From NCBI GenBank assembly GCA_013373205.1, contig JABXIG010000003.1, positions 1,157,853 to 1,221,852 of the forward strand: a stretch of DNA of 64,000 nucleotides, given 5' to 3'. Below, one piece after another: positions 1 to 64,000 of this stretch. This DNA is from Methylocystaceae bacterium (GTDB taxonomy: Bacteria > Pseudomonadota > Alphaproteobacteria > Rhodospirillales > Terasakiellaceae). The notes beneath the pieces were generated by a model. The model did no database searches. It was not told where the DNA came from and was given only the letters and a program-made list of their open reading frames with translations. Made by a program: the position numbers and the translations under genes. Numbering within the stretch: the first letter of the stretch is position 1; every line of letters begins with the position of its first letter.

Positions 1-507
1 CCGTGTCACGCGGCGACGCGCAACCTGCATGTGGGTAAAGAAATAATCCGCAAGGGATCGGGTAATGCGCCCGCCCACAATATGTAAGGTGTGTTCTTCG
101 CTGCACAAAATCTCGACGACCTCATCAAACATGGACGGATCAATCTGCATCAAAGACTGTTTCAGGTTCTCCATCGTTGCATCGGCAAATTTATTGAGAA
201 CATGTTCATCTGAAGCACTTTCGCTCCACCGATTGTATTTCGTAATCGGGCTGGAGATTTTTTCTTCCAACTCAAAACGAACCGCCGTTTGAAAGTCTGG
301 AAAACCCTTAAAACCGATTTTTTTTAACATGCGTAAAACGGTTGGCGTGGAGACATTGGCACTTTCTGCCACCGTTGTAATGCTCCCCAGACAGGATACG
401 GGAAAGTTTTCCAAAATGGTGTTGGCAAACCTCCGTTCTGTTGGTGTCAGAAGTTCAAAATTTTCCCGAATGAGTTCAGTAACACCTTTGCTGGTTGATT
501 TACTCAT
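1..507 (-). CDS. RpiR/MurR-family transcriptional regulator (3' end outside window)
   Basis: The 169 residues inside the window read without interruption to the window edge. They begin with an RpiR-type helix-turn-helix (residues about 5-75; key segments LTPTERRFANTIL and ANVSTPTVLRMLKKIGFKGF). The SIS sugar-isomerase fold starts near residue 140 (LHIVGGRITRSLADYFFTHM); the rest is cut off. The ATG at 505-507 is preceded by a strong AGGAGG. RpiR proteins bind a small metabolite, often a phosphorylated compound, through the SIS domain and control adjacent catabolic operons. The gene diverges from the N-formylglutamate amidohydrolase / TRAP operon across a 173-base gap, so it probably controls that operon (inference). 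The ligand is unknown. Confidence 0.85.
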   Translation of the reverse strand, partial: MSKSTSKGVTELIRENFELLTPTERRFANTILENFPVSCLGSITTVAESANVSTPTVLRMLKKIGFKGFPDFQTAVRFELEEKISSPITKYNRWSESASDEHVLNKFADATMENLKQSLMQIDPSMFDEVVEILCSEEHTLHIVGGRITRSLADYFFTHMQVARRRVTR

Positions 508-680
508 TCTGTCCTCCTGAACATGCTTTTAAAACGATTAAAAATATCACTTTGCCAACTTTGTAAAAAATATAACAGAAAGGGTCTTGTCTGAAAATAT
601 TTTTTCTGTCACAGTTTTTACCAATCGGCGTTCAACGTCGTTTTAAACTTATTTGTGTGACTTAGCAGTGTGATGCCCTG

Positions 681-1448
681 ATGTCCGAAGCTTTTGAAAT
701 TTATAATGAAAACGGCAGTTTCCCTCTCTTGCTGGTTTGCGAACACGCCAGCAATTACGTGCCATCACGCTATAATGGTCTGGGCTTAGACGAAGACCTT
801 TTACAATCGCATATCGCATGGGATCCGGGGGCGCGTCAGGTTGCCTTAAAACTCGCGGATATGCTGGATTGCCCCCTTGTTGCTGCGGGGATGTCGCGCC
901 TGCTTTATGACTGTAATCGCCCCCCCGAAGCCAAAGATTCGATCCCTGTTCTTAGCGAGATTTATCCGATTCCGGGTAATGTGGATTTAACATCCGAAGA
1001 AAAAAACTGGCGAATTGAAAATATTTACCAGCCCTTTCACAGCGCGGTTGAAAACACATTTTCCAAGCTCGAAAACACAGATATCGTTCCATCCATGGTG
1101 ACGATCCATTCCTTTACACCTGTGTACAAGGGTGAGAAAAGGAAAGTTGAAATCGGCATCCTGCATGACAGCGATACCGCCTTAGCTGACCATATTCTAG
1201 ATGCCTCATCTGATTTTGAAGACCTCGTCATTGCCCGAAACGAACCCTACAGCCCAACCGATGGCGTCACCCATAGCCTGAAACTACATGGGCTCAACAA
1301 GGGGCGTAGAAATGTGATGTTCGAAATTCGCAATGATTTAATCAGTAACGAAAACAAAGCGGCAGACATGGCAGCACGCCTTGCGCCAATGATTAAAAAT
1401 GCCGTTTTAAACCAAAGCAGTCATAAAAAGCCGGGGGAAGACGTGTGA
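681..1448 (+). CDS. N-formylglutamate amidohydrolase family protein
   Basis: A 255-residue cytoplasmic zinc-hydrolase-type protein of the N-formylglutamate amidohydrolase family (HutG2-like). Family signatures are seen: VCEHASN at 19-25, HIAWDPG at 44-50, SRLLYDCNR at 72-80, IHSFTP at 142-147 and NVMFEIRNDL at 211-220. The named enzyme hydrolyses N-formyl-L-glutamate to formate and glutamate in histidine degradation, but no hut genes lie nearby. Here the gene leads an operon with a TRAP transporter and a glutamine synthetase-like ligase, so an N-acyl- or gamma-glutamyl-amide substrate is plausible (inference). The stop codon overlaps the GTG start of the next gene by four bases, showing tight translational coupling. 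Confidence 0.85.
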   Translation: MSEAFEIYNENGSFPLLLVCEHASNYVPSRYNGLGLDEDLLQSHIAWDPGARQVALKLADMLDCPLVAAGMSRLLYDCNRPPEAKDSIPVLSEIYPIPGNVDLTSEEKNWRIENIYQPFHSAVENTFSKLENTDIVPSMVTIHSFTPVYKGEKRKVEIGILHDSDTALADHILDASSDFEDLVIARNEPYSPTDGVTHSLKLHGLNKGRRNVMFEIRNDLISNENKAADMAARLAPMIKNAVLNQSSHKKPGEDV

Positions 1449-1951
1449 ATAATATACTGCGAAAATATATCAAGATCATCGATGCGATAAATTATCGTAT
1501 GGGACGGATTGCCATGTACGGTGTCTTTCTTCTTGTCGGCATCTTACTTTGGTCATCCATATCCAAAACATTTTTCCTACCGTCTTTATGGACGCTGGAA
1601 ATGGCACAATTCGCCATGGTCGCCTATTACATCATGGGCGGTCCCTATTCCATTCAAATGGGGTCAAACGTGCGTATGGATTTGCTCTACGGCAGCTGGC
1701 GACCACGTACGAAAATGTTGGTTGATTGTGTCACGGTTTTCTTTTTGATTTTTTATCTCGGTGTCATGCTCTACGGCGGTATTGACAGCACAACTTATTC
1801 TCTCATGTATGGCGAGCGTAGCCCGACGGCTTGGCGCCCATATCTCTGGCCAATTAAAATTATTATGTGTTTCGGTCTATTTATGATGATCCTTCAATGC
1901 CTTTCAGAACTCTGTAAGGACGTCCTTCGCCTGCATGGGGAGGAAGTTTAA
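1445..1951 (+). CDS. dctQ: TRAP transporter small permease (DctQ family)
   Basis: A 168-residue inner-membrane protein with four hydrophobic segments (about 22-42, 53-70, 92-115 and 137-157), the size and topology of DctQ subunits. TRAP transporters are sodium- or proton-driven importers of carboxylates and related solutes; DctQ pairs with DctM. The GTG start overlaps the upstream stop codon, and the ATG of the next gene shares the last base of this stop, so all three genes are coupled. The substrate cannot be read from this subunit. Confidence 0.88.
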   Translation: MNNILRKYIKIIDAINYRMGRIAMYGVFLLVGILLWSSISKTFFLPSLWTLEMAQFAMVAYYIMGGPYSIQMGSNVRMDLLYGSWRPRTKMLVDCVTVFFLIFYLGVMLYGGIDSTTYSLMYGERSPTAWRPYLWPIKIIMCFGLFMMILQCLSELCKDVLRLHGEEV

Positions 1952-3273
1952 TGTCCTATGAGATGATCGCCATCTTCATGTTTTCCTCCATGATGCTAAT
2001 GCTGTTAACCGGACAACGCGTCTTCGGGGCCATCGGTTTTGTCGCTGCAGTTGCGGCACTAGCCCTTTGGGGGACAGGTGGATCAGACATTCCTTTTGCG
2101 GGTGCCATGAAGTTGATGAAATGGTATCCCCTGCTGACACTGCCGATGTTTATTTTCATGGGATATGTCCTGTCTGAAAGTAAAATTGCAGATGATCTTT
2201 ATAAAATGTTCCATGTCTGGATGGGGCCTGTCAGTGGTGGTCTGGCCATTGGGACAATTTTATTGATGGTTCTGGTTTCTGCCATGAACGGTTTGTCCGT
2301 TGCCGGCATGGCCATTGGGGCAACGATTGCCCTGCCTGAGCTTTTGCGTCGTGGCTATGACAAGATCATGGTCACGGGGGTTATTCAGGCCGGGTCCAGC
2401 TTAGGCATCCTGGTGCCGCCCTCTGTTGTGTTGGTGCTTTACGCGATGATTGCCCGTCAACCTGTCGGTCAATTGTGGCTGGCTGGTGTGATCCCGGGCT
2501 TGATGATGGCCGCCATGTTTGTGATCTATATCGTCATTCGCTGTAAGATTAACCCAAAACTCGGCCCCGTTCTGGATGCCGAAGAACGCGACATCAGTAT
2601 GGCTGAAAAATTACGCCTGTTGCGTTCTGGCCTTCTGCCATTTGGGATTTTCTTTGCCATGATGATCCCTTTTGTCAACGGTTGGACATCCCTTGTCGAA
2701 AGTTCAGCTATTGGTGCCATGACGGCTTTTGTTGCAGCGGTCTTAAAAGGACGCATGACAAAAGAAGTCTTTGAAAATTCTGTTCGAAATACGCTTGGAA
2801 TTTCCTGCATGTTTATGTGGATTATTCTAGCAGCGCTTGGGTTTGGCGCGGTCTTTGATGGTCTTGGTGCTGTCAAAGCCATTGAAAACCTATTTACGGA
2901 GCAACTGGGTTTAAGCCCCTGGATGATTTTAATTTTAATGCAGCTAAGTTTCATCCTAATGGGCACGTTCCTGGACGATACAGCAATGCTGGTTATCGTG
3001 GCACCGCTTTATGTTCCATTGGTCGGCGAGCTGGGTTTTGATCTGATCTGGTATGGCGTGCTCTACACCATCACCACACAGATTGCCTATATGACCCCAC
3101 CCTTTGGATATAACCTCTTTCTCATGCGGGCCATGGCACCGCCTGAGATTGGCCTAAAAGACATCTACAAGTCGATTTTACCGTTTGTGATGGTAATGAC
3201 GCTGGCGTTAGCTATTGTCATGATCTTCCCCGAAATCGCCTTGTGGCTGCCTGACTACGTTTATGGAAAATAA
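1951..3273 (+). CDS. dctM: TRAP transporter large permease (DctM family)
   Basis: A 440-residue inner-membrane protein with about 12 hydrophobic segments. It shows DctM family features: an early FGAIGF motif, the SGGLAIGTILLMVLVSAMNG and AGSSLGILVPPSV segments with the re-entrant-loop prolines, and a second repeat with FLDDTAMLVIVAPLYVP and a TPPFGYNLFLMRA loop near the end. This is the translocating subunit; it acts with the DctQ upstream and the DctP downstream. It sits in the gene cluster with amidohydrolase, glutamine synthetase-like ligase and two dehydrogenases, which suggests the imported solute is processed by them. Confidence 0.92.
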   Translation: MSYEMIAIFMFSSMMLMLLTGQRVFGAIGFVAAVAALALWGTGGSDIPFAGAMKLMKWYPLLTLPMFIFMGYVLSESKIADDLYKMFHVWMGPVSGGLAIGTILLMVLVSAMNGLSVAGMAIGATIALPELLRRGYDKIMVTGVIQAGSSLGILVPPSVVLVLYAMIARQPVGQLWLAGVIPGLMMAAMFVIYIVIRCKINPKLGPVLDAEERDISMAEKLRLLRSGLLPFGIFFAMMIPFVNGWTSLVESSAIGAMTAFVAAVLKGRMTKEVFENSVRNTLGISCMFMWIILAALGFGAVFDGLGAVKAIENLFTEQLGLSPWMILILMQLSFILMGTFLDDTAMLVIVAPLYVPLVGELGFDLIWYGVLYTITTQIAYMTPPFGYNLFLMRAMAPPEIGLKDIYKSILPFVMVMTLALAIVMIFPEIALWLPDYVYGK

Positions 3274-3329
3274 TAAGGAACTCCCTTTTTAAGACTTTAT
3301 TACTATGTAACCGTTAGGAGGTTTACGAA

Positions 3330-4373
3330 ATGACTACAAGACGTGACGTACTGAAAACAGCTGGTTTGGCTGGTGTCGCTGCCGCAGGTTCTGCCCTTGC
3401 AACACCTGCTATTGCAAAATCCAAAATCAAATGGCGTATGCAGACTTATGCTGGTCCGGCATTGGCTGAACATGTCATCAAGCCTGCAATTGACAGCTTT
3501 AACAAAATTGCTGGCGACGAAATGGAAATTGAACTCTATTTTGCTGACCAGCTTGTCCCGACAGGTGAATTGTTCCGCGCCATGCAAAAAGGCACCATTG
3601 ATGCGGTTCAATCTGACGATGACTCCATGGCTTCCCCAACAGAAGTAACTGTTTTTGGTGGTTATTTCCCATTTGCATCTCGTTACTCTCTCGACGTGCC
3701 AGTTCTGTTCAACCAATATGGTTTGAAAGAAATCTGGGAAGAAGAATATGCAAAAGTAGGTGTTAAACACATCTCTGCCGGTTCTTGGGACCCTTGCCAC
3801 TTTGCAACAAAAGACCCGATCAATTCATTGGAAGACCTGAAAGGCAAACGCGTCTTTACCTTCCCGACAGCAGGTCGCTTCCTGTCACAGTTTGGTGTTG
3901 TTCCCGTAACACTGCCATGGGAAGACATTGAAACAGCTGTACAATCCGGTGAACTCGACGGGATTGCATGGTCAGGTATTACTGAAGATTACACAGTGGG
4001 CTGGGCAGATGTGACCAACTACTTCCTGACAAACAACATTTCTGGCGCTTGGGCTGGTTCTTTCTTTGCGAACATGGATCGTTGGAACGAACTGCCTGCA
4101 CATCTGCGTGAACTGCTGACCGTTTGTATGGATCAAAGCCACTATTATCGTCAGTGGTGGTACTGGGGTGGCGAAGCTTCCCTGCGTGTCAACGGTTCTA
4201 AAATGCAACTGACTTCTATCCCTGATGCAGAATGGAAAACAGTTGAAGACGCTGCTGTTAAATTCTGGGATGAAATCGCAGCAGAATCTGAAACCAAGAA
4301 AAAAGTTGTGGAAATCATCAAGAAGTACAATGCGGACATGCTTAAAGCTGGTCGCCCGTACCGCTACGGCTGA
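3330..4373 (+). CDS. dctP: TRAP transporter substrate-binding protein (DctP family), Tat-exported
   Basis: A 347-residue periplasmic binding protein. The N-terminus holds a twin-arginine signal (TTRRDVLK at 2-9), a small hydrophobic stretch and an ALATPAIA cleavage region near residue 29. The body matches DctP proteins, including the GELFRAMQKGTIDAV segment and the LKGKRVFTFPTAGRF segment with the arginine that usually clamps a carboxylate. An excellent TAGGAGG site precedes the ATG. It delivers solute to the DctQM pair. Carriage of a carboxylate is the family norm; the exact ligand is unknown. Compared with other TRAP operons the binding protein comes last of the three. Confidence 0.92.
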   Translation: MTTRRDVLKTAGLAGVAAAGSALATPAIAKSKIKWRMQTYAGPALAEHVIKPAIDSFNKIAGDEMEIELYFADQLVPTGELFRAMQKGTIDAVQSDDDSMASPTEVTVFGGYFPFASRYSLDVPVLFNQYGLKEIWEEEYAKVGVKHISAGSWDPCHFATKDPINSLEDLKGKRVFTFPTAGRFLSQFGVVPVTLPWEDIETAVQSGELDGIAWSGITEDYTVGWADVTNYFLTNNISGAWAGSFFANMDRWNELPAHLRELLTVCMDQSHYYRQWWYWGGEASLRVNGSKMQLTSIPDAEWKTVEDAAVKFWDEIAAESETKKKVVEIIKKYNADMLKAGRPYRYG

Positions 4374-4416
4374 TCTCCAACTTTTAACTATCATGACTAA
4401 CTAAAAGGAAACAACC

Positions 4417-5781
4417 ATGCCCGGTAATCTGACATTTGATCAACTGAAAGATCAGGTCTCACAGGGTTCCATCGATACTGTTTTGGTTTGCCTGATCGAT
4501 ATGCAAGGCCGTTTGATGGGCAAGCGCTTTCATGCACAAAACTTTGTTGATATTTCCTATGAGGAAACCCACTGCTGCAATTATCTGCTAGCAACCGATT
4601 TGGAAATGGCAACCCCCGATGGGTATGCAGCAACCAGTTGGGCGCAAGGCTACGGCGACTATGTAATGAAGCCGGATCTTGACACCCTTCGGTTGGTGCC
4701 ATGGTTGGAAGGTACGGCGATGGTCCTGTGTGATACACTGGACCATCACCACCACAAACCTGTCCCCCATTCCCCACGTCAGGTTCTTAAACGTCAAATC
4801 GAACGTTTGGCTGAACTTGGTTATAAAGCCATGACAGCAACAGAACTGGAATTTTTCATCTTTGAAAAAAGCTTTGATGAAATCCGAAAAAATGGCTTTA
4901 GAGACCTTGAACCCATCAGTGGATATAACGAAGATTATCACATCTTCCAAACCACGAAGGAAGAAGGGGTCATGCGCCCATTGCGCAACCATCTGTTTAA
5001 TGCAGGCATACCTGTGGAAAATACCAAAGGGGAAGCCGAAAGCGGACAGGAAGAACTGAATATCCGATATGCCGATGCGCTGACCTGCTCGGACTATCAC
5101 ACCATTGCCAAACATGCGACCAAAGAAATTGCGTGGCAACAAGGTCACGCCGCCAGTTTCTTACCTAAATGGCATCATAACCGGGTTGGCAGTGCTTCAC
5201 ACGTCCATCAATCATTGTGGCAGGACGGCACCCCTGTTTTTTATGACCCGGATGCACCGCTTGGCATGTCCGAACTGATGCGTCATTACGTTGCCGGTTT
5301 GTTGAAATATGCCCCGGATTACACCTACTTCCTCGCGCCTTATGTCAACAGCTACAAACGCTTTGCCCCGGGTACATTTGCCCCGACAAAAGCCGTCTGG
5401 TCGATTGATAACCGAACTGCCGGTTTCCGACTATGTGCGGCAAATACCAAAGCCGTGCGCATTGAATGCCGCGTTGGTGGCTCTGACATCAACCCTTACC
5501 TTGCAATCGCGGCACAATTGGCTGCTGGCATTAAAGGGATTGAAGAAAAGCTAGAATGTCCACCAGCTGCTGATGGCGATACATACGCACAATCCAATGC
5601 ACCGGATATCCCCTGTACCCTGCGCGCCGCAACAGAAACCTTGCGAAATTCAACCATGTTGAAAGAAGCACTCGGTGAAGATGTTGTCGCACACTACACC
5701 CGCGCGGCAGAATGGGAACAGGAAGAGTTTGATAAAGTCGTCACCGATTGGGAAGTTGCCCGCGGTTTCGAACGCGCCTAA
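4417..5781 (+). CDS. Glutamine synthetase family protein, PuuA/GlnT-like gamma-glutamyl ligase
   Basis: A 454-residue enzyme of the glutamine synthetase fold. Metal and nucleotide motifs are intact: ELEFF at 143-147, GEAESGQEELN at 205-215, SHVHQSL at 261-267, RIECR at 348-352 and NPYL at 359-362. The N-terminal segment VCLIDMQGRLMGKRF is typical of gamma-glutamyl-amine ligases (PuuA, IpuC, GlnA4-like) rather than of GlnA, and no adenylylation-site tail is seen. Such enzymes join glutamate to an amine with ATP. Its place between a TRAP transporter and an aldehyde plus alcohol dehydrogenase pair supports a gamma-glutamylation catabolic route. The amine is unknown. Ordinary nitrogen assimilation is the less likely alternative. 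Confidence 0.85.
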   Translation: MPGNLTFDQLKDQVSQGSIDTVLVCLIDMQGRLMGKRFHAQNFVDISYEETHCCNYLLATDLEMATPDGYAATSWAQGYGDYVMKPDLDTLRLVPWLEGTAMVLCDTLDHHHHKPVPHSPRQVLKRQIERLAELGYKAMTATELEFFIFEKSFDEIRKNGFRDLEPISGYNEDYHIFQTTKEEGVMRPLRNHLFNAGIPVENTKGEAESGQEELNIRYADALTCSDYHTIAKHATKEIAWQQGHAASFLPKWHHNRVGSASHVHQSLWQDGTPVFYDPDAPLGMSELMRHYVAGLLKYAPDYTYFLAPYVNSYKRFAPGTFAPTKAVWSIDNRTAGFRLCAANTKAVRIECRVGGSDINPYLAIAAQLAAGIKGIEEKLECPPAADGDTYAQSNAPDIPCTLRAATETLRNSTMLKEALGEDVVAHYTRAAEWEQEEFDKVVTDWEVARGFERA

Positions 5782-5821
5782 TTAAGTAACGATCCTCTTG
5801 TTAGAAAGGTTTACAACAATC

Positions 5822-7219
5822 ATGACTGGATCACAAAAGACCTTGCAATGTATCAGCCCAATTGACGCGAGCGTTTATGCAGAACGTCCAATTGCCAGCA
5901 AGGAAGAAGCTTTAACTGCTGTCACAACCGCCAAAACAGCGCAGAAAGAATGGGCCACGCGCCCGTTGCAAGAGCGCATTGATCTCGTACGTAAAGGCGT
6001 GGAAAAACTGGGGGAAATGAACGAGAAAATCATTCCCGCCCTAGCTCACATGATGGGTCGCCCGATCCGATATGGCGGTGAATTTGGCGGCGTGAAAGAA
6101 CGTGCAGGCTACATGGCCGATATTGCCGAAGAAGCCCTGAAACCCCTGATCGTTGAAGAAAGCGATGCATTTGAACGCCGCATTATGCGTGAACCCCATG
6201 GTTTGGTGTTTGTGATTGCCCCGTGGAACTACCCTTATATGACCGCGATTAATACGGTTGCCCCGGCCCTTATTGCAGGCAATGCGGTTATTCTGAAACA
6301 TTCAACCCAGACTTTGCTGGTTGGGGAACATATGGTCAAAGCCTTCAGTGAGGCGGGCCTGCCAGCTGATTTGTTCCAGAATATCTATCTGGATCACGGC
6401 TTAACCGAAGAACTGATCGAGGCTAAAAGCTTCGATTTCATCAACTTCACTGGCTCTGTGGGGGGGGGTAAAGCCATCGAACGTGCCGCTGCCGGGACCT
6501 TCACAGGGACAGGCCTTGAACTTGGTGGTAAAGATCCGGGCTATGTCATGGAAGATGCTGATCTGGATGCCGCTGTAGATACTTTGATCGATGGCGCTAT
6601 GTTCAATTCAGGTCAATGCTGCTGTGGGATTGAGCGCATTTATGTTCATGAATCCCTTTATGACGCCTTTATCGAAAAAGCCGTTAAGATTGTCAGCGGT
6701 TACAAACTGGGTAACCCGCTTGAAGAAGAAACAACCATCGGCCCAATGGCCAACAAACGCTTTGCTGATGAAGTGCGCAATCAAGTTTTTGAAGCCCTGC
6801 GTGATGGGGCAAAGGCCCTGATTGATCCGGCACTCTTCCCGCTTGATACAGGCACCGATGCTTATCTTGCCCCGCAAATTCTGGTCAATGTCTCTCATGA
6901 AATGCGCGTGATGCGTGATGAAAGCTTTGGCCCGGTTGTCGGCATTATGAAAGTCAAAAATGATGCAGAAGCAATCGAATTGATGAACGACTGTGAATTC
7001 GGCCTGACGGCGTCCCTGTGGACCTCTGATGCCCAACGTGCAGCAAACATCGCCGCACAAATCGAAACCGGGACCGTATTTATGAACCGTGCTGATTATC
7101 TTGATCCGGGCCTATGCTGGACTGGTTGTAAAAATACAGGTCGTGGCGGTGCCCTTTCTGTCATCGGTTTCCATAATTTGACCCGTGTAAAATCCTACCA
7201 CTTTAAAAAGGCGTTGTAA
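5822..7219 (+). CDS. Aldehyde dehydrogenase family protein
   Basis: A 465-residue NAD(P)-dependent aldehyde dehydrogenase. The substrate-loop motif APWNYP lies at 134-139, the general-base glutamate in GLELGGK is E233 and the catalytic cysteine in GQCC is C267. Two extra cysteines (C266, C268) flank the nucleophile. I take the ATG at 5822, preceded by AGAAAGG at 5804-5810, rather than an in-frame TTG 24 bases upstream. It lies two bases before the alcohol dehydrogenase gene. The pair would oxidise an alcohol to an acid in two steps, as required after gamma-glutamylation of an amino alcohol (inference). Confidence 0.9.
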   Translation: MTGSQKTLQCISPIDASVYAERPIASKEEALTAVTTAKTAQKEWATRPLQERIDLVRKGVEKLGEMNEKIIPALAHMMGRPIRYGGEFGGVKERAGYMADIAEEALKPLIVEESDAFERRIMREPHGLVFVIAPWNYPYMTAINTVAPALIAGNAVILKHSTQTLLVGEHMVKAFSEAGLPADLFQNIYLDHGLTEELIEAKSFDFINFTGSVGGGKAIERAAAGTFTGTGLELGGKDPGYVMEDADLDAAVDTLIDGAMFNSGQCCCGIERIYVHESLYDAFIEKAVKIVSGYKLGNPLEEETTIGPMANKRFADEVRNQVFEALRDGAKALIDPALFPLDTGTDAYLAPQILVNVSHEMRVMRDESFGPVVGIMKVKNDAEAIELMNDCEFGLTASLWTSDAQRAANIAAQIETGTVFMNRADYLDPGLCWTGCKNTGRGGALSVIGFHNLTRVKSYHFKKAL

Positions 7220-7221
7220 AA

Positions 7222-8367
7222 ATGACCATTACAGCAAATTGGAGCTACCCCACAGCTATTCGTTTTGGTGCCGGGCGCATTCAGGAACTGGCAGAGGCCT
7301 GTGCCTCTGTTGGGATGAAAAAACCCTTATTTGTGACAGACTCAGGTCTGGTGAACTTGCCGATCGTTGCAACCGCCCTTGATGTACTGGACAAAAACGG
7401 CATGGGACGGGCAATGTTCAGCGAAGTTGAACCGAACCCAGATGAGATCAGCCTTGCAAAAGGGTTGGAAATGTACCGTGCAGGCGGTCATGATGGTGTG
7501 GTCGCCTTTGGTGGCGGCTCTGCCCTTGACCTTGCCAAAATCATTGCCTTTATGTCCGGTCAAACCCGCCCTGTATGGGATTTCGAAGACATCGGGGACT
7601 GGTGGACCCGTGCAGACGTTGATGGTATCGCCCCGATTATTGCCGTCCCGACAACAGCAGGGACTGGTTCTGAAGTCGGACGTGCCGGTATTTTGACCAA
7701 CAGTGTCGATCATGTGAAAAAGATCATTTTCCACCCTAAAATGCTGCCCTCAGTCGTTATCTGTGATGCTGAACTGACAGTGGGCCTACCCCCTGTTATT
7801 ACGGCGGGAACAGGGATGGATGCGTTCATTCACTGTTTTGAAGCCTATAGCTCAAACTTCTATCATCCCATGTCACAAGGGATTGCCTTGGAAGGCATGA
7901 AGTTGGTCAAAGACAATCTGCTTACCGCCTATAAAGATGGCACAAACATCGAAGCCCGCTCTCACATGATGAGTGCTGCGGCCATGGGGGCAGTTGCATT
8001 CCAAAAAGGACTGGGTGGTGTTCATGCGCTATCCCATCCGTTGGGTGCTGTCTACAATACGCCACACGGCATGACCAATGCCATCGCCCTGCCCGTTGTC
8101 CTTAAATTCAACCGTCCTGCGATTGAAGATAAAGTCAACTGTCTGGCAGCCTATCTTGGCATTGAAGGGGGATTTGACGGTTTTTATGACTGGGTGATCG
8201 AATATTCACGCGCCCTGAATGTACCTGAAAAAATGTCTGCCCTTGGCGTAGACAAAAAGCAGATCGATCTGCTTGCAAAAATGGCAGTTGATGATCCAAG
8301 TGCGGGGGGCAACCCGATCGAACTGAGCGTCGATATCACCACTGCCCTTTATGAAGAAGTCATCTAA
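7222..8367 (+). CDS. Iron-containing (group III) alcohol dehydrogenase
   Basis: A 381-residue dehydrogenase of the Fe-ADH superfamily. The NAD-binding GGGSALD lies at 97-103, PTTAGTGSE at 143-151, and metal ligands are predicted at D200, H204, H268 and H282, with the same 14-residue spacing between the last two as in FucO. It is the last gene of the operon and is followed by a strong terminator. Group III enzymes reduce or oxidise short alcohols, diols and amino-alcohol derivatives; the substrate is not evident. With the neighbouring aldehyde dehydrogenase it forms an alcohol-to-acid oxidation module. Confidence 0.92.
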   Translation: MTITANWSYPTAIRFGAGRIQELAEACASVGMKKPLFVTDSGLVNLPIVATALDVLDKNGMGRAMFSEVEPNPDEISLAKGLEMYRAGGHDGVVAFGGGSALDLAKIIAFMSGQTRPVWDFEDIGDWWTRADVDGIAPIIAVPTTAGTGSEVGRAGILTNSVDHVKKIIFHPKMLPSVVICDAELTVGLPPVITAGTGMDAFIHCFEAYSSNFYHPMSQGIALEGMKLVKDNLLTAYKDGTNIEARSHMMSAAAMGAVAFQKGLGGVHALSHPLGAVYNTPHGMTNAIALPVVLKFNRPAIEDKVNCLAAYLGIEGGFDGFYDWVIEYSRALNVPEKMSALGVDKKQIDLLAKMAVDDPSAGGNPIELSVDITTALYEEVI

Positions 8368-8396
8368 CTTAAACTGAGCTTTTTCAACCACAATAC

Positions 8397-8433
8397 AAAA
8401 AAAGACAGTCTGCATACTGACTGTCTTTTTTTT
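8397..8433 (+). terminator. Rho-independent terminator, convergent gap
   Basis: AAAAAAAGACAGTC, an eight-base loop, then GACTGTCTTTTTTTT. The stem is perfect and flanked by A and T tracts, so it can stop transcription in both directions: of the TRAP / dehydrogenase operon from the left and of the CobW operon from the right. Confidence 0.85.
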
Positions 8434-8460
8434 GCTTTTAAAGTTTATTATTTTAATGCC

Positions 8461-10338
8461 CTAGAAGTGAGCGGAAAAATCATTAACCGCTTTCTGGATA
8501 TCCTTACCGATAAAGATCAAAAACCGATCGGCCCCTTGCGCTTCATCGGAATCAGTCATCATGGGCGCACCGGGAACATATTGAATTAATTGGGGGGCTT
8601 CACAATCACTTAAGTCGATCACCCCTTTCACCCTAAGTACATTTTCTGGCAGGGAGCTCATAGCCTCGTTCAGTTTTTTTGCAGCAAGGGGTGAAGCAGG
8701 CTTCCAGATCAGACTGGAAATGCCATCCTCTAGATGTGTGTGATGATGGTCATGGTCAGCATGATCGTGATGATGATGGTTGTGACCATGGTCATGTGTA
8801 TGCTCACAGGTGGAGGCATGATCTTTCACACGCGTATCTTCACGTTTCCATGAGGCATTAATACCATACAGTTTTGCAGGGTTAATATCCCCATAATCTG
8901 TACAATAGACAGGGGCAACGGGATTTAATTTGGCAATGCCGTCTTCCAATTCGCGGCGATGATCCTCATTTATTTCAGAGGATTTATTCAGCAAAACCAC
9001 ATCAGCAAGACGCACCTGATCGCGTGCTATTTCATATTCATTCAATGTTTGCAAGCCCAGTCGCGCATCAACCATGCTTGTAATGGAAGAAAAGGTTACG
9101 TCATCTTCCAGTTCGTTAATTTCAGAAATCAGATTCGCCGGATTAGCCAAGCCAGTCGTTTCTAAAACAACAAAGTCAGGCTGATAATCACGCAAGATAT
9201 CAGCCAGCGCCAATTTCAAATTACCCGCCAATGTACAACAGACACAGCCTTCATCCATTTCAGAAACTGCATAACTTTGACCTAATAAGCTTGCGTCCAG
9301 TCCTTTTTGCCCGATTTCGTTTTGAACAACAGCGACAAAACCATTATGTGCAGCTTGATATTCAATAAAGCGGGTCAGAAAACTTGTTTTTCCAGAGCCG
9401 AGAAAACCTGTCAGTACAATTAATTTCGGTTTTTCCTTGATACCAAGGGAACGTTTATCCAAAGAATTTTTGGCCCCTGTCATTTCTGCCTGCAACCAGC
9501 TGGCCTTATCATATGGCTCTGGTAAATCTGCCGGGGCCTGCCATGTAGTCAAGATGGTTTCAAGGGGACAAAACTTATCATATGTCGCCCAACCGATTTC
9601 AAGACGTTGGCGATTTATATCTGTTGCCAGTTCAACAACCATACCACCTGTGCTGTCATAAAAATGACGTTCACAAGCCCCTTCAGAAATCTGCAGGTTT
9701 GTCGGTTTTGTTCTAACAGCATGGGTCATCGAAGCGACAAGGTTTTCAAAAAATGGTAAGGCACAAGCCAAACTATCAAGGTTTTGATCACACTCGCCGG
9801 GGGCAACGGCCTCAATCACTTCGGTTGCAGTTTTTACTTTAAGGCCGTCACTTGCAATAATCTGCGTATATTCATCAGCTTCAAGTGAAAGTGAAAATTG
9901 ACCAAATTTATTAACTTGGCAATGGATCTTCGCAACAGTGAATAGTCGGCTTAAATCATCGAAAGCTGGGAAATCGCGTAACCGTTCGATAAAGTCGTCT
10001 GCCATGGCGCAGATGCCCGCCTCGACAGAAAAATTGTTTAAACGTTCTTCTTCTGGGGATGGAAAATAGGATAGATTAAAACTTGCCACTCCCCCCTCGT
10101 CCGAGGTTTCTTCAGAAGCAATGCATTGCAGACCAAAGACACCTGCAAACCCTGCAATCCGGGTTGTTAGACTGCCGGGATCACACGCACATTCATGCAT
10201 ACCGCGCCATCCTAAATGTTGACGCACACCAGGAATAAAATTGACCCGCAACAAAGCTGCACCGGGAAGGCTTGCAGCAGTTCTGGCCGGATCTTCAAGG
10301 GTGGATGGTGGTAATATTGAGGAAAGGTCGCAGCGCAT
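8461..10338 (-). CDS. CobW-type G3E GTPase fused to an unrecognised N-terminal domain
   Basis: A 625-residue protein in two parts. Residues 303-625 form a complete CobW/P47K metallochaperone GTPase: Walker A GFLGSGKT at 311-318, the metal-site CVCC at 365-368, ETTGLANP at 393-400, an NKSS nucleotide motif at 451-454, a histidine-rich metal-sensing stretch at 512-535 and a CobW C-terminal domain to the end. Residues 1-300 match no family I know; they hold scattered cysteines (C50, C52, C72, C110, C140) and no membrane segment. Stand-alone CobW proteins are about 320-400 residues. AAGGAG lies seven bases before the ATG. It is last in an operon behind a Tat-exported metallo-hydrolase, so it may load metal into that enzyme before export (inference). 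Confidence 0.85.
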   Translation of the reverse strand: MRCDLSSILPPSTLEDPARTAASLPGAALLRVNFIPGVRQHLGWRGMHECACDPGSLTTRIAGFAGVFGLQCIASEETSDEGGVASFNLSYFPSPEEERLNNFSVEAGICAMADDFIERLRDFPAFDDLSRLFTVAKIHCQVNKFGQFSLSLEADEYTQIIASDGLKVKTATEVIEAVAPGECDQNLDSLACALPFFENLVASMTHAVRTKPTNLQISEGACERHFYDSTGGMVVELATDINRQRLEIGWATYDKFCPLETILTTWQAPADLPEPYDKASWLQAEMTGAKNSLDKRSLGIKEKPKLIVLTGFLGSGKTSFLTRFIEYQAAHNGFVAVVQNEIGQKGLDASLLGQSYAVSEMDEGCVCCTLAGNLKLALADILRDYQPDFVVLETTGLANPANLISEINELEDDVTFSSITSMVDARLGLQTLNEYEIARDQVRLADVVLLNKSSEINEDHRRELEDGIAKLNPVAPVYCTDYGDINPAKLYGINASWKREDTRVKDHASTCEHTHDHGHNHHHHDHADHDHHHTHLEDGISSLIWKPASPLAAKKLNEAMSSLPENVLRVKGVIDLSDCEAPQLIQYVPGAPMMTDSDEAQGADRFLIFIGKDIQKAVNDFSAHF

Positions 10339-10373
10339 GATGAAACTCCTTTTATCGAAAAGGAAAATCAGCA

Positions 10374-10396
10374 GGCCGTCGAAAAGGGCGACGGCC
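10374..10396 (-). other. Intercistronic GC-rich hairpin between the metallo-hydrolase and CobW genes
   Basis: GGCCGTCG, a seven-base loop and CGACGGCC give a perfect eight-pair stem in the 76-base gap. No T tract follows on the transcribed strand, so it is more likely an mRNA-stabilising or processing element than a terminator. It lies about 36 bases before the CobW start. Confidence 0.5.
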
Positions 10397-10414
10397 CGCC
10401 AGTTGTATAGAAGG

Positions 10415-11572
10415 TTATCCGAAGGTAATCACGTCACCATTACCCAGATAGGCTTTGTCTTTAGAGCGATAACGTGCTGTACCTTCAATCACAGGATAGC
10501 CTGCAGTTACGAATTTTCTCGCACACAAGACACCGGTGCAATGGTTGCACCCGATCTTTTCAAAGCCATAGTTCCGAAGGGAGATGACAAGGTCATCATA
10601 TTTCGGATCCCAGTCATCAAATGGCGAAATGTGAAGCCCACCGTAAATACCATGGAAGTTATCATTTTCGTATTTGATTTCTTTGATGGCTGTTTCTGCA
10701 AACCGGATGATGCCTTGATGGCAGCACCCTGTGACGCTGACTAACCCTTTGTCAGCGACATTGAAGTACAAGGATTGTTCACCGAAGACACGGCAAATAA
10801 TCGGAATTGGGAAGACATAGCTGGCCATACCCGGCAGGAATGTTTTCAAACCGTTTTTGACTTCAATGACTTCCCCTTTATGACCACTGTCTTTGATATA
10901 TTGCAGACCTTCTGGATAAAATCCTTCAGGGATGTAAATAGTAATTTCAGGGTCATATTTCATTGTGACTGGAAGACCCCAGAAGTGGTCAAAATGTTCA
11001 TGTGAGATAAACAAGGCTTCAATTTCTTTGTTGCGAAGCATTTTATCAATGCCTTCACGTTTGAAGCTTTCATCCATCCACTTATAGGACCAGCCACTGT
11101 CGAGCAGGAATTTATGTTTGTCACCTTCCATTCCTTCGACTTCGACCAAGGCTGCGAAACCGCCCGCATTGTCAGAGTGAATAGTTTCGCGTTCAATAAT
11201 TTCCCATGCTTCATCCAATTTATCAGGCAACAGGTGTTTGATTTTTTGGATACCATCTTCATAGGAACCATTGCCAAGACCTTTTCCGTTACCAAATGGT
11301 GGCCAGTTATAGTCATATTGGTTTACCAATAGACCCCCTGCCCCTTTGATGTCACCCATCAGGACGGCATTTTCAAACCATGAGGTTTCGGAAATGTTTG
11401 TGACCTTGACACTTTTGCAGATCCCGATGTCAGTCATTTTACGATCGGTTTCAGCGAAGTGGGTTTTACGTGCTGAGGAGTATGAATAGAACCCCATTGC
11501 ACCGAGTAACCCAACGCCGACGCCTGTTGTAGCGCCTTTTAAGAACGATCTGCGATCAGATGTACCAGACAT
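10415..11572 (-). CDS. Tat-exported metallo-beta-lactamase-fold hydrolase, COG1237-like
   Basis: A 385-residue protein starting with a textbook twin-arginine signal (DRRSFLK at 6-12) and a hydrophobic segment at about 15-33 without a clear cleavage site, so it may remain anchored. The metal site HEHFDH lies at 191-196. TGCCHQGI at 281-288, YGGLHI at 310-315 and GCNHCTG at 341-347 are signatures of the COG1237 branch, which includes archaeal dihydropterin ribofuranosylaminobenzene phosphate synthase. The substrate here is unknown. I chose the ATG with GAGAGGAGA just upstream over an in-frame TTG ten codons earlier. It lies between the polytopic membrane protein and the CobW fusion, 22 bases after the former. 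Confidence 0.85.
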   Translation of the reverse strand: MSGTSDRRSFLKGATTGVGVGLLGAMGFYSYSSARKTHFAETDRKMTDIGICKSVKVTNISETSWFENAVLMGDIKGAGGLLVNQYDYNWPPFGNGKGLGNGSYEDGIQKIKHLLPDKLDEAWEIIERETIHSDNAGGFAALVEVEGMEGDKHKFLLDSGWSYKWMDESFKREGIDKMLRNKEIEALFISHEHFDHFWGLPVTMKYDPEITIYIPEGFYPEGLQYIKDSGHKGEVIEVKNGLKTFLPGMASYVFPIPIICRVFGEQSLYFNVADKGLVSVTGCCHQGIIRFAETAIKEIKYENDNFHGIYGGLHISPFDDWDPKYDDLVISLRNYGFEKIGCNHCTGVLCARKFVTAGYPVIEGTARYRSKDKAYLGNGDVITFG

Positions 11573-11594
11573 GACTTTTCTCCTCTCGCTAGGG

Positions 11595-13007
11595 TTACTC
11601 AATAATCGTGATCATGCTGTAGAACGAAGGCAGCGCGAACACGGTGATGAAATAGAAGGCAACGCCGCAGACAGCACCAACACCAAGACCCAGGCCCCAG
11701 TTTTCACGTGGACGTGCATCTTCGATTTGGGCAAGTTTCATTTGACGTTCTGCGGCAAGTTCATCTGCACTTTTGATTTCAAGTTTCCAACCCGGCCAAT
11801 TATCCATGAACCAGTGATGAACCAGCATCAGATTAACGAGCCAGATCATCGGGATCATCGGGAATTGTTGTGGGTGAGAGAAACCTTTTTGAGTCCCAAG
11901 GAACAGATGTGAAGTTTTGTAGTACACGATGTACAGCAGAACTGAAGCGGCCAATACGATCAGTGTACGTACAGCAACATTAACCGGCATGGAGAACTTC
12001 CGTGGCCAATTGTCAAAATAGAAGTGCAAGACAAGGGCTGGAACAAGGAAGAAGATCGCCATTTCACCGACATGCAACCAGCGCCAGTCTGGTGCAAAGG
12101 CACGACGTGTTCCGCGGACTGCTTCGCCCCATGTCAATTCTTGTGCAAAATACAGGAAGAAGTGAACAGAAACGGCAATCGCAATAATTCCGAAGAAAGT
12201 CGCAAGACGACGTAACCAGTTGTTGCGGATCAGGTTGAAGGGATAACGCTCCCAGATGGTTTCCACCAGCCAGACCACAACTGTACAGCACATGATCCAG
12301 GAGATATGGAAGTTACCGGAAACGGTATCAGCAAATTCTTCCCAATACGGTGGTGCGATTGAGGTGAAGTACTGCCACGGGTGATACAGAATACCCATAT
12401 GTGGGTGCATGGTTACAAAATACACCACAGTTGACAGGAAGAAGCTTGCAATAAGAATGGAAAAACCACGACCTGGTTGGGTCATTTTTTCCCATGGGCT
12501 ATTCTCGAAAGCCACGACCCAGGCTGGTGACAACCAGGATGCAATAGCGGCAAACATCAAAATTGCCAGACTTGCATATTCAATGGCAAAGAAAGATGTG
12601 ATGCCAGGAAGTTTTTCGAGTTGTTCAGGGTTAAAGTAGGCCAGACCAAAGTTGCCGAGCAAGCCTTCAAAGAAGCCTTTAATCAAAACAACAAGGATCA
12701 AGACTGAACCACCAGTAAGGACGACGCCTTTCAGCAATGGATGGGTATTTTCAAGCCAGGCCCGTTTAAAAGGCCAGAAATCAAACAGATAAACCATCCA
12801 GATCATCATGATCAGCCACCAGCGGCAATACATATAACCTACATACGGAGTATACATACGCAACACACCGCGCGGATCTTGGAAAATCCACCATGTTGCA
12901 TAGAATACGGCTACTAACAGGACTAGATTGACCAGCGCTGAAACAGGGCCAGGCCATCTTTTGACCAGTTTTCTTTCCTCTAGGAAGCCTACGCCATAGT
13001 TTTCCAT
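11595..13007 (-). CDS. Polytopic inner-membrane protein of unknown function (about 11 helices)
   Basis: A 470-residue integral membrane protein with about eleven hydrophobic segments and an unusually high tryptophan and histidine content. Examples are CRWWLIMMIWMVYLFDFWPF in the second helix, TMHPHMGILYHPW after the fifth, and LVHHWFMDNWPGW near the tenth. Such clustered histidines near helix ends could bind metal or haem (inference). A short charged cytoplasmic stretch (about residues 405-430) precedes the last helix. I do not recognise the family. Its position directly ahead of the Tat-exported metallo-hydrolase suggests that they work at the same membrane, as transporter and enzyme or as one complex. 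Confidence 0.8.
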   Translation of the reverse strand: MENYGVGFLEERKLVKRWPGPVSALVNLVLLVAVFYATWWIFQDPRGVLRMYTPYVGYMYCRWWLIMMIWMVYLFDFWPFKRAWLENTHPLLKGVVLTGGSVLILVVLIKGFFEGLLGNFGLAYFNPEQLEKLPGITSFFAIEYASLAILMFAAIASWLSPAWVVAFENSPWEKMTQPGRGFSILIASFFLSTVVYFVTMHPHMGILYHPWQYFTSIAPPYWEEFADTVSGNFHISWIMCCTVVVWLVETIWERYPFNLIRNNWLRRLATFFGIIAIAVSVHFFLYFAQELTWGEAVRGTRRAFAPDWRWLHVGEMAIFFLVPALVLHFYFDNWPRKFSMPVNVAVRTLIVLAASVLLYIVYYKTSHLFLGTQKGFSHPQQFPMIPMIWLVNLMLVHHWFMDNWPGWKLEIKSADELAAERQMKLAQIEDARPRENWGLGLGVGAVCGVAFYFITVFALPSFYSMITIIE

Positions 13008-13067
13008 GACACTCTCCCGTTAGGTTTGACGAGGAACCCTGTAAAAAACAGGTTGTTCCTTGTACGA

Positions 13068-13346
13068 TTACTCTCCGCGTTGTTCTTGCATACATAAACA
13101 GATTGCTGCGAGTAAGGCTTCTTGTTCCATGTTGTCAGCATCCAGACCAAGACGTTCAGCTTCTGCGCGTAGCATGTCGGGAGTGAAATCAGATTGAATC
13201 GCTTCCAGCGGCAAGCCACCGAAAGAGGGTTGTTTAGGCATTTCACAGGGTGTTACCTGTGATGCAGACGCTGATTTGTGATGTTCTGTTTTAAAGAACG
13301 CCCCATGTAACAGGTCTCTGCGTGACATTAAGCCGAGGTTCAACAT
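13068..13346 (-). CDS. Small hypothetical protein with an SRRDLL motif
   Basis: A 92-residue protein of unknown function. AGGAGG lies seven bases before the ATG at 13344-13346, which sets the start even though another in-frame ATG sits six codons on. The N-terminus holds MSRRDLLHGAFF (7-18), like a twin-arginine motif but without a hydrophobic stretch; NapF-type redox accessory proteins carry similar leader-like tags. The rest is soluble, with an acidic helical part at 52-92 and only two cysteines (C33, C84). Its start overlaps the end of the GntR gene by seven bases, so the two are co-translated, and it precedes the membrane-protein gene. Confidence 0.7.
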   Translation of the reverse strand: MLNLGLMSRRDLLHGAFFKTEHHKSASASQVTPCEMPKQPSFGGLPLEAIQSDFTPDMLRAEAERLGLDADNMEQEALLAAICLCMQEQRGE

Positions 13347-14098
13347 CTTGCTTCCTCCTGAACAGCGTTTGCAATGACGGGTGATAAAGGCACGTTACGT
13401 AATTTGGAAAATGCAACGGCCGTATTGACGATTTTTCGCCGTGTTGCACAGCGTGCCTGTTCTACGTTCTTATCTTTCAGTGCACGGAAAATGCGTACGA
13501 AGTCACCAAACATTTTGGCCCGTTCATCTTCGGGGAAAGATAGAAAACGTGGGAAGACCACCGATGCACTCACACAAAGTGAACGCACAACCTCGTCAAC
13601 AACGGGGTTATCGGTCGCTGTCGCAATTTTATAGAAAAATTTTTTAGTTTGAGCTTTGATCTGGTTCATATCTTGTTCAACGATCGCAGACCCTAATTTT
13701 GAAATAATCTCTTCAAGTTTTTTAACCTCAAGACTATCAATCCGAAGAGCTGCAAGCCCCACCAGTTCCGGCAAAAAAAGATAGGCTGCCTCCAAACGCG
13801 ACATAAGATTGATGACAGAATCATCATCCATCAAGTCCGTTTTATGTGAATGGGGTTCACGTGAAGTGAGATAACATCCGCTGCCTTTGCGAATAGACAC
13901 CATGCCGCGTGTTTCTAAACGTTTCAAGACATGGCGCAATGTATTGCGGCTCACACCAAGATCAGCAGAAAGCTGGCGTTCAGCGGGCAGACGCTCCCCA
14001 ACTTTCCACGACCCATCAGAAATCATCTGAACGAGTTGCGCGTCCAGCTTCATTTCTTGACCTGCCGGAGCCTGATTATGGTGCGATGCGGTTCTCAT
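13340..14098 (-). CDS. GntR-family regulator, FadR/FCD type
   Basis: A 252-residue regulator. A GntR winged helix lies at about 15-80 (GERLPAERQLSADLGVSRNT and LKRLETRGMVSIRKGSG), followed by an all-helical FCD-type ligand domain. The ATG at 14098 is used; an in-frame TTG five codons upstream also lacks a good ribosome site and would lie inside an operator-like repeat. It is the first gene of the operon with the small protein, membrane protein, metallo-hydrolase and CobW fusion. Two TGGYTCTACCA repeats in the divergent control region fit the TGGTnnnACCA half-site pattern of FadR-type regulators, so autoregulation is likely (inference). Confidence 0.85.
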   Translation of the reverse strand: MRTASHHNQAPAGQEMKLDAQLVQMISDGSWKVGERLPAERQLSADLGVSRNTLRHVLKRLETRGMVSIRKGSGCYLTSREPHSHKTDLMDDDSVINLMSRLEAAYLFLPELVGLAALRIDSLEVKKLEEIISKLGSAIVEQDMNQIKAQTKKFFYKIATATDNPVVDEVVRSLCVSASVVFPRFLSFPEDERAKMFGDFVRIFRALKDKNVEQARCATRRKIVNTAVAFSKLRNVPLSPVIANAVQEEARC

Positions 14099-14101
14099 AA
14101 C

Positions 14102-14112
14102 TGGTTCTACCA
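14102..14112. promoter_or_regulatory. Operator-like inverted repeat TGGTTCTACCA
   Basis: A perfect TGGT-N3-ACCA palindrome just upstream of the GntR start codon, downstream of the predicted minus-strand promoter. It fits the FadR-subfamily operator pattern and is repeated at 14189-14199. Confidence 0.6.
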
Positions 14113-14153
14113 AAGTAATAGTTAGGTTTTTTAGATTCTAATAATCCTCATAT

Positions 14154-14181
14154 ATATTATATAAAAATCACAAAAAGTCAA
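14154..14181 (-). promoter_or_regulatory. Predicted sigma-70-type promoter of the GntR / CobW operon
   Basis: On the minus strand TTGACT (14181-14176) is followed after 16 bases by TAATAT (14159-14154). The surrounding stretch is very AT-rich. The two operator-like repeats lie on either side of it. Confidence 0.5.
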
Positions 14182-14188
14182 GAAAAAT

Positions 14189-14199
14189 TGGCTCTACCA
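14189..14199. promoter_or_regulatory. Operator-like inverted repeat TGGCTCTACCA
   Basis: Differs from the 14102-14112 repeat at one base. Centred 87 bases from it, close to a whole number of helical turns, and between the two divergent promoters. Confidence 0.55.
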
Positions 14200-14211
14200 C
14201 TTTGGTCTGAA

Positions 14212-14240
14212 TTGGTTTAACATGCAGAATATGGTAATAT
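14212..14240 (+). promoter_or_regulatory. Predicted promoter of the PAS/GAF-like gene
   Basis: TTGGTT, a 17-base spacer and TAATAT. The -35 match is weak. It lies 54 bases upstream of the chosen start codon. Confidence 0.35.
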
Positions 14241-14293
14241 GAACATACGAGGGTCAGGGCCTTGAACGTTTTCACAGTAAGGTGCAACAAATA

Positions 14294-15226
14294 ATGAACG
14301 TAAATCACATCGAAGATTCATTAAACATGGAAGATATTGAAGAATGTCTGGGAAGCATGGCGGCCTTGCTTTGGCGCGTCGAAACAGAAAAGGCGCGCCT
14401 TGAAATACTCAATCGTCATGGCTTTAGTCATCTAAATGTAGATGCCGTTCAACTTTTGAAAAACCCAAATTACCGTCAACAAATTACACATGGTGATGAC
14501 CTGTTGGACCTGAATGCGACCATGCGCGCGGTTCAACAAGGCGAAACGGTCTCAACTGTTTTTCGTGTCGTTGTGCAAGACGGTAAAACAATCTGGTTAA
14601 AGTTAGCCAGCCATGTTGACCCGCAAAGACCGGGCTATGTCTGGGGGCACTTAATTGACCTGAGCGATGTTGTGAATGATTTCCTGCACCAACCCCGCCT
14701 TGCATGGGGTATGCAATCCAGTAAAGCCCCCCCCTCTTTTCCAACTGATGGGGGATTACTGGCGACATTCTCCCCCCCACAAAAGATGGAAGATATTTTG
14801 CGTCTTCTTTTTGAACAACAAGAAGAACCAGAATTTGATAGTATTTTATTTTCTGATGTGAATCTTAAAGACAAGAAAGTCACGGTCTATTCCCACGGTG
14901 CCCCCTTTGCTGAGCTGGAACAGGAAAAAACATATCCATACGAAGGTACAATCGCTGAGAACATTGTGACGTTTAAACTAGATCATCTCATTGTTGATGA
15001 CACGCTAGATAGTATCAAACCAATTGACTGGGCCCTTTTTATTCCGGCAGGAATTCGTTCTTATTATGCCAAACCAATTTTTAACGTTGGTAAAATCGAA
15101 AGCGTGCTGATCCTCTGTTCAACACGCCCCAAAGCCTTTAGCGAAGAACAGACGAAAGAGTTCACAGATGTGTTCAAATCCTTTCAATCTGCTCTTCAAC
15201 AATGGCGAAACCAGCCTGAAGCGTAA
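14294..15226 (+). CDS. PAS- and GAF-like sensory protein without an output domain
   Basis: A 310-residue soluble protein. Residues about 10-125 have the pattern of a PAS domain, ending in WLKLASHVDPQRPGYVWGHLIDLSD, like a PAS core plus PAC. Residues about 165-300 resemble a GAF domain, with the IPAGIRSYYAKPIF and VLILCSTRPKAFSEE segments typical of its last strands and helix. No kinase, GGDEF or DNA-binding part is present. I prefer the ATG at 14294 with AAGGTG at 14279-14284 over a GTG 12 bases earlier. It diverges from the GntR / CobW operon and shares its control region, so it may sense for that system (inference). Confidence 0.6.
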   Translation: MNVNHIEDSLNMEDIEECLGSMAALLWRVETEKARLEILNRHGFSHLNVDAVQLLKNPNYRQQITHGDDLLDLNATMRAVQQGETVSTVFRVVVQDGKTIWLKLASHVDPQRPGYVWGHLIDLSDVVNDFLHQPRLAWGMQSSKAPPSFPTDGGLLATFSPPQKMEDILRLLFEQQEEPEFDSILFSDVNLKDKKVTVYSHGAPFAELEQEKTYPYEGTIAENIVTFKLDHLIVDDTLDSIKPIDWALFIPAGIRSYYAKPIFNVGKIESVLILCSTRPKAFSEEQTKEFTDVFKSFQSALQQWRNQPEA

Positions 15227-15235
15227 GAAATCTCC

Positions 15236-15670
15236 TTACAGGTAGGCAGCCAGTTTCTGTTTCATTTCCTCATCAAAGGGGACCGATTTACCGGTATCAA
15301 GGTCTGCTTTCACCAATACCGTTTCTGCCGTTGAAAAACAGACGTCTTTTGCAAAAAGCCCCTGATGAATCACGATAGAACTGTTGCCAATTCTACCAAT
15401 TTTTGTGCCAATCGAAATATCATTGGGGTAATCAACGGGCAGACGATAAGTGATATTCAAATTTGCGATCACCCAATTGATTTTTGATCTGAAGTCATGA
15501 TCTAAAACGCGCACAAAAAAGTCAGCCCGTGCCGTCTCACAATAAACCGCTGAGGCAATATTGTTGAGATGGTTCAATGCATCCAGATCCGCAAATCGAA
15601 ACGTTTCTTCAGTCCAGAAATTAAACGTTTCACGTTGAGTTAAATCTTGTAGATCAGCCATACTCAGCAC
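15236..15670 (-). CDS. Acyl-CoA thioesterase, 4-hydroxybenzoyl-CoA thioesterase family
   Basis: A 144-residue single hotdog domain with the family active-site segment FADLDALNHLNN at 26-37, where the aspartate after FA is the expected nucleophile or base. It hydrolyses an acyl-CoA to free acid and CoA; chain specificity is unknown. It is the last gene of the long beta-oxidation operon and overlaps the crotonase stop by seven bases. Its 3' end lies ten bases from the convergent PAS/GAF gene, with no room for a separate terminator. Confidence 0.85.
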   Translation of the reverse strand: MLSMADLQDLTQRETFNFWTEETFRFADLDALNHLNNIASAVYCETARADFFVRVLDHDFRSKINWVIANLNITYRLPVDYPNDISIGTKIGRIGNSSIVIHQGLFAKDVCFSTAETVLVKADLDTGKSVPFDEEMKQKLAAYL

Positions 15671-16335
15671 CCGTAAACAGCTTTGTGTTTTTTAAGGAAA
15701 TCCGAACGTAAATCACGCTTGGCCTTGGCATGAGCGTTTAGATCGATCTGTGCCAGATCCGTCGCAGCTTTGATTGCAGTCTCGACAACATCTGTACCAT
15801 CAACAACAGCATCCAAGAACCCCGCAAGCTTTGCTTCATTGGGATCATAAAGGACACTATTGGCAACTGCCGGAATTTGATACGCAACAGAGAGGCGGCT
15901 CTTAGCAAGGTCAATTCCGAAAGTTGGCATTTCAACCCCGATGGCAATCTCATTCAAGCCCAATTTATAGCTCCCCTGCTGTCCGATACGATAATCGCAG
16001 GATAGAAGTAAGATACCACCATATGCCAGTGCATGACCATTACACGCAAGAATGACCGGGACAGGCATATTCAGCAACCGATAGGAAAGTTGAAAACCTT
16101 CCAGCAGCAATCTCTCTTTACCTTCACCACCTGCTTGCATGGTTTTAAGATCAAACCCACCGCAAAACTTATCTTTACGTCCAGTCAAAACGATGGCTTT
16201 GGCTGTTTTTTCGACAGCATCCAGTACATCATTGACTTGTTTAACCATATCAAATGAAAAGGCATTAACTTTGCCGTCATCCATGGTGATAACGCACACA
16301 TCACCATGTATCTCATAGCTTACAGCAGTGCTCAT
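15664..16335 (-). CDS. Enoyl-CoA hydratase/isomerase (crotonase) family protein
   Basis: A 223-residue crotonase. The oxyanion-hole segments are visible (FCGGFDLKTM near 58-67 and CNGHALAYGGILLLSCDYRIG at about 98-118). The acidic residues of classical hydratases in the second motif are not obvious, so isomerase, hydrolase or another crotonase chemistry is possible. It is slightly short for the family (about 255-265). It lies between the nitronate monooxygenase-like gene and a thioesterase in the same operon. Confidence 0.85.
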   Translation of the reverse strand: MSTAVSYEIHGDVCVITMDDGKVNAFSFDMVKQVNDVLDAVEKTAKAIVLTGRKDKFCGGFDLKTMQAGGEGKERLLLEGFQLSYRLLNMPVPVILACNGHALAYGGILLLSCDYRIGQQGSYKLGLNEIAIGVEMPTFGIDLAKSRLSVAYQIPAVANSVLYDPNEAKLAGFLDAVVDGTDVVETAIKAATDLAQIDLNAHAKAKRDLRSDFLKKHKAVYGC

Positions 16336-16350
16336 CTTGAATTTTCCTGA

Positions 16351-17337
16351 TTATTGAAACGATTTTGTTTTTTCTTGAAGAGATGTTATGGCCTGCGCAT
16401 ATTCCTGATGCAAGGTTGTAACGAGATCTTTTACAGGTGGGCAGCTGTCAATCGCCCCAACTCCTTGACCCGCAGACCAGATATTACTCCAGACACCTTC
16501 CGCTTTTGAATTTTCATTCAGCTTAAGTTCAGAGCCAAAATCAATTTCAGTTTTCTCAGGCGTTTCATTCAGATCAAGTCCGGCCTTTTCAATGCTTGGC
16601 ATTAAGAAGTTTGCATTTACACCTGAAATTTTAGGGGTATAGACAATGTCGGCGGCATCACTGTCTACAATCATCCCCTTATAGTCATCAACAGCCATCG
16701 CTTCTTTTGTGGCGATAAAGCGTGTCCCCATATAGGCCAAGTCAGCCCCCATCATTTGTGCACTGGCGATATCCTGCCCTGTAGACAGACTTCCTGCCAA
16801 TAAAATGGTTTTATGGAAAAACTGACGAATTTCAGACAATAAGGCAAAGGGGCTCATTTGCCCGGCATGGCCCCCCGCCCCGGCACAGACGCAAATTAAT
16901 CCGTCTGCACCGGCTTCGGCTGCTTTTTGAGCGAATTTCACGTTAATCACATCATGAAAAACAACACCGCCATACCCATGGACTTGTTCGATCAAGGAAG
17001 GCACCGCCCCCAATGAGGTGATAATCAAGGGAACTTCATGTTTGACACAAATTTCCAAATCAGCATCAAGCCGTTTGTTGCTGCGATGAGCGATCAAATT
17101 GACACCAAAGGGGGCTGCTTTGCGACCTGTCTCGGACTCAAATTCAGCAAGTTTGGTTTTGATTTCAATCACCCAGTCTTCAAATCCTTGCGTGGTGCGT
17201 TGATTGAGGGCAGGAAAAGTGCCGATGACACCTGACTTGCATGTTTCAATCACCAATTCGGGACCGGATACCAGAAACATCGGGGCAGCGACAACCGGAA
17301 GCTTTAGCTTAGCATCGAACTGTGGGGGGATAGACAT
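16351..17337 (-). CDS. Nitronate monooxygenase / 2-nitropropane dioxygenase family flavoprotein
   Basis: A 328-residue TIM-barrel FMN protein. The family pattern is seen: an early VVAAPMFLVSGPELV, VCAGAGGHAGQMSPFALL near the middle (the catalytic-histidine region) and LLAGSLSTGQDIASAQMMGAD in the phosphate-binding part. Family members oxidise alkyl nitronates, but many in fatty-acid operons have unknown or enoyl-reductase-like roles. It stands 17 bases after the FadN-like gene in a beta-oxidation operon, so a role on an unsaturated or modified acyl chain is plausible (inference). Confidence 0.85.
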   Translation of the reverse strand: MSIPPQFDAKLKLPVVAAPMFLVSGPELVIETCKSGVIGTFPALNQRTTQGFEDWVIEIKTKLAEFESETGRKAAPFGVNLIAHRSNKRLDADLEICVKHEVPLIITSLGAVPSLIEQVHGYGGVVFHDVINVKFAQKAAEAGADGLICVCAGAGGHAGQMSPFALLSEIRQFFHKTILLAGSLSTGQDIASAQMMGADLAYMGTRFIATKEAMAVDDYKGMIVDSDAADIVYTPKISGVNANFLMPSIEKAGLDLNETPEKTEIDFGSELKLNENSKAEGVWSNIWSAGQGVGAIDSCPPVKDLVTTLHQEYAQAITSLQEKTKSFQ

Positions 17338-17354
17338 GGCCTTCCTTTTCGGGC

Positions 17355-19625
17355 TTAGTTTTTTAGGGGTTTACCAGTTTTAAGCATATGCTGCATACGT
17401 TCAATCGCTTGTGGCGTCACACATAGGCTTATGACATTTTCAAGTTCCTTGGCAAGAAGGGCATCTTCCCAATCTTCTTGTTGTGCCGGTAACATGGTTT
17501 CAAATGTCACCCGTTCCAAAGTGGCCTGATAGCCATCTGTTGCAAAATCAGGTTCTGCACATTCAGCCACAGCTGGAAGGACTTCGCGGGTACGTGTTTT
17601 GCCACGCAAAGAAATCGCCAGCTCTTTCGCATCCAAAAGCAAACGGTCACGGTTCATCGTGATGCCATCGCTTTGGCGCAAGTAACACAGTTCTTTTGCA
17701 TGCATGGCTGAACCAGATACCATTGCCCCTTGAATGACTTTATAGGCATTTGAAATGGCATTTTCTGCACCAAAGCTTTCCATGCTGCGGATCAATAATT
17801 CTTTTGTTCCGCCCCAACCCGGCAAAATCCCGACATTATTTTCGACCAAACCGATATAAAGTTCACTATGGGCCTGTACGGCGTGGCAATGCATCAGGAT
17901 TTCAACACCACCGCCAAAGGCACGACCTGCAGGTGCGCCAACAACAGGTACTTTAGCGTATTTCAGCTTCATAAAGACTTTTTGACCATAAGAAATATAG
18001 CCATGAACAAATTCTTTATCGCTCACCCGTTCGACCAAATCCGCAAGGTTTGCCCCGGCGGCAAAGACCGGACCTTCATTATAAAGGACGATGGCTTTAT
18101 TCTGTGCTTCGGCTTTATCGATAATCGTTTCGATATTTTCCAGAAGTTCGCGCGGCAAGGTGTTCATTTTGGTGCGGAATTCCAGACACCAGACATCATC
18201 ACCCAAATCCCAGACATTAGCTGTATCTGTTGCTTCAACCAAAGCATTTTGCTGTTCAAGGTCACTCAGCAACAAGATGCCGTCAGCCTTTTCGATAGGT
18301 TGGTAATTCCCATCTGCACCCATGCATTTATTGATCCCGTCTTCAAAGATATAAAGAGGACGGCCATCAGCCTGCTTCAAGAAATCACTAACAGGCAGGT
18401 TTTCAGCTTCAAGACGTTCAACAAAAGCTTTGGTCCCGATTAGGTCGATCATTTCAAAGGGACCAAATGCCCAGTTGTAGCCCAGTTTCATCGCCTTATC
18501 GACAGAGGTAATATCTCCGGCCACATCAGGGATCAAGGTGCTGGCGTAGTTCAGCACTTGTGACAACACTTTCCAACCATAGGCCCCGCCTTTATCCGTG
18601 CTGGCGAGTAATTCTTTCAATTGACCTTTTTTAAGCTGACTACTTGCCAAGCTTGATTTTTCAACAGGTCGGTATTCCAGATTTTCCAGATTGATGGTTT
18701 CTTTAATGCGTTTGCCATCATCGCTCTTTGTCACCCGGTAGAACCCTTGATAAACACGGCCTTTGCGACCATGAAGGCCTTTTTCGACCATGGCGGTGAC
18801 ACTTGGCATTACTTTGGCGTAAGGGGCGAATGCATCGCTTTCGGGCAGAAGACTGCCAAGACTTGCTGTTACATCCGGCATCAGATCAAGCCCGCACAAG
18901 TCCCATAGACCGAAAATACCCGTACTTGGATAGCCACATGGACCAGACATAATAGCATCTGCTTCTTCAATGCTCAGGCCTGTGTTTTGGGCTTCATAAA
19001 CAGAAGCCTGCATCCAGAACACCCCAAGACGGTTGGCAATAAAGCCCGGACGATCTGCACAATGGATGACGGTTTTACCCATATGGATGTCATTGAATTC
19101 TGCAACACGATCCACACAGCTTTGTTCTGTATCTTCACCTTTTACAATTTCAAGCAGACGCATGTGGCGTGGCGGGTTGAAATAGTGGGTAACGATAAAG
19201 TTTTCACGCAAACGCTGGGGCATACCCTCCATGAGGGAAGCAAGCGGAATTGTTGACGTGTTGGAAGAAACGACAGAGCCGTCTTTGCGCACTTCTTCAA
19301 TACGTTTGAATAGGCTTTGCTTGATATCCAAACGTTCAATAATAACTTCGACGATCCAGTCACAATCGGCCAAAAGGTCCATGTTGTCTTCGGTGTTGCC
19401 AACGCTTAAACGTGCGGCAGCTTCCTGCCCCATAAACCCGCCATTGGCACCCGCCTTAAGAAAACGGGCTTTGGCACCAGCAGCGATGGCGTTGCGATCT
19501 TCAGCCCCATCCGGGACGATATCCAGAAGAACCACTTCGGCCCCACCATTTGCAGCCTGGGCAGCAATGCCTGCGCCCATGACACCTGCGCCGATCACGC
19601 CTACTTTTTTAATATTATGTGTCAT
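17355..19625 (-). CDS. Bifunctional 3-hydroxyacyl-CoA dehydrogenase / enoyl-CoA hydratase, FadN-like
   Basis: A 756-residue multifunctional beta-oxidation enzyme. The NAD-binding dehydrogenase comes first (VGVIGAGVMGAGIAAQAA near 8-25, then SSNTSTIPL and the FNPPRHMRLLEIV region), followed by the two helical C-terminal domains, and a crotonase domain lies at the end (about 490-680; FAAGANLADL, GRAFGGGVEILMHC). This dehydrogenase-first order matches FadN, not FadB or FadJ. The ATG shares a base with the thiolase stop (TAATG) and GGAGAAAC precedes it, so I reject a longer in-frame start. It hydrates and oxidises acyl-CoA; its product goes to the adjacent thiolase. Confidence 0.9.
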   Translation of the reverse strand: MTHNIKKVGVIGAGVMGAGIAAQAANGGAEVVLLDIVPDGAEDRNAIAAGAKARFLKAGANGGFMGQEAAARLSVGNTEDNMDLLADCDWIVEVIIERLDIKQSLFKRIEEVRKDGSVVSSNTSTIPLASLMEGMPQRLRENFIVTHYFNPPRHMRLLEIVKGEDTEQSCVDRVAEFNDIHMGKTVIHCADRPGFIANRLGVFWMQASVYEAQNTGLSIEEADAIMSGPCGYPSTGIFGLWDLCGLDLMPDVTASLGSLLPESDAFAPYAKVMPSVTAMVEKGLHGRKGRVYQGFYRVTKSDDGKRIKETINLENLEYRPVEKSSLASSQLKKGQLKELLASTDKGGAYGWKVLSQVLNYASTLIPDVAGDITSVDKAMKLGYNWAFGPFEMIDLIGTKAFVERLEAENLPVSDFLKQADGRPLYIFEDGINKCMGADGNYQPIEKADGILLLSDLEQQNALVEATDTANVWDLGDDVWCLEFRTKMNTLPRELLENIETIIDKAEAQNKAIVLYNEGPVFAAGANLADLVERVSDKEFVHGYISYGQKVFMKLKYAKVPVVGAPAGRAFGGGVEILMHCHAVQAHSELYIGLVENNVGILPGWGGTKELLIRSMESFGAENAISNAYKVIQGAMVSGSAMHAKELCYLRQSDGITMNRDRLLLDAKELAISLRGKTRTREVLPAVAECAEPDFATDGYQATLERVTFETMLPAQQEDWEDALLAKELENVISLCVTPQAIERMQHMLKTGKPLKN

Positions 19626-20812
19626 TATAGTTTCTCCACGATCATCGCGATACCTTGTCCGCCGCCGATACACATGGTCATCAGACCATAACGACCATTG
19701 ATACGTTCCAGCTCATAAAGGGTTTTCAGTGTCAGGATGGAACCTGTTGCCCCAACTGGGTGACCAAGGCTGATCCCACTGCCGTTCGGGTTTACTTTTG
19801 CCGGATCAAAACCAAGGTCTTTGGAAACGGCCATGGCTTGTGCAGCAAAGGCTTCGTTTGATTCAATAACGTCCATATCTTCAAGCTTAAGTCCCGCACG
19901 TTCCAACGCTACCGGAACAGCCCCAATTGGACCAAGACCCATGACTTCCGGTGCCACACCGCAGAAGCCATATGACAAGATACGGGCGCGCGGTTTCAGG
20001 CCGCGTTTATCGGCTTCTTGTTGGGTTGTCATAATCATGGCACAGGCCGCATCATTGATGCCGGATGCGTTACCAGCTGTGACAACACCGTCTTTCTTGA
20101 AGACTGGTTTCAGTTTTGCCATGCCGTCAATAGTCGCATCGTGACGGACATGTTCATCCGTATCAAATTCAAATGATTTACGCCCTTTTTTGACTTCCAC
20201 AGGGACGATCTGGCTTTTAAAATAGCCTTGTTCGATGGCATTTTTGGCTCTGTTATGGCTTTCAACCGCATAAGCATCCAGTTCTTCACGGCTGAGGTTA
20301 TAACGTTCAGCAACACGTTCTGCTGTGACGCCCATATGACCACTATCAAACGGGTCAGCCAGTACGCCTGTGGTCATGTCGATCATGCGACCATCCCCCA
20401 TGCGTTGGCCAAAACGCGCATTATCAATGTAGTAAACGCCTGCGCTCATAACTTCTGCACCACCAGCCAAAGCCAGTTTACAGTCCCCCAGGACAAGCAT
20501 TTGTGCCGCCGAAATCAAAGACTGGATGGAAGACCCGCATAGACGGTTCAAATGAAAAGCAACCGAGCTTTCTTTCATCCCGATGCCCAGTGCAATTTCG
20601 CGTGACAGGTAAGCATCTGCTGTGCCCGTTGGAATAATGTGACCGAAAACGCTATGTTCGATTTCTTCGGCTTCAACACCGCTTCGTTTGACAGCTTCTT
20701 TCGCCGCAACAATACCGAGTTCAGCGGGTCTAAAACCACTCAGGCTGCCACCGAATGTGCCAATTGCTGTGCGCGCGCCATCAAGAATGACGACATCTGA
20801 AATATTTGACAT
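19625..20812 (-). CDS. Acetyl-CoA C-acyltransferase (thiolase)
   Basis: A 395-residue thiolase. The nucleophilic cysteine is in HLNRLCGSSIQSL, the acid motif in ESNEAFAAQA, the active-site histidine in GHPVGATG, and the second cysteine in CIGGGQGIAM. It cleaves 3-ketoacyl-CoA to acetyl-CoA and a shortened acyl-CoA; a reverse biosynthetic role is unlikely in this company. Translation is coupled to the FadN-like gene by TAATG. It follows the acyl-CoA dehydrogenase gene after 28 bases. Confidence 0.93.
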   Translation of the reverse strand: MSNISDVVILDGARTAIGTFGGSLSGFRPAELGIVAAKEAVKRSGVEAEEIEHSVFGHIIPTGTADAYLSREIALGIGMKESSVAFHLNRLCGSSIQSLISAAQMLVLGDCKLALAGGAEVMSAGVYYIDNARFGQRMGDGRMIDMTTGVLADPFDSGHMGVTAERVAERYNLSREELDAYAVESHNRAKNAIEQGYFKSQIVPVEVKKGRKSFEFDTDEHVRHDATIDGMAKLKPVFKKDGVVTAGNASGINDAACAMIMTTQQEADKRGLKPRARILSYGFCGVAPEVMGLGPIGAVPVALERAGLKLEDMDVIESNEAFAAQAMAVSKDLGFDPAKVNPNGSGISLGHPVGATGSILTLKTLYELERINGRYGLMTMCIGGGQGIAMIVEKL

Positions 20813-20840
20813 TTTTAAATCTCCAAAGATTTATTTATTT

Positions 20841-22619
20841 TTAAAACTGATCATTAGAAAGGCCCCAGACAGCGTCTGTGCCGTCCATGACGGTGTTGAG
20901 GCAGGCTTCGCCCTGCGGCAAAATATGGGTGATGTAAAAATCACAGCAGGCAATTTTGCTTTCAAGGAATGCTTTATTTTCGGCACCGTTTTGGATTTCT
21001 TTTTGAGCAACGGCCGCCGCCTTTAACATCAGAAAACCGCCCATCACATACCCCCAAACATCAAGATAAGCGACCGCTGTTGAGGCGATTTTTGCCGGAT
21101 TGTGTTTTGCACGTTCAATCACAAGTTCAAGGGCTGTTTTGCAATAGCGCAAGGCACAAGACAGTTTGTTTTTGCTTTCCTGTAGGGCCGGGTCAAGAAT
21201 GGCGTCGATTTCCTGTTCAAAGCGGGCGAGCAAACGTTGGGCCGTTGCTCCGCCATCACGCAAAGTTTTACGAAAGATAAAGTCATTGGCCTGAATGGCC
21301 GTTGTGCCTTCGTAAATTGTGATAATGCGGGCATCACGATAATATTGGGCCGCCCCTGTTTCTTCAATAAAGCCAAGCCCACCATGGACTTGAATGCCAA
21401 GCGAGGTCATCTCACTGCCGCGTTCTGTACACCACGCCTTGATGACCGGGGTTAGAAATTCGGCTGTCGCCTGATAAGTCTGTTGGCGTGCTTCATCGCT
21501 TTCGAAATGAGCAAGATCCAGTTGTGCCCCCCCCCAATAGGTCAAAGCGCGCATTGCCTGTGTCTGACTTTTCATATGCATAAGCTGGCGTCGAACATCC
21601 GGGTGGTTGATGATGGTATCACCGGGTTTGCCATTAAAGGGCACCCCCTGCACACGATCTTTGGCATAAGCCAAGGCATGTTGATACGCACGTTCTGCCA
21701 GTGACACACCTTGCATCCCCACTTCGAAACGCGCCTTGTTCATCATGACAAACATATATTCAAGGCCACGATTTTCTTCACCGACCAGATAACCAACAGC
21801 GCCTTCTTTATCGCCATAGGCCATAACGCAGGTTGGGCTGCCATGAATACCAAGTTTATGTTCAAGGGACACGGCACGCAGGTCGTTTGCTTCGCCCAAG
21901 CTGCCATCTTCATTCACAAGGAATTTAGGCACAACAAATAGGGAAATACCTTTCACCCCTTCCGGGGCATCCGGTGTACGTGCCAGCACAAGGTGAACGA
22001 TATTGTCACACATATCGTGATCACCATAAGAAATGAAAATTTTAGACCCGGAAATCAAATAATGATCGCCATTTGGCACCGCCTTTGTACGCACAGCCGC
22101 CAAATCAGAACCCGCCTGTGGTTCTGTCAGGTTCATGGTGCCTGTCCATTCGCCACTCACCAGTTTGGGCAGAAACGTGTTTTTCAACTCTTCACTACCG
22201 TGGCGCAACAGGGCATCCCCTGCTCCCTGGTTTAGCAAAGGCCAAAGCGAAAAAGCCAAATTGGCGCTTTGAAACATTTCACTAACCGCACCTGCGATCA
22301 CTTCCGGAAAGCCCTGCCCGCCGTAATCTTCTGAAGAGCCAAGACCAATCCAGCCGCCTTCGGTAATTTCAGTGAAAGCTTCTTTCCAGCCATCTGGTGT
22401 TTTGACTTTACCATCAACAATTTTTGATCCTTGCTGATCCCCAACTGTATTGAGCGGGTCCAGAACATTGGATGAGATTTTGGAGGCTTCTTCCAATACA
22501 GCATCAATCACATCCCATGACAGGTTTTCGTTGTGCGATTTCGCCTGAATTTGGTTAAAGTCTACCATATGTTGAATGACAAATTTCAGATCATCCAACG
22601 GTGCCGTATAAGTCGTCAT
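20841..22619 (-). CDS. Acyl-CoA dehydrogenase (long form with C-terminal extension)
   Basis: A 592-residue flavoprotein that performs the first oxidation of beta-oxidation. Family motifs: MNLTEPQAGSDLAAVRTKA in the middle, LGIHGSPTCVMAYGD, and the catalytic-base segment IITIYEGTTAIQANDF. About 130 extra residues after the core are typical of the 590-residue AcdA-like group. The ATG at 22619 is used; an in-frame TTG seven codons upstream lacks support. It sits 33 bases after the acyl-CoA synthetase gene. Chain length specificity is not visible. Confidence 0.92.
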   Translation of the reverse strand: MTTYTAPLDDLKFVIQHMVDFNQIQAKSHNENLSWDVIDAVLEEASKISSNVLDPLNTVGDQQGSKIVDGKVKTPDGWKEAFTEITEGGWIGLGSSEDYGGQGFPEVIAGAVSEMFQSANLAFSLWPLLNQGAGDALLRHGSEELKNTFLPKLVSGEWTGTMNLTEPQAGSDLAAVRTKAVPNGDHYLISGSKIFISYGDHDMCDNIVHLVLARTPDAPEGVKGISLFVVPKFLVNEDGSLGEANDLRAVSLEHKLGIHGSPTCVMAYGDKEGAVGYLVGEENRGLEYMFVMMNKARFEVGMQGVSLAERAYQHALAYAKDRVQGVPFNGKPGDTIINHPDVRRQLMHMKSQTQAMRALTYWGGAQLDLAHFESDEARQQTYQATAEFLTPVIKAWCTERGSEMTSLGIQVHGGLGFIEETGAAQYYRDARIITIYEGTTAIQANDFIFRKTLRDGGATAQRLLARFEQEIDAILDPALQESKNKLSCALRYCKTALELVIERAKHNPAKIASTAVAYLDVWGYVMGGFLMLKAAAVAQKEIQNGAENKAFLESKIACCDFYITHILPQGEACLNTVMDGTDAVWGLSNDQF

Positions 22620-22652
22620 GATATTTTCCAGTCCCTGCAAACGTATGCCAGA

Positions 22653-24464
22653 TTAGGCGTACATAGCTTCAATTTCTGTTTCGTATTTTGCTGTAATGTT
22701 TTGGCGTTTGATTTTCATCGTCGCGGTAACTTCGCCATCATCATGATCCAATTCTTTGGTCAGCATGTGGAACTTGCGGATATTGGCAACACTTGCCATT
22801 TTGCTGTTACCTTGGGCAATCTCACCCGAGATCAATTCACGCACAGCCGGGTTTTCTACCAGATTTTTATAGTTGGTATAAGCGATTTGTTGTGTTTCAG
22901 CCCATTGCCCAACCGTTTCCGGATCAATCTGGATCAGGGCCGAGACAAATTTACGTTTCTCACCAATGACAATGCATTCCTTAATGTACGGGCTGGCCTT
23001 CATGGTGTTTTCAATTTCAGTCGGGCTCAGGTTTTTACCACCAGCCGTGATCATGATGTCTTTCAAGCGGTCCACAATCCGAACGTGACCATCTTCAATT
23101 CGGACCACATCCCCTGTATGGAGCCAGCCGTCGACAATCGTGCTTTCGGTAGCTTCATCGTTTTTATAATAACCGGAAAAGACCAGATCGGATTTGATCA
23201 ACAATTCACCGGTTTGTTCATCTGTTTTAATTTCTGCATTGAACACAGCCGGACCAACTGTCCCCAAACGGATATCGTCAAGGGTCTGTGCTGTCACCAT
23301 ACCGGTTGATTCCGTTTGCCCATAAACTTCGATAAAGGGCAAGCCGATGGTGCGGAAGAAATTCAAAATAAACGGCGCAACAGGGGCCGCACCACTCATC
23401 ACCACATGGGCTTTACGAAGACCGACAAAATTTTGCAGGGCCCGGAAATACAGCCAATAGGCAATCTGAAATTTACAGTTTTCCCAAAGCGTGCGTTCAT
23501 TCTTTGGTTTAATCGAAAACGGTTCGCACCATTTCAGCATTTTGTTATAAAGCGCATAGCGTAAACCGCCTGCTTCAACCATTTTAATATGGATCATAGC
23601 TTGCAGCTTTTCCCAAATACGTGGCACCCCAAGGAAGAAATCAGGGGCAACTTCGCGCACGTCTTCCTGAACGGTACGAATAGATTCACCAAAATTAACC
23701 TGATATGCCCCATAAACAGCCCCATAAAGGCTGAGCAATTGTTCCGCAACATGACATAATGGCAAATAAGACAGGTACTTCTGGCCTTGTTGTGTATTGA
23801 ACGCCTGAATAACAGCTGCCCCTTCTGCGCGCATGTTCTTGTAACTTAACATCGCACCTTTTGGACGACCTGTGGAGCCTGAAGTATAAACCATCAAACC
23901 GATATCATCGAGACTTTGGTTTTTAAGTTCCGCTTCCAAGCCTGCCAATTCTGTTTCAGCACGCAGTTTACCTTGTTCAAGAATATCGTCAAACAGCACG
24001 ACTTTATCGGCAGGATAACTGCGAAAACCCTTGTGTTCGATCACAACGATCTTACGAATTTTCGGCAACTCATCCCAGCATTCTAGGATTTTATCGGTTT
24101 GTTCCTGATCTTCGCAGACCACCACTTCCACATCAGCATGTTCAAGAACATAAGCAACTTCGTCTGCCGGACTGGTCGGATAGACCCCGACGGAAATTGC
24201 GCGCAGGATATTGGCACCTAACTGAGAAGTCACCCATTCCCATCGGTTTTCAGACAGAATACCGATATGGGAATTGGCCGTGATGCCAAGTTCTTTAAAC
24301 CCAAGGGCCATATAGCAGCACCGCATGTAATAGTCATGCCAGGTGATGGGTTTCCAGATGCCATGTTCTTTTTGACGCAGGGCAACATCACCGCCAATTT
24401 CGCGTGCATGGGATTGCAGCATTTGGGCGATGGAAAGATTTGGGAGTGGTTTAATCGCGTTCAT
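22653..24464 (-). CDS. Long-chain acyl-CoA synthetase (AMP-forming)
   Basis: A 603-residue adenylate-forming ligase. The P-loop is seen in MVYTSGSTGRPKGAML, then VYGQTES, the GWLHTGD hinge region and DRLKDIMITAGGKNLSP. The long insertion and the YLPLCHVAEQ segment are typical of the Faa/long-chain branch. It activates a carboxylic acid to acyl-CoA with ATP. It follows the Liv-type importer genes and precedes the dehydrogenase, so it probably activates the solute that the importer brings in (inference). The ribosome site is weak. Confidence 0.9.
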   Translation of the reverse strand: MNAIKPLPNLSIAQMLQSHAREIGGDVALRQKEHGIWKPITWHDYYMRCCYMALGFKELGITANSHIGILSENRWEWVTSQLGANILRAISVGVYPTSPADEVAYVLEHADVEVVVCEDQEQTDKILECWDELPKIRKIVVIEHKGFRSYPADKVVLFDDILEQGKLRAETELAGLEAELKNQSLDDIGLMVYTSGSTGRPKGAMLSYKNMRAEGAAVIQAFNTQQGQKYLSYLPLCHVAEQLLSLYGAVYGAYQVNFGESIRTVQEDVREVAPDFFLGVPRIWEKLQAMIHIKMVEAGGLRYALYNKMLKWCEPFSIKPKNERTLWENCKFQIAYWLYFRALQNFVGLRKAHVVMSGAAPVAPFILNFFRTIGLPFIEVYGQTESTGMVTAQTLDDIRLGTVGPAVFNAEIKTDEQTGELLIKSDLVFSGYYKNDEATESTIVDGWLHTGDVVRIEDGHVRIVDRLKDIMITAGGKNLSPTEIENTMKASPYIKECIVIGEKRKFVSALIQIDPETVGQWAETQQIAYTNYKNLVENPAVRELISGEIAQGNSKMASVANIRKFHMLTKELDHDDGEVTATMKIKRQNITAKYETEIEAMYA

Positions 24465-24490
24465 TTTCTAAACGTTCCGTTTTGATTATT

Positions 24491-25306
24491 CTAGGAGAGC
24501 CAGCGTTTACGGCGTTTGTAATGTTTGATGTCACGGAAACTTTTATGTTCCTCGTCATCATGTCCGCCCATGCCGAGGTAAAATTCCTGAACATCAGCAT
24601 CGTTGGTCAAAAGCTCGGTCGGACCGTCGAGAACGATTTTTCCGGTTTCCATGATGTAACCGTAATCGGCAACGGCAAAAGCCATGGCCGCGTTCTGTTC
24701 AACCAGCAGCATGGAAGTGCCCTGTTCATTGTTGATCCGTGCGATAATGCCAAAAATCTCTTCGGTAAAGAGAGGTGACAAACCTAATGAGGGTTCATCA
24801 AGCAAAATAATTTCCGGGTTGGCAATCAAAGCACGCCCAATGGCGAGCATCTGTTGCTCCCCACCGGAAAGGTATCCGGCCAGACCGTCACGACGTTCAT
24901 AAAGACGGGGGAAATATTCATACACCAATTCAAAGCGTTTTTTCGCTTCGGTTATGTCATTGGCGTATGTGGCAGCCGTCAGATTTTCTTCAACTGTCAG
25001 GTCTTCAAAAACACGGCGGCCTTCCATCACATGAAACAGGCCCCGGCGGACCAACCCATGGGGGGTATCGGATTGAACTGACTGTCCGTCAAAGACGATG
25101 TCACCCGATTTAAGTTCACCTCTTTCCAGCTCAAGAAGGCGGGAAATGGCTTTTAAGGTTGTTGATTTGCCAGCCCCGTTTGAACCGAGGAGGGCGACGA
25201 CCGCCCCCCTTGGCACAGAAAGGGACAAGCCGCGCAATACCTGAATAGTGTTGTTGTAAACAACTTCAATATTTCGGATATCCAAAATTGGAGAAGCGCT
25301 TGTCAT
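24491..25306 (-). CDS. Liv-type ABC importer ATPase (LivF-like)
   Basis: A 271-residue ABC ATPase. Walker A is GSNGAGKST, the signature is YLSGGEQQMLAIGRAL, and Walker B is IILLDEPSLGLSP. The E-M-V-style LivF features such as FHVMEGRRVFEDLTVEENL are present. AAGGAG lies six bases before the ATG at 25306; an upstream in-frame start is not supported. It energises the LivH/LivM permeases with LivG. The C-terminal tail is basic and histidine-containing. Confidence 0.9.
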   Translation of the reverse strand: MTSASPILDIRNIEVVYNNTIQVLRGLSLSVPRGAVVALLGSNGAGKSTTLKAISRLLELERGELKSGDIVFDGQSVQSDTPHGLVRRGLFHVMEGRRVFEDLTVEENLTAATYANDITEAKKRFELVYEYFPRLYERRDGLAGYLSGGEQQMLAIGRALIANPEIILLDEPSLGLSPLFTEEIFGIIARINNEQGTSMLLVEQNAAMAFAVADYGYIMETGKIVLDGPTELLTNDADVQEFYLGMGGHDDEEHKSFRDIKHYKRRKRWLS

Positions 25307-25316
25307 TGAATTCTCC

Positions 25317-26489
25317 TTAATCCAAAAGGATCCAGTCTGATGCAGGCACCATTTGTTTTTTAGACAGGTCGTAGCGATAAACACGACCAACGGGAACAGA
25401 GTTGCCTTTCACGGAAACCGGAACACCAATGACACCGCCTGTGTCAAAGTCCTTGATTTCCTGCAAGCCTGCTTTGATGTTTGCACCTGTCAGCTCTTTA
25501 CCAGCTTTCAGAGCGTTGCGTGTACCTTCAGCCATCATCATGGTGCTGAAAAAACCTTGCATGTAAGCATTGCTTTGATAAGTGTCGCGCATAGAGCGGA
25601 TTTTATCCAGCATCGGTGCGTTTTCTTGTTCGCTGTAATAGTAATTGTACGGCATGACACCAAGGAAGCCGTCTGCAACTTCACCCATTTTGCTGACCAT
25701 GGAATTGTCTGTAGACCAGAATGTGCCCATGAATTTTGTTTTCAAACCCATTGCACGCGCTTGTGTCATAAACTCAGGGATCGGCGCCAGAACATAACCG
25801 TGGAAAATCACATAGTCAGGACGCGCGCGACGAATTTTCAAAACTTCTGTTGAAACATCAACACCGCCCGGTGCTGTTGAAATGATCAGGTTCATGTCGA
25901 GGCCAAGTTCCTTGGCAGTGGCTTTCGCACCTTCAACAGGGTCACGACCAAATTCTGTTTCAGAATGGACCAGACCAACTTTTGCACCCGGCTTTTCTTT
26001 TGCAATATGGTTCAAAAGAATACCGGTCATGTCTGTATAGCTTGGACCCGGAATGAAAATGTTCGGGAATTTCTCAGGGTCATCCAATTCAGATGCAAAA
26101 GAAGCCCCAGTCATAACCATTTTTCCAAGACGGTTAATTTCTGGTGAAATGGTTTTAGAAAAAGCTGTTGAATCACCATAATAAAGATTTACATCGTGTT
26201 GGCTGGTGATTTTGTTGAACGCCGCAACAGACGCGTCAACTTTATAGGCTGTGTCTTCTGGTACATAAACCAGTTTGTGGCCTTCAATACCGCCTTCATC
26301 GTTAATAATTTTGACGGCATCTGTGATCCCGGCGTGAATACCGACACCTGCAAAGGCAAAAACACCTGTTAATGGAATAGACCCGCCAAAGACGATGTCT
26401 TTTTTATCTGATGCCTGGGCTGCACCACTGATCAGACCGACTGAAAGCAATGCCCCTGTAACATGTTTGGCTATTTTAGAAATAGTCAT
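25317..26489 (-). CDS. Liv-type ABC substrate-binding protein (LivK-like)
   Basis: A 390-residue periplasmic binding protein with a Sec signal (hydrophobic 10-24, cleavage after AQA near 26). The Peripla_BP_6 fold is seen: DIVFGGSIPLTGVFAFAGVG at the start of the mature protein and VGLVHSETEFGRDPVEGAKA in the second lobe. Relatives bind branched amino acids, but also aromatic and aliphatic acids. Its operon partners (acyl-CoA synthetase, beta-oxidation) favour a carboxylic-acid ligand here (inference). Confidence 0.9.
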   Translation of the reverse strand: MTISKIAKHVTGALLSVGLISGAAQASDKKDIVFGGSIPLTGVFAFAGVGIHAGITDAVKIINDEGGIEGHKLVYVPEDTAYKVDASVAAFNKITSQHDVNLYYGDSTAFSKTISPEINRLGKMVMTGASFASELDDPEKFPNIFIPGPSYTDMTGILLNHIAKEKPGAKVGLVHSETEFGRDPVEGAKATAKELGLDMNLIISTAPGGVDVSTEVLKIRRARPDYVIFHGYVLAPIPEFMTQARAMGLKTKFMGTFWSTDNSMVSKMGEVADGFLGVMPYNYYYSEQENAPMLDKIRSMRDTYQSNAYMQGFFSTMMMAEGTRNALKAGKELTGANIKAGLQEIKDFDTGGVIGVPVSVKGNSVPVGRVYRYDLSKKQMVPASDWILLD

Positions 26490-26554
26490 TTGGAACTCCC
26501 TGTTAAGGCTGGAATGATGAAATGTTTTTTATGGTCAAGGTAATCTGCCTTTCT

Positions 26555-27598
26555 TTATGTTTTAAAAGGCCAAAGGTGGAAAAAGCGTCTGATTTTGCGC
26601 CAGATCTCTGCGAGACCTTCCGGTTCAAAAATCAGGAAGAAAATAATCAGGGCACCGAAAACGATAATCCGCACAGGTGACATCACCGCAACCGCATCAG
26701 GCCAGATGGGGGACAGAACACCGACCATCATTTTTAAAACTTCCGGCACCATCGTCATAAAGACCGCCCCCAAAATCCCACCAAGGATCGAGCCCATACC
26801 ACCAACAATGATGGCGGCAAGGAAGAAGATGGACATCAAAAGCGGGAAACTTTCCGGTGTGATAACCCTGAAGAAATAAGCCCACAAGCCACCCGCAACC
26901 CCTGCATAGAAAGAGGAAATGGCAAAGCTCATTAGCTTATAACGCAACAAACGGATGCCAAGAACTTCGGCTGAAATATCACGGTCACGAATGGCAATAA
27001 AGGCACGGCCAATGCGGGTGCGAAATAGATTTGCAGCACCAAACAGCATAATCACCGTAATCGGCATAATCATCCAATAGACCTGATCCGGTTGGATCAA
27101 TTCTGAACCGAAAAAGCTTGCTGGTGGCATAGACAGACCAGAAACCCCACCCGTTACACTTGTCCAGTTCGCAAAGACAAAGTGCAGGATGACAGAGGCT
27201 GCAATGGTCGCAATGGCCAAATACAGCCCTTTCACGCGAAGGCTTGGCAGACCAACAATGATCCCGACAAGTGCGGCACCAAAACCTGCAACGATCAAAT
27301 TAAGCAGAAATGGGGTGCCAAGATGGATTTCCATGATAGCGACAATATAAGCACCTACCCCCATGAAAGCTGCTTGTCCCAGGCTAACCAACCCCGTGAA
27401 ACCAGTTAGAATGTTCAAACCTGTTGTGCTGACAATATTAATCAACACCAAGCAAACCAGATAGATGGCATATTGACCTGAAAGAAAGGGCAAGGCGATC
27501 AAAGCGGCGATCAGAGCGATCATCCATCCACGTTGCACGTTTGTGTCAAACAGGGCCTCGTCGGCGATATAATTTTCTTTTGCTGTACCGATACGCAT
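26555..27598 (-). CDS. Liv-type ABC permease (LivM-like)
   Basis: A 347-residue inner-membrane permease with about ten hydrophobic segments. The LivM signatures LTGFTGLVSLGQAAFMGVGAY near the start and the GRAFIAIRDRDISAEVLGI coupling loop are present, and GGMGSILGGILGAVF lies in the second half. It forms the channel with LivH. The start codon lies five bases after the LivH stop. Confidence 0.92.
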   Translation of the reverse strand: MRIGTAKENYIADEALFDTNVQRGWMIALIAALIALPFLSGQYAIYLVCLVLINIVSTTGLNILTGFTGLVSLGQAAFMGVGAYIVAIMEIHLGTPFLLNLIVAGFGAALVGIIVGLPSLRVKGLYLAIATIAASVILHFVFANWTSVTGGVSGLSMPPASFFGSELIQPDQVYWMIMPITVIMLFGAANLFRTRIGRAFIAIRDRDISAEVLGIRLLRYKLMSFAISSFYAGVAGGLWAYFFRVITPESFPLLMSIFFLAAIIVGGMGSILGGILGAVFMTMVPEVLKMMVGVLSPIWPDAVAVMSPVRIIVFGALIIFFLIFEPEGLAEIWRKIRRFFHLWPFKT

Positions 27599-27603
27599 TT
27601 TAC

Positions 27604-28482
27604 TTACAACCGTTCAATTTCATGTGTGCCGAAAAGTCCATAAGGGCGGACAACCAAGATCAGAACCAACAAACTGAAGGTCGCAAGCATCTTGTATTCA
27701 CCGCCAAGGTAGGCACCGGCATATGTTTCGATTAGACCGACAAAAATGCCGGCGATCAGAGCCCCCAAAAGGCTATCCAGTCCGCCGATAATCACAACGA
27801 CAAGAACAGAAAGACCGTAGACACCCATGCTGGGAGAGACACCACCGATGGATCCGACCAGAATGCCACCAATTGCGGCAATCATGGCAGCAATGACCCA
27901 AACCAGCGAAAAGACTTTGGGTACATTAATCCCCATGGAATAAGCCGCAGCCTGATCCCCTGCTGTCGCGCGCAAGGCAACGCCACCGCGCCATGTTCTG
28001 AACACGACAAGGAAAAGTCCGATGATGACAGCCGCAACGGCAAACCCATAACCGACTTTCGGAGATAGGTAAGCTTCACCAATAAAAATCGGATCAGATG
28101 GAATAAAGTCGACCAGACGATGCGGGTCTGCCCCCCAGAAAATTTCCACAAGGCCAACCAGCACACTGCCAAGCCCAATGGTGACCATAAAGATCGAAAT
28201 GGCGTTTTCACCCAGCATCGGGCGAATAATGGTGCGTTCAATGACACCACCCAATAGGCCTGTTGCCAAAATTGTCAGCGGAATACTGATCCAGACGGGC
28301 AGTGCCAGACCGGCACTAAAGCCGATAAAAATATAAGCCCCTGCCATAAGCAGTTCGCCCATTGCCATATTGACAACGCGGGTGGCTTTGTAGATTAAAA
28401 CAAACGCAAGGCCCGCAACCGCATAAAGGCCGCCTGTCCCGATACCGGCAAGGCCGATTTCGCTGAAGAATAACCAATCCAT
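27604..28482 (-). CDS. Liv-type ABC permease (LivH-like)
   Basis: A 292-residue inner-membrane permease with about eight hydrophobic segments. LivH features: GLYAVAGLAFVLIYKATRVV with NMAMGELLMAGAY near the N-terminus, and GGLDSLLGALIAGIFVGLIE near the end. GGGGAGA precedes the ATG at 28482, so I do not use the longer in-frame start. It overlaps nothing and follows LivG by four bases. Confidence 0.92.
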   Translation of the reverse strand: MDWLFFSEIGLAGIGTGGLYAVAGLAFVLIYKATRVVNMAMGELLMAGAYIFIGFSAGLALPVWISIPLTILATGLLGGVIERTIIRPMLGENAISIFMVTIGLGSVLVGLVEIFWGADPHRLVDFIPSDPIFIGEAYLSPKVGYGFAVAAVIIGLFLVVFRTWRGGVALRATAGDQAAAYSMGINVPKVFSLVWVIAAMIAAIGGILVGSIGGVSPSMGVYGLSVLVVVIIGGLDSLLGALIAGIFVGLIETYAGAYLGGEYKMLATFSLLVLILVVRPYGLFGTHEIERL

Positions 28483-28486
28483 AATT

Positions 28487-29347
28487 TTATCTCCCCGCCT
28501 TGAATTTTTTACGCAAGGTGGCGACATCACCAGACCCCAGATACGCAGAAATCACATCCGGGTGGGCCTGCACATCATGGGGCAGACCTTCAGTAATGAC
28601 TTGTCCGAAGTTGATACACACAACATGGTCAGAAATATCCATGACCAAACCCATGTCATGTTCCACCATCAAAACTGTAACCCCCCATTCTTCTTTTACA
28701 TCCAGAATGAAACGGGCCATGTCTTCGGTTTCTTCGCGGTTCATCCCGGCAACGGGTTCATCCAGCAAAAGAATTTTGGGCTGCATGGCAAGCGCACGAG
28801 CAAGCTCTACACGTTTTTGCAAACCATATGACAGGGAAGCAACTGAACTGTTACGAATATGATCGATTTCAAGGAAATCAATGATCCGTTCTTCCACCTC
28901 TTTACGTAAAGCCTCTTCCGTGCGACGCGCAGGGCCAAAATAACATAAGGCTTCCAAAAGGTTCGTTTTCAGATGGGCATGACGGCCGAGTTTGATATTG
29001 TCCAGAACGGTCATCCCTTTAAATAGGGCAATATTCTGGAATGTTCTTGCCATCCCCATTTCTGCACGATCAGGTGGTGCGACTTTATTGACGTTTTTCC
29101 CAAGGAAATTCACATTTCCTTCGTTTGGCGTATAAAAGCCTGAAATCGAATTAAAAAGCGATGTTTTACCAGCACCGTTAGGTCCGATGACCGAGGTCAC
29201 TGAGCCTTCTTTCACGTTGAAAGAAACATGCTGCAAGGCTTTGACACCGCCAAAAGATAAAGACAGTCCTTCCACGCTCAAGATATCGCGCTCTGCGGCT
29301 TGGGGGGAAGGCGGGGCCTTCAAGTTTGAAACTTCCGTTGTTTGCAT
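28487..29347 (-). CDS. Liv-type ABC importer ATPase (LivG-like)
   Basis: A 286-residue ABC ATPase. Walker A is GPNGAGKTS, the signature is LSYGLQKRVELARAL, Walker B is ILLLDEPVAGMN and the switch histidine is in MVEHDMG, all typical of LivG. About 25 extra residues precede the ATPase core. It is the first transporter gene, 18 bases after the GntR regulator. Confidence 0.92.
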   Translation of the reverse strand: MQTTEVSNLKAPPSPQAAERDILSVEGLSLSFGGVKALQHVSFNVKEGSVTSVIGPNGAGKTSLFNSISGFYTPNEGNVNFLGKNVNKVAPPDRAEMGMARTFQNIALFKGMTVLDNIKLGRHAHLKTNLLEALCYFGPARRTEEALRKEVEERIIDFLEIDHIRNSSVASLSYGLQKRVELARALAMQPKILLLDEPVAGMNREETEDMARFILDVKEEWGVTVLMVEHDMGLVMDISDHVVCINFGQVITEGLPHDVQAHPDVISAYLGSGDVATLRKKFKAGR

Positions 29348-29365
29348 TTTACTTTTTGGGTCCTG

Positions 29366-30106
29366 TTACTGTGTTGGTGTCCAATATTTGGGATTAACGG
29401 GTTCATCGAAATTCACGCCAGTTGCCAACAGACCTTTTTCAAAGTCCAGGATGTGCTTTTTCATCCATGACAGGGCGGTATCTCTGTCTTTTCGCTCCAA
29501 TGCATCAACCAAAACAGCATGGGCGTCATAAAGGCGCTGTGCTGCAATTGGTGAAGATTCAAAAACCTGTTGGGTTGAAGCGTAAATCAATTGACCGACC
29601 GGTTCATACGCCATGATCATGGCCCCGTTCTGGGTGGCATGAGCAAGCGTGGTGTGAAACTCCACATCCAGACGCGCGAGTTTTTTCGGCCGGTTCATAT
29701 TTTTTTGTGTTTGTGCAAGGTTGGTTCTGAGTTCTTTTAGCAAATCATCACTGTTGATTTTCAGGGCACTTTCAATAGAGGCCATTTCAACAAAACTTAA
29801 AAATTCAACAAGGTCACGATAGGTGACTTTCTGCATCAACAAAGAGCGCCCAATTTGGGAATTAATGATATTGCTTTTGGGTTGGCCAACGCTTAAGCGA
29901 CGACCTTTGTCTCGGGTGAGCATACCAAGGTGCTCAAGCACACGCAGTCCTTCGCGGATAGAACTGCGGCTCACGCCAAACTGCTGTTCCAATTCCGATT
30001 CGGTGCCCAGCGTGTCCCCTAAAGAGAGCTCACCGCTTAAAATTTTATTCTCTATGGCTTCGACAACCTGATGATAGGCAGGTTGCACTGCTAATTTTTC
30101 AAACAT
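29366..30106 (-). CDS. GntR-family regulator, FCD type, leading the importer/beta-oxidation operon
   Basis: A 246-residue regulator. The GntR winged helix lies at about 8-72 (TLGTESELEQQFGVSRSSIR and EGLRVLEHLGML), and an FCD helical ligand domain follows (FHTTLAHATQN). It is the first gene of the minus-strand operon, so it is likely an autoregulated local repressor (inference). It is clearly paralogous to the head-to-head GntR gene at 30424: both share GTE-x-L-x-EQFGV-x-RS-x-REG in the recognition region and similar FCD domains. Two palindromes lie just upstream of its start. Confidence 0.9.
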   Translation of the reverse strand: MFEKLAVQPAYHQVVEAIENKILSGELSLGDTLGTESELEQQFGVSRSSIREGLRVLEHLGMLTRDKGRRLSVGQPKSNIINSQIGRSLLMQKVTYRDLVEFLSFVEMASIESALKINSDDLLKELRTNLAQTQKNMNRPKKLARLDVEFHTTLAHATQNGAMIMAYEPVGQLIYASTQQVFESSPIAAQRLYDAHAVLVDALERKDRDTALSWMKKHILDFEKGLLATGVNFDEPVNPKYWTPTQ

Positions 30107-30145
30107 TTTGTCCGCCCTCCCAGTTCATTTATCTGTTTTAATTAT

Positions 30146-30162
30146 AATAAGATAATCTTATT
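30146..30162. promoter_or_regulatory. 17-base perfect palindrome AATAAGATAATCTTATT
   Basis: A perfect inverted repeat about a central A, 40 bases upstream of the GntR start at 30106 in the divergent region. Candidate operator or overlapping promoter element. It abuts a second palindrome. Confidence 0.5.
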
Positions 30163-30172
30163 GTCGGACAAT
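30160..30172. promoter_or_regulatory. 13-base perfect palindrome ATTGTCGGACAAT (GntR/FCD-type operator)
   Basis: Perfect inverted repeat about a central G. TTGTC-N-GACAA-type sites are common for FCD regulators. It lies between two divergent GntR genes, so either or both could bind here (inference). Confidence 0.6.
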
Positions 30173-30367
30173 AGGACCTTTATAGGAAAATGTTTGGGAC
30201 GCAAGCATTTTTTTGAATTTCTTTGTGTGCGGCGCAGCGATGCCTTGCATTCTTTACCGTTTGCTTAAGCTCACATTTTCACTTCAACACAGACGAAACA
30301 CGTAAAAGAGTTGATCGAAGAAGAGATTCGAGAGATGACATTATGTTGGGAGGGTCTTATAGTATTC
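30173..30367. other. Gene-free part of the divergent GntR intergenic region
   Basis: The whole gap between the two GntR genes (30107-30423) is 317 bases. Apart from the two palindromes and the predicted plus-strand promoter, this central part shows no open frame with a ribosome site, no RNA gene and no repeat that I can identify. Confidence 0.5.
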
Positions 30368-30397
30368 TTGCAATTCTACGCTTGCGCACTCTATAAA
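30368..30397 (+). promoter_or_regulatory. Predicted promoter of the second GntR gene
   Basis: TTGCAA, an 18-base spacer and TATAAA, ending 27 bases before the start codon. Confidence 0.45.
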
Positions 30398-30423
30398 AAT
30401 ACCGATCAACTCTAGGTCAATTA

Positions 30424-31194
30424 ATGAGACAGAACAAATTTAAGAAACTGGAAATCATGCCAGCATACCGTTTAGTCGCGGATGCCATTGAAAAGCAGAT
30501 TATGACCGGACAAATCAAACCGGAAGACCCTATCGGAACAGAAGCAGATTTAGTTGAACAGTTCGGTGTCAATCGCTCCACAGTGCGTGAAGGTATTCGA
30601 TTGCTAGAACAAAGCGGCATGCTGCGTCGGGGTGAAAAACGACGTCTTTATGTCTCCTTACCCGGATACGATAAGCTGGCCACACGGATCAGCCGTTCTT
30701 TAGTTTTACATAAAGTAACTTTTCGTGAATTGGTTGAAACGCTGGAAATTTTGGAACCTACGACCATTGCACTGGCGGCAAAACACATCACAGAAGAACA
30801 ATTGGAACGCTTACGTATAAACGTTGCCGCAACAGAAAAAGAACTGGAAGATCGTGATCGGTTGTCACAACTAGATACCGAATTTCACTCCATCATTGCA
30901 GAAGCTGCGCACAACAGCGTCTTCCTGCTTGCACGCGAACCAGCGGGTCTTTTGATTTACCCCGCAACACAGTATATTTTCGAAGCCGTTCCCGAAGCCC
31001 CAAGCCGTCTTTTGGAAGCTCATAAGACCATGTTGCAAGCGCTCGAAGAACGTGATGAAGAAAAAGCCCGTGTCTGGATGGATAAACATGTGCGAGACTT
31101 TGTAAAAGGTCTTGTTCGGTCCGGGGCAGAACTTGATGGACAGATCGCCCAGCCACACTTGGCCCATTTGCTAAGTCTGGATACATATTTATAA
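30424..31194 (+). CDS. GntR-family regulator, FCD type, paralogue of the divergent one
   Basis: A 256-residue regulator. The winged helix is at about 10-75 (IGTEADLVEQFGVNRSTVRE and LLEQSGMLRRGEKRR), followed by an FCD domain with the FHSIIAEAAHN metal-site segment. It diverges from the paralogous regulator of the importer operon and is followed by argC after 105 bases. The ribosome site is poor. It may co-regulate the acyl operon with its paralogue or control its own unknown target. Confidence 0.88.
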   Translation: MRQNKFKKLEIMPAYRLVADAIEKQIMTGQIKPEDPIGTEADLVEQFGVNRSTVREGIRLLEQSGMLRRGEKRRLYVSLPGYDKLATRISRSLVLHKVTFRELVETLEILEPTTIALAAKHITEEQLERLRINVAATEKELEDRDRLSQLDTEFHSIIAEAAHNSVFLLAREPAGLLIYPATQYIFEAVPEAPSRLLEAHKTMLQALEERDEEKARVWMDKHVRDFVKGLVRSGAELDGQIAQPHLAHLLSLDTYL

Positions 31195-31299
31195 TATGTC
31201 CTAGGGATTAAGTTGGACCAATATATCCCACTTGCCCCTCCCCCGTTCTCTTGATACACATCACTCCCTAATTTAATTTCCACTACAGGAACGAAGAAC

Positions 31300-32247
31300 A
31301 TGACTCAGCAGTCTTATAAAATCTTTATTGACGGTCAGGCCGGAACGACAGGGTTGCAGATCAATGAGCGATTAAAGACTCATGAACGTGTGGAAGTTCT
31401 GGAAATCGCACCAGAAGACCGTAAAAATCTGGATAAGAAAAAACTGTTGATGCAAGAAGCAGATGTGACCTTCCTATGCTTGCCTGATGATGCGGCAAAA
31501 GAAGCCGCCATTCTGGCAAAAGAGGCCGGATCACGTGTGATCGATGCAAGTTCCGCCCATCGTTGTGCGCCGGGTTGGGTTTATGGTCTGGCAGAACTTA
31601 ATGCAGATCAACGTGCCGCCATTAAAAATGCACAGTTTGTTGCAAATCCCGGCTGCTATGCCACAGGTGCCATTTTACTGCTAGCCCCCCTCGTACAAAA
31701 TGGTGTGCTGTCTGCCGACAGTTTGATCAGTATCGCAGGTGTTTCCGGTTATTCAGGGGGTGGAAACGCCTTAATCACAGATTATGAAGAAGGCGATAAC
31801 CCGTCTAGCTTTGCCATGTATGGCCTTGGTCTGGACCATAAACATATTCCGGAAATCGTAAAATGGGCAGGTCTTAATAATCGTCCCACCTTTATCCCGG
31901 CGGTTGCCAATATCAAACAAGGTATGTTTGTTTACTTCACACTGGATCAAAAGACATTATCCAAACCCTTAAAAAATATCCCTGAAGTTTATCAGTCGGC
32001 CTATAAGGGTGAACAAACCGTTGTATTTGATGAAACCTGCCTGAATTTTCAAGAACGGTTCAAATATATTGAAGGCATTGCCAACCAGAATGTGTGCCAG
32101 ATCTCAAGTTTCCTCTCTGAAGAACATGGTCAGGCACTTGTGGTGGCAAAACTTGATAATTTGGGCAAAGGGGCCAGCGGTGCTGCGGTTCAGAACATGA
32201 ATATCATGCTCGGCCTGCCAGAAAATATGGGCAGCACCCTCGCCTGA
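31300..32247 (+). CDS. argC: N-acetyl-gamma-glutamyl-phosphate reductase (type 2)
   Basis: A 315-residue enzyme of arginine synthesis that reduces N-acetylglutamyl phosphate to the semialdehyde with NADPH. The NADP-binding segment DGQAGTTGLQI is near the start, the catalytic cysteine is in ANPGCYATGA and the GVSGYSGGG loop follows. Length and the GQAGTTG segment indicate the short type 2 form. It stands alone, with the GntR gene upstream and a terminator downstream. Confidence 0.95.
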   Translation: MTQQSYKIFIDGQAGTTGLQINERLKTHERVEVLEIAPEDRKNLDKKKLLMQEADVTFLCLPDDAAKEAAILAKEAGSRVIDASSAHRCAPGWVYGLAELNADQRAAIKNAQFVANPGCYATGAILLLAPLVQNGVLSADSLISIAGVSGYSGGGNALITDYEEGDNPSSFAMYGLGLDHKHIPEIVKWAGLNNRPTFIPAVANIKQGMFVYFTLDQKTLSKPLKNIPEVYQSAYKGEQTVVFDETCLNFQERFKYIEGIANQNVCQISSFLSEEHGQALVVAKLDNLGKGASGAAVQNMNIMLGLPENMGSTLA

Positions 32248-32272
32248 CATCTATATAAAACGACAAAAGAAA

Positions 32273-32304
32273 AGGCCTCTGTTGATAATCAACAGGTTTT
32301 TTTT
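32273..32304 (+). terminator. Rho-independent terminator after argC
   Basis: CTGTTG, a five-base loop and CAACAG followed by GG and eight T. It ends at the 3' end of the convergent thioesterase gene. Confidence 0.75.
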
Positions 32305-32305
32305 G

Positions 32306-32800
32306 TTAGCCTAACAAGGTGCCATCCTTAACATGGGCTTCCATCTCTGCACCAATTTTCTTGCGCATATCCATCAAGCGAATGGCAGACGCATGAAGAT
32401 GCTTGTCTTGGTCAGTCTCTGGCACCCATTCCGGCACCGATGATGGATTGCCGTTATCATCGACAGCCACCATAATGACGATACAATGGGTGGTTAGCTG
32501 ACTTTCTGGATTTTTGGGATCACTGGCCCGCACATCAATCCCGATATGCATAGATGTTCTGCCCGTATAGATCACCTTGGCGCCAACCTCGACCAGACTG
32601 CCCACATGGATGGGTTTCACAAATCGGATTCCACCAGCATAAGCGGTGATACAGTATTTGCCACTCCATCCCGCACCACAGGCATAGGCCGCCAAATCGA
32701 TCCATTTCATCACGGCGCCCCCATGAACCTTGCCCCCAAAGTTCTGATCAGCAGGTTCTGCCAAAAACTTAAGGGTAATTGCACGCTGTTGTCCGGCCAT
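32306..32800 (-). CDS. Acyl-CoA thioesterase, YciA/ACOT-type hotdog
   Basis: A 164-residue hotdog protein. The segment NFGGKVHGGAVMKWIDLAAY near 21-40 and the SMHIGIDVRA segment are those of YciA/ACOT7-type acyl-CoA hydrolases, which cleave a broad range of acyl-CoAs in the cytoplasm. It is monocistronic, convergent to argC with the terminator between. Its substrate is not readable. Confidence 0.88.
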   Translation of the reverse strand: MAGQQRAITLKFLAEPADQNFGGKVHGGAVMKWIDLAAYACGAGWSGKYCITAYAGGIRFVKPIHVGSLVEVGAKVIYTGRTSMHIGIDVRASDPKNPESQLTTHCIVIMVAVDDNGNPSSVPEWVPETDQDKHLHASAIRLMDMRKKIGAEMEAHVKDGTLLG

Positions 32801-32936
32801 ATTTTTTCATCCTTAAAATATATTTAGTGGAATATCGTAGCGCCTTAGTCAATCGACTGGCAAGGCTAAAGAATACCCCTTTTATTTTAATCGTTTGCTT
32901 CTACATTATTAGAATATATTTTGTTTGGAGGTCCCC

Positions 32937-33464
32937 ATGAAAGTCATTGCCTTTGGCGCAAGTAATTCACGTCAATCCATTAACAAACAGCTTGCGACAT
33001 CTGCCGCGCAGATGATTAACGGGGCCGAGGTTGAAATTTTGGACCTCAATGACTTTGAAATGCCACTTTTTAGCGTGGACCGGGAAAAAGATATTGGCCA
33101 ACATCCTCTTGCAAAAACATTTCGTGAAAAAATCGCCAGTGCAGACTTTCTGATCATCTCTTTTGCTGAACACAATGGCCATTACTCTATTGCTTATAAA
33201 AACCTGTTTGACTGGTGCTCGCGCATTGATCGCAATGTCTATCAAGATAAACCCAGCCTGATCCTCGCGACCTCCCCCGGTGAACGTGGTGGAAAAAGTG
33301 TTCTGGAATTGGCTCTGAACCAACTGCCCAATTTTGGCTGTAAAATCAAAGCCAGCCTGTCAGTGCCCAGCTTCTATGATATTTTCGATCCGGATACCTT
33401 ATCCCTGAAGCCCGGTGAAGTTGCCAATCAGCTTCATGACGCCATTCAACAGTTAATCGGATAG
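32937..33464 (+). CDS. NADPH-dependent FMN reductase family protein
   Basis: A 175-residue flavodoxin-like protein. The FMN phosphate loop FGASNSRQSINKQLA at about 5-19 and the SFAEHNGHYSIAYKNLFDW segment are seen. GGAGG lies before the ATG at 32937; an earlier in-frame start is not needed. Such proteins reduce FMN, quinones or azo compounds with NAD(P)H. It precedes the PhoD-like gene by three bases, so the two form an operon. Confidence 0.88.
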   Translation: MKVIAFGASNSRQSINKQLATSAAQMINGAEVEILDLNDFEMPLFSVDREKDIGQHPLAKTFREKIASADFLIISFAEHNGHYSIAYKNLFDWCSRIDRNVYQDKPSLILATSPGERGGKSVLELALNQLPNFGCKIKASLSVPSFYDIFDPDTLSLKPGEVANQLHDAIQQLIG

Positions 33465-33467
33465 ACC

Positions 33468-35432
33468 ATGCAGCACAAAATTTTTGATACCAACCCGGTC
33501 ATCGCCGGGCCCATCTTGCGACGTGTCGAACGTTCGCGCGTTGCTTTCTGGCTGGCTTTGAATGCACCAGCACGCGCACGTGTGACTTTTACCCCCCAAG
33601 GGGGGAAACCTATCAAAGTCACCTTGAAAGAAGATTCATCAGACCTGCATTTGTTACAAGCCGGTGAAAATCTTTATTACTTGATGATTGATGTAGCCTT
33701 ACCTGAAAATTTGCCGACGAACTGCTGGATCGATTATAAGATCGAATTGGGGATGCATAAAGAAGGGCGTTTAAGATGGCAAAATGCCGTCAAAAAAAGC
33801 GATAACCTCTATTATCAGGACCACAATAGTCTGGGATTTAAAATCGCTTCAAACGTCAGTTCTTTGTTGCATGGCTCTTGTCGCAAACCCCATCATGACT
33901 CAGAAGATGGATTGGTAGAAGCTGACAAATTGCTCAGCCGAATTATTACTGCACAGGATGATGACCTGCCAGACTGGCCCGCCATGCTGGTGCTCACCGG
34001 GGATCAAATTTACGGGGATGATGTGGCAGGCCCCATGTTGCATGCCATTCATCAGGTAATTGCTGAATTGGGCCTGCATAACGAAGAAATGTCCAACCTT
34101 GAAGGCAACGCGATTAAAGACAGTGCCGGACTTTATAAACATCCAGATTGCTATTATAACCGTGAAAACCTGTTGCCCAAAACAGACACCAGCCGCGAGC
34201 TGATGGATATGGTGTTTGAAGGGGTTAAAAAACCTGTCTTCACCACCGACACAGCCCACAACCACCTGATGACATTAGCCGAAAGTCTGGTGATGTATCT
34301 GATGGTCTGGTCTCCACGTTTATGGGACCTTGTTGATCTGGAAGCCATCCCCACAGGTTTATCAACTGAAGATGCCGCCCTTTATCGTGATGAACAACAG
34401 ATCCTCGCCCATTTTATTTCTGGCCTTGAAAATGTGCGCCGCCTGCTGGCCCACTTACCCGTTGCGATGATCTTTGACGATCATGATGTGACCGATGACT
34501 GGAACCTAAACCGTCAATGGGAAGAAGCGGTTTATTCCAATCCTTTTTCAAAACGTATGATCGGCAATGCCTTATGCGCTTATCTGATTAATCAAGGCTG
34601 GGGCAACAACCCGTCAGCCTTCGATGACAGCTTACTAGACCATCTAGAACAAGCTCTCAAACAGCCGGGTAGCGTTTCCCATGACCAGTTTATTGATAAA
34701 ATTTTAGGATTTGAAGACTGGGAATATACATGGCAGACAAGCCCGCCTTTAATTGTCATTGATTCGCGCACCAGACGCTGGCGCTCTGAAAGTTCACCGG
34801 TGAAACCCTCCGGCTTGCTAGATTGGGAAGCCATCACGGATTTACAACAGCGCCTTAAAGACCAAGATAGCGTGCTTTTGGTCTCGCCAGCACCAATCTT
34901 CGGGGTCAAGTTGATTGAAACCATCCAGCGTATCTTTACATGGCTAGGCAAACCCTTGATGGTTGATGCAGAAAACTGGATGGCCCATCCGGGGACAGCG
35001 AATTCCATCCTCAATGTCTTTATGCACCGAAATACACCGCAAAATTTCGTTATTCTATCTGGTGATGTGCACTATTCTTTTGTCTATGATGTGGAACTTC
35101 GTCGCAGAAATGGTGGGCCCGATATCTGGCAAATCACCAGCAGTGGCCTGCGCAATGAATTCCCGAAAAAACTTCTGCATATTCTGGATGTCTTGAACAA
35201 ATGGCTATTTGCACCACGTTCCCCGCTCAACTGGTTTACCAAGCGCCGACATTTACGCATTATCCCCAGAAAACCTGAAAGCCGTGCCCATGGTCAACGT
35301 ACCCTCAACGGGTCCGGCATTGGACTTGTAGAACTGGATGAAGCCGGCAGGCCCTGGCGCATCCGTCAACTGATTGCCGGCGCGGATGCCAAAGGTTTTG
35401 AACGGATGGAAGATCATTCACGTTGGGAATGA
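33468..35432 (+). CDS. PhoD-like metallophosphatase
   Basis: A 654-residue protein of the alkaline phosphatase D group. Metal-site motifs are LTGDQIYGDD, MIFDDHDVTDDWN and SGDVHYSF. An immunoglobulin-like N-terminal domain with FWLALNAPARARVTF precedes the catalytic part. No signal peptide or Tat motif is seen, unlike secreted PhoD, so it is probably cytoplasmic. The substrate is unknown; phosphodiester or phosphomonoester hydrolysis is the family activity. It forms an operon with the FMN reductase gene and abuts the convergent pirin gene without a gap. Confidence 0.82.
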   Translation: MQHKIFDTNPVIAGPILRRVERSRVAFWLALNAPARARVTFTPQGGKPIKVTLKEDSSDLHLLQAGENLYYLMIDVALPENLPTNCWIDYKIELGMHKEGRLRWQNAVKKSDNLYYQDHNSLGFKIASNVSSLLHGSCRKPHHDSEDGLVEADKLLSRIITAQDDDLPDWPAMLVLTGDQIYGDDVAGPMLHAIHQVIAELGLHNEEMSNLEGNAIKDSAGLYKHPDCYYNRENLLPKTDTSRELMDMVFEGVKKPVFTTDTAHNHLMTLAESLVMYLMVWSPRLWDLVDLEAIPTGLSTEDAALYRDEQQILAHFISGLENVRRLLAHLPVAMIFDDHDVTDDWNLNRQWEEAVYSNPFSKRMIGNALCAYLINQGWGNNPSAFDDSLLDHLEQALKQPGSVSHDQFIDKILGFEDWEYTWQTSPPLIVIDSRTRRWRSESSPVKPSGLLDWEAITDLQQRLKDQDSVLLVSPAPIFGVKLIETIQRIFTWLGKPLMVDAENWMAHPGTANSILNVFMHRNTPQNFVILSGDVHYSFVYDVELRRRNGGPDIWQITSSGLRNEFPKKLLHILDVLNKWLFAPRSPLNWFTKRRHLRIIPRKPESRAHGQRTLNGSGIGLVELDEAGRPWRIRQLIAGADAKGFERMEDHSRWE

Positions 35433-36293
35433 TTAACGGCTTGGCAATTCGATCCTTTCCCTCTCACCCGGGACAGGGTCGAAACGGCCCTCTGACCAAT
35501 CTAACTTCGCCTGTTCAATTCGTTCTTTGCTGGTGGAGACAAAATTCCACCACATATGGCGACGGGTCTGTAATGCCTTCCCGCCCAGAACAAGAAAATG
35601 TAAATCTGTTTCGGCTGTAATTTCCACATCATGGGTGGGAAGGACCAGAAACTCCCCTTTCTGGAAGCTATGGTTACAAACAGTCCCCTGTCCTTTTAAA
35701 ATATAAATTGCCTGTTCTTCATATTCAGAGGCTAATTGAAAATTACCGCCTATCTTAATTTTCACATCAAGATACACGGTTGGACTATGAACAAGAACCG
35801 GAGAAGTTTGCCCAAAGGCATGACCTGCAATAATGGTAGCTTCTGCTCTATCATGCGTGACCTTGGGGAGTTCGTGAGCTTTGACATGCTGAAATGACGG
35901 GGCAATTTCTTGCTTGTCTGACGGTAAAGCCAGCCATATCTGCAACCCATAAAGGGGGCGAGCAGAATTGCGATCATCCGTATCGGATCGTTCTGAATGA
36001 ACAATACCACGCCCCGCTGTCATCCAGTTGACTTCACCGGGGCGAATGGTTTGTGTATAGCCAAGACTATCGCGATGGACAATCTCGCCTTCAATCAGCC
36101 AAGTCAGCGTGGAAAGCCCAATATGGGGGTGCGGGGCAACATCCATACCCTGCCCGACCTGAAGCACAGTCGGTCCCATTTCATCGAAGAAAATAAAGGG
36201 CCCTACCGACCTTTTTTGAGCCGAAGGCAAGAAACGCTGGACGTCAAAGTTGCCAATGTCGCTTTTCTTCGGCTTAATTTCGACAATATCCAT
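35433..36293 (-). CDS. Pirin family protein (bicupin)
   Basis: A 286-residue bicupin. Metal ligands are visible in the first cupin: HPHIGLST and IVHRDSLG with a glutamate in EGEIVH, and TAGRGIVHSE. Pirins include quercetin 2,3-dioxygenases and redox-dependent transcription cofactors. AGGA lies seven bases before the ATG at 36293. It stands alone on the minus strand. Confidence 0.88.
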   Translation of the reverse strand: MDIVEIKPKKSDIGNFDVQRFLPSAQKRSVGPFIFFDEMGPTVLQVGQGMDVAPHPHIGLSTLTWLIEGEIVHRDSLGYTQTIRPGEVNWMTAGRGIVHSERSDTDDRNSARPLYGLQIWLALPSDKQEIAPSFQHVKAHELPKVTHDRAEATIIAGHAFGQTSPVLVHSPTVYLDVKIKIGGNFQLASEYEEQAIYILKGQGTVCNHSFQKGEFLVLPTHDVEITAETDLHFLVLGGKALQTRRHMWWNFVSTSKERIEQAKLDWSEGRFDPVPGERERIELPSR

Positions 36294-36382
36294 CACGCCA
36301 TCCTTTCATCACTTAGGAAAAAGAATGTCATGAATGCCGGATCTTAACAATTACCGATCCGGCAACAGATTGTTTCGAAAAG

Positions 36383-36484
36383 TTAGCTTTTGTTTATTTT
36401 AAGGATTAGGAAGGCCAAAAGACCGATCAAGACGATGACCGTTGTGACTACACCACCAATGCCATAAATTGCGATTTCGTCCAT
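36383..36484 (-). CDS. Tiny single-span membrane protein (33 residues)
   Basis: The frame starts MDEIAIYGIGGVV and runs through one hydrophobic helix of about 20 residues to KINKS at the end. AGGAG sits eight bases before the ATG, which is the main support. It lies 70 bases downstream of the Fnr-type regulator on the same strand, so co-transcription is possible. Size and topology recall small subunits of terminal oxidases or other tiny stress proteins, but I recognise no family. Confidence 0.6.
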   Translation of the reverse strand: MDEIAIYGIGGVVTTVIVLIGLLAFLILKINKS

Positions 36485-36554
36485 TGTATCTACTCCTACT
36501 CATATCAGGTGCAGACAAGATGACAAAATAACGCATAGGCTTCATTGCGAATTG

Positions 36555-37259
36555 TCAATTTTGGTTGGCGATTATTTCCAAAAGATCAATATCGGCCCAA
36601 AAATGGTTCTTCCCCTGATCTTTTAACGCACCGTCGCGTTTAAATTCAGCAATAATGCGTGAGGTTGTTTCAGTCGTAACCCCCAAAATCGCCCCCAAAT
36701 CTTCACGGCTGAACAAATGGCAGGTCTGGTCTTCTTTATCAGATAAGCCGATCACAAGCCGGGCGACACGAGATTTGGAACTACCTGTTGAAAGTTCTGT
36801 CAGCCAAGCGTCAGCCCGCTTTACAGCACTATGCCAACGGCTCAAAAGCTGGCTATGAAGGCGTGGTGTTTCTTTATTTAACTTTTCAACAACTTCGCGC
36901 GGGATTTGGCAAAGCTCAGCTTCGCGAATCACGGTGGCAAAATGTTCATAAGCCGGGTTCACCAAAGTTTCCAGCCCCGCTACATCGCCCTGACGCAACA
37001 AACGCACGATCCGTTGTGAACCATCAGGCAAATATTGCGTTAACTTGATAACACCGCTTCTGACCGTATAGAGATATTCGCCTTCTTCACCCTCGTTATA
37101 AAGGGTTTCACCTGTAAGCTTCGTAACTTCCGTAATGGGTTTGTGGATCAGTTCAAAGTCGTCATGCTGCAGGTCAGCGAATAAGGCCATGTGACGGATC
37201 ACACAGTTTTCGCAGGACGACATCCCGGTCCAGGCATTGGCTATGGCTTGTTTTTCCAA
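36555..37259 (-). CDS. Crp/Fnr-family regulator, Fnr-like, lacking one cluster cysteine
   Basis: A 234-residue regulator: sensor domain, long dimer helix and helix-turn-helix at about 184-212 with the Fnr recognition set E197-T-T-S200-R201, predicting TTGAT-N4-ATCAA sites. Of the four [4Fe-4S] cysteines of Fnr, C16, C19 and C117 are present. The remaining ligand is absent: position 25 (E. coli spacing) is Ala and position 27 (FnrL spacing, CxxCPIRHxxxC) is Phe. It may bind an altered cluster, or sense something else. Genes for two tiny membrane proteins flank it. Confidence 0.88.
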   Translation of the reverse strand: MEKQAIANAWTGMSSCENCVIRHMALFADLQHDDFELIHKPITEVTKLTGETLYNEGEEGEYLYTVRSGVIKLTQYLPDGSQRIVRLLRQGDVAGLETLVNPAYEHFATVIREAELCQIPREVVEKLNKETPRLHSQLLSRWHSAVKRADAWLTELSTGSSKSRVARLVIGLSDKEDQTCHLFSREDLGAILGVTTETTSRIIAEFKRDGALKDQGKNHFWADIDLLEIIANQN

Positions 37260-37492
37260 TTCGCATCCATCCGTAAAGAAGAAATGAAGATGTGGTGAAA
37301 TTATCTCCGTTCCACAATCCGATCAAGTGGTTCTACAGTATTATTAAAATTATCGTTATCAAATAATGTGAAAAATTACGCCTTAACAACGTGAGAGGGA
37401 TTTATTTTAGAATAATTATAATTCCAATTGACATTTTAAGGCCACACATTATGGTGTCGCGGCGAATTTAAAAAACTGCGAAGGAAATGACA

Positions 37493-37615
37493 ATGCAACA
37501 TAACCCAACTTTGACAGAGAAACTCACTGGCGACGCCCTTCCATTTGTTATCATGGGGATCGGCCTCACTATGGTGGCATGGGTATACGCAATTGGTGAT
37601 GTGGTTATGGGTTAA
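37493..37615 (+). CDS. Tiny single-span membrane protein (40 residues)
   Basis: The frame starts MQHNPTLTEKLTGDALPF and continues with one hydrophobic helix of about 20 residues to DVVMG. GAAGGAAA lies nine bases upstream, and a strong terminator begins 31 bases after the stop, so a dedicated short transcript is well supported. It diverges from the Fnr-type gene across 233 bases. The family is unknown to me. Regulation by the neighbouring Fnr-like protein is plausible but no good Fnr box is visible. Confidence 0.65.
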   Translation: MQHNPTLTEKLTGDALPFVIMGIGLTMVAWVYAIGDVVMG

Positions 37616-37645
37616 CCCCCCTTTTCCTACTCCCCCCCATTTATG

Positions 37646-37673
37646 AAAGGCAGGATGTATCCTGCCTTTTTTA
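37646..37673 (+). terminator. Rho-independent terminator after the 40-residue protein gene
   Basis: AAAGGCAGGA, TGTA loop, TCCTGCCTTT then T tract. A ten-pair perfect stem. Confidence 0.9.
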
Positions 37674-37733
37674 TTGCGTGATCCCGTCTTTCGGACTACA
37701 TGGTTTATGGTCAGAATCATAGGACAGATCACG

Positions 37734-38918
37734 GTGAGCATTCAAAACCCCATCATCAACTGGTTGTTGGAAGACGGTTGGAAATTTTCCGACCAGAAAG
37801 AATTTACAAAGCATCTATCAGAAACCATCCGGAATGCAGGTGTTCCGATCTCGCGCGTGCGGTTAAGTGTTCGTTTGCTTCACCCACAGGTTATGGGCTT
37901 TAGCTACACATGGGATGACCGACTGGATCACGTGGAATATTTTGAAGCAAGCCACGAACTTCGGGAAAGTGACATGTATAAAAACAGTCCCTTTGCAGCC
38001 ATTTTTGATGATGGGGCCGACGCTATTCGCCGCCGCATCATGGATGATGCATGCTTGCTTGATTATCCGGTTCTGGACGACCTGAAAGAAGAAGGCTTCA
38101 ATGATTATGTCGCCCTCCCCCTGATTTTTTCCGATGGACGACGAAGTGCCATCACCTTTGCCAGCCGGCATGAAAATGGCTTTAGTTCAGATGAACTAAC
38201 GCTGATTTATGACAGCCTGTCTGCCATGGCCCGTATTATTGAAAACCATGCACTTAAACACACCGCAAGCGTTTTACTAGAAACCTATCTGGGGCGCGCT
38301 ACCGGACAACAGGTTTTAAGTGGTAAGGTTCAACGTGGGGATGGTCAGCGCATTCGCTCGGTCATCTGGTTTTCTGACCTGAGACAATCAACCCATCTGG
38401 CCGAAACGATGGAAAGCAATGACTTTCTGGAAATGCTAAACGATTATTTTGAATGTACAGCTGGAGCCGTCCTTGAAAATAATGGAGAGGTCTTGCGCTA
38501 TATCGGGGATGCAGTCCTCGCCATCTTTCCACTTGGTCCCACAGATGATTGTGAAACCTCCAACGAAGCCGCGCATAATGCAGAAAAAGCTGCACGCATG
38601 GCCTTTGAACGACTGGAAGCCTTGAACGAAAAACAACGTGAAAACAGCAAGCCTGAAATAGCATCCGGGATCGGATTACATATTGGTGATGTCATGTATG
38701 GAAATATCGGTACACTTAGCCGTCTTGAATTTTCTGTAATTGGCTCATCAGCCAACGAAGCAGCACGCCTTGAAAGTATGACAAAAGAACTTAATGTACC
38801 ACTGATTGTTTCTGATCAGTTTTCCCAGCTTCATGGCGGATTATGGCGTTCCCTTGGAGCATATAACCTAAAAGGTTTCGTACAAAAACGCGAACTTTAT
38901 ACATTTAGTGCCGCCTAA
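37734..38918 (+). CDS. Class III adenylate/guanylate cyclase with N-terminal sensor region
   Basis: A protein of 394 residues from the GTG at 37734 (AGGA nine bases upstream); an ATG at 37707 is an alternative. The N-terminal 170 residues resemble a GAF-like domain (FADDG-type DEG-FNDYVALPLIF segment). The cyclase domain from about 215 has both metal aspartates (WFSDLRQST and IGDAVLAIF) and the transition-state Asn/Arg segment SANEAARLES, so it should be active. It makes a cyclic nucleotide, probably cAMP. Possible readers lie in the window: a cyclic-nucleotide-binding protein at 48004 and a CRP-type site at 63069. Confidence 0.87.
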   Translation: MSIQNPIINWLLEDGWKFSDQKEFTKHLSETIRNAGVPISRVRLSVRLLHPQVMGFSYTWDDRLDHVEYFEASHELRESDMYKNSPFAAIFDDGADAIRRRIMDDACLLDYPVLDDLKEEGFNDYVALPLIFSDGRRSAITFASRHENGFSSDELTLIYDSLSAMARIIENHALKHTASVLLETYLGRATGQQVLSGKVQRGDGQRIRSVIWFSDLRQSTHLAETMESNDFLEMLNDYFECTAGAVLENNGEVLRYIGDAVLAIFPLGPTDDCETSNEAAHNAEKAARMAFERLEALNEKQRENSKPEIASGIGLHIGDVMYGNIGTLSRLEFSVIGSSANEAARLESMTKELNVPLIVSDQFSQLHGGLWRSLGAYNLKGFVQKRELYTFSAA

Positions 38919-39028
38919 GGGTTTTTCCCGTACATTTTTTAACTCAAAGACTGGTAATTCCCTAAAAACGGTTTAGACTGCATAGAAATAACAAAAATGC
39001 CAAGAAAACAAAGGGGTGGAGTCAGGCT

Positions 39029-40360
39029 TTGAGCACTCATAGTATCGCAAATATCATTGTTGCTTCGGCAAATCATGATGATTTAACTGGTTTTACTAAA
39101 GACCTGGAACAGCATAATTACACTGTTCTTAAATGTGACGACACCGGGTTGGATACCAAAAGCAAGACGGCCCACCCCGATCTTATTGTTGTGGATGTAA
39201 GCTCGGATAAATTTGATGGTTTTGCAGCCATTTTAAAAATCAAATCCAGCCCTGAAACCGCTCATATCCCTGTTGTTGCTCTGGCAGCCGAAAAAACAGA
39301 TGAATTATATGAACGTGCGATCGAGGTCTGCGCCAATGATATCTTCATCCACAGTTTAAAAATTGAAGAATTTATTGCCCATATTCAGGCTCTCTTACGT
39401 CTTTCCACAATGTTTATGGAACTGGACAATCGGGTCACCCTAGCAAAAGAATATAATATAGAGGCCAGCAACGAAGTCGATGTGGAAAATAAAGCCCCTT
39501 ACACCGTTTTACTGGTCGCGCCCAAAGACGGTGATAAAGCGGCCCTGACAACGGTTTTGGACGGTAATTGCAACATTGATGTATGCAACACTGTTTTTGA
39601 AGCTGAAGATATACTGACCAACGGTTTTTATGATGCCTGCATCTGTCATTATGATAAAAGCATCCATGACGCTGTATTGAGCCTGAGTGCACGTGTACGC
39701 AACAACCCGCGTCTGTTTAACCTGCCTATGCTGGTCATGTGTGCAGATAAAATCAATGATCGTATGGAAGCCTATCGCCGTGGCGTCACGCGAATCATTG
39801 ACCGACCACTTAATCTTCATACCCTAAAAGCCAAGCTTAAAATGCTGGTGCGTCGTCAACGGCTTCGCTGGGCGTTGCGCAATGCAATTGAAAAAACCAA
39901 AGCCTCTAAAAACAGTGACGCTAAAACAAATGCCTATAGTCGGGATTTCTTTGAAAAAAATCTGGATTGCCAGATAAAGAATGCCCACACATGGCAAAAA
40001 AACCTGACAGTTGTGTTTTTCTCTATTCCAAATATCGAAAGCCTGAAAGTTCAGTTTGATACGACGGCAACGGATCATTTGTTACAACAAACCCATCAAT
40101 GGATTGCCGGACTTGTGCGTATTGAAGATATGGTTGCGCGCTTTGGGGACCATGAATTTTGCGTCGCCCTGCCCGATACTCCCGTTGATGAAGCCCAGAT
40201 TGTCATGCACCGGATTGCTGGCATCCTCAGTTATACAGATTTTGCTTTGCCTGATGTCTTTCAGCCCATCAGTGTCTGGGTTGAAACAGGGATCACAGGG
40301 CTTGAACTGGGCGATGATCGCGATATCTTAATTAAAAGAGCCCGACACAACATACAATAA
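39029..40360 (+). CDS. PopA/PleD-like protein: two receiver domains and a degenerate GGDEF domain
   Basis: A 443-residue protein from a TTG with GGAG seven bases upstream. Receiver 1 (about 5-125) keeps the phospho-aspartate position D56 but lacks the acidic pocket and the KP lysine; receiver 2 (about 165-285) is more degenerate. In the GGDEF domain the active site is G373-D-H-E-F377 and the metal-aspartate and substrate regions are altered, so cyclase activity is unlikely. The inhibitory-site motif R364-I-E-D367 is intact, five residues before GDHEF, as needed for c-di-GMP binding. The layout is that of Caulobacter PopA, a c-di-GMP receptor; a receptor role is inferred. Confidence 0.82.
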   Translation: MSTHSIANIIVASANHDDLTGFTKDLEQHNYTVLKCDDTGLDTKSKTAHPDLIVVDVSSDKFDGFAAILKIKSSPETAHIPVVALAAEKTDELYERAIEVCANDIFIHSLKIEEFIAHIQALLRLSTMFMELDNRVTLAKEYNIEASNEVDVENKAPYTVLLVAPKDGDKAALTTVLDGNCNIDVCNTVFEAEDILTNGFYDACICHYDKSIHDAVLSLSARVRNNPRLFNLPMLVMCADKINDRMEAYRRGVTRIIDRPLNLHTLKAKLKMLVRRQRLRWALRNAIEKTKASKNSDAKTNAYSRDFFEKNLDCQIKNAHTWQKNLTVVFFSIPNIESLKVQFDTTATDHLLQQTHQWIAGLVRIEDMVARFGDHEFCVALPDTPVDEAQIVMHRIAGILSYTDFALPDVFQPISVWVETGITGLELGDDRDILIKRARHNIQ

Positions 40361-40374
40361 GGCACAAAAGGCCC

Positions 40375-41001
40375 ATGTATTTAGACATTTATTATGACAC
40401 CATCTGTCCGTGGTGCCTAATCGGTAAGAAAAGGCTGGAACAAGCCTTGGAAAGTCGTGCCCATGTGTCTTTAAAACTCCGCTGGAAACCTTTTTTGCTA
40501 AATCCCAACATGGGACCAAACGGTATGGATCGCCAAACCTATCTCGAACATAAGTTCGGTGGTCCGGGTCGGGCCAAAAGGGTCTATGATGTAATCGCCA
40601 AAACAGGACAGGATAACGGCATCGACTTTCAGTTTGACCGGATCAAATATACCCCGAATTCCGTCAATTCCCACTGTCTTGTCACATTCGCAGAACAATT
40701 TGATCTGGATCAGCAAATGGTAGATCGTCTGTTTCGCGCCTTTTTTATGGAAGGTGAAAATATTGGGGACATCAACTGCCTAACAAGGCTGGCGCAAGAA
40801 GTCGGGTTGGATGACAAGGCTTTTTTGACTTTCATAAAAAATGAAGACACCCGAGAAACGGTCCTGCAATCAGATCGTGAAGCGCGCGAACTGGGCGTTC
40901 ATGGTGTACCGGCCTTTGTCGCACGCGACCATTACGTCATTTCCGGGGCACAAGACCCGAAGATTTTGGGAAAATTCATTGATACGGCCATAAACGGTTA
41001 A
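40375..41001 (+). CDS. DsbA-family oxidoreductase, FrnE-like
   Basis: A 208-residue thioredoxin-fold protein with a CPWC active site at about 12-15 and no signal peptide, so it is cytoplasmic. The HGVPAFV cis-proline segment lies near the end. The FrnE / 2-hydroxychromene-2-carboxylate isomerase-like branch is indicated by WCLIGKKRLEQAL and the NSHCL region. The substrate is unknown. The gene is 14 bases after the PopA-like gene and its end overlaps the convergent mfd end by four bases. Confidence 0.88.
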   Translation: MYLDIYYDTICPWCLIGKKRLEQALESRAHVSLKLRWKPFLLNPNMGPNGMDRQTYLEHKFGGPGRAKRVYDVIAKTGQDNGIDFQFDRIKYTPNSVNSHCLVTFAEQFDLDQQMVDRLFRAFFMEGENIGDINCLTRLAQEVGLDDKAFLTFIKNEDTRETVLQSDREARELGVHGVPAFVARDHYVISGAQDPKILGKFIDTAING

Positions 41002-44000
41002 GTTAGTTTCGCCATTTCACCTAAGTCTTTCAACAGCTGTTTAACGCCTGCAAGGCGGGTATTCAGATCATCCCAGCGACGCATAAAGACCAGACAATGA
41101 TCCGGGCGCATCTTTGCTGTTCCGGCCTGATCCATCAAAAAACGCACCAAGCCATCCGGATTGGCGAATTCATTATTGCGGAACTTAATCACTGCCCCTT
41201 TTGGTCCTGCATCTACTTTTTCAACCGATGCGGCACGACATAAACGTTTCAAATGGACCGTGTCCAAGAGGTTTTCTACCTCGCCCGGCAATTTCCCAAA
41301 ACGATCCACCAATTCAGCGGCAAAACTGTCCAGCTCTTGTGCTGTCTTTAAAGTGGACACTCTGCGATAAAGTTCCATACGCACATTCAAATCAGCAATA
41401 TAGCTTTCGGGGATCAAGACAGGCAGACCGATGCCGATTTGCGGACTCCAATCATGCTCATCGCCCTCATCGCCCAGCGTGCCTTTGGCTTCGGCCACGG
41501 CTTCTTCCAGCATCTGTTGATAAAGTTCGATCCCGACTTCTTTGATATGACCGGACTGTTCATCACCTAGCAGGTTCCCTGCCCCACGAATATCAAGGTC
41601 ATGGCTTGCCAGTGTAAAGCCAGCCCCTAGACTATCCAGCGTCTGCATGACTTCCAGACGCTTTTCTGCCGTTTTGGAAATCTTTTGCCCCGGTGGTAAA
41701 GTCAAATAAGCATAGGCCCGCGTCTTGGAGCGCCCGACCCGACCACGCAATTGATACAGTTGCGCCAGACCAAACATATCGGCACGGTGAATAAAGATTG
41801 TGTTCACGGACGGCAAATCCAAACCTGATTCAACGATATTCGTCGCAAGCAGAATGTCATACGCCTTTTCAGAAAAAGCCGTCATGACTTCTTCCAACTC
41901 TTTCGGGCTCATGCGGCCATGGGCAATACAGACTTTGGCATCCGGCACCATTTCATCCAGTTCGCGCGCGACCTTGTCCAGATCGGCCAGACGCGGGCAG
42001 ACATAAAAACACTGCCCACCTCGAAAACGCTCACGCTGAATGGCTTCACGGATAACCACATGGTCAAATGGCATCACAAAGGTGCGAACGGCCAAACGAT
42101 CCACAGGCGGTGTGGCGATCAAGCTCATTTCCTTCACCCCCGTCAAAGCCATTTGCAAGGTCCGTGGGATCGGGGTCGCGGTTAAGGTCAGCACATGCAC
42201 ATCGGCTTTTAATTTTTTCAGCTGTTCTTTATGCGTGACGCCAAAATGCTGTTCTTCATCAATAATCAGAAGCCCAAGACGTCTAAATTTGACAGTCTTT
42301 GCCAGCAAGGCATGGGTACCGATCACCACATCGACCGTGCCTTTTTCCATCTCTTCCTTCGTCAGCTTGGCATTTGCCGGGGTGACAAGGCGTGAAAGTT
42401 GCTGAATTCGGATGGGAAAATCGGAAAAACGATCAACAAAGTTATTGTAATGCTGTCGTGCAAGCAACGTGGTCGGCACCACGACGGCGACTTGCATACC
42501 ACTCATGGCGGCAACAAAGGCTGCGCGCAAGGCGACTTCGGTTTTACCAAAGCCGACATCGCCACAAACCAGACGGTCCATGGGTCGCCCACTCTTCAAG
42601 TCAGATATTGCATCACCAATGGCGCGCAATTGGTCATCTGTTTCCACAAATTTAAAGCGGTTACAGAATTCTTCATACAAGCCATCCGGCGCACTGACCG
42701 CTTCACCTTTGCGTAATTCGCGTGCTGCGGCAACTTTAATCAAATCCTGGGCCATATCCTTGACCCGTTCTTTCAATCTGGCTTTGCGTGCCTGCCAAGC
42801 CACACCGCCCAGCTTATCCAGATGGGCTGCGCCTTGGTCTGAGCCAAAGCGCGATAAAAGTTCAATATTTTCGACGGGTAAAAACAGTTTGTCCCCGCCA
42901 TCATAAACAAGGATCAAACAATCGTGGGGCGCACTGCCCACATCAATGGTTTCCAAGCCTTCATAACGACCAATCCCATGATCCACATGAACCACAAGAT
43001 CGCCTTCTGTCAGGCTAGAAGCTTCAGCAATAAAGTTTTCAGCCCGCATCCGTCGCCGGGCCGGGCGCACCATACGATCACCCAAAATATCCTGTTCAGA
43101 AAGAACCGTCAGACCATCACACGCAAAGCCATGTTCCAGCCCCAAAACAACCAGTGCCACCGCATCTTTGGGCAGGCGTTCAACATCTTTATAACTGCCG
43201 ACAGCAGCAAGTCCTGCCACGCCATGTTCTTTCAGCACATTCATCAAACGATCACGTGATCCTTCAGAATAGGCAGCAATCACCAGACGCTGACCGGTTG
43301 CTTGTTCAGCCACCATATACTGACGCACGGCATCATAGACATTGGTATCCGGATTGGCCCGTGCTTCAGCAAAATCATGACTGCGCCGCCCTAACGCATC
43401 AATGACCGTGTCATTTTCCGGCAGACTAAATGGATTAATCTGTCCAAAGCCATAGCCATCCAACAACTTGTCCCAATCATCCCGATTGAGATACAAAAGA
43501 TTGGTTTCAAGCGGATTATAAGGTGCCTCCCCGCTTAGGTTCGCATCCACCATATCCACACGGGCATCATAATAATCCTGAATGATTTCAAGACGTGCAT
43601 CACGAGCCTGATCGACTTCATGATCAAAAACGATTTTGCTGGCTTTGGGCAGATAATCCAGCAACGTCGCCATGCTTTCATGGAAAAGTGGCAACCAATG
43701 TTCCACCCCAATGGCACGGCGTCCTTCAGAAACCGCATCATAAAGTGGATCTTTCGCGGCCTTGGTCCCAAATATTTTGCGAAATTCCGTGCGGAAGCGC
43801 GAAATCGCCTCGTCATCCATCGGCAGTTCGCTGACCGGTTTTAATACGAAAGTATCCAATTGATCGATGGTACGCTGACTGAGCGCATCAAAACTTCGAA
43901 TACCGGCGACTTCATCCCATTCCAGATCAAGGCGCAAGGGGTTATTCATCCCCGGTGCATATACATCGACGATATCCCCGCGAACCGCATATTCGCCCGG

Positions 44001-44471
44001 TTCCATCACTGTTTCACTGCGTTGATAGCCGTTCTTTTCCAAAAAGTCCGTCAGACTTTCACGACGGATTTCATCCCCGACCTTGGCTTGAAAAACGGCT
44101 TTCGCAAAACTTTCCTTGGGCGGCACTTTTTGTAAAAAAGCAGAAACCGTTGTCAATACAATGCGCGACTTTTCACGTTTTTCCACCATAGAAGTCAGCG
44201 CATCAACCCGCTGGCCGACGATCTCTGCATGGGGTGAGACCCGGTCATAAGGCAAACAATCCCATGCCGGAAATTGAATGATCTCTAAATCAGGATAAAA
44301 GAAGGACAAAACCTGTGCCGTGCGGACCATCTTTGCCTCGTCCACAGAGACATACAGCAAATCACCATGCTGTTTCGTAAGGTATCCAAGAACAAGGCTA
44401 TCAAACCCGTCCGGGACGGCCGAATAGGTTAAGCTGCCAGCTGTGGGCAGGGCGCGCAGGGAAAGTTTCAT
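40998..44471 (-). CDS. mfd: Transcription-repair coupling factor
   Basis: A 1157-residue translocase that removes stalled RNA polymerase and recruits UvrA. The UvrB-like N-terminal module is followed by a CarD-like polymerase-interacting domain (GDLVVHVDHGIGRYEGLE), then the SF2 motor with Walker A GDVGFGKTE, DEEQHFG and TATPIPRTLQMA, helicase C motifs, and the TRCF C-terminal domain. The ATG shares a base with the sdhE stop (TAATG), so the two genes are translationally coupled. The recG - sdhE - mfd grouping is common in alphaproteobacteria. Confidence 0.97.
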   Translation of the reverse strand: MKLSLRALPTAGSLTYSAVPDGFDSLVLGYLTKQHGDLLYVSVDEAKMVRTAQVLSFFYPDLEIIQFPAWDCLPYDRVSPHAEIVGQRVDALTSMVEKREKSRIVLTTVSAFLQKVPPKESFAKAVFQAKVGDEIRRESLTDFLEKNGYQRSETVMEPGEYAVRGDIVDVYAPGMNNPLRLDLEWDEVAGIRSFDALSQRTIDQLDTFVLKPVSELPMDDEAISRFRTEFRKIFGTKAAKDPLYDAVSEGRRAIGVEHWLPLFHESMATLLDYLPKASKIVFDHEVDQARDARLEIIQDYYDARVDMVDANLSGEAPYNPLETNLLYLNRDDWDKLLDGYGFGQINPFSLPENDTVIDALGRRSHDFAEARANPDTNVYDAVRQYMVAEQATGQRLVIAAYSEGSRDRLMNVLKEHGVAGLAAVGSYKDVERLPKDAVALVVLGLEHGFACDGLTVLSEQDILGDRMVRPARRRMRAENFIAEASSLTEGDLVVHVDHGIGRYEGLETIDVGSAPHDCLILVYDGGDKLFLPVENIELLSRFGSDQGAAHLDKLGGVAWQARKARLKERVKDMAQDLIKVAAARELRKGEAVSAPDGLYEEFCNRFKFVETDDQLRAIGDAISDLKSGRPMDRLVCGDVGFGKTEVALRAAFVAAMSGMQVAVVVPTTLLARQHYNNFVDRFSDFPIRIQQLSRLVTPANAKLTKEEMEKGTVDVVIGTHALLAKTVKFRRLGLLIIDEEQHFGVTHKEQLKKLKADVHVLTLTATPIPRTLQMALTGVKEMSLIATPPVDRLAVRTFVMPFDHVVIREAIQRERFRGGQCFYVCPRLADLDKVARELDEMVPDAKVCIAHGRMSPKELEEVMTAFSEKAYDILLATNIVESGLDLPSVNTIFIHRADMFGLAQLYQLRGRVGRSKTRAYAYLTLPPGQKISKTAEKRLEVMQTLDSLGAGFTLASHDLDIRGAGNLLGDEQSGHIKEVGIELYQQMLEEAVAEAKGTLGDEGDEHDWSPQIGIGLPVLIPESYIADLNVRMELYRRVSTLKTAQELDSFAAELVDRFGKLPGEVENLLDTVHLKRLCRAASVEKVDAGPKGAVIKFRNNEFANPDGLVRFLMDQAGTAKMRPDHCLVFMRRWDDLNTRLAGVKQLLKDLGEMAKLT

Positions 44472-44728
44472 TAGGCTGGGTCGTATTCCTGGCAGTTGCG
44501 GAGTTTATCCATGACGGAATTTTCAAATTTTTCGGGCACATCGCGTTTCGCGCTGATCCACAAAAAAATATCCCAGTCATTTTCCTCCAAAAGGGTTTCA
44601 AACTGGTCCAGTTCTTTCGGGCTAAGGTCATCCAGATAACGTTCTGAAAATCGTGCGAAAATCACATCATTTTCATGTACGCCCATGTATTTACATTTGT
44701 GATGTAAGCGCTTAAGACGACCATCCAT
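44471..44728 (-). CDS. sdhE: Succinate dehydrogenase assembly factor (SdhE/Sdh5 family) with altered RGxxE motif
   Basis: An 85-residue protein of the DUF339 family, which assists covalent flavin attachment to SdhA and FrdA. The family motif RGxxE reads M15-G16-V-H-E19 here: Gly and Glu are kept but the arginine is Met. The rest matches (FSERYLDDLSPKELDQFETLLEENDWDIFLWI region). It lies between recG (divergent) and mfd (coupled), the normal alphaproteobacterial place. Confidence 0.88.
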   Translation of the reverse strand: MDGRLKRLHHKCKYMGVHENDVIFARFSERYLDDLSPKELDQFETLLEENDWDIFLWISAKRDVPEKFENSVMDKLRNCQEYDPA

Positions 44729-44802
44729 AAGAACACCATTTGCTACTTCTAAAAATTTGCTTAGGATATAGCTTTATTTTAGCTAGATGTCACCTTCAAA
44801 CC

Positions 44803-46884
44803 ATGCGCCCTGAAATACTTTTCCCTTTCTTTAAGCCCATTACCGCCCTTAAAGGGGTTGGTCCGCGGATCTCTGTGTTGATGGAAAAGATAACGGGTCC
44901 GCATATTGTCGATATCCTATGGCATCTTCCTTCTTCATATGTGGATCGCCGCTTTTCACCCAAAATTTCCGACGCGCCCGACCATACAGTGGTGACGCTG
45001 GATATCACAGTCATGAAACATTACCCGTCCAGAAACCGACGCGCCCCATACAAAATCGCCTGCTTTGATGAAACCGGCCCCATGGATCTGGTGTTTTTTA
45101 ATGCCCGTGGGGATTATTTAAAGAAACAGCTGCCCGAAGGTGAAAGACGCATCATCAGCGGTACGGTAGAACGGTTTAACGGCGTTTTGCAGATGACGCA
45201 CCCGGACCATATCGGCCTACCCGAAGAGCTTGAAACCATTCAAACCGTGGACCCTGTTTATCCTTTAACCGCAGGAGTAACCAACAAAACTATGGGCAAG
45301 GCCGTCACATCAGCCCTTGAACAGGTTGTTGATTTACCGGAATGGCTGGACCTATCTTTCAAAACAAAACAGGGCTGGGACAACTGGAAAGAATCCCTCA
45401 TCAAAGCTCACCACCCTGTTGAAGAAGAGGACTTCTTTGCCGATCATCCGGCACGTGCTCGTCTGGCCTATGATGAATTGCTGGCAAACCAGCTTGCCCT
45501 TGCCCTTGTGCGCCGCACAGTTCGCAAAGCCTCAGGACGTATTATCAAAGGTGATGGACATTTACGACAAAAGGTGCGCGATAGCTTGCCCTTTGCCCTG
45601 ACCGGATCACAGGAAGAGTCCTTAAAGGAAATAGCGGATGATATGGCCCAGCCCTTACGCATGCTCAGACTGTTACAAGGTGATGTAGGCAGTGGCAAGA
45701 CGGTTGTGGCCTTACTAACCGCACTTAATGCCATTGAAGCAGGAATGCAGGCCGTCATCATGGCCCCCACAGAAATTCTAGCCCGCCAACATATGGAAAC
45801 AATTGAACCTTTGCTGGCTGGCACAGGCATTACCCCCATCATCCTGACAGGGCGTGATAAAGGGAAAAAACGCGAAGCCATTCTGGATCAGATCAAATCT
45901 GGTAAGGCACAGCTCGCCATTGGTACCCATGCTTTATTTCAGGAAGATGTGGAATTTGACAACCTTGGTCTGGCTGTCATTGACGAACAGCACCGCTTTG
46001 GCGTCCATCAACGTCTTGCCATGGCCGGCAAAGGTCAGCATGTCGATGTGCTGGTGATGACCGCAACCCCCATCCCGCGCACCTTAATGTTGACGGCTTA
46101 TGGAGATATGGATGTTTCGCGACTGTTGGAAAAACCTGCCGGACGTAAACCTGTTGATACCCGTGTCATGGCCCTGAATAAGCTGGAAGATGTGGCCCAT
46201 GGTATTGGTCGAATGGTGTCAAAAGGTGCCCGTATCTATTGGGTTTGCCCGTTGGTGGAAGAATCAGACAAAATCGAAATTGCGGCCGCTGAAGAACGAT
46301 TTAGCCATTTAAAAAGCCTTTACGGGGATCGCGTTGGGTTGGTTCATGGCAAGATGAAACCGACTGAAAAAGATACGGTTATGGCTGCTTTTGCCCGTGG
46401 GGACATTGATGTTCTTGTCGCAACAACCGTCATTGAAGTTGGTGTCAATGTACCTGAAGCCACCGTCATGATTGTGGAACATGCAGAACGGTTCGGCTTG
46501 GCGCAACTGCATCAACTGCGTGGTCGCATCGGGCGTGGCATGGATGCATCGACGTGTATTTTGCTTTATGGCGCGCCTTTATCAGAAAATGGGCAGGCCA
46601 GGCTTAAGATCATGCGCGAAACCGAAGATGGTTTTGTCATCGCCGAAGAAGATTTACGCCTGCGCGGTGCGGGTGAAGTCTTGGGCACGCGCCAAAGCGG
46701 CCTGCCTGAATTTCGGCTTGCCCTACTACCGGCCCATGAAAATCTACTGGCTGCTGCGCGCGATGATGTCAAACTGATCTTGGAAAAAGACCCGGAATTA
46801 CAGACAGAACGGGGCCAAGCCCTTAGAACATTACTATATTTATTCGAAGAAGACGCCTGTGTAACCTATTTAAGATCAGGATGA
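44803..46884 (+). CDS. recG: ATP-dependent DNA helicase RecG
   Basis: A 693-residue fork-reversal helicase. The wedge domain is at the N-terminus (IVDILWHLPSSYVDRRF), then Walker A GDVGSGKTV, IDEQHRFG, TATPIPRTLM, and the helicase C motifs with QLRGRIGRG. I take the ATG at 44803 because the conserved sequence begins right after it; an earlier in-frame start would reach into the sdhE control region. It diverges from sdhE and mfd and converges with the DUF502 gene. Confidence 0.96.
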   Translation: MRPEILFPFFKPITALKGVGPRISVLMEKITGPHIVDILWHLPSSYVDRRFSPKISDAPDHTVVTLDITVMKHYPSRNRRAPYKIACFDETGPMDLVFFNARGDYLKKQLPEGERRIISGTVERFNGVLQMTHPDHIGLPEELETIQTVDPVYPLTAGVTNKTMGKAVTSALEQVVDLPEWLDLSFKTKQGWDNWKESLIKAHHPVEEEDFFADHPARARLAYDELLANQLALALVRRTVRKASGRIIKGDGHLRQKVRDSLPFALTGSQEESLKEIADDMAQPLRMLRLLQGDVGSGKTVVALLTALNAIEAGMQAVIMAPTEILARQHMETIEPLLAGTGITPIILTGRDKGKKREAILDQIKSGKAQLAIGTHALFQEDVEFDNLGLAVIDEQHRFGVHQRLAMAGKGQHVDVLVMTATPIPRTLMLTAYGDMDVSRLLEKPAGRKPVDTRVMALNKLEDVAHGIGRMVSKGARIYWVCPLVEESDKIEIAAAEERFSHLKSLYGDRVGLVHGKMKPTEKDTVMAAFARGDIDVLVATTVIEVGVNVPEATVMIVEHAERFGLAQLHQLRGRIGRGMDASTCILLYGAPLSENGQARLKIMRETEDGFVIAEEDLRLRGAGEVLGTRQSGLPEFRLALLPAHENLLAAARDDVKLILEKDPELQTERGQALRTLLYLFEEDACVTYLRSG

Positions 46885-46889
46885 CCTTT

Positions 46890-47669
46890 TCAAGCGTCAT
46901 TCTTATGCTTAGACAGAATAACAGGTGCCCCACCCTTTTCGCGGATGATGTCTACATCTTCATAAGTCTTGGCTGAAGTCTGCGGTTTTTGTTGTTCTTC
47001 TAACGGGCGTGTATCGGGCGGTGTGACGATTCCCCCTGAAATCACCATCTTAACGGCCTGTTCCACAGTCATGCTAAGCGGGATCAAGTCACTTTTAGGA
47101 ACAAATAACAAGAAACCCGACGTGGGGTTTGGTGTGGTCGGCAAGAAAATATTGACGCATTGTTCTTCGGTCAAATTTTGCACTTCGCCTTCGGTCGTGC
47201 CAGACACAAACCCGATGGCCCAAATACCACGCCGGGGATATTCCACCAGTACAGCTTCACGAAATGCTTGGGATTTTTGGGCCAATACCGCTTCGAAAAT
47301 TTGTTTCACCGCACTATAAATACCGCTTACAACAGGCATACGCGCCATGATGCTTTCACTGATTCGCACCAACAGTTTACCCACAAAGCCTGCTGTCAAC
47401 ATCCCCACAAGGGTCAAAACCACAACGACAATCAACAGTCCCAGCCCCGGGATACTGAAAGGCAGATAGGTTTCAGGGTTATAGGCTTTCGGGATCAAAG
47501 GCGTGACTTTTTGATCGACGAAATCAATGAACAGCCACGTCATCAAAATAGTCAGTGAAATCGGTGCAATAACCAGAATCCCCGTTAGGAAATAGGCTCT
47601 CAGCCGTCCTGCTACTGTCAGACCAACAGGTTTTGAGGGCTCGGAATCGGGAATATCTTCTAGCTTCAT
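46890..47669 (-). CDS. DUF502 family membrane protein
   Basis: A 259-residue protein with two membrane segments at about 28-50 and 75-97 (FLTGILVIAPISLTILMTWL and LGLLIVVVVLTLVGML). A conserved soluble region with MPVVSGIYSAVKQIFE and NPTSGFLLFVPKSD follows, which defines DUF502. The role is unknown. It ends five bases from the convergent recG stop. Confidence 0.9.
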   Translation of the reverse strand: MKLEDIPDSEPSKPVGLTVAGRLRAYFLTGILVIAPISLTILMTWLFIDFVDQKVTPLIPKAYNPETYLPFSIPGLGLLIVVVVLTLVGMLTAGFVGKLLVRISESIMARMPVVSGIYSAVKQIFEAVLAQKSQAFREAVLVEYPRRGIWAIGFVSGTTEGEVQNLTEEQCVNIFLPTTPNPTSGFLLFVPKSDLIPLSMTVEQAVKMVISGGIVTPPDTRPLEEQQKPQTSAKTYEDVDIIREKGGAPVILSKHKNDA

Positions 47670-47764
47670 GTTGATTTCCTAAACTGGTGATTTCACGCTG
47701 CACAAGAACGTTGAGGCATGGTATAGTTTTTATATTCAATAAAAAAGAACGAAATGTGAAAACA

Positions 47765-48007
47765 ATGCAAAATTGGGTCATTCAATATGTTTACGCCACA
47801 GACAAGGGCGAAAACGGTGTCTCTATCGTTGAAATAAAAGCCGAAAATGAAACCGAGGCCAAAAAAATTGCGGAATTAAAAGCGGTTGCCGAAGAATATA
47901 TCTTCACCGTTCATCCCCAATCAGACGAACAGTTTTTAGGCAATGTCAAGCATCAGGCCAATATAATGTCCGGCAAAGCCGACTATGTTGAAATCGAAGA
48001 AGATTAA
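47765..48007 (+). CDS. Small hypothetical protein
   Basis: An 80-residue acidic soluble protein with a beta-alpha-beta look (MQNWVIQYVYATDKGENGV and a lysine/glutamate-rich helix). I recognise no family. The ATG at 47765 is the best in-frame start, though the ribosome site is poor. Its end overlaps the convergent cyclic-nucleotide-binding gene by four bases. Codon use looks like that of the neighbours, so it is probably real. Confidence 0.6.
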   Translation: MQNWVIQYVYATDKGENGVSIVEIKAENETEAKKIAELKAVAEEYIFTVHPQSDEQFLGNVKHQANIMSGKADYVEIEED

Positions 48008-48387
48008 GACTTATATTTCGCCAGTTCCTGCCCCATACGGCGAATATTTTTAACAAAAATGTTAATCAAGCCGCGCACAAACGGGTCCGCTTTGGCAAGT
48101 TTGCTTTCAAATACATCACGGGTAATGATGACCAATGTCGTTTGTTGCACTGCACGTGCCGCCGCCATACGCGGGGAATTATCAATCAAGGCCATTTCCC
48201 CAAATATACCGCCTTTATTAATGGTGCCGAGTACAACTTCACGACCATCGATCATTTTATAGATTTCAACCATACCGCGTTCAACGATATAGGCGCGATC
48301 ACCGGGTTCTCCCTCTTTAAAAATTTTATCTCCAGCATAAAAGACCTTACGGTCAATAAAACGCTTTGCCGCCTGCCCATGCGCCAT
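48004..48387 (-). CDS. Stand-alone cyclic nucleotide-binding domain protein
   Basis: A 127-residue protein consisting of one cNMP-binding domain. The phosphate-binding cassette is GGIFGEMALIDNSPRMAAARA around residues 70-90 with the Glu and Arg that hold the cyclic phosphate. No DNA-binding part is present, so it signals by protein contact. The class III cyclase in this window could supply its ligand (inference). Confidence 0.88.
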   Translation of the reverse strand: MAHGQAAKRFIDRKVFYAGDKIFKEGEPGDRAYIVERGMVEIYKMIDGREVVLGTINKGGIFGEMALIDNSPRMAAARAVQQTTLVIITRDVFESKLAKADPFVRGLINIFVKNIRRMGQELAKYKS

Positions 48388-48502
48388 TCAAATGACCTTT
48401 CCGCACCATTGGTTGATATTTATATATATTAACGCTTTATATTAATTATGCAATCCAGTCTAATAACGCAATTGAAAAAAGTAATCATTAGCAGGTTTAC
48501 AC

Positions 48503-48946
48503 ATGCGCGAATATCCTGACAGACCTTGGGTCGCCATAGGTGTTGTCGTTCACAAAGGTGATGACATTCTTCTTATTAAACGCGCAAAAGCCCCTAACAA
48601 GGGCCGCTGGTCCCTGCCCGGTGGCGCGCAACATATTGGGGAAACACTTTTTGAAGGTGCCGCTCGCGAGGTCTTGGAAGAAACCAACACGGACGTAACA
48701 AACCTTCGCTTTATTGATTGCGTCGATTCAATTTATAAAGACGATCAAGGTAAAGTACAGTTTCATTACAGCCTGATTGAAATCTCCTGCGAATATCTGA
48801 GTGGAACACTACATGCCCAAGATGATGCAGAACAGGCACAGTGGGTGTCCTACGACAGATTATCTGAATATGACCTGCCCCAAAACACCACTGATATTAT
48901 TCGTAAGTCCTATCTCTCGCGGAATGCCTCGTTAACGGAGGAATAA
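48503..48946 (+). CDS. NUDIX hydrolase
   Basis: A 147-residue hydrolase. The Nudix box runs from GGAQHIGETLFEGAAREV into LEETNTDV, with all catalytic glutamates present. It resembles ADP-ribose or nucleotide-sugar pyrophosphatases, exact substrate unknown. The last 37 bases overlap the 3' end of the convergent HlyD-type gene. Confidence 0.9.
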   Translation: MREYPDRPWVAIGVVVHKGDDILLIKRAKAPNKGRWSLPGGAQHIGETLFEGAAREVLEETNTDVTNLRFIDCVDSIYKDDQGKVQFHYSLIEISCEYLSGTLHAQDDAEQAQWVSYDRLSEYDLPQNTTDIIRKSYLSRNASLTEE

Positions 48947-50289
48947 ACAGGTTTCAAAAGATACTGCAACAGGGTCTTTTTACCTGTTGTAACATCTGCC
49001 TGTACCGTCATACCGGGCATAATACGATTACTTTCAGGGTCATAGCCAACATAGCTGCGATCAAGCGTCACGGTGCCTTTATAATAAGGCTCTTCCTTTT
49101 CATTCATAAAGGTGGTTGCAGAGATATTTGTTAGCTCCCCGGTGATCCCGCCATAACGCGCAAAATCAAAACTGGTAATCTTGACCGTTACAGGTTGGCC
49201 CACACGCATATGGCCCACATCCCTAGTCTGGATTTTCGTTTCAACAATAAGTTCTTTATCAAGTGGCACTATTTCAGTGATGGTTGCACCAGGGGCCAAA
49301 ACCCCACCAACCGTAGTTGCCTGCAAGCCCTTAACAATCCCACGAACCGGGGCAACAACTTCCAAACGTTTTACCCGGTCATCCAACTTTGCCAAAGCTT
49401 CACGAACTTGCGCCAGCTCTGAAGTCACAGACCCCATTTCCTGCAAAGCTTCTTCTTTGGCTTTTGCGATATCCTGCTCAAGGCGGCTTTTGGCCTCTTC
49501 ATAGGCTTCAAGGGCTTTAAGCCGTTCCTGTATTAATTTATTTACATCACCGCGCGCCTGGTTAGCTTCACGTTTCAGTTCCAGATAAACGACTTTAGAT
49601 GTCAGTCCCTGTTTATAAAGCTTTTCACGCATGCGCAGTTCATCTTCAACGATACTGACCTGCTGACGCATGGTGGCTTCCTGCTCATCCATTACATCCA
49701 GTTCCGTGCGGGTTTGTTCAATCTGGTTAATAAGGACCTGACGGCTGCTGCTTTGTGCGCCTGTTTGTACATTATAAATTGTTTCCTGATCCTTCACCAT
49801 ATTTGCATATTCTTTGCCAACGATGGAAAAGTCAGGTTCACGCCCCAGACCGACTGCGCGCAGACGTTCTGCCTTTAATAGAAGCGATGCCCGACGTGCT
49901 TGCATCTGTGCACGTTCTGAATAAGCTGCGGCAGGGTCAAGACGCAATAAAATGTCGCCAGCTTCGACGATCTGGCCTTCACGTACAAGAATTTCAGAAA
50001 CAATCCCGCCTTCTAAATGTTGAATGGTCTGAACTTGACTGGACGGTACAACTTCCCCAAACGAAACGGAAACTTCATCCACTTCGGTGACGTAGGACCA
50101 CAGAATAAAGGCAACAATCACGATCCCCACTGTCATCATTCCAGCACGGATCAAGGATGAGCTTCCGGCCTCTTCCAACACAACGGATTGCGCCAGATAA
50201 CGCGTTTGGCGTGACCCGATTTTAAATTGAACCGGATGCAGCGGCTTTTCACCCTGTGCATTTGTTGTTGTAATGTCTTTACCACTCAT
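48910..50289 (-). CDS. Type I secretion periplasmic adaptor (HlyD family)
   Basis: A 459-residue membrane-fusion protein. One inner-membrane helix lies at about 47-67, then a lipoyl half-motif (IQHLEGGIVSEILVREGQ), a long coiled-coil hairpin at about 150-310 and a second lipoyl part (VVAPVRGIVKGLQATTVGG), ending with the beta-barrel domain. It joins the ABC subunits to an outer-membrane channel, not seen here. Its ATG overlaps the ABC gene stop by four bases. The 3' end overlaps the convergent NUDIX gene by 37 bases. Confidence 0.92.
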   Translation of the reverse strand: MSGKDITTTNAQGEKPLHPVQFKIGSRQTRYLAQSVVLEEAGSSSLIRAGMMTVGIVIVAFILWSYVTEVDEVSVSFGEVVPSSQVQTIQHLEGGIVSEILVREGQIVEAGDILLRLDPAAAYSERAQMQARRASLLLKAERLRAVGLGREPDFSIVGKEYANMVKDQETIYNVQTGAQSSSRQVLINQIEQTRTELDVMDEQEATMRQQVSIVEDELRMREKLYKQGLTSKVVYLELKREANQARGDVNKLIQERLKALEAYEEAKSRLEQDIAKAKEEALQEMGSVTSELAQVREALAKLDDRVKRLEVVAPVRGIVKGLQATTVGGVLAPGATITEIVPLDKELIVETKIQTRDVGHMRVGQPVTVKITSFDFARYGGITGELTNISATTFMNEKEEPYYKGTVTLDRSYVGYDPESNRIMPGMTVQADVTTGKKTLLQYLLKPVYSSVNEAFRER

Positions 50290-52481
50290 AGGAAATCTTT
50301 CGGCAAGTGGGGTTTCACATCATCGGTTGGACCATACATTTTCATATGACCATTTTCCAACCAAAGGATTTTGTCTGCAATACGTAAATGGCTCGGTCGG
50401 TGGGTAACAATGAAGCTACACACGCCTTCTTGTTTTAAAGATGCAACCGTTTTCATAAAGACCTGATCATCTTCAAAGTCAAGACCGTTGCCGGGCTCGT
50501 CAAACAGCATAATACGCGGTTTCTTAATAAAACATCTAGCCAGATTAAGTCTTTGTTGAAAACTTGTTGGCAATTGTCCGCCCGTACCTTCACCAATACG
50601 GGTCCAGAATCCTTTTGGCAGATCTTCTACATCTTTCAAGAGGTTTGCTTTCTCGCAGGCCTCAGCCACTTCTTCATCAGAGGCAGCCGGATTTGCCAGA
50701 CGTAGGTTTTGTGCAATTGTACCATAAAAGAACTGTGTCGTCTGTGGAACGTATCCGACCATTTGACGCAATTCAACCGGATCAAGCTGCCTGATATCTG
50801 TTTGATCCACACGAATACTACCAGCTTGGGGAACATACATCCCTAAAAGCAGTTTCAAAATAGTCGATTTCCCCGATCCGTTACCGCCCAAAATCGCCAA
50901 GACTTCACCTGGCTTAATATCAAAATTGACACCTACCAGAGCCGGATCCGCATCGGGGGAATAACGCAAAGACACACGACCGAATTCAATAAATCCTTCG
51001 ATTTTGCGGTTTGAATTCACCACACTGTCTTTATGTTCAGAGTTAATGTTCATCAGGTTATTGATCTGAGTGATAGAAGAACGAACCTGTTCCACCCGCG
51101 TTAAGGTCACAAACCCTTGTTGCAGCGGCCCCAACACGCGCCAGACCAGAATCATGGAGGCCACAAGCCCCCCGATGGTCATCACCCCGTCAAACACACG
51201 GAACACGCCAAATGCAATGGTTGCCACGCCCGATGAAATCATCAAAACGTGCGAAATCGTTGTCAGATGGGACGTCACCTGGGCCGACTTGAAACTCGCC
51301 ATAGATGCTTGTGCAGATAATTCGCGATATCGTGCAAGCCACGTTTCTTCTGCATTAGTATATTTGATAGCGCGCATGGAAGAAATGGTTTCAATAACCA
51401 GTTCCTGACGTTTCGATCCAAAGCGCGCTGTTGCACTAATTGCATCACGTATTACCGGTCCAAAAGCCAAAGCCACAAGCCAGAATAGAACCAGCATGAA
51501 AATTGGCACAATCGCAACGGGTCCGCCCAAAATAAAGATCACGATAACGAAGATGAAAGAGAACGGAATTTCAAACAGAACCACGGCCATCGGCCCAGTA
51601 AAGAAATCACGAACAGATTCAAAGTCCTTGATCCGTGCTACTTGGGCGCCAATAGTCGCACGTTCCGTAAATGCGGGTGGCAGGAACATGATCCGCTTAA
51701 AAACCTCGTTCCCGACAATATTGTCAATCCTTGCCCCCACAAAGGCGAAGATGCGCGTTCGAATTTTTCGAAGCACATAATCACATATAATCGCGATAGA
51801 CACACCAACCCCAAAATAGGCTAGCGTTGACATGGACCCGGTTGCGACAACCTTGTCATAGACGGCCATTACAAACAAAGGAGTTGCCAAGGCCAAAAGG
51901 TTCAACAGTAATGTCAACCCAAGGATTTGATAAACCAAGGAACGAAAGCGTTCCATGATCATCCAGAACCAGCCGATTTTTTGTTGAACAAATTTCTGTT
52001 CTTCCACATCGACGGATTTAAAGAAATAAGCGGTGCCTTTTTGCACCATCTCGTTGCCGGTTAAGGTCTTATAATCCCCTGCCCCACCATCAAAGATACG
52101 CAAACCAAAGTCGCTGCGGGCCAATGGAATATTTACGGGCCCTTTATCTGGGACAAACAGACAAGGCATCAAGCGTGGGTCGATTTTATGCAATTCAATC
52201 CGTTCTGGACGGCTTGAAAATTGCAGGTTTGCCATTACATTGCGAAAACCGGTCAAATCCAGTTCATCCGCAAAGTGCGGCATGGCTTCGGCAATATTAC
52301 GCTGCTGACCACGCCAACTTAAAGACATCAAAAGAATTTCAAGGCAGGCAGCAAAATCTGAAATTTCACGCAGGTTTGCCAACAACGGTGACTTTTGGAT
52401 CGCCTCTGCACTGGGCGAGAGGGACCTTCGTTCCGCAGGTACCTGCTGAATATCAATTTTGCCTAATGCTTCAGCCATCAT
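50286..52481 (-). CDS. Type I secretion ABC permease/ATPase with C39-like N-terminal domain and degenerate signature
   Basis: A 731-residue half-transporter. Residues about 35-155 form a C39-peptidase-like domain without the catalytic cysteine, as in RTX-adhesin exporters. Membrane helices lie between 180 and 470. In the ATPase the Walker A (GGNGSGKS at 532-539), Walker B with catalytic glutamate (IMLFDEPGNGLD at 657-668) and the switch histidine H694 are intact, but the LSGGQ signature reads LPTSF at 637-641. It overlaps the second ABC gene by eleven bases, and the two may pair. Confidence 0.88.
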   Translation of the reverse strand: MMAEALGKIDIQQVPAERRSLSPSAEAIQKSPLLANLREISDFAACLEILLMSLSWRGQQRNIAEAMPHFADELDLTGFRNVMANLQFSSRPERIELHKIDPRLMPCLFVPDKGPVNIPLARSDFGLRIFDGGAGDYKTLTGNEMVQKGTAYFFKSVDVEEQKFVQQKIGWFWMIMERFRSLVYQILGLTLLLNLLALATPLFVMAVYDKVVATGSMSTLAYFGVGVSIAIICDYVLRKIRTRIFAFVGARIDNIVGNEVFKRIMFLPPAFTERATIGAQVARIKDFESVRDFFTGPMAVVLFEIPFSFIFVIVIFILGGPVAIVPIFMLVLFWLVALAFGPVIRDAISATARFGSKRQELVIETISSMRAIKYTNAEETWLARYRELSAQASMASFKSAQVTSHLTTISHVLMISSGVATIAFGVFRVFDGVMTIGGLVASMILVWRVLGPLQQGFVTLTRVEQVRSSITQINNLMNINSEHKDSVVNSNRKIEGFIEFGRVSLRYSPDADPALVGVNFDIKPGEVLAILGGNGSGKSTILKLLLGMYVPQAGSIRVDQTDIRQLDPVELRQMVGYVPQTTQFFYGTIAQNLRLANPAASDEEVAEACEKANLLKDVEDLPKGFWTRIGEGTGGQLPTSFQQRLNLARCFIKKPRIMLFDEPGNGLDFEDDQVFMKTVASLKQEGVCSFIVTHRPSHLRIADKILWLENGHMKMYGPTDDVKPHLPKDFL

Positions 52482-54552
52482 TTTTATCCGTTTGATCTTT
52501 GGCTCTCTTTTTCAGCACAAATTTAGGCTTTGCTTCAGGTTTTACATCCTCCATTTGGGGGGGAATAACCTGAATTTTTGACTTAACTGTCTTTACCTTT
52601 TCCATCTGAGCCTCTTCGCTTTGCTCAGTAGTAGAACGCCCCGCCACACTCTTGACGCCCCGCGATTGCGTTTTAGGTTGCTGCACAACAGGCTGCTGCG
52701 CACGCGCATCTAAGTTTTGTGGCGCACGTGGCGCTTGTTTAGACTGTTGTGGTTGTGACGGCGGTGCATTAACAGGCTTTGATGGTTGCTGCTCTTCGGG
52801 TTTTGCCGGACCAACCTGTTTCAACGGTTGCTGTCCGACAGGAGGAACCGGTGCTGCTTGTGGTTTGGATTGTTCAGGTGGACGTTTAACCAATTGCCCA
52901 TCGTTCAAGTCATAAACTTCATCAGCCATTCTTAATAAAGACGGACGGTGCGACACCAAGATCAAGGTGCGCTTGCCGCGTGCCTGTTCAAGAAATTCCG
53001 TCAATACACGATCACCGGCACTATCCATCGCCGCGTTGGCTTCATCAAACAATAAGACAACTGGATCTGTCATTAGAGCGCGCGCAATAGCAACACGTTG
53101 CTTAATCCCACGCGGCAAAGAATCATAAGCCCCATTGCCCACATGTGTATCATAGCCCAATGGCATGCGCGCAACCACATCATCCAAACCTAACAAACGG
53201 GCCATACGCAGTGCTTTATCTTCCAATTCGGGCTTAAACATGGTTAGGTTTTCAAGGATAGTGCCGTTAAACAAAACCCCATGCTGTGGCAGGTAGGCAA
53301 TTTTTCGCCGAACGCTGGACGGATCAAGTTCGCTTAAATCCTGACCATCGATCAAGACTTGTCCTTGTGAAGCCCGCATGGCCCCCGTCATGATATAGAG
53401 TAAAGAACTTTTCCCGCTGGCATTACCACCGGAAATCCCGATAATCTGACCGGGTTCTACCTTTAAATTCACATTGCTGAATAAAGGGGGTTGATCTTCA
53501 TTAAATTGTAAAGCAACATCGCGCAATTCAATGCGGCCTGAATATTCAGTTCCGATCGCTGGCAGGTTGCCTTCGGTTTCAGGTTGCAGTTCAAAAATTT
53601 CGCGCAGTTTACCACGGGCCAGCTGGATAGACTGAAACCGTGCCCAGATACCAACAGCGCGTTGAAGCGGCTGCATGGCACGGCCAGACAACATGGTGCA
53701 AGCCGCAAGCCCCCCAACAGTCAATTCATTATCAATGACAAAAGTACTACCAAAGCCAACCACGGTGAACATGGTAAGCTGTGAAAACAGCGCCCCTAGC
53801 CCCATGGCCGTGGAACTGTGACGTGTGACATCATAATCGGTCTTGGCGCATGCTTCTTGCAAACGTTCATAACGGCGCAGCATCTGTGTTTCCATTGCCA
53901 TTGACTTCAAGGTGTGAATGCCACTTAGAACCTCAATAATGAAGTTAAAGCGGCGTTCATCCGCCTGCATTCGTTCAGCCAAAGCACCACGTAGCTTCTT
54001 ACCAACCTGCATGGCACTGATCGCAAACAATGCAATAATGACAATAGGGACAAAAACAAGACTTCCTGCCAGATAGCTAATCAACATCAAAAAGATGAAT
54101 GCAAATGGCAGGTCAAACAAAGTCATAATGGCTTGGCCTGCGTAAAATTCTTTCAAAGTCCCCAGCGAACCAATTCGTTCAAGATGGACACCCGAACCTT
54201 CTTTTTCAAAATCGTTTACACTGGTTGAGAGCACACGTTCGATAGCTGCACATCCAGCCATATGTTCAAAACGTGCGCCGACCCATCCACTTAAATAAGA
54301 ACGCCCAATGCGCAAAGCAGCTTCCAACAACAACGCAATCGCAATCCCCCCAATAAGCATTGCAAGCGTATTGAAGGAACTATTCGGCAAAATACGGTCA
54401 TAAATTTGCAGCAACGACAAGGGCATTGCGAGTGACAGCAAATTGATAAATAAAGATGCCATCAGCATATCAAACATGCCAAAGGGGATCTTGGAGCTTT
54501 TACCCAATCGATCTAACCAGTCGATTTTTTTATCTTTGCTACTTTCAAACAT
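52471..54552 (-). CDS. Type I secretion ABC permease/ATPase without C39 domain, with a long Pro/Gln-rich tail
   Basis: A 693-residue half-transporter. Helices lie between about 25 and 300. Walker A is GGNASGKS at 375-382, Walker B LLFDEANAAMD at 500-510, H535 is the switch histidine, and the signature reads LPRGI at 479-483 in place of LSGGQ. Residues 558-693 form a low-complexity tail rich in Pro, Gln and Lys, predicted disordered and cytoplasmic. It is the first gene of the secretion operon and precedes the C39-bearing ABC gene. Substrate: no RTX or repeat adhesin gene is nearby. Confidence 0.87.
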   Translation of the reverse strand: MFESSKDKKIDWLDRLGKSSKIPFGMFDMLMASLFINLLSLAMPLSLLQIYDRILPNSSFNTLAMLIGGIAIALLLEAALRIGRSYLSGWVGARFEHMAGCAAIERVLSTSVNDFEKEGSGVHLERIGSLGTLKEFYAGQAIMTLFDLPFAFIFLMLISYLAGSLVFVPIVIIALFAISAMQVGKKLRGALAERMQADERRFNFIIEVLSGIHTLKSMAMETQMLRRYERLQEACAKTDYDVTRHSSTAMGLGALFSQLTMFTVVGFGSTFVIDNELTVGGLAACTMLSGRAMQPLQRAVGIWARFQSIQLARGKLREIFELQPETEGNLPAIGTEYSGRIELRDVALQFNEDQPPLFSNVNLKVEPGQIIGISGGNASGKSSLLYIMTGAMRASQGQVLIDGQDLSELDPSSVRRKIAYLPQHGVLFNGTILENLTMFKPELEDKALRMARLLGLDDVVARMPLGYDTHVGNGAYDSLPRGIKQRVAIARALMTDPVVLLFDEANAAMDSAGDRVLTEFLEQARGKRTLILVSHRPSLLRMADEVYDLNDGQLVKRPPEQSKPQAAPVPPVGQQPLKQVGPAKPEEQQPSKPVNAPPSQPQQSKQAPRAPQNLDARAQQPVVQQPKTQSRGVKSVAGRSTTEQSEEAQMEKVKTVKSKIQVIPPQMEDVKPEAKPKFVLKKRAKDQTDKNDG

Positions 54553-54910
54553 CTATCGCAAATCTTCAACTCAAGGTCATCATAAAATATATGTGTAGTT
54601 TAGTTAGCTATAACACAATTTTCAATGAATGCAATTTACATAAAATTTTATCAATCTGCACCCTAGCTTAATCCTTGTGAACCAACGCCACCCATCACAT
54701 TTATTATTTCCTGCCTTAATCTACAGACCAATTCACAAAGAAATGATTAAGAAAAAAATTTATCCACTCTTTTTATGTTCATATTTTTCATCTTTTCACA
54801 TTAACGAAAAAGAAACACCTTTGCGCCACCATGATCCAGACTTGCGCGGATTAGCATTTTTCCTTAATATCCGCGCGCTTGGGCAAACTAAAACATGAGA
54901 ACTTGGGGTA
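54553..54910. other. Divergent control region between the type I secretion operon and lptD
   Basis: AT-rich stretch of 358 bases. A minus-strand promoter is likely at its left end. A 73-residue frame at 54677-54898 has no ribosome site or family features and is not called. No RNA gene or repeat array was seen. Confidence 0.5.
54597..54625 (-). promoter_or_regulatory. Predicted promoter of the type I secretion operon
   Basis: On the minus strand TTGAAA (54625-54620), a 17-base spacer and TAAACT (54602-54597), 45 bases upstream of the ABC start. Confidence 0.35.
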
Positions 54911-57274
54911 ATGTCAACTAATCAGAAAAAAATGGGTGAGCATTTAAGGCTTAAAACTCTCTTTGCCACCTGCAGCTGCCTTGTTACATTGCACGCTATA
55001 CCGGCTCAAGCGCAACTTTCCATCATGGGAGTGCTTGATACACGTCCACATCACAGCCCAAAAACTGTTCAGACACCAGCCACACAGCCAAAAACAGCAA
55101 CTCAGCCTCAAGCCAAAACACCTGCCCCTAGCGCCCCAATCCCGTATCAGCCGCCAACTGTTTACACCACACAGCCCAGCTTATCCGGTGCACCAAGAAC
55201 TGCATTTTCTGCCGAAGAAATTGGTTTCCATAAAGATTTGGGGATCATCACCGCAAATGGTAATGTGGAAATCATTCATGAAGATCGCATTTTAATCGCT
55301 GATACGGTTTCCTATAACCAAAATAAAAATGTCGTTACCGCATCAGGAAATGTCCAGATTATTGAACCGGACGGAACGGTCACATTAACTGAATTCATTG
55401 AAATTACATCTGATTTGAAAGATGGTGTCGCAAAAGAATTGGTTTTATCACTGGCTGATAATTCTTCCATCTCTGCAAACAGCGCAGAAAGAAAAGAGGG
55501 CCGATACACACTTGTCAAAGATGCGACCTATTCACCTTGCCAAAAATGCAAAGAGGATCCAGAGCGTCCGCTTGCCTGGAAGCTAACAGCAAAAGAAATA
55601 CAACATGATGCAAAACAGAAACGTCTGGAATATTCAGATGTCTTTTTTGAGGTTTACGACGTTCCCATCATGTATTTACCATATTTTTCCCACCCTGACC
55701 CAACACGACAAAGGGAAACCGGCTTTCTATCGCCAAGCTTTGGTAGTCGGGGAACACTGGAAAGCTTTATTACCGTTCCATACTTTTATAATATTGACAA
55801 TTCAAAAGACTTAACGCTAACGCCGACATGGTACTATAATCTGGACCAACCTCACTTAAGTGCTGAATACAGGCAACACTTAACCCAAGGTGAAATCCGC
55901 TTGGCAGGTAGTCTCACCTATGCTGATGGGGGGGCTGGTGCAACTGAAGATACAAAAGAAGAATTCCGCGGTCACATAGATAGTGAAGGTATTTTTCATA
56001 TTGACCCGACCTGGCGATGGGGGTTTGACATCAATCATGCCTCGGATGAAACTTACATCCGAAGATATGGTATGGATGACACTTCTGAAAACTCCCACCT
56101 TGTTTCAGACTTATACATGGAAGGCTTTCGTAAACGTAATTATATGAAAGCCGCCCTGAACATATATCAGGAACAACGCGAAACAAACACATCTGACCTG
56201 CAAGATGGTAAAATCGAATATCAGTTCCAACATTTAAGTAACCCCGCGTCCACCGGGGCATATGTGCGTTTGGATGGTAATTTTTATGGTATTAATCGTA
56301 AAAACGATACTCGAACAACGCGATTATCAGCCGATACCTCCTGGGTTGTGCCTTACACCTCTTCAACAGGTGACATTATTACGCTTGATGCCAATCTGGT
56401 CACAGCTGCATATTATATTTCTGCTTACTCTCCTGATAATGAACCCAACAAATACACAGGTGCTCAAGCTGAAATTGTTCCAAGTCTAAGCCTTGAATGG
56501 AGAAAACCTCTAAGCCGATCACAGATGAATGGTCAGGTCACTGAAATTTTGGAACCAATCATCAAACTTAAAGCCGCCCCGAATGTGGGACAAAACCACA
56601 AAGTCCCAAATGAAGATAGTCAGGATTTTGAATTTGATGATACAAATATTTTCAAAACCAACCGCTATTCAGGCATAGATAAGATTGATGGCGGGCAACG
56701 GGTCGATTTTGGCTTTAACTGGGGCATTTACGGACAGGAAGGTGGCTATAGTCAATTGTTTATCGGTCAGAGTTATCGCACACGTGATGATTCCAGTTAC
56801 GACACGAACTCTGGTCATAAAGACAACCTCTCTGACGTTGTTGGGCGCGTAAAAGTCAGCCCCTCTTCCTTCTTAGATATGCTTTATAGATATCGCCTTG
56901 ATAAAAGCAATATGTCTTTAAATCGTAGCGAAACTACCTTATCCATTGGTCCACAATCTACACGATTTAACCTGTCTCACTTGTATGTGGAAGGTTCTGG
57001 TGACGATTCAGAATATGGAACGCGCGAAGAGGTTTACGGCAAATTACAGAACCAAATTTCACAAAACTGGTATTCTGAACTGGATGGGCGCTACCGGATG
57101 AATGACCCGGAAGGCGGCGTGTCCTATGGGGCAAAAATTGGCTATGCCGATGAATGTACGGAACTCTACCTTGATATGCGTCGTTCATTTTCTGAAGACC
57201 GCGACATTGAACCATCAGATACCATCACAATCCGACTGGAATTGAAAAACCTCGGCGGCATAGACTTGCTATAA
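54911..57274 (+). CDS. lptD: LPS assembly outer-membrane protein LptD
   Basis: A 787-residue precursor. A signal peptide (hydrophobic 12-30, AQA cleavage near 36) and a Pro/Gln/Thr-rich linker at about 45-95 precede an LptA-like jellyroll at about 100-210 (TANGNVEIIHEDRILIADTV), then the barrel. The cysteine pair in YSPCQKCKED and the YLPYFSHPDPTRQRETGFLSP segment are characteristic of alphaproteobacterial LptD. It inserts lipopolysaccharide into the outer membrane. It stands alone, whereas in many alphaproteobacteria lptD sits with lptFG and surA, so it could be a relocated or second copy. A terminator follows the stop. Confidence 0.88.
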   Translation: MSTNQKKMGEHLRLKTLFATCSCLVTLHAIPAQAQLSIMGVLDTRPHHSPKTVQTPATQPKTATQPQAKTPAPSAPIPYQPPTVYTTQPSLSGAPRTAFSAEEIGFHKDLGIITANGNVEIIHEDRILIADTVSYNQNKNVVTASGNVQIIEPDGTVTLTEFIEITSDLKDGVAKELVLSLADNSSISANSAERKEGRYTLVKDATYSPCQKCKEDPERPLAWKLTAKEIQHDAKQKRLEYSDVFFEVYDVPIMYLPYFSHPDPTRQRETGFLSPSFGSRGTLESFITVPYFYNIDNSKDLTLTPTWYYNLDQPHLSAEYRQHLTQGEIRLAGSLTYADGGAGATEDTKEEFRGHIDSEGIFHIDPTWRWGFDINHASDETYIRRYGMDDTSENSHLVSDLYMEGFRKRNYMKAALNIYQEQRETNTSDLQDGKIEYQFQHLSNPASTGAYVRLDGNFYGINRKNDTRTTRLSADTSWVVPYTSSTGDIITLDANLVTAAYYISAYSPDNEPNKYTGAQAEIVPSLSLEWRKPLSRSQMNGQVTEILEPIIKLKAAPNVGQNHKVPNEDSQDFEFDDTNIFKTNRYSGIDKIDGGQRVDFGFNWGIYGQEGGYSQLFIGQSYRTRDDSSYDTNSGHKDNLSDVVGRVKVSPSSFLDMLYRYRLDKSNMSLNRSETTLSIGPQSTRFNLSHLYVEGSGDDSEYGTREEVYGKLQNQISQNWYSELDGRYRMNDPEGGVSYGAKIGYADECTELYLDMRRSFSEDRDIEPSDTITIRLELKNLGGIDLL

Positions 57275-57277
57275 CAA

Positions 57278-57306
57278 AAAAAGGTTGGCCCAAGGCCAAC
57301 CTTTTT
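57278..57306. terminator. Bidirectional Rho-independent terminator between lptD and phaC
   Basis: AAAAAGGTTGGCC, CAA loop, GGCCAACCTTTTT. The 13-pair stem has A and T tracts on either side and serves both convergent genes. Confidence 0.9.
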
Positions 57307-57327
57307 CATTACAATGTTGTGATCTTT

Positions 57328-59160
57328 TTAATCCGTCATACGCACCTTGACGTATGAGCCTGGTGCATCTTCAATCGGTTTATATTTGTTGTTACCAGGT
57401 GTACGCGCATCAACTTTACCGCCACTGTGACGTGCAATCCACTTTTTCCAATCTTGCCACCAAGACCCTTCATTCTGGCTTGCCGACTTGAACCAGTCAT
57501 CTGGATTTGCTGGTTTCTTGGTATTGGTCCAATAACCATATTTACCTGAATTTTCTGGATTAATAATCCCGGCGATATGTCCCGATCCGCCCAAGACAAA
57601 CTTACACGGTCCTGAGACAAGCTGTGTCAGGGTATAGGTTGATTTCCAGGGCGCAATATGGTCATCATGTGTGGAGATCATATAAAGCGGCGTCTTGATG
57701 TTGCGAAGATCAATCGGCACCCCATTCAGTTCAATCCCGTTTGGCTTACTTAACAGATTTTCCAGATACATTTTTCGTAGATAGAATTTATGCATCATTG
57801 CAGGCATACGGGTCGGGTCCGAATTCCAGTATAACAGATCAAACGGGAATGGTTCTTTGCCCATCAAATAATTATTAACAAAGAAAGACCAGACCAGATC
57901 GTTTGCGCGCAGCAGGTTAAAGACCTGTGACATTTCAGAACCTTCCAGATAGCCCAAGCGTTCCATATGGGCATCCAGCAGTTCCATCTGTTCTTCATCA
58001 ATAAAGACGCGAAGTTCACCGGCATCGACAAAATCTGTCAGGGTGGTGAAAAGCGTTGCAGATTTAACTTTATCCGCCTCCCCTGTCGCCGCCAAATAAG
58101 CCAACGTGCATGAGGTCAACGTCCCACCGATACAATATCCCGCCATATTGACCTGCTCGGCCCCGGTCATATCACGAATAACATCAATTGCCGTCAACGG
58201 ACCTTCTTGCATGTAACAGGAAAAATCCTTATGTGCGAGTGTCTCATCCGGGTTGATCCATGAAATCACATAGACTGTATGGCCCTGATCTACAGCCCAT
58301 TTAATCAAGGAGTTTTTCGGCTGCAAATCCAGCACATAAAACTTATTGATCCATGGCGGCACGATCAGCAACGGGTTCTTGTTCACTTTTTCAGTTGTCG
58401 GTTCGTATTGCAACAACTGGATCAGGCTATTTTGATAAACGACCTTACCCGGTGTGGATGCAATATTTTTACCCAGTTCAAACGCCTTGACGTCTGTCAT
58501 GGAAACACGCAATTTACCCTTGCCTTCTTCCAGATCATCCAGAAAGTGCTGGAAGCCTTTTAACAGGCTTTGCCCCTGTGTTTCCACAGCTTCACGCAAC
58601 ACGGTCGGGTTCGTCGCGATGAAGTTGCTGGGGGCCAAAGACTGAACGAAATTACGGGTATAAAAATCGACTTTTGCCTGCGTATTTTCATCAATTCCTT
58701 TGACATCGGACATGGTGGATTTAATCCACCGTGCGGTCAAAAGGTAATATTGTTTAACAGCATCGAAATAAATTTCTTCTTCCCAGGCTTCATCCTTAAA
58801 GCGACGATCACCCCTCACCGGACGGGCAACAGGTTCACTTTCCTGTCCCAGCATCCGTTGGGTGACATGTTGCCAAAGAGCCGTATATTCCTGCCACAGA
58901 TTAGCTTGGGCCTCTGCCAGTTTTTGCGGGTCCTGCATCAATTGGGCGGATGCCTTCATAAATGCTTTCCCAACAACGTAAGGATCGGGGATCTGGAAAC
59001 CATCATCTTCGGCTTGAGCTTCCAGAAATTTCGTCATAATGCGCTGCGAGCGATCTGCGAAATCCTGCATGGATTCCATTAATTCCTGCTGGTTTACGTT
59101 CAGCAAATTTTGTTGTTCTTCAGACAATCCCCATTCCTCCCAGAAATGTTTAGTATGCAT
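57328..59160 (-). CDS. phaC: Class I polyhydroxyalkanoate synthase
   Basis: A 610-residue enzyme that polymerises 3-hydroxyacyl-CoA into storage polyester. The lipase-like box with the catalytic cysteine is GYCIGG, the catalytic aspartate is in STHDDHIAPW and the histidine in GGSGHIAGI. Length and the WW-rich C-terminal segment fit class I. No phaA, phaB or phasin gene is adjacent. The start ATG has a weak ribosome site. The beta-oxidation genes in this window could supply 3-hydroxyacyl-CoA (inference). Confidence 0.94.
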   Translation of the reverse strand: MHTKHFWEEWGLSEEQQNLLNVNQQELMESMQDFADRSQRIMTKFLEAQAEDDGFQIPDPYVVGKAFMKASAQLMQDPQKLAEAQANLWQEYTALWQHVTQRMLGQESEPVARPVRGDRRFKDEAWEEEIYFDAVKQYYLLTARWIKSTMSDVKGIDENTQAKVDFYTRNFVQSLAPSNFIATNPTVLREAVETQGQSLLKGFQHFLDDLEEGKGKLRVSMTDVKAFELGKNIASTPGKVVYQNSLIQLLQYEPTTEKVNKNPLLIVPPWINKFYVLDLQPKNSLIKWAVDQGHTVYVISWINPDETLAHKDFSCYMQEGPLTAIDVIRDMTGAEQVNMAGYCIGGTLTSCTLAYLAATGEADKVKSATLFTTLTDFVDAGELRVFIDEEQMELLDAHMERLGYLEGSEMSQVFNLLRANDLVWSFFVNNYLMGKEPFPFDLLYWNSDPTRMPAMMHKFYLRKMYLENLLSKPNGIELNGVPIDLRNIKTPLYMISTHDDHIAPWKSTYTLTQLVSGPCKFVLGGSGHIAGIINPENSGKYGYWTNTKKPANPDDWFKSASQNEGSWWQDWKKWIARHSGGKVDARTPGNNKYKPIEDAPGSYVKVRMTD

Positions 59161-59256
59161 ACATAGATGCAGTTCAATCTAATTTTTGTGTAATGTCAAA
59201 TTTCAACCTGCCCAAGTGATAAACAAGTTGGTTTTGAATGACATGTGTTAATTTTT

Positions 59257-59288
59257 CAAGGGGCCTATGCATCACGCACAACCCCTTG
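59257..59288. repeat. Inverted repeat CAAGGGG / CCCCTTG
   Basis: A seven-pair stem with an 18-base loop in the hisN-phaC gap. On the plus strand it is followed by TTTT, but no plus-strand gene precedes it, so its role is unclear. Confidence 0.35.
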
Positions 59289-59315
59289 TTTTAATTGATT
59301 TCGCTAATGTTTCAT

Positions 59316-60083
59316 TCAGCTATTCATCAACTTTAAAACCTGCTCATGAAGGTCTTTTGACGCGGATGCAACAATGCGTCCATCCCAATCAAGCGTTACC
59401 GGATTACCATCCCATCCGGTAACGATTCCACCAGCGCCTTCAATCACGGGAACCAAAGCCATGGCATCATAAGGTTGAAGACCAGCTTCAATGACCAGAT
59501 CAATATGACCACTGGCGAGCAAGGCATAGGCATAGCAATCTGTGCCAAAGCGGGTACATTTCACTTTATCTTTTACGCGTCGAAAGGCTGCTTTTTGATC
59601 AGCACTGAATAAATCTTCATCGGTGGTAAAAAGACTGGCATCTTCCAGCGCCACACCTGTGCGCACAGAACAAGGTTGCCCGTTATAGCTTGTGCCTTCC
59701 TTGGTGCCGACCCAACGTTCTTGCATCATAGGCACATCCAAGACACCGACTTGGGGTTTGTTATCTTCCAAATAAGCAATCAAAGTTCCAAACCACGGTG
59801 CCCCGCAAATAAAAGAACGTGTGCCATCAATCGGATCGAGCACCCACATATGCGTGCCATCGCCTTGTTTGACACCATGCTCTTCCCCAAAGATGCCATG
59901 GTCGGGGAATTTTGCTTCAATCAGATCGCGCATGGCGGATTCAGCATTTTTATCTGCAAGTGTAACCGGGCTATCATCGGCCTTGTCCATGACACCAAGA
60001 CCACTTCTGAAATAAGGCTTAATAACTTTACGCGATGCTTCCGATAAAGACACTGCAAATTCGATCAGATCAGACTGGCTCAT
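59316..60083 (-). CDS. hisN: Histidinol-phosphatase, inositol-monophosphatase fold
   Basis: A 255-residue phosphatase of the IMPase superfamily. Metal motifs are GEEHG near 68-72 and WVLDPIDGTRSF at about 80-91, and WDG-type segments lie near the end. The GTRSFICGAPWFGTLI pattern is that of HisN-type histidinol phosphatases rather than SuhB, which has GTTNF. It would make histidinol in histidine synthesis. The start overlaps the gabD stop by four bases (ATGA), which suggests a transcript shared by chance or by fine tuning. Confidence 0.85.
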   Translation of the reverse strand: MSQSDLIEFAVSLSEASRKVIKPYFRSGLGVMDKADDSPVTLADKNAESAMRDLIEAKFPDHGIFGEEHGVKQGDGTHMWVLDPIDGTRSFICGAPWFGTLIAYLEDNKPQVGVLDVPMMQERWVGTKEGTSYNGQPCSVRTGVALEDASLFTTDEDLFSADQKAAFRRVKDKVKCTRFGTDCYAYALLASGHIDLVIEAGLQPYDAMALVPVIEGAGGIVTGWDGNPVTLDWDGRIVASASKDLHEQVLKLMNS

Positions 60084-61546
60084 TTATCAACCCCACCCAT
60101 GCAGAGATATTTAATTTCTACAAAATCTTCGACACCGTATTTGGATCCTTCCCGACCAATGCCAGACTCTTTCACCCCGCCAAAGGGGGCCGCTTCTGTC
60201 GAAATAATACCTTCGTTAATGCCGACGATGCCATATTCCAAACCTTCTGACACTCGCCAGACGCGGCCCATATCACGGGCATAAAAATAAGCTGCCAGAC
60301 CAAAAGGTGTGTCATTTGCTTTCTTTATGACTTCATCTTCATCATCAAATTTATAAAGCGGAGCAACAGGTCCAAAAATTTCTTCTGATGCTACACGCAT
60401 GTCTGTGGTCACATCCGTCAGGATTGTTGGTTCATAAAAAGTGCCGCCCAGTTCATGCGGCGCGCCCCCACACATGACTTTTGCCCCTTTATCTTTGGCA
60501 TCTTCCACAAGTTCTTGCACTTTATTGATTGCGGCCTGATTAATCAGCGGGCCCTGTGTGACCCCGTCATCAGTGCCAAGACCGACCTTGAATCCTTTGA
60601 CCGCAGCAGCGAGCTTTTCTGCAAAGGCATCATAGACACCAGCTTGCACAAAAATCCGGTTTGCACAGACACAAGTTTGTCCGGCATTACGATATTTTGA
60701 TGCAATGGCCCCTGCAACAGCTGCATCCAGATCGGCATCATCAAAAACAATAAAGGGTGCATTTCCCCCCAATTCCAAAGATACTTTCTTCACCTGATCG
60801 GCACATTGTTTCATAAGCAATTTGCCAACCGGGGTAGAGCCTGTGAAGCTGACTTTTCGCACAACCGGGTTGGATGTAATTTCGCTACCAACGGCCGGGG
60901 CCTTTGCTTTAGAACAAGGTACAATGTTAATCACCCCCTTGGGGATACCAGCCTGTTCGGCCAATTCAGCCAAAGCGAGAGCTGTCAGCGGTGTATCTTC
61001 CGCAGGTTTAACCACAGCCGTGCAGCCAACCGCAATCGCCGGAGCGACTTTGCGCGTAATCATAGCCAGCGGGAAATTCCACGGTGTAATTGCACCGACA
61101 ACCCCAATAGGCTGTTTTATAACCACCACGCGTTTATCCGCGCCATGAGCCGGAATAACATCGCCATAAAGACGTTTGCCTTCTTCTGCAAACCATTCCA
61201 CAAAAGACGCCCCATAGCCGACTTCGCCGCGTGCCTCTGTCAGGGGTTTACCTTGTTCCAGCGTCATCAGCATAGCCAAATCTTCCTGATTTTCCATAAT
61301 CAGTTTGAACCATTTTTGCAGGATATTGGCACGTTCTTTCGCAATTTTTTGTGACCAGGGCTTAAAGGCTTTTTCAGCTGCATCAATCGCACGCTTTGTT
61401 TCACCCGCCCCCATATCCGGGACAGATGCAATCACATCACCTGTTGCCGGGTTCAGGATATCGAATGTTGATTTATCATCCGCATCGACCCAAGCCCCAT
61501 CGATATATGCCTGATTATGAAATAAAGTCGGGTTTGATAGCTGCAT
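60080..61546 (-). CDS. gabD: Succinate-semialdehyde dehydrogenase
   Basis: A 488-residue NAD(P)-dependent aldehyde dehydrogenase. The substrate-loop ITPWNFPLAM, general base in SLELGGNAP, and catalytic cysteine in AGQTCVCANR agree with GabD, as do the cofactor-side residues and length. It oxidises succinate semialdehyde to succinate in the GABA route. GGAG lies eight bases before the ATG. No GABA transaminase gene is nearby; closely related glutarate-semialdehyde dehydrogenase is an alternative. Confidence 0.88.
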   Translation of the reverse strand: MQLSNPTLFHNQAYIDGAWVDADDKSTFDILNPATGDVIASVPDMGAGETKRAIDAAEKAFKPWSQKIAKERANILQKWFKLIMENQEDLAMLMTLEQGKPLTEARGEVGYGASFVEWFAEEGKRLYGDVIPAHGADKRVVVIKQPIGVVGAITPWNFPLAMITRKVAPAIAVGCTAVVKPAEDTPLTALALAELAEQAGIPKGVINIVPCSKAKAPAVGSEITSNPVVRKVSFTGSTPVGKLLMKQCADQVKKVSLELGGNAPFIVFDDADLDAAVAGAIASKYRNAGQTCVCANRIFVQAGVYDAFAEKLAAAVKGFKVGLGTDDGVTQGPLINQAAINKVQELVEDAKDKGAKVMCGGAPHELGGTFYEPTILTDVTTDMRVASEEIFGPVAPLYKFDDEDEVIKKANDTPFGLAAYFYARDMGRVWRVSEGLEYGIVGINEGIISTEAAPFGGVKESGIGREGSKYGVEDFVEIKYLCMGGVDK

Positions 61547-61598
61547 AAGAAATACTCCAAATTCATAAAAAATTTAACTGAAGGTATACGAGCCCACC

Positions 61599-61937
61599 TT
61601 ATTGAACAAGCGTTGCGTCCAGTTCATAAAGTTTTTTTGGGTCTTCAATTTCTAAAACCCATAAATCATCATCTCGTTCAATTTGTCGACGGATATAATC
61701 ATCACAAGTTCGTTCATCCACATATCCCCCCTTTAAGCCATGCATCCACCCACGCTCACCTTCTATCGTTGTGATAGGCACCAAAACCGCACATCCATCA
61801 TTAAATCGATTAAGCTTGAGCAGGACAGAACCGGAATCTTCATCTCCACGACGGATCACCATTGCAGAAATAAAATTTATATCGCACATTCTGAGCTGGG
61901 CCTTGACCCATAATCCGGCTTTTAGTCGATCAGACAC
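61599..61937 (-). CDS. DUF1491 family protein
   Basis: A 112-residue protein with the DUF1491 pattern: LKAGLWVKAQLRMC near the start, then a VIRRGDEDSGSVLLKL strand pair, and RDDDLWVLEIED near the end. The family is conserved in alphaproteobacteria and its function is unknown. It diverges from the HIT gene across 36 bases and lies 52 bases before gabD on the same strand. Confidence 0.85.
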   Translation of the reverse strand: MSDRLKAGLWVKAQLRMCDINFISAMVIRRGDEDSGSVLLKLNRFNDGCAVLVPITTIEGERGWMHGLKGGYVDERTCDDYIRRQIERDDDLWVLEIEDPKKLYELDATLVQ

Positions 61938-61973
61938 TTTGATCTTCCCTCTTATCTAAAAACGAGTTTTCCT

Positions 61974-62384
61974 ATGTTTAAACTAAACGAAAGAATTGAC
62001 AACGATACGTTTGACATTTGTGACTTATCTATCTGCAAAGTCCTGTTAATGAATGATCAAAATTACCCATGGATCATTCTCGTGCCCATGCGTTCTGACA
62101 CGACAGAACTACACCACCTAACCAAGGAAGATCAGATCAAAGCAATGCAAGACATTGATCTGGCCTCGCGCATTATGGAAAAAATGTTTGCCCCAACATC
62201 CCTGAATGTGGCTGCCCTTGGCAATGTGGTCAGTCAGCTTCATATTCATATTGTCGCACGTTTTGAAAATGACCCCACTTGGCCGGGTCCGATCTGGGGG
62301 CAAAAACCAGCCGTGCCATATGCCGACAAAAATCGTCTAGAGGATTTACGCGCCGCATTCCAACATTTGCAAAACCTGTCATAA
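61974..62384 (+). CDS. HIT-family hydrolase with Gln in the first triad position
   Basis: A 136-residue single-domain HIT protein. The triad motif reads QLHIHIV: the first histidine is Gln, while the second (base-side) and third histidines are kept. Family members hydrolyse or transfer nucleotides at the alpha phosphate. The WPGPIWG segment is usual for this proteobacterial subgroup. The Gln form is probably the norm of the subgroup rather than damage (inference). Confidence 0.85.
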   Translation: MFKLNERIDNDTFDICDLSICKVLLMNDQNYPWIILVPMRSDTTELHHLTKEDQIKAMQDIDLASRIMEKMFAPTSLNVAALGNVVSQLHIHIVARFENDPTWPGPIWGQKPAVPYADKNRLEDLRAAFQHLQNLS

Positions 62385-62427
62385 AGCAGTAGAACAGGCC
62401 ATGACTTTGCAAAGGGGAAGACAAAGC

Positions 62428-63057
62428 ATGGCTGAACAACCGAAAAAAAGACGTTCGCGGATCCGGGAAAGAAACGAAGAATCTATTCTAAAAGCGGCAG
62501 AAATCACATTTGCCCGCCGTGGCTTTGGGGCCGCAACAACGGCAGAAATTGCCAAGACAGCCGGAATCCCTAAGGCAAACCTGCATTATTATTTTAATAC
62601 CAAAGAAGATCTGTATACCCGTGTTTTGGAAAATATTCTAACCACATGGTTGCGTGCTGCCGAAGATTTTGATGAAGACCATGAACCGCGTGAAGCATTG
62701 GAAAGCTATATTCGCACCAAGGTTGAACTTTCACGCACCCGACCAGAAGCGTCCAAAATCTTTGCCAAAGAAATCATCAGCGGCGCCCCTTTTCTAAAAA
62801 CACACCTGATCAATGACATTAACCCGTGGATGCAAAAGAAAAGACAAATCATTCAGGGCTGGATTGATGCTGGTAAAATGGCTCCGGTCGATGTGGAACA
62901 TTTATTCTTCCTGATCTGGTCCATGAGTCAGACTTATGCGGATTTTTCCACCCAAATGGAAATCGTCCTGCAAAAAGATGAATTACAGGAAAATGATTAT
63001 CGAAAAGCCGCAGACATGATTGTCAGTATGGTCTTTTTTCTGTGCAAGCTTAATTAA
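62428..63057 (+). CDS. TetR-family regulator, RutR-like
   Basis: A 209-residue regulator. The TetR helix-turn-helix lies at about 18-62 (TTAEIAKTAGIPKANLHYYF). The ligand domain matches RutR closely in the segments EVSR-type VELSRTRPEASK, EIISGAPFL and GWIDAGKMAPVDVEHLFFLI. RutR controls pyrimidine degradation in response to uracil and thymine; no rut genes are near. AAAGGGGAAG precedes the ATG at 62428, so the in-frame ATG nine codons earlier is not used. Confidence 0.88.
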   Translation: MAEQPKKRRSRIRERNEESILKAAEITFARRGFGAATTAEIAKTAGIPKANLHYYFNTKEDLYTRVLENILTTWLRAAEDFDEDHEPREALESYIRTKVELSRTRPEASKIFAKEIISGAPFLKTHLINDINPWMQKKRQIIQGWIDAGKMAPVDVEHLFFLIWSMSQTYADFSTQMEIVLQKDELQENDYRKAADMIVSMVFFLCKLN

Positions 63058-63068
63058 ATTGTCATTTG

Positions 63069-63084
63069 TGTGATCTTCGTCACT
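63069..63084. promoter_or_regulatory. CRP-type binding site TGTGATCTTCGTCACT
   Basis: Matches TGTGA-N6-TCACA with one change at the last base. Its centre lies 41.5 bases before the start point predicted from the -10 box at 63106-63111, the class II activator position. The downstream gene is the 54-residue protein. Confidence 0.65.
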
Positions 63085-63105
63085 CCGGTAATAAAGGTGC
63101 GCACT

Positions 63106-63111
63106 TATACT
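63106..63111 (+). promoter_or_regulatory. Predicted -10 box TATACT of the small-protein gene
   Basis: Good -10 hexamer with no clear -35, as expected of a promoter activated from the CRP-type site upstream. Confidence 0.5.
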
Positions 63112-63172
63112 GCGTTCAAACCCATAAGAATTATCAGGGCATTAACGCTAACAGAATGAAGCGAGCAGACAC

Positions 63173-63337
63173 ATGTTGACGACAAAATGGTCACAAGCTG
63201 GTGAAGAACCCAAATTGCAAGAATTGATGGCAGACCCGTTAGTGGCGCTTATCATGGCGCGCGATAATCTTCAGGCTGATGATGTCTGGAAGGTGGTCGA
63301 AAAAGCAAAAGAGCATTTCGACAAAAAAGCCGCCTAA
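63173..63337 (+). CDS. Small hypothetical protein (54 residues)
   Basis: The frame begins MLTTKWSQAGEEPKLQELM and continues ADPLVALIMARDNL. It has a charged helical C-terminus and no membrane part. Small proteins of this pattern occur across Rhodospirillales-like genomes with unknown function (recollection, not verified). It has its own promoter with a CRP-type site. The ribosome site is weak. A hairpin lies downstream. Confidence 0.6.
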   Translation: MLTTKWSQAGEEPKLQELMADPLVALIMARDNLQADDVWKVVEKAKEHFDKKAA

Positions 63338-63379
63338 CCCCTCTTTCTTTTTTGGCACGACAGTTGTAAGTTAAGGCAA

Positions 63380-63402
63380 AAGCGTCCAATGAATGGACGC
63401 TT
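63380..63402 (+). terminator. Hairpin, probable terminator of the 54-residue protein gene
   Basis: AAGCGTCCA, five-base loop, TGGACGCTT: a nine-pair stem, followed by GTCTTATTTAT. The T tract is weak, so stem stability is the main support. Confidence 0.55.
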
Positions 63403-63429
63403 GTCTTATTTATATAGCTGGAGATACCC

Positions 63430-63750
63430 ATGTCAGGTCAAGTTGGTGCCGCCCATATTCTTTTGATGTACGCAGGTTCTGCGCGTTCTACTGCCACACG
63501 CACTAAAGAAGAAGCCCTCGAACAAATTAACCAAATGAAAAGCGACATCGATGATGGTGCTGATTTTGCTGAACTTGCACAAAAAAATTCTGATTGCCCA
63601 TCCGGTCAAAGCGGTGGCGATCTGGGCATGTTTGGTCGTGGTCAAATGGTCCCGGAATTTGAAGAAGCCGCTTTCAACATGGAAGTTGGTGCAACAAGCG
63701 ACGTTGTGGAAACCGATTTCGGCTACCACCTGATTAAACGTACCGCTTAA
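63430..63750 (+). CDS. Parvulin-type peptidyl-prolyl isomerase
   Basis: A 106-residue single rotamase domain: AAHILLMY near the start, [21 protein letters not shown] and [15 protein letters not shown] in the core, and TDFGYHLI at the end. No signal peptide, so it is cytoplasmic and PpiC-like. It helps protein folding at proline bonds. It is followed 16 bases on by the partial gene. Confidence 0.93.
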
Positions 63751-63766
63751 ATCCAAGAGGTTCGAT

Positions 63767-64000
63767 GTGACAGGCGTTGATCTAGAACATCCCGAAGTCA
63801 TTTTCATCAAGCGACTTGATGGGACAGGCTATGGTTTTTTCTATTCAACGCCTGCACAGTTTGATAATGCTGCCAACGGTTTTATCTACCCTATTAAAGA
63901 ACGGATCAAACAAGAATCCGAAGAAAAAAATGAAGTCCCCACTAATGCCCAAGAACTCTGTTTCAAGGCATCGGTTGCGACCATCGCCAAAGTGTTCGAC
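63767..64000 (+). CDS. Hypothetical protein, 3' end outside window
   Basis: An open frame from a GTG with AAGAGG upstream, running 78 codons to the window edge. It begins MTGVDLEHPEVIFIKRLD and looks soluble and mixed alpha-beta. The family is not recognised. It is likely co-transcribed with the parvulin gene. Confidence 0.6.
   Translation, partial: MTGVDLEHPEVIFIKRLDGTGYGFFYSTPAQFDNAANGFIYPIKERIKQESEEKNEVPTNAQELCFKASVATIAKVFD

Follow-up and report, generated by a model that had tools for sequence, protein, structure and literature searches.

The MBL superfamily is characterised by an HxHxDH motif together with further His/Asp metal ligands. CobW/COG0523 proteins act in Zn and Co supply (PMC7895991). 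Within the 64,000-nucleotide stretch of DNA that was analysed (the window), genes for both kinds of protein lie in one cluster with that of a 470-aa membrane protein with 11 helices, MEM. Judging from sequence, this compact gene set, found in purple bacteria, sulfate reducers and gut bacteria alike, seems to encode a metal-dependent machine on the periplasmic side of the inner membrane. The portion of the literature that was searched contained no description of the gene set, and nothing in it matched the composition that an earlier sequence-only reading had called unlike any named system.

Gene layout and conservation across genomes

Five genes lie on the reverse strand of the window. In transcription order they encode a 252-aa GntR/FCD regulator (13340–14098; ATG start, with a TTG at 14113 also possible), a 92-aa protein with an SRRDLL motif (13068–13346), MEM (11595–13007), a 385-aa MBL-fold hydrolase with a Tat signal (10415–11572), and a 625-aa CobW fusion (8461–10338) composed of an N-domain (residues 1–302), a CobW GTPase domain (307–477) and CobW_C (540–617). 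The first two genes overlap by 7 nt, and the following gaps are 60, 22 and 76 nt. The last of these carries a terminator-like hairpin of 13 pairs, nine of them G–C (10401–10369, reverse strand), so the operon may be attenuated before CobW. Another terminator-like hairpin (8397–8432, listed on the forward strand) lies between the CobW end and a convergent Fe-ADH gene. Divergent from the operon is a gene for a 310-aa PAS/GAF-like sensor (14294–15226, forward strand) in which no output domain was detected; the Pfam matches of the window copy are all below cutoff, and PAS is above cutoff in two of four scanned relatives (L008, L055). Re-analysis of the window thus recovered the genes and order that the sequence-only reading had described.

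MBL adjoins MEM in all 80 fetched loci, and the CobW fusion is matched in 73 of them; 69 of these matches reach the GTPase, the other four (L019, L023, L051, L078) having less than 2.8 kb of downstream sequence. Two of the seven misses are contig ends, and four of the remaining five carry the N-domain as a separate gene. The gene-order comparison set beforehand as the refuting test of the earlier reading therefore found the MEM–MBL–CobW order to be strongly conserved. The regulator and the divergent sensor are less constant: among loci with enough flank GntR is present in 42 of 68 (absent from 26) and the sensor in 38 of 58. The idea of a conserved system under GntR was right in that the module is conserved and often GntR-linked. 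Beyond the reach of the sequence-only reading were the c-type cytochromes of tier 2 (described below) and the ExbB–ExbD–TonB genes. The latter occur in 24 of the 80 loci, the window not among them, with Pfam MotA_ExbB and ExbD above cutoff and a TonB C-terminal domain.

MEM is 59–81% identical to that of the window across Alphaproteobacteria, Desulfovibrionia, Desulfobacteria, Sutterellaceae and others. Distances correlate with those of MEM at r = 0.93 for MBL, 0.89 for CobW and 0.74 for GntR (raw values, shared ancestry included), and sequence comparison supports common inheritance of MEM and MBL. The small protein, in which RR stands close to the N-terminus with no hydrophobic stretch after it and a 'PELL..EA.RLG.D' C-terminal half recurs, is encoded, by a strict motif, upstream of MEM in 33 of 77 loci and in six of seven tier-2 loci; matches dropped as spurious were five more in tier 1 (L004, L017 and second matches in L056, L061 and L080) and extra matches in tier-2 L121 and L127. 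No MEM was found in G399 and G401, the two congeners looked at out of five. Similarity of their DNA to the window stops at 8365–8370 and resumes at 15236 (G401) or 15324 (G399), but as each flank is on a contig of its own they give no demonstrated empty site. Sulfur chemistry, suggested by DsrC-like neighbours in L026 and L027, was dropped as not general.

The hydrolase, the membrane protein and the CobW fusion

The MBL protein scores above cutoff for PF00753 (Lactamase_B), and residues H191, H193, D195, H196, H285, H314, D322 and H344 are invariant in all 80 aligned rows (the window plus 79 of 80 loci; L005 is cut). Its twin arginine, R7R8, is likewise invariant in 80 of 80 rows. With TIGR01409 above cutoff (PF10518 is below its own), the protein is a predicted Tat substrate, in agreement with the sequence-only reading, whose own label for it, COG1237-type, is consistent with 7dck and 2p4z, its closest solved relatives in sequence.

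Eleven hydrophobic segments were counted in the window MEM. Residues H201, H203, E143, C240, H312, E315, H367 and H378 are invariant in 76 of 76 tier-1 rows (the window plus 75 of 80 loci; L050 and L061 are too short, and in L046, L048 and L053 the tblastn match runs on beyond the end of the ORF). The predicted periplasmic loops are strongly conserved, with near-invariant aromatics. MEM sequences form three tiers, of which tiers 1 and 2 are linked to MBL. The predicted periplasm-side HxH (H201/H203) with E143/C240 is present in 76 of 76 tier-1, six or seven of seven tier-2 and none of 12 tier-3 sequences. Both MBL and the N-domain occur in all seven tier-2 loci; in the 12 of tier 3, neither the MBL nor the N-domain profile of the module finds a match at E ≤ 1e-5. 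The comparison supports confinement of the putative HxH site to MBL-linked versions of MEM.

Homology of tier 3 to MEM is distant (E 3e-10 to 8e-23). Near the tier-3 genes (35 proteins), the families listed, 25 of 38, include at least five AMP-binding ligases, three methylmalonyl-CoA mutases, two thiolases and two CoA transferases; far from them (47 proteins), the 25 of 55 families listed include at least one thiolase and one ETF, both sets being small and containing some spurious ORFs. Tier 3 thus often lies near acyl-CoA enzymes, from which a transport role can be guessed. One far protein of tier 3 has a Pfam Lactamase_B match yet does not match the module's MBL profile.

The CobW part of the fusion is above cutoff for PF02492 and PF07683 and contains a GCVCC motif, a His-rich stretch and CobW_C; G316, K317, T318, C367 and C368 are invariant and C365 nearly so in 65 rows; the fusion alignment covers 64 of the 73 fusion loci. 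It falls short of the cutoffs for CobW sensu stricto in B12 synthesis (TIGR02475, 96.6 of 332.1) and ZigA (NF038288, 77.6 of 600), and no NCBIfam family among the 17 listed reaches its cutoff. The GTPase is not essential to the module, since there is no fusion in five Rhodospirillaceae loci and none in tier 2; it is the N-domain that is common to distant relatives. A further alignment omitted four of the 64 loci and took in three stand-alone N-domains. Few polar residues of the N-domain are invariant. Ten of 11 stand-alone N-domain proteins have a C-terminal CxC motif and nearby His. Comparison supports the view that the N-domain is a dedicated assembly factor, joined either to a GTPase or, in most other cases, to a Cys/His tail. 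The suggestion that metal loading precedes Tat export gains indirect support, in that the N-domain travels with MEM–MBL even without the GTPase and mostly has this tail when it stands alone, but the GTPase itself is dispensable.

Neither MEM nor the N-domain could be placed in a known family with the libraries used. For MEM, Pfam gave only single stray matches among 76 members (PF07168, 2e-4; PF07331, 3e-4), the window protein had no NCBIfam match, PDB sequences gave none at E ≤ 1, and Foldseek against PDB none at E ≤ 0.001 (best 0.021). For the N-domain, none of 64 relatives showed a Pfam family, a Foldseek comparison of its confidently predicted model with PDB gave nothing at E ≤ 0.001 (best 0.075), and its profile matched PDB sequences only at E 0.59 or worse. 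The listed superpositions are poor, so new folds are weakly indicated. One module therefore holds two families without a convincing Pfam model.

Operator sites and the regulator

The regulator has PF00392 (GntR HTH) and PF07729 (FCD) above cutoff and scores below the NCBIfam equivalog cutoffs for PdhR (65.5 of 330) and LldR (69.3 of 311). A palindrome, TGGTTCTACCA, lies at 14102–14112, and TGGCTCTACCA, with one departure from the strict form, at 14189–14199; neither has a strand. They flank promoter-like hexamers, TTGACT-16-TAATAT (14181–14154, reverse strand; consensus match only). The single promoter predicted earlier has this match between the operators, but it is not beyond chance (seven promoter-like matches over 8350–14400 against 9.5 expected). 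Within the window TGGYNNNACCA is not beyond chance either (10 found, mean 5.04; 11 of 100 shuffles had as many). Conservation across loci nevertheless shows the operator to be real: 33 of 44 loci have strict TGGTNNNACCA between −300 and +40 relative to the GntR start and 11 have none, where the remaining sequence of these loci predicts 0.37 sites, which upholds the two operator-like repeats of the sequence-only reading. Compared with the PdhR box of PMC7660256, the operator is a PdhR-box-like palindrome at GntR's own promoter. In the window's own genome the exact pattern YTGGTNSNACCAR occurs 11 times against 14 for the reversed control. Since the count is not above the control and, of the 10 sites besides the window's, nine fall within mechanically called ORFs and one (L159) between them, no further regulon is claimed.

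Function of the module and comparison with known systems

We tentatively favour, with less than even confidence, a model in which MEM and MBL form a periplasm-facing, metal-dependent complex that a dedicated chaperone metallates, an organic acid probably being released and imported. The complex would be the core of a self-contained, horizontally shared module. The N-domain would recognise MBL, MEM or both and deliver metal before or during assembly; MBL, exported by Tat, would act in the periplasm by hydrolysing an ester, a lactone or a related compound; and MEM would import the released acid, which the FCD domain may sense, given the ligand class and behaviour of its family. Where present, ExbB–ExbD–TonB could power outer-membrane entry of substrate or metal, and the small RR protein may help to route MBL to Tat. 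The model is favoured by the constant adjacency of MBL and MEM and their correlated distances, the distribution of the HxH site over the tiers, the Cys/His tails of stand-alone N-domains, the acyl-CoA neighbours of tier 3, the FCD domain, the PdhR-box-like operator and the ExbB–ExbD–TonB genes, and weakened by the distant tier-3 homology, the 26 of 68 loci without GntR and the few invariant polar N-domain residues; the lack of catabolic genes in the operon also counts against it. It is a further weakness that a plain permease would have no evident use for near-invariant aromatic periplasmic loops, a metallochaperone or the c-type cytochrome of tier 2.

That cytochrome has a single CxxCH heme motif and, in each case, an 'ADPERPGKTRD' stretch; its gene immediately precedes MBL in L088, L125 and L127, three of the seven tier-2 loci. 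It points to a possible, if doubtful, alternative: MEM may itself be a periplasm-facing membrane metalloenzyme, with metal at H201/H203 together with E143/H312, MBL as catalytic or maturation partner, and the quinone pool or a c-type cytochrome as electron acceptor. HxH and E143 go together with MBL and the CobW N-domain, the conserved predicted periplasmic loops agree, and the L125 heme protein is weakly, below cutoff, similar to SorB and to quinohemoprotein amine dehydrogenase heme domains. However, the heme protein is absent from four of seven tier-2 loci, tier 1 has no adjacent cytochrome (a CxxCH scan of ORFs of at least 90 aa in 77 loci with resolved MEM found three within 6 kb, none adjoining), and no fold is recognised for MEM. 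Uptake of a metal or metallophore, in which a chelate would enter by a TonB-dependent route, be hydrolysed by periplasmic MBL, imported by MEM and its metal delivered by CobW in the cytoplasm, is unlikely. It would account for the ExbB–ExbD–TonB genes of 24 loci, the His-rich tails and the Zn/Co role of CobW/COG0523 proteins given in PMC7895991, but the operator is a PdhR-like GntR site (the search covered the GntR-type palindrome), tier-3 relatives adjoin acyl-CoA genes among the neighbours checked, and the CobW GTPase is dispensable. Adjacency of unrelated genes by chance, for which no evidence emerged, is extremely improbable, being refuted by MBL in 80 and the CobW fusion in 73 of 80 loci across several phyla.

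More broadly, MEM and MBL could conceivably represent a novel kind of membrane metalloenzyme that faces the periplasm, is metallated by a dedicated N-domain chaperone, whether or not a GTPase is fused to the latter, and is coupled in some lineages to the proton-motive force through its own ExbB–ExbD–TonB or to a c-type cytochrome; it would catalyse a hitherto unnoticed reaction in bacteria of sediments and the gut. We regard this as speculative. Through the module a COG0523-type protein would gain a concrete client, and sulfate reducers and genera with gut members (Parasutterella, Sutterella, Bilophila) an unrecognised capacity.

Among known systems, uptake operons pairing a periplasmic hydrolase with a permease would accommodate MBL plus MEM, and we know of none with the MEM family or a dedicated metallochaperone. 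The window regulator resembles PdhR/LldR-type GntR–FCD regulators in its domains and in an operator like AATTGGTNNNACCAATT, but differs in falling below both NCBIfam cutoffs and in that nine of the 10 other pattern sites of the window's genome are within called ORFs. The ExbB–ExbD–TonB neighbours share the Pfam domains of known energisers but accompany only some of the loci. The CobW fusion is like CobW/COG0523 metallochaperone GTPases in its GTPase domain, CxCC, CobW_C and His-rich stretch, and differs by its 302-aa N-domain without a Pfam family and its membrane-protein neighbour. Finally, MBL shares the common metal-ligand motifs with COG1237-like hydrolases (residues 140–356 match 7dck and 271–350 match 2p4z), but is set apart by its Tat signal, an extra N-terminal stretch of ~140 aa, and MEM as its neighbour in every fetched locus.

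Composition and conservation of the module

Re-derived from the window, the five genes on the minus strand, like the PAS/GAF-like sensor gene that diverges from them (14294-15226, plus strand), lie where the sequence-only reading had placed them. Pfam and NCBIfam assign domains to the GntR/FCD regulator (GntR, 13340-14098), the hydrolase with a Tat signal (MBL, 10415-11572) and the CobW and CobW_C parts of the CobW fusion (8461-10338); neither gives an above-cutoff assignment for the membrane protein (MEM, 11595-13007), the small SRRDLL protein (13068-13346) or residues 1-302 of the fusion (the N-domain). Packing is tight, the intergenic distances being a 7-nt overlap followed by 60, 22 and 76 nt. 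Because a terminator-like hairpin (10401-10369) sits in the 76-nt gap between MBL and CobW, the level of CobW may be below those of MEM and MBL. On the plus strand, glutamine-synthetase-like, aldehyde dehydrogenase and Fe-ADH genes (4417-8367) form a separate operon, closed by a terminator-like hairpin at 8397-8432.

The proposal that these genes form one system was borne out by gene order across genomes, most strongly for MEM, MBL and the CobW fusion: MBL adjoins MEM in all of the best 80 of 106 relatives from a contig scan with MEM, the set retained for locus counts. A CobW-fusion match lies near MEM in 73 of the 80; 69 of these matches reach the GTPase and the other 4 stop at contig ends. 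Two misses are at contig ends (L005, L014), and the remaining five are all from Rhodospirillaceae (L046, L048, L050, L053, L061), each except L061 with a stand-alone N-domain upstream of MEM. Of the 68 loci whose upstream sequence spans at least 2 kb, 42 have GntR upstream; of the 58 in which it spans 4.5 kb or more, 38 have the PAS/GAF-like gene (41 loci in total, 16 with the gene on the strand opposite to MEM). ExbB, ExbD and TonB occur together in 24/80 loci (representatives checked with Pfam), and in 22/61 with at least 6 kb downstream. Pairwise distances for MEM and MBL correlate at 0.93, a figure that includes shared ancestry.

Divergent copies coexist in one genome in two cases (L008 and L056, same contig; L055 and L057, same MAG), which suggests two module sub-types with different roles. 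Tandem DsrC-like proteins stand beside the module, near CobW, in deltaproteobacterial L026 and L027 (Pfam check for L027 only). In L004, L025, L027, L029, L037 and L039, a small protein that looks secreted or like a lipoprotein and contains a VIPEM motif is encoded near MBL/CobW, either once or as a duplicate; neither of two scanned had an above-cutoff Pfam family.

The membrane protein, its relatives and the N-domain

By simple hydropathy rather than a dedicated predictor, MEM has 11 hydrophobic segments, and its invariant H201, H203, H312, H367 and H378 are predicted to be periplasmic or at the periplasmic edge, counting from an assumed inside amino end. In the AlphaFold model (pLDDT 80.9, pTM 0.84), the low-confidence stretches (209-220, 222-229, 300-305, 375-380) are parts of predicted periplasmic loops. 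We found no PDB match at E≤1 by sequence profile and no Foldseek match at E≤0.001 (best 0.021).

MEM relatives fall into three tiers, tier 1 being the window type. Tier 2 (L088, L121-L125, L127) combines MBL, MEM and an N-domain without GTPase in 7/7 loci, with the small RR protein in six. In three of the seven, a single-heme CxxCH protein, a c-type cytochrome, directly precedes MBL (L088, 10824-11309; L125, 6162-6497; L127, about 6150-6605); these small cytochromes have 'ADPERPGKTRD' in common. Tier 3 (L126, L128, L130-L135, L176-L179) comes from 12/297 genomes, in a scan that additionally picked up one tier-1 gene weakly; the module MBL or N-domain profile matched in none of the 12 loci, one of only 3.3 kb.

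H312 is present in every MEM sequence compared, in all tiers. H201, H203, E143 and C240 are found in 76/76 tier-1 sequences, in 6-7 of 7 in tier 2 and in 0/12 in tier 3; the putative HxH site, present in the MBL-linked tiers and missing in tier 3, thus tracks the presence of MBL and N-domain. Tier-3 relatives make up an unclassified membrane family that may be linked to the use of fatty or organic acids; their genes often lie close to those for acyl-CoA ligases or for methylmalonyl-CoA mutase. The 35 proteins within 2 kb include five AMP-binding ligases, three methylmalonyl-CoA mutases, two thiolases and two CoA transferases, and for the 47 at least 4 kb off, one thiolase and one ETF are among the matches listed (single cases were checked individually).

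The N-domain model (pLDDT 93.9, pTM 0.91) has no Foldseek match at E≤0.001, and none of 64 members has a Pfam match. When fused, the domain stands before a GTPase with CxCC, to which the window protein adds a His-rich stretch; when stand-alone, it carries a C-terminal CxC motif and nearby His in 10 of 11 cases (exception L123). We infer that the domain recognises a target and is tethered to an element that carries metal.

Regulation and distribution

TGGTNNNACCA occurs between -300 and +40 from the GntR start in 33/44 loci, against 0.37 sites expected from its density in the rest of the same loci. The consensus of 56 collected sites (54 strict from loci, two from the window) resembles AATTGGTNSNACCAATT and differs little from AATTGGTnnnACCAATT, the PdhR box of E. 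coli (PMC7660256). NCBIfam cutoffs rule out GntR as a PdhR or LldR orthologue. Nine of ten further YTGGTNSNACCAR sites in the window's own genome fall within called ORFs, which suggests that GntR acts as a local regulator.

The distribution of MEM is patchy. It was found in 2/398 genomes sampled from the phylum, own genome counted; in 1/385 from the class, the own genome; in 4/40 relatives, including the own genome and the distant G429, with 0/5 among the congeners in that set; and in 28/297 from the phylum of Malonomonas, all tiers included. In a quick-method tree without bootstrap, mostly Thermodesulfobacteriota, the window's MEM clusters with five alphaproteobacterial rows (SH-aLRT 95), adjacent to Desulfuromonadia (SH-aLRT 96). 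Congener DNA without MEM matches the window on both sides of the module, the two flanks being on different contigs. Together, tree placement and absence from congeners with both flanks matching suggest transfer between lineages.

Candidate functions

In the reading to which we tentatively commit, MEM and MBL would form a complex at the periplasmic face, the N-domain/CobW protein would metallate it, and hydrolysis by the complex would release an organic acid that the complex then imports. Its better supported part, the complex together with a dedicated assembly factor, is probable; hydrolysis plus import is the weaker element, suggested by the regulator's FCD domain, by its PdhR-like operator and by the acyl-CoA neighbours in tier 3. 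The three tier-2 cytochromes favour instead a membrane metalloenzyme composed of MEM and MBL, which we consider only slightly less likely than the uptake reading as a whole, and a metal-uptake system seems less likely again.

No description of the module was found in the open-licence PubMed Central papers searched. If hydrolysis with import is correct, the module would be a known type of hydrolase-permease uptake, varied by its own metallochaperone; if MEM and MBL form an enzyme, it would be a new kind of system.
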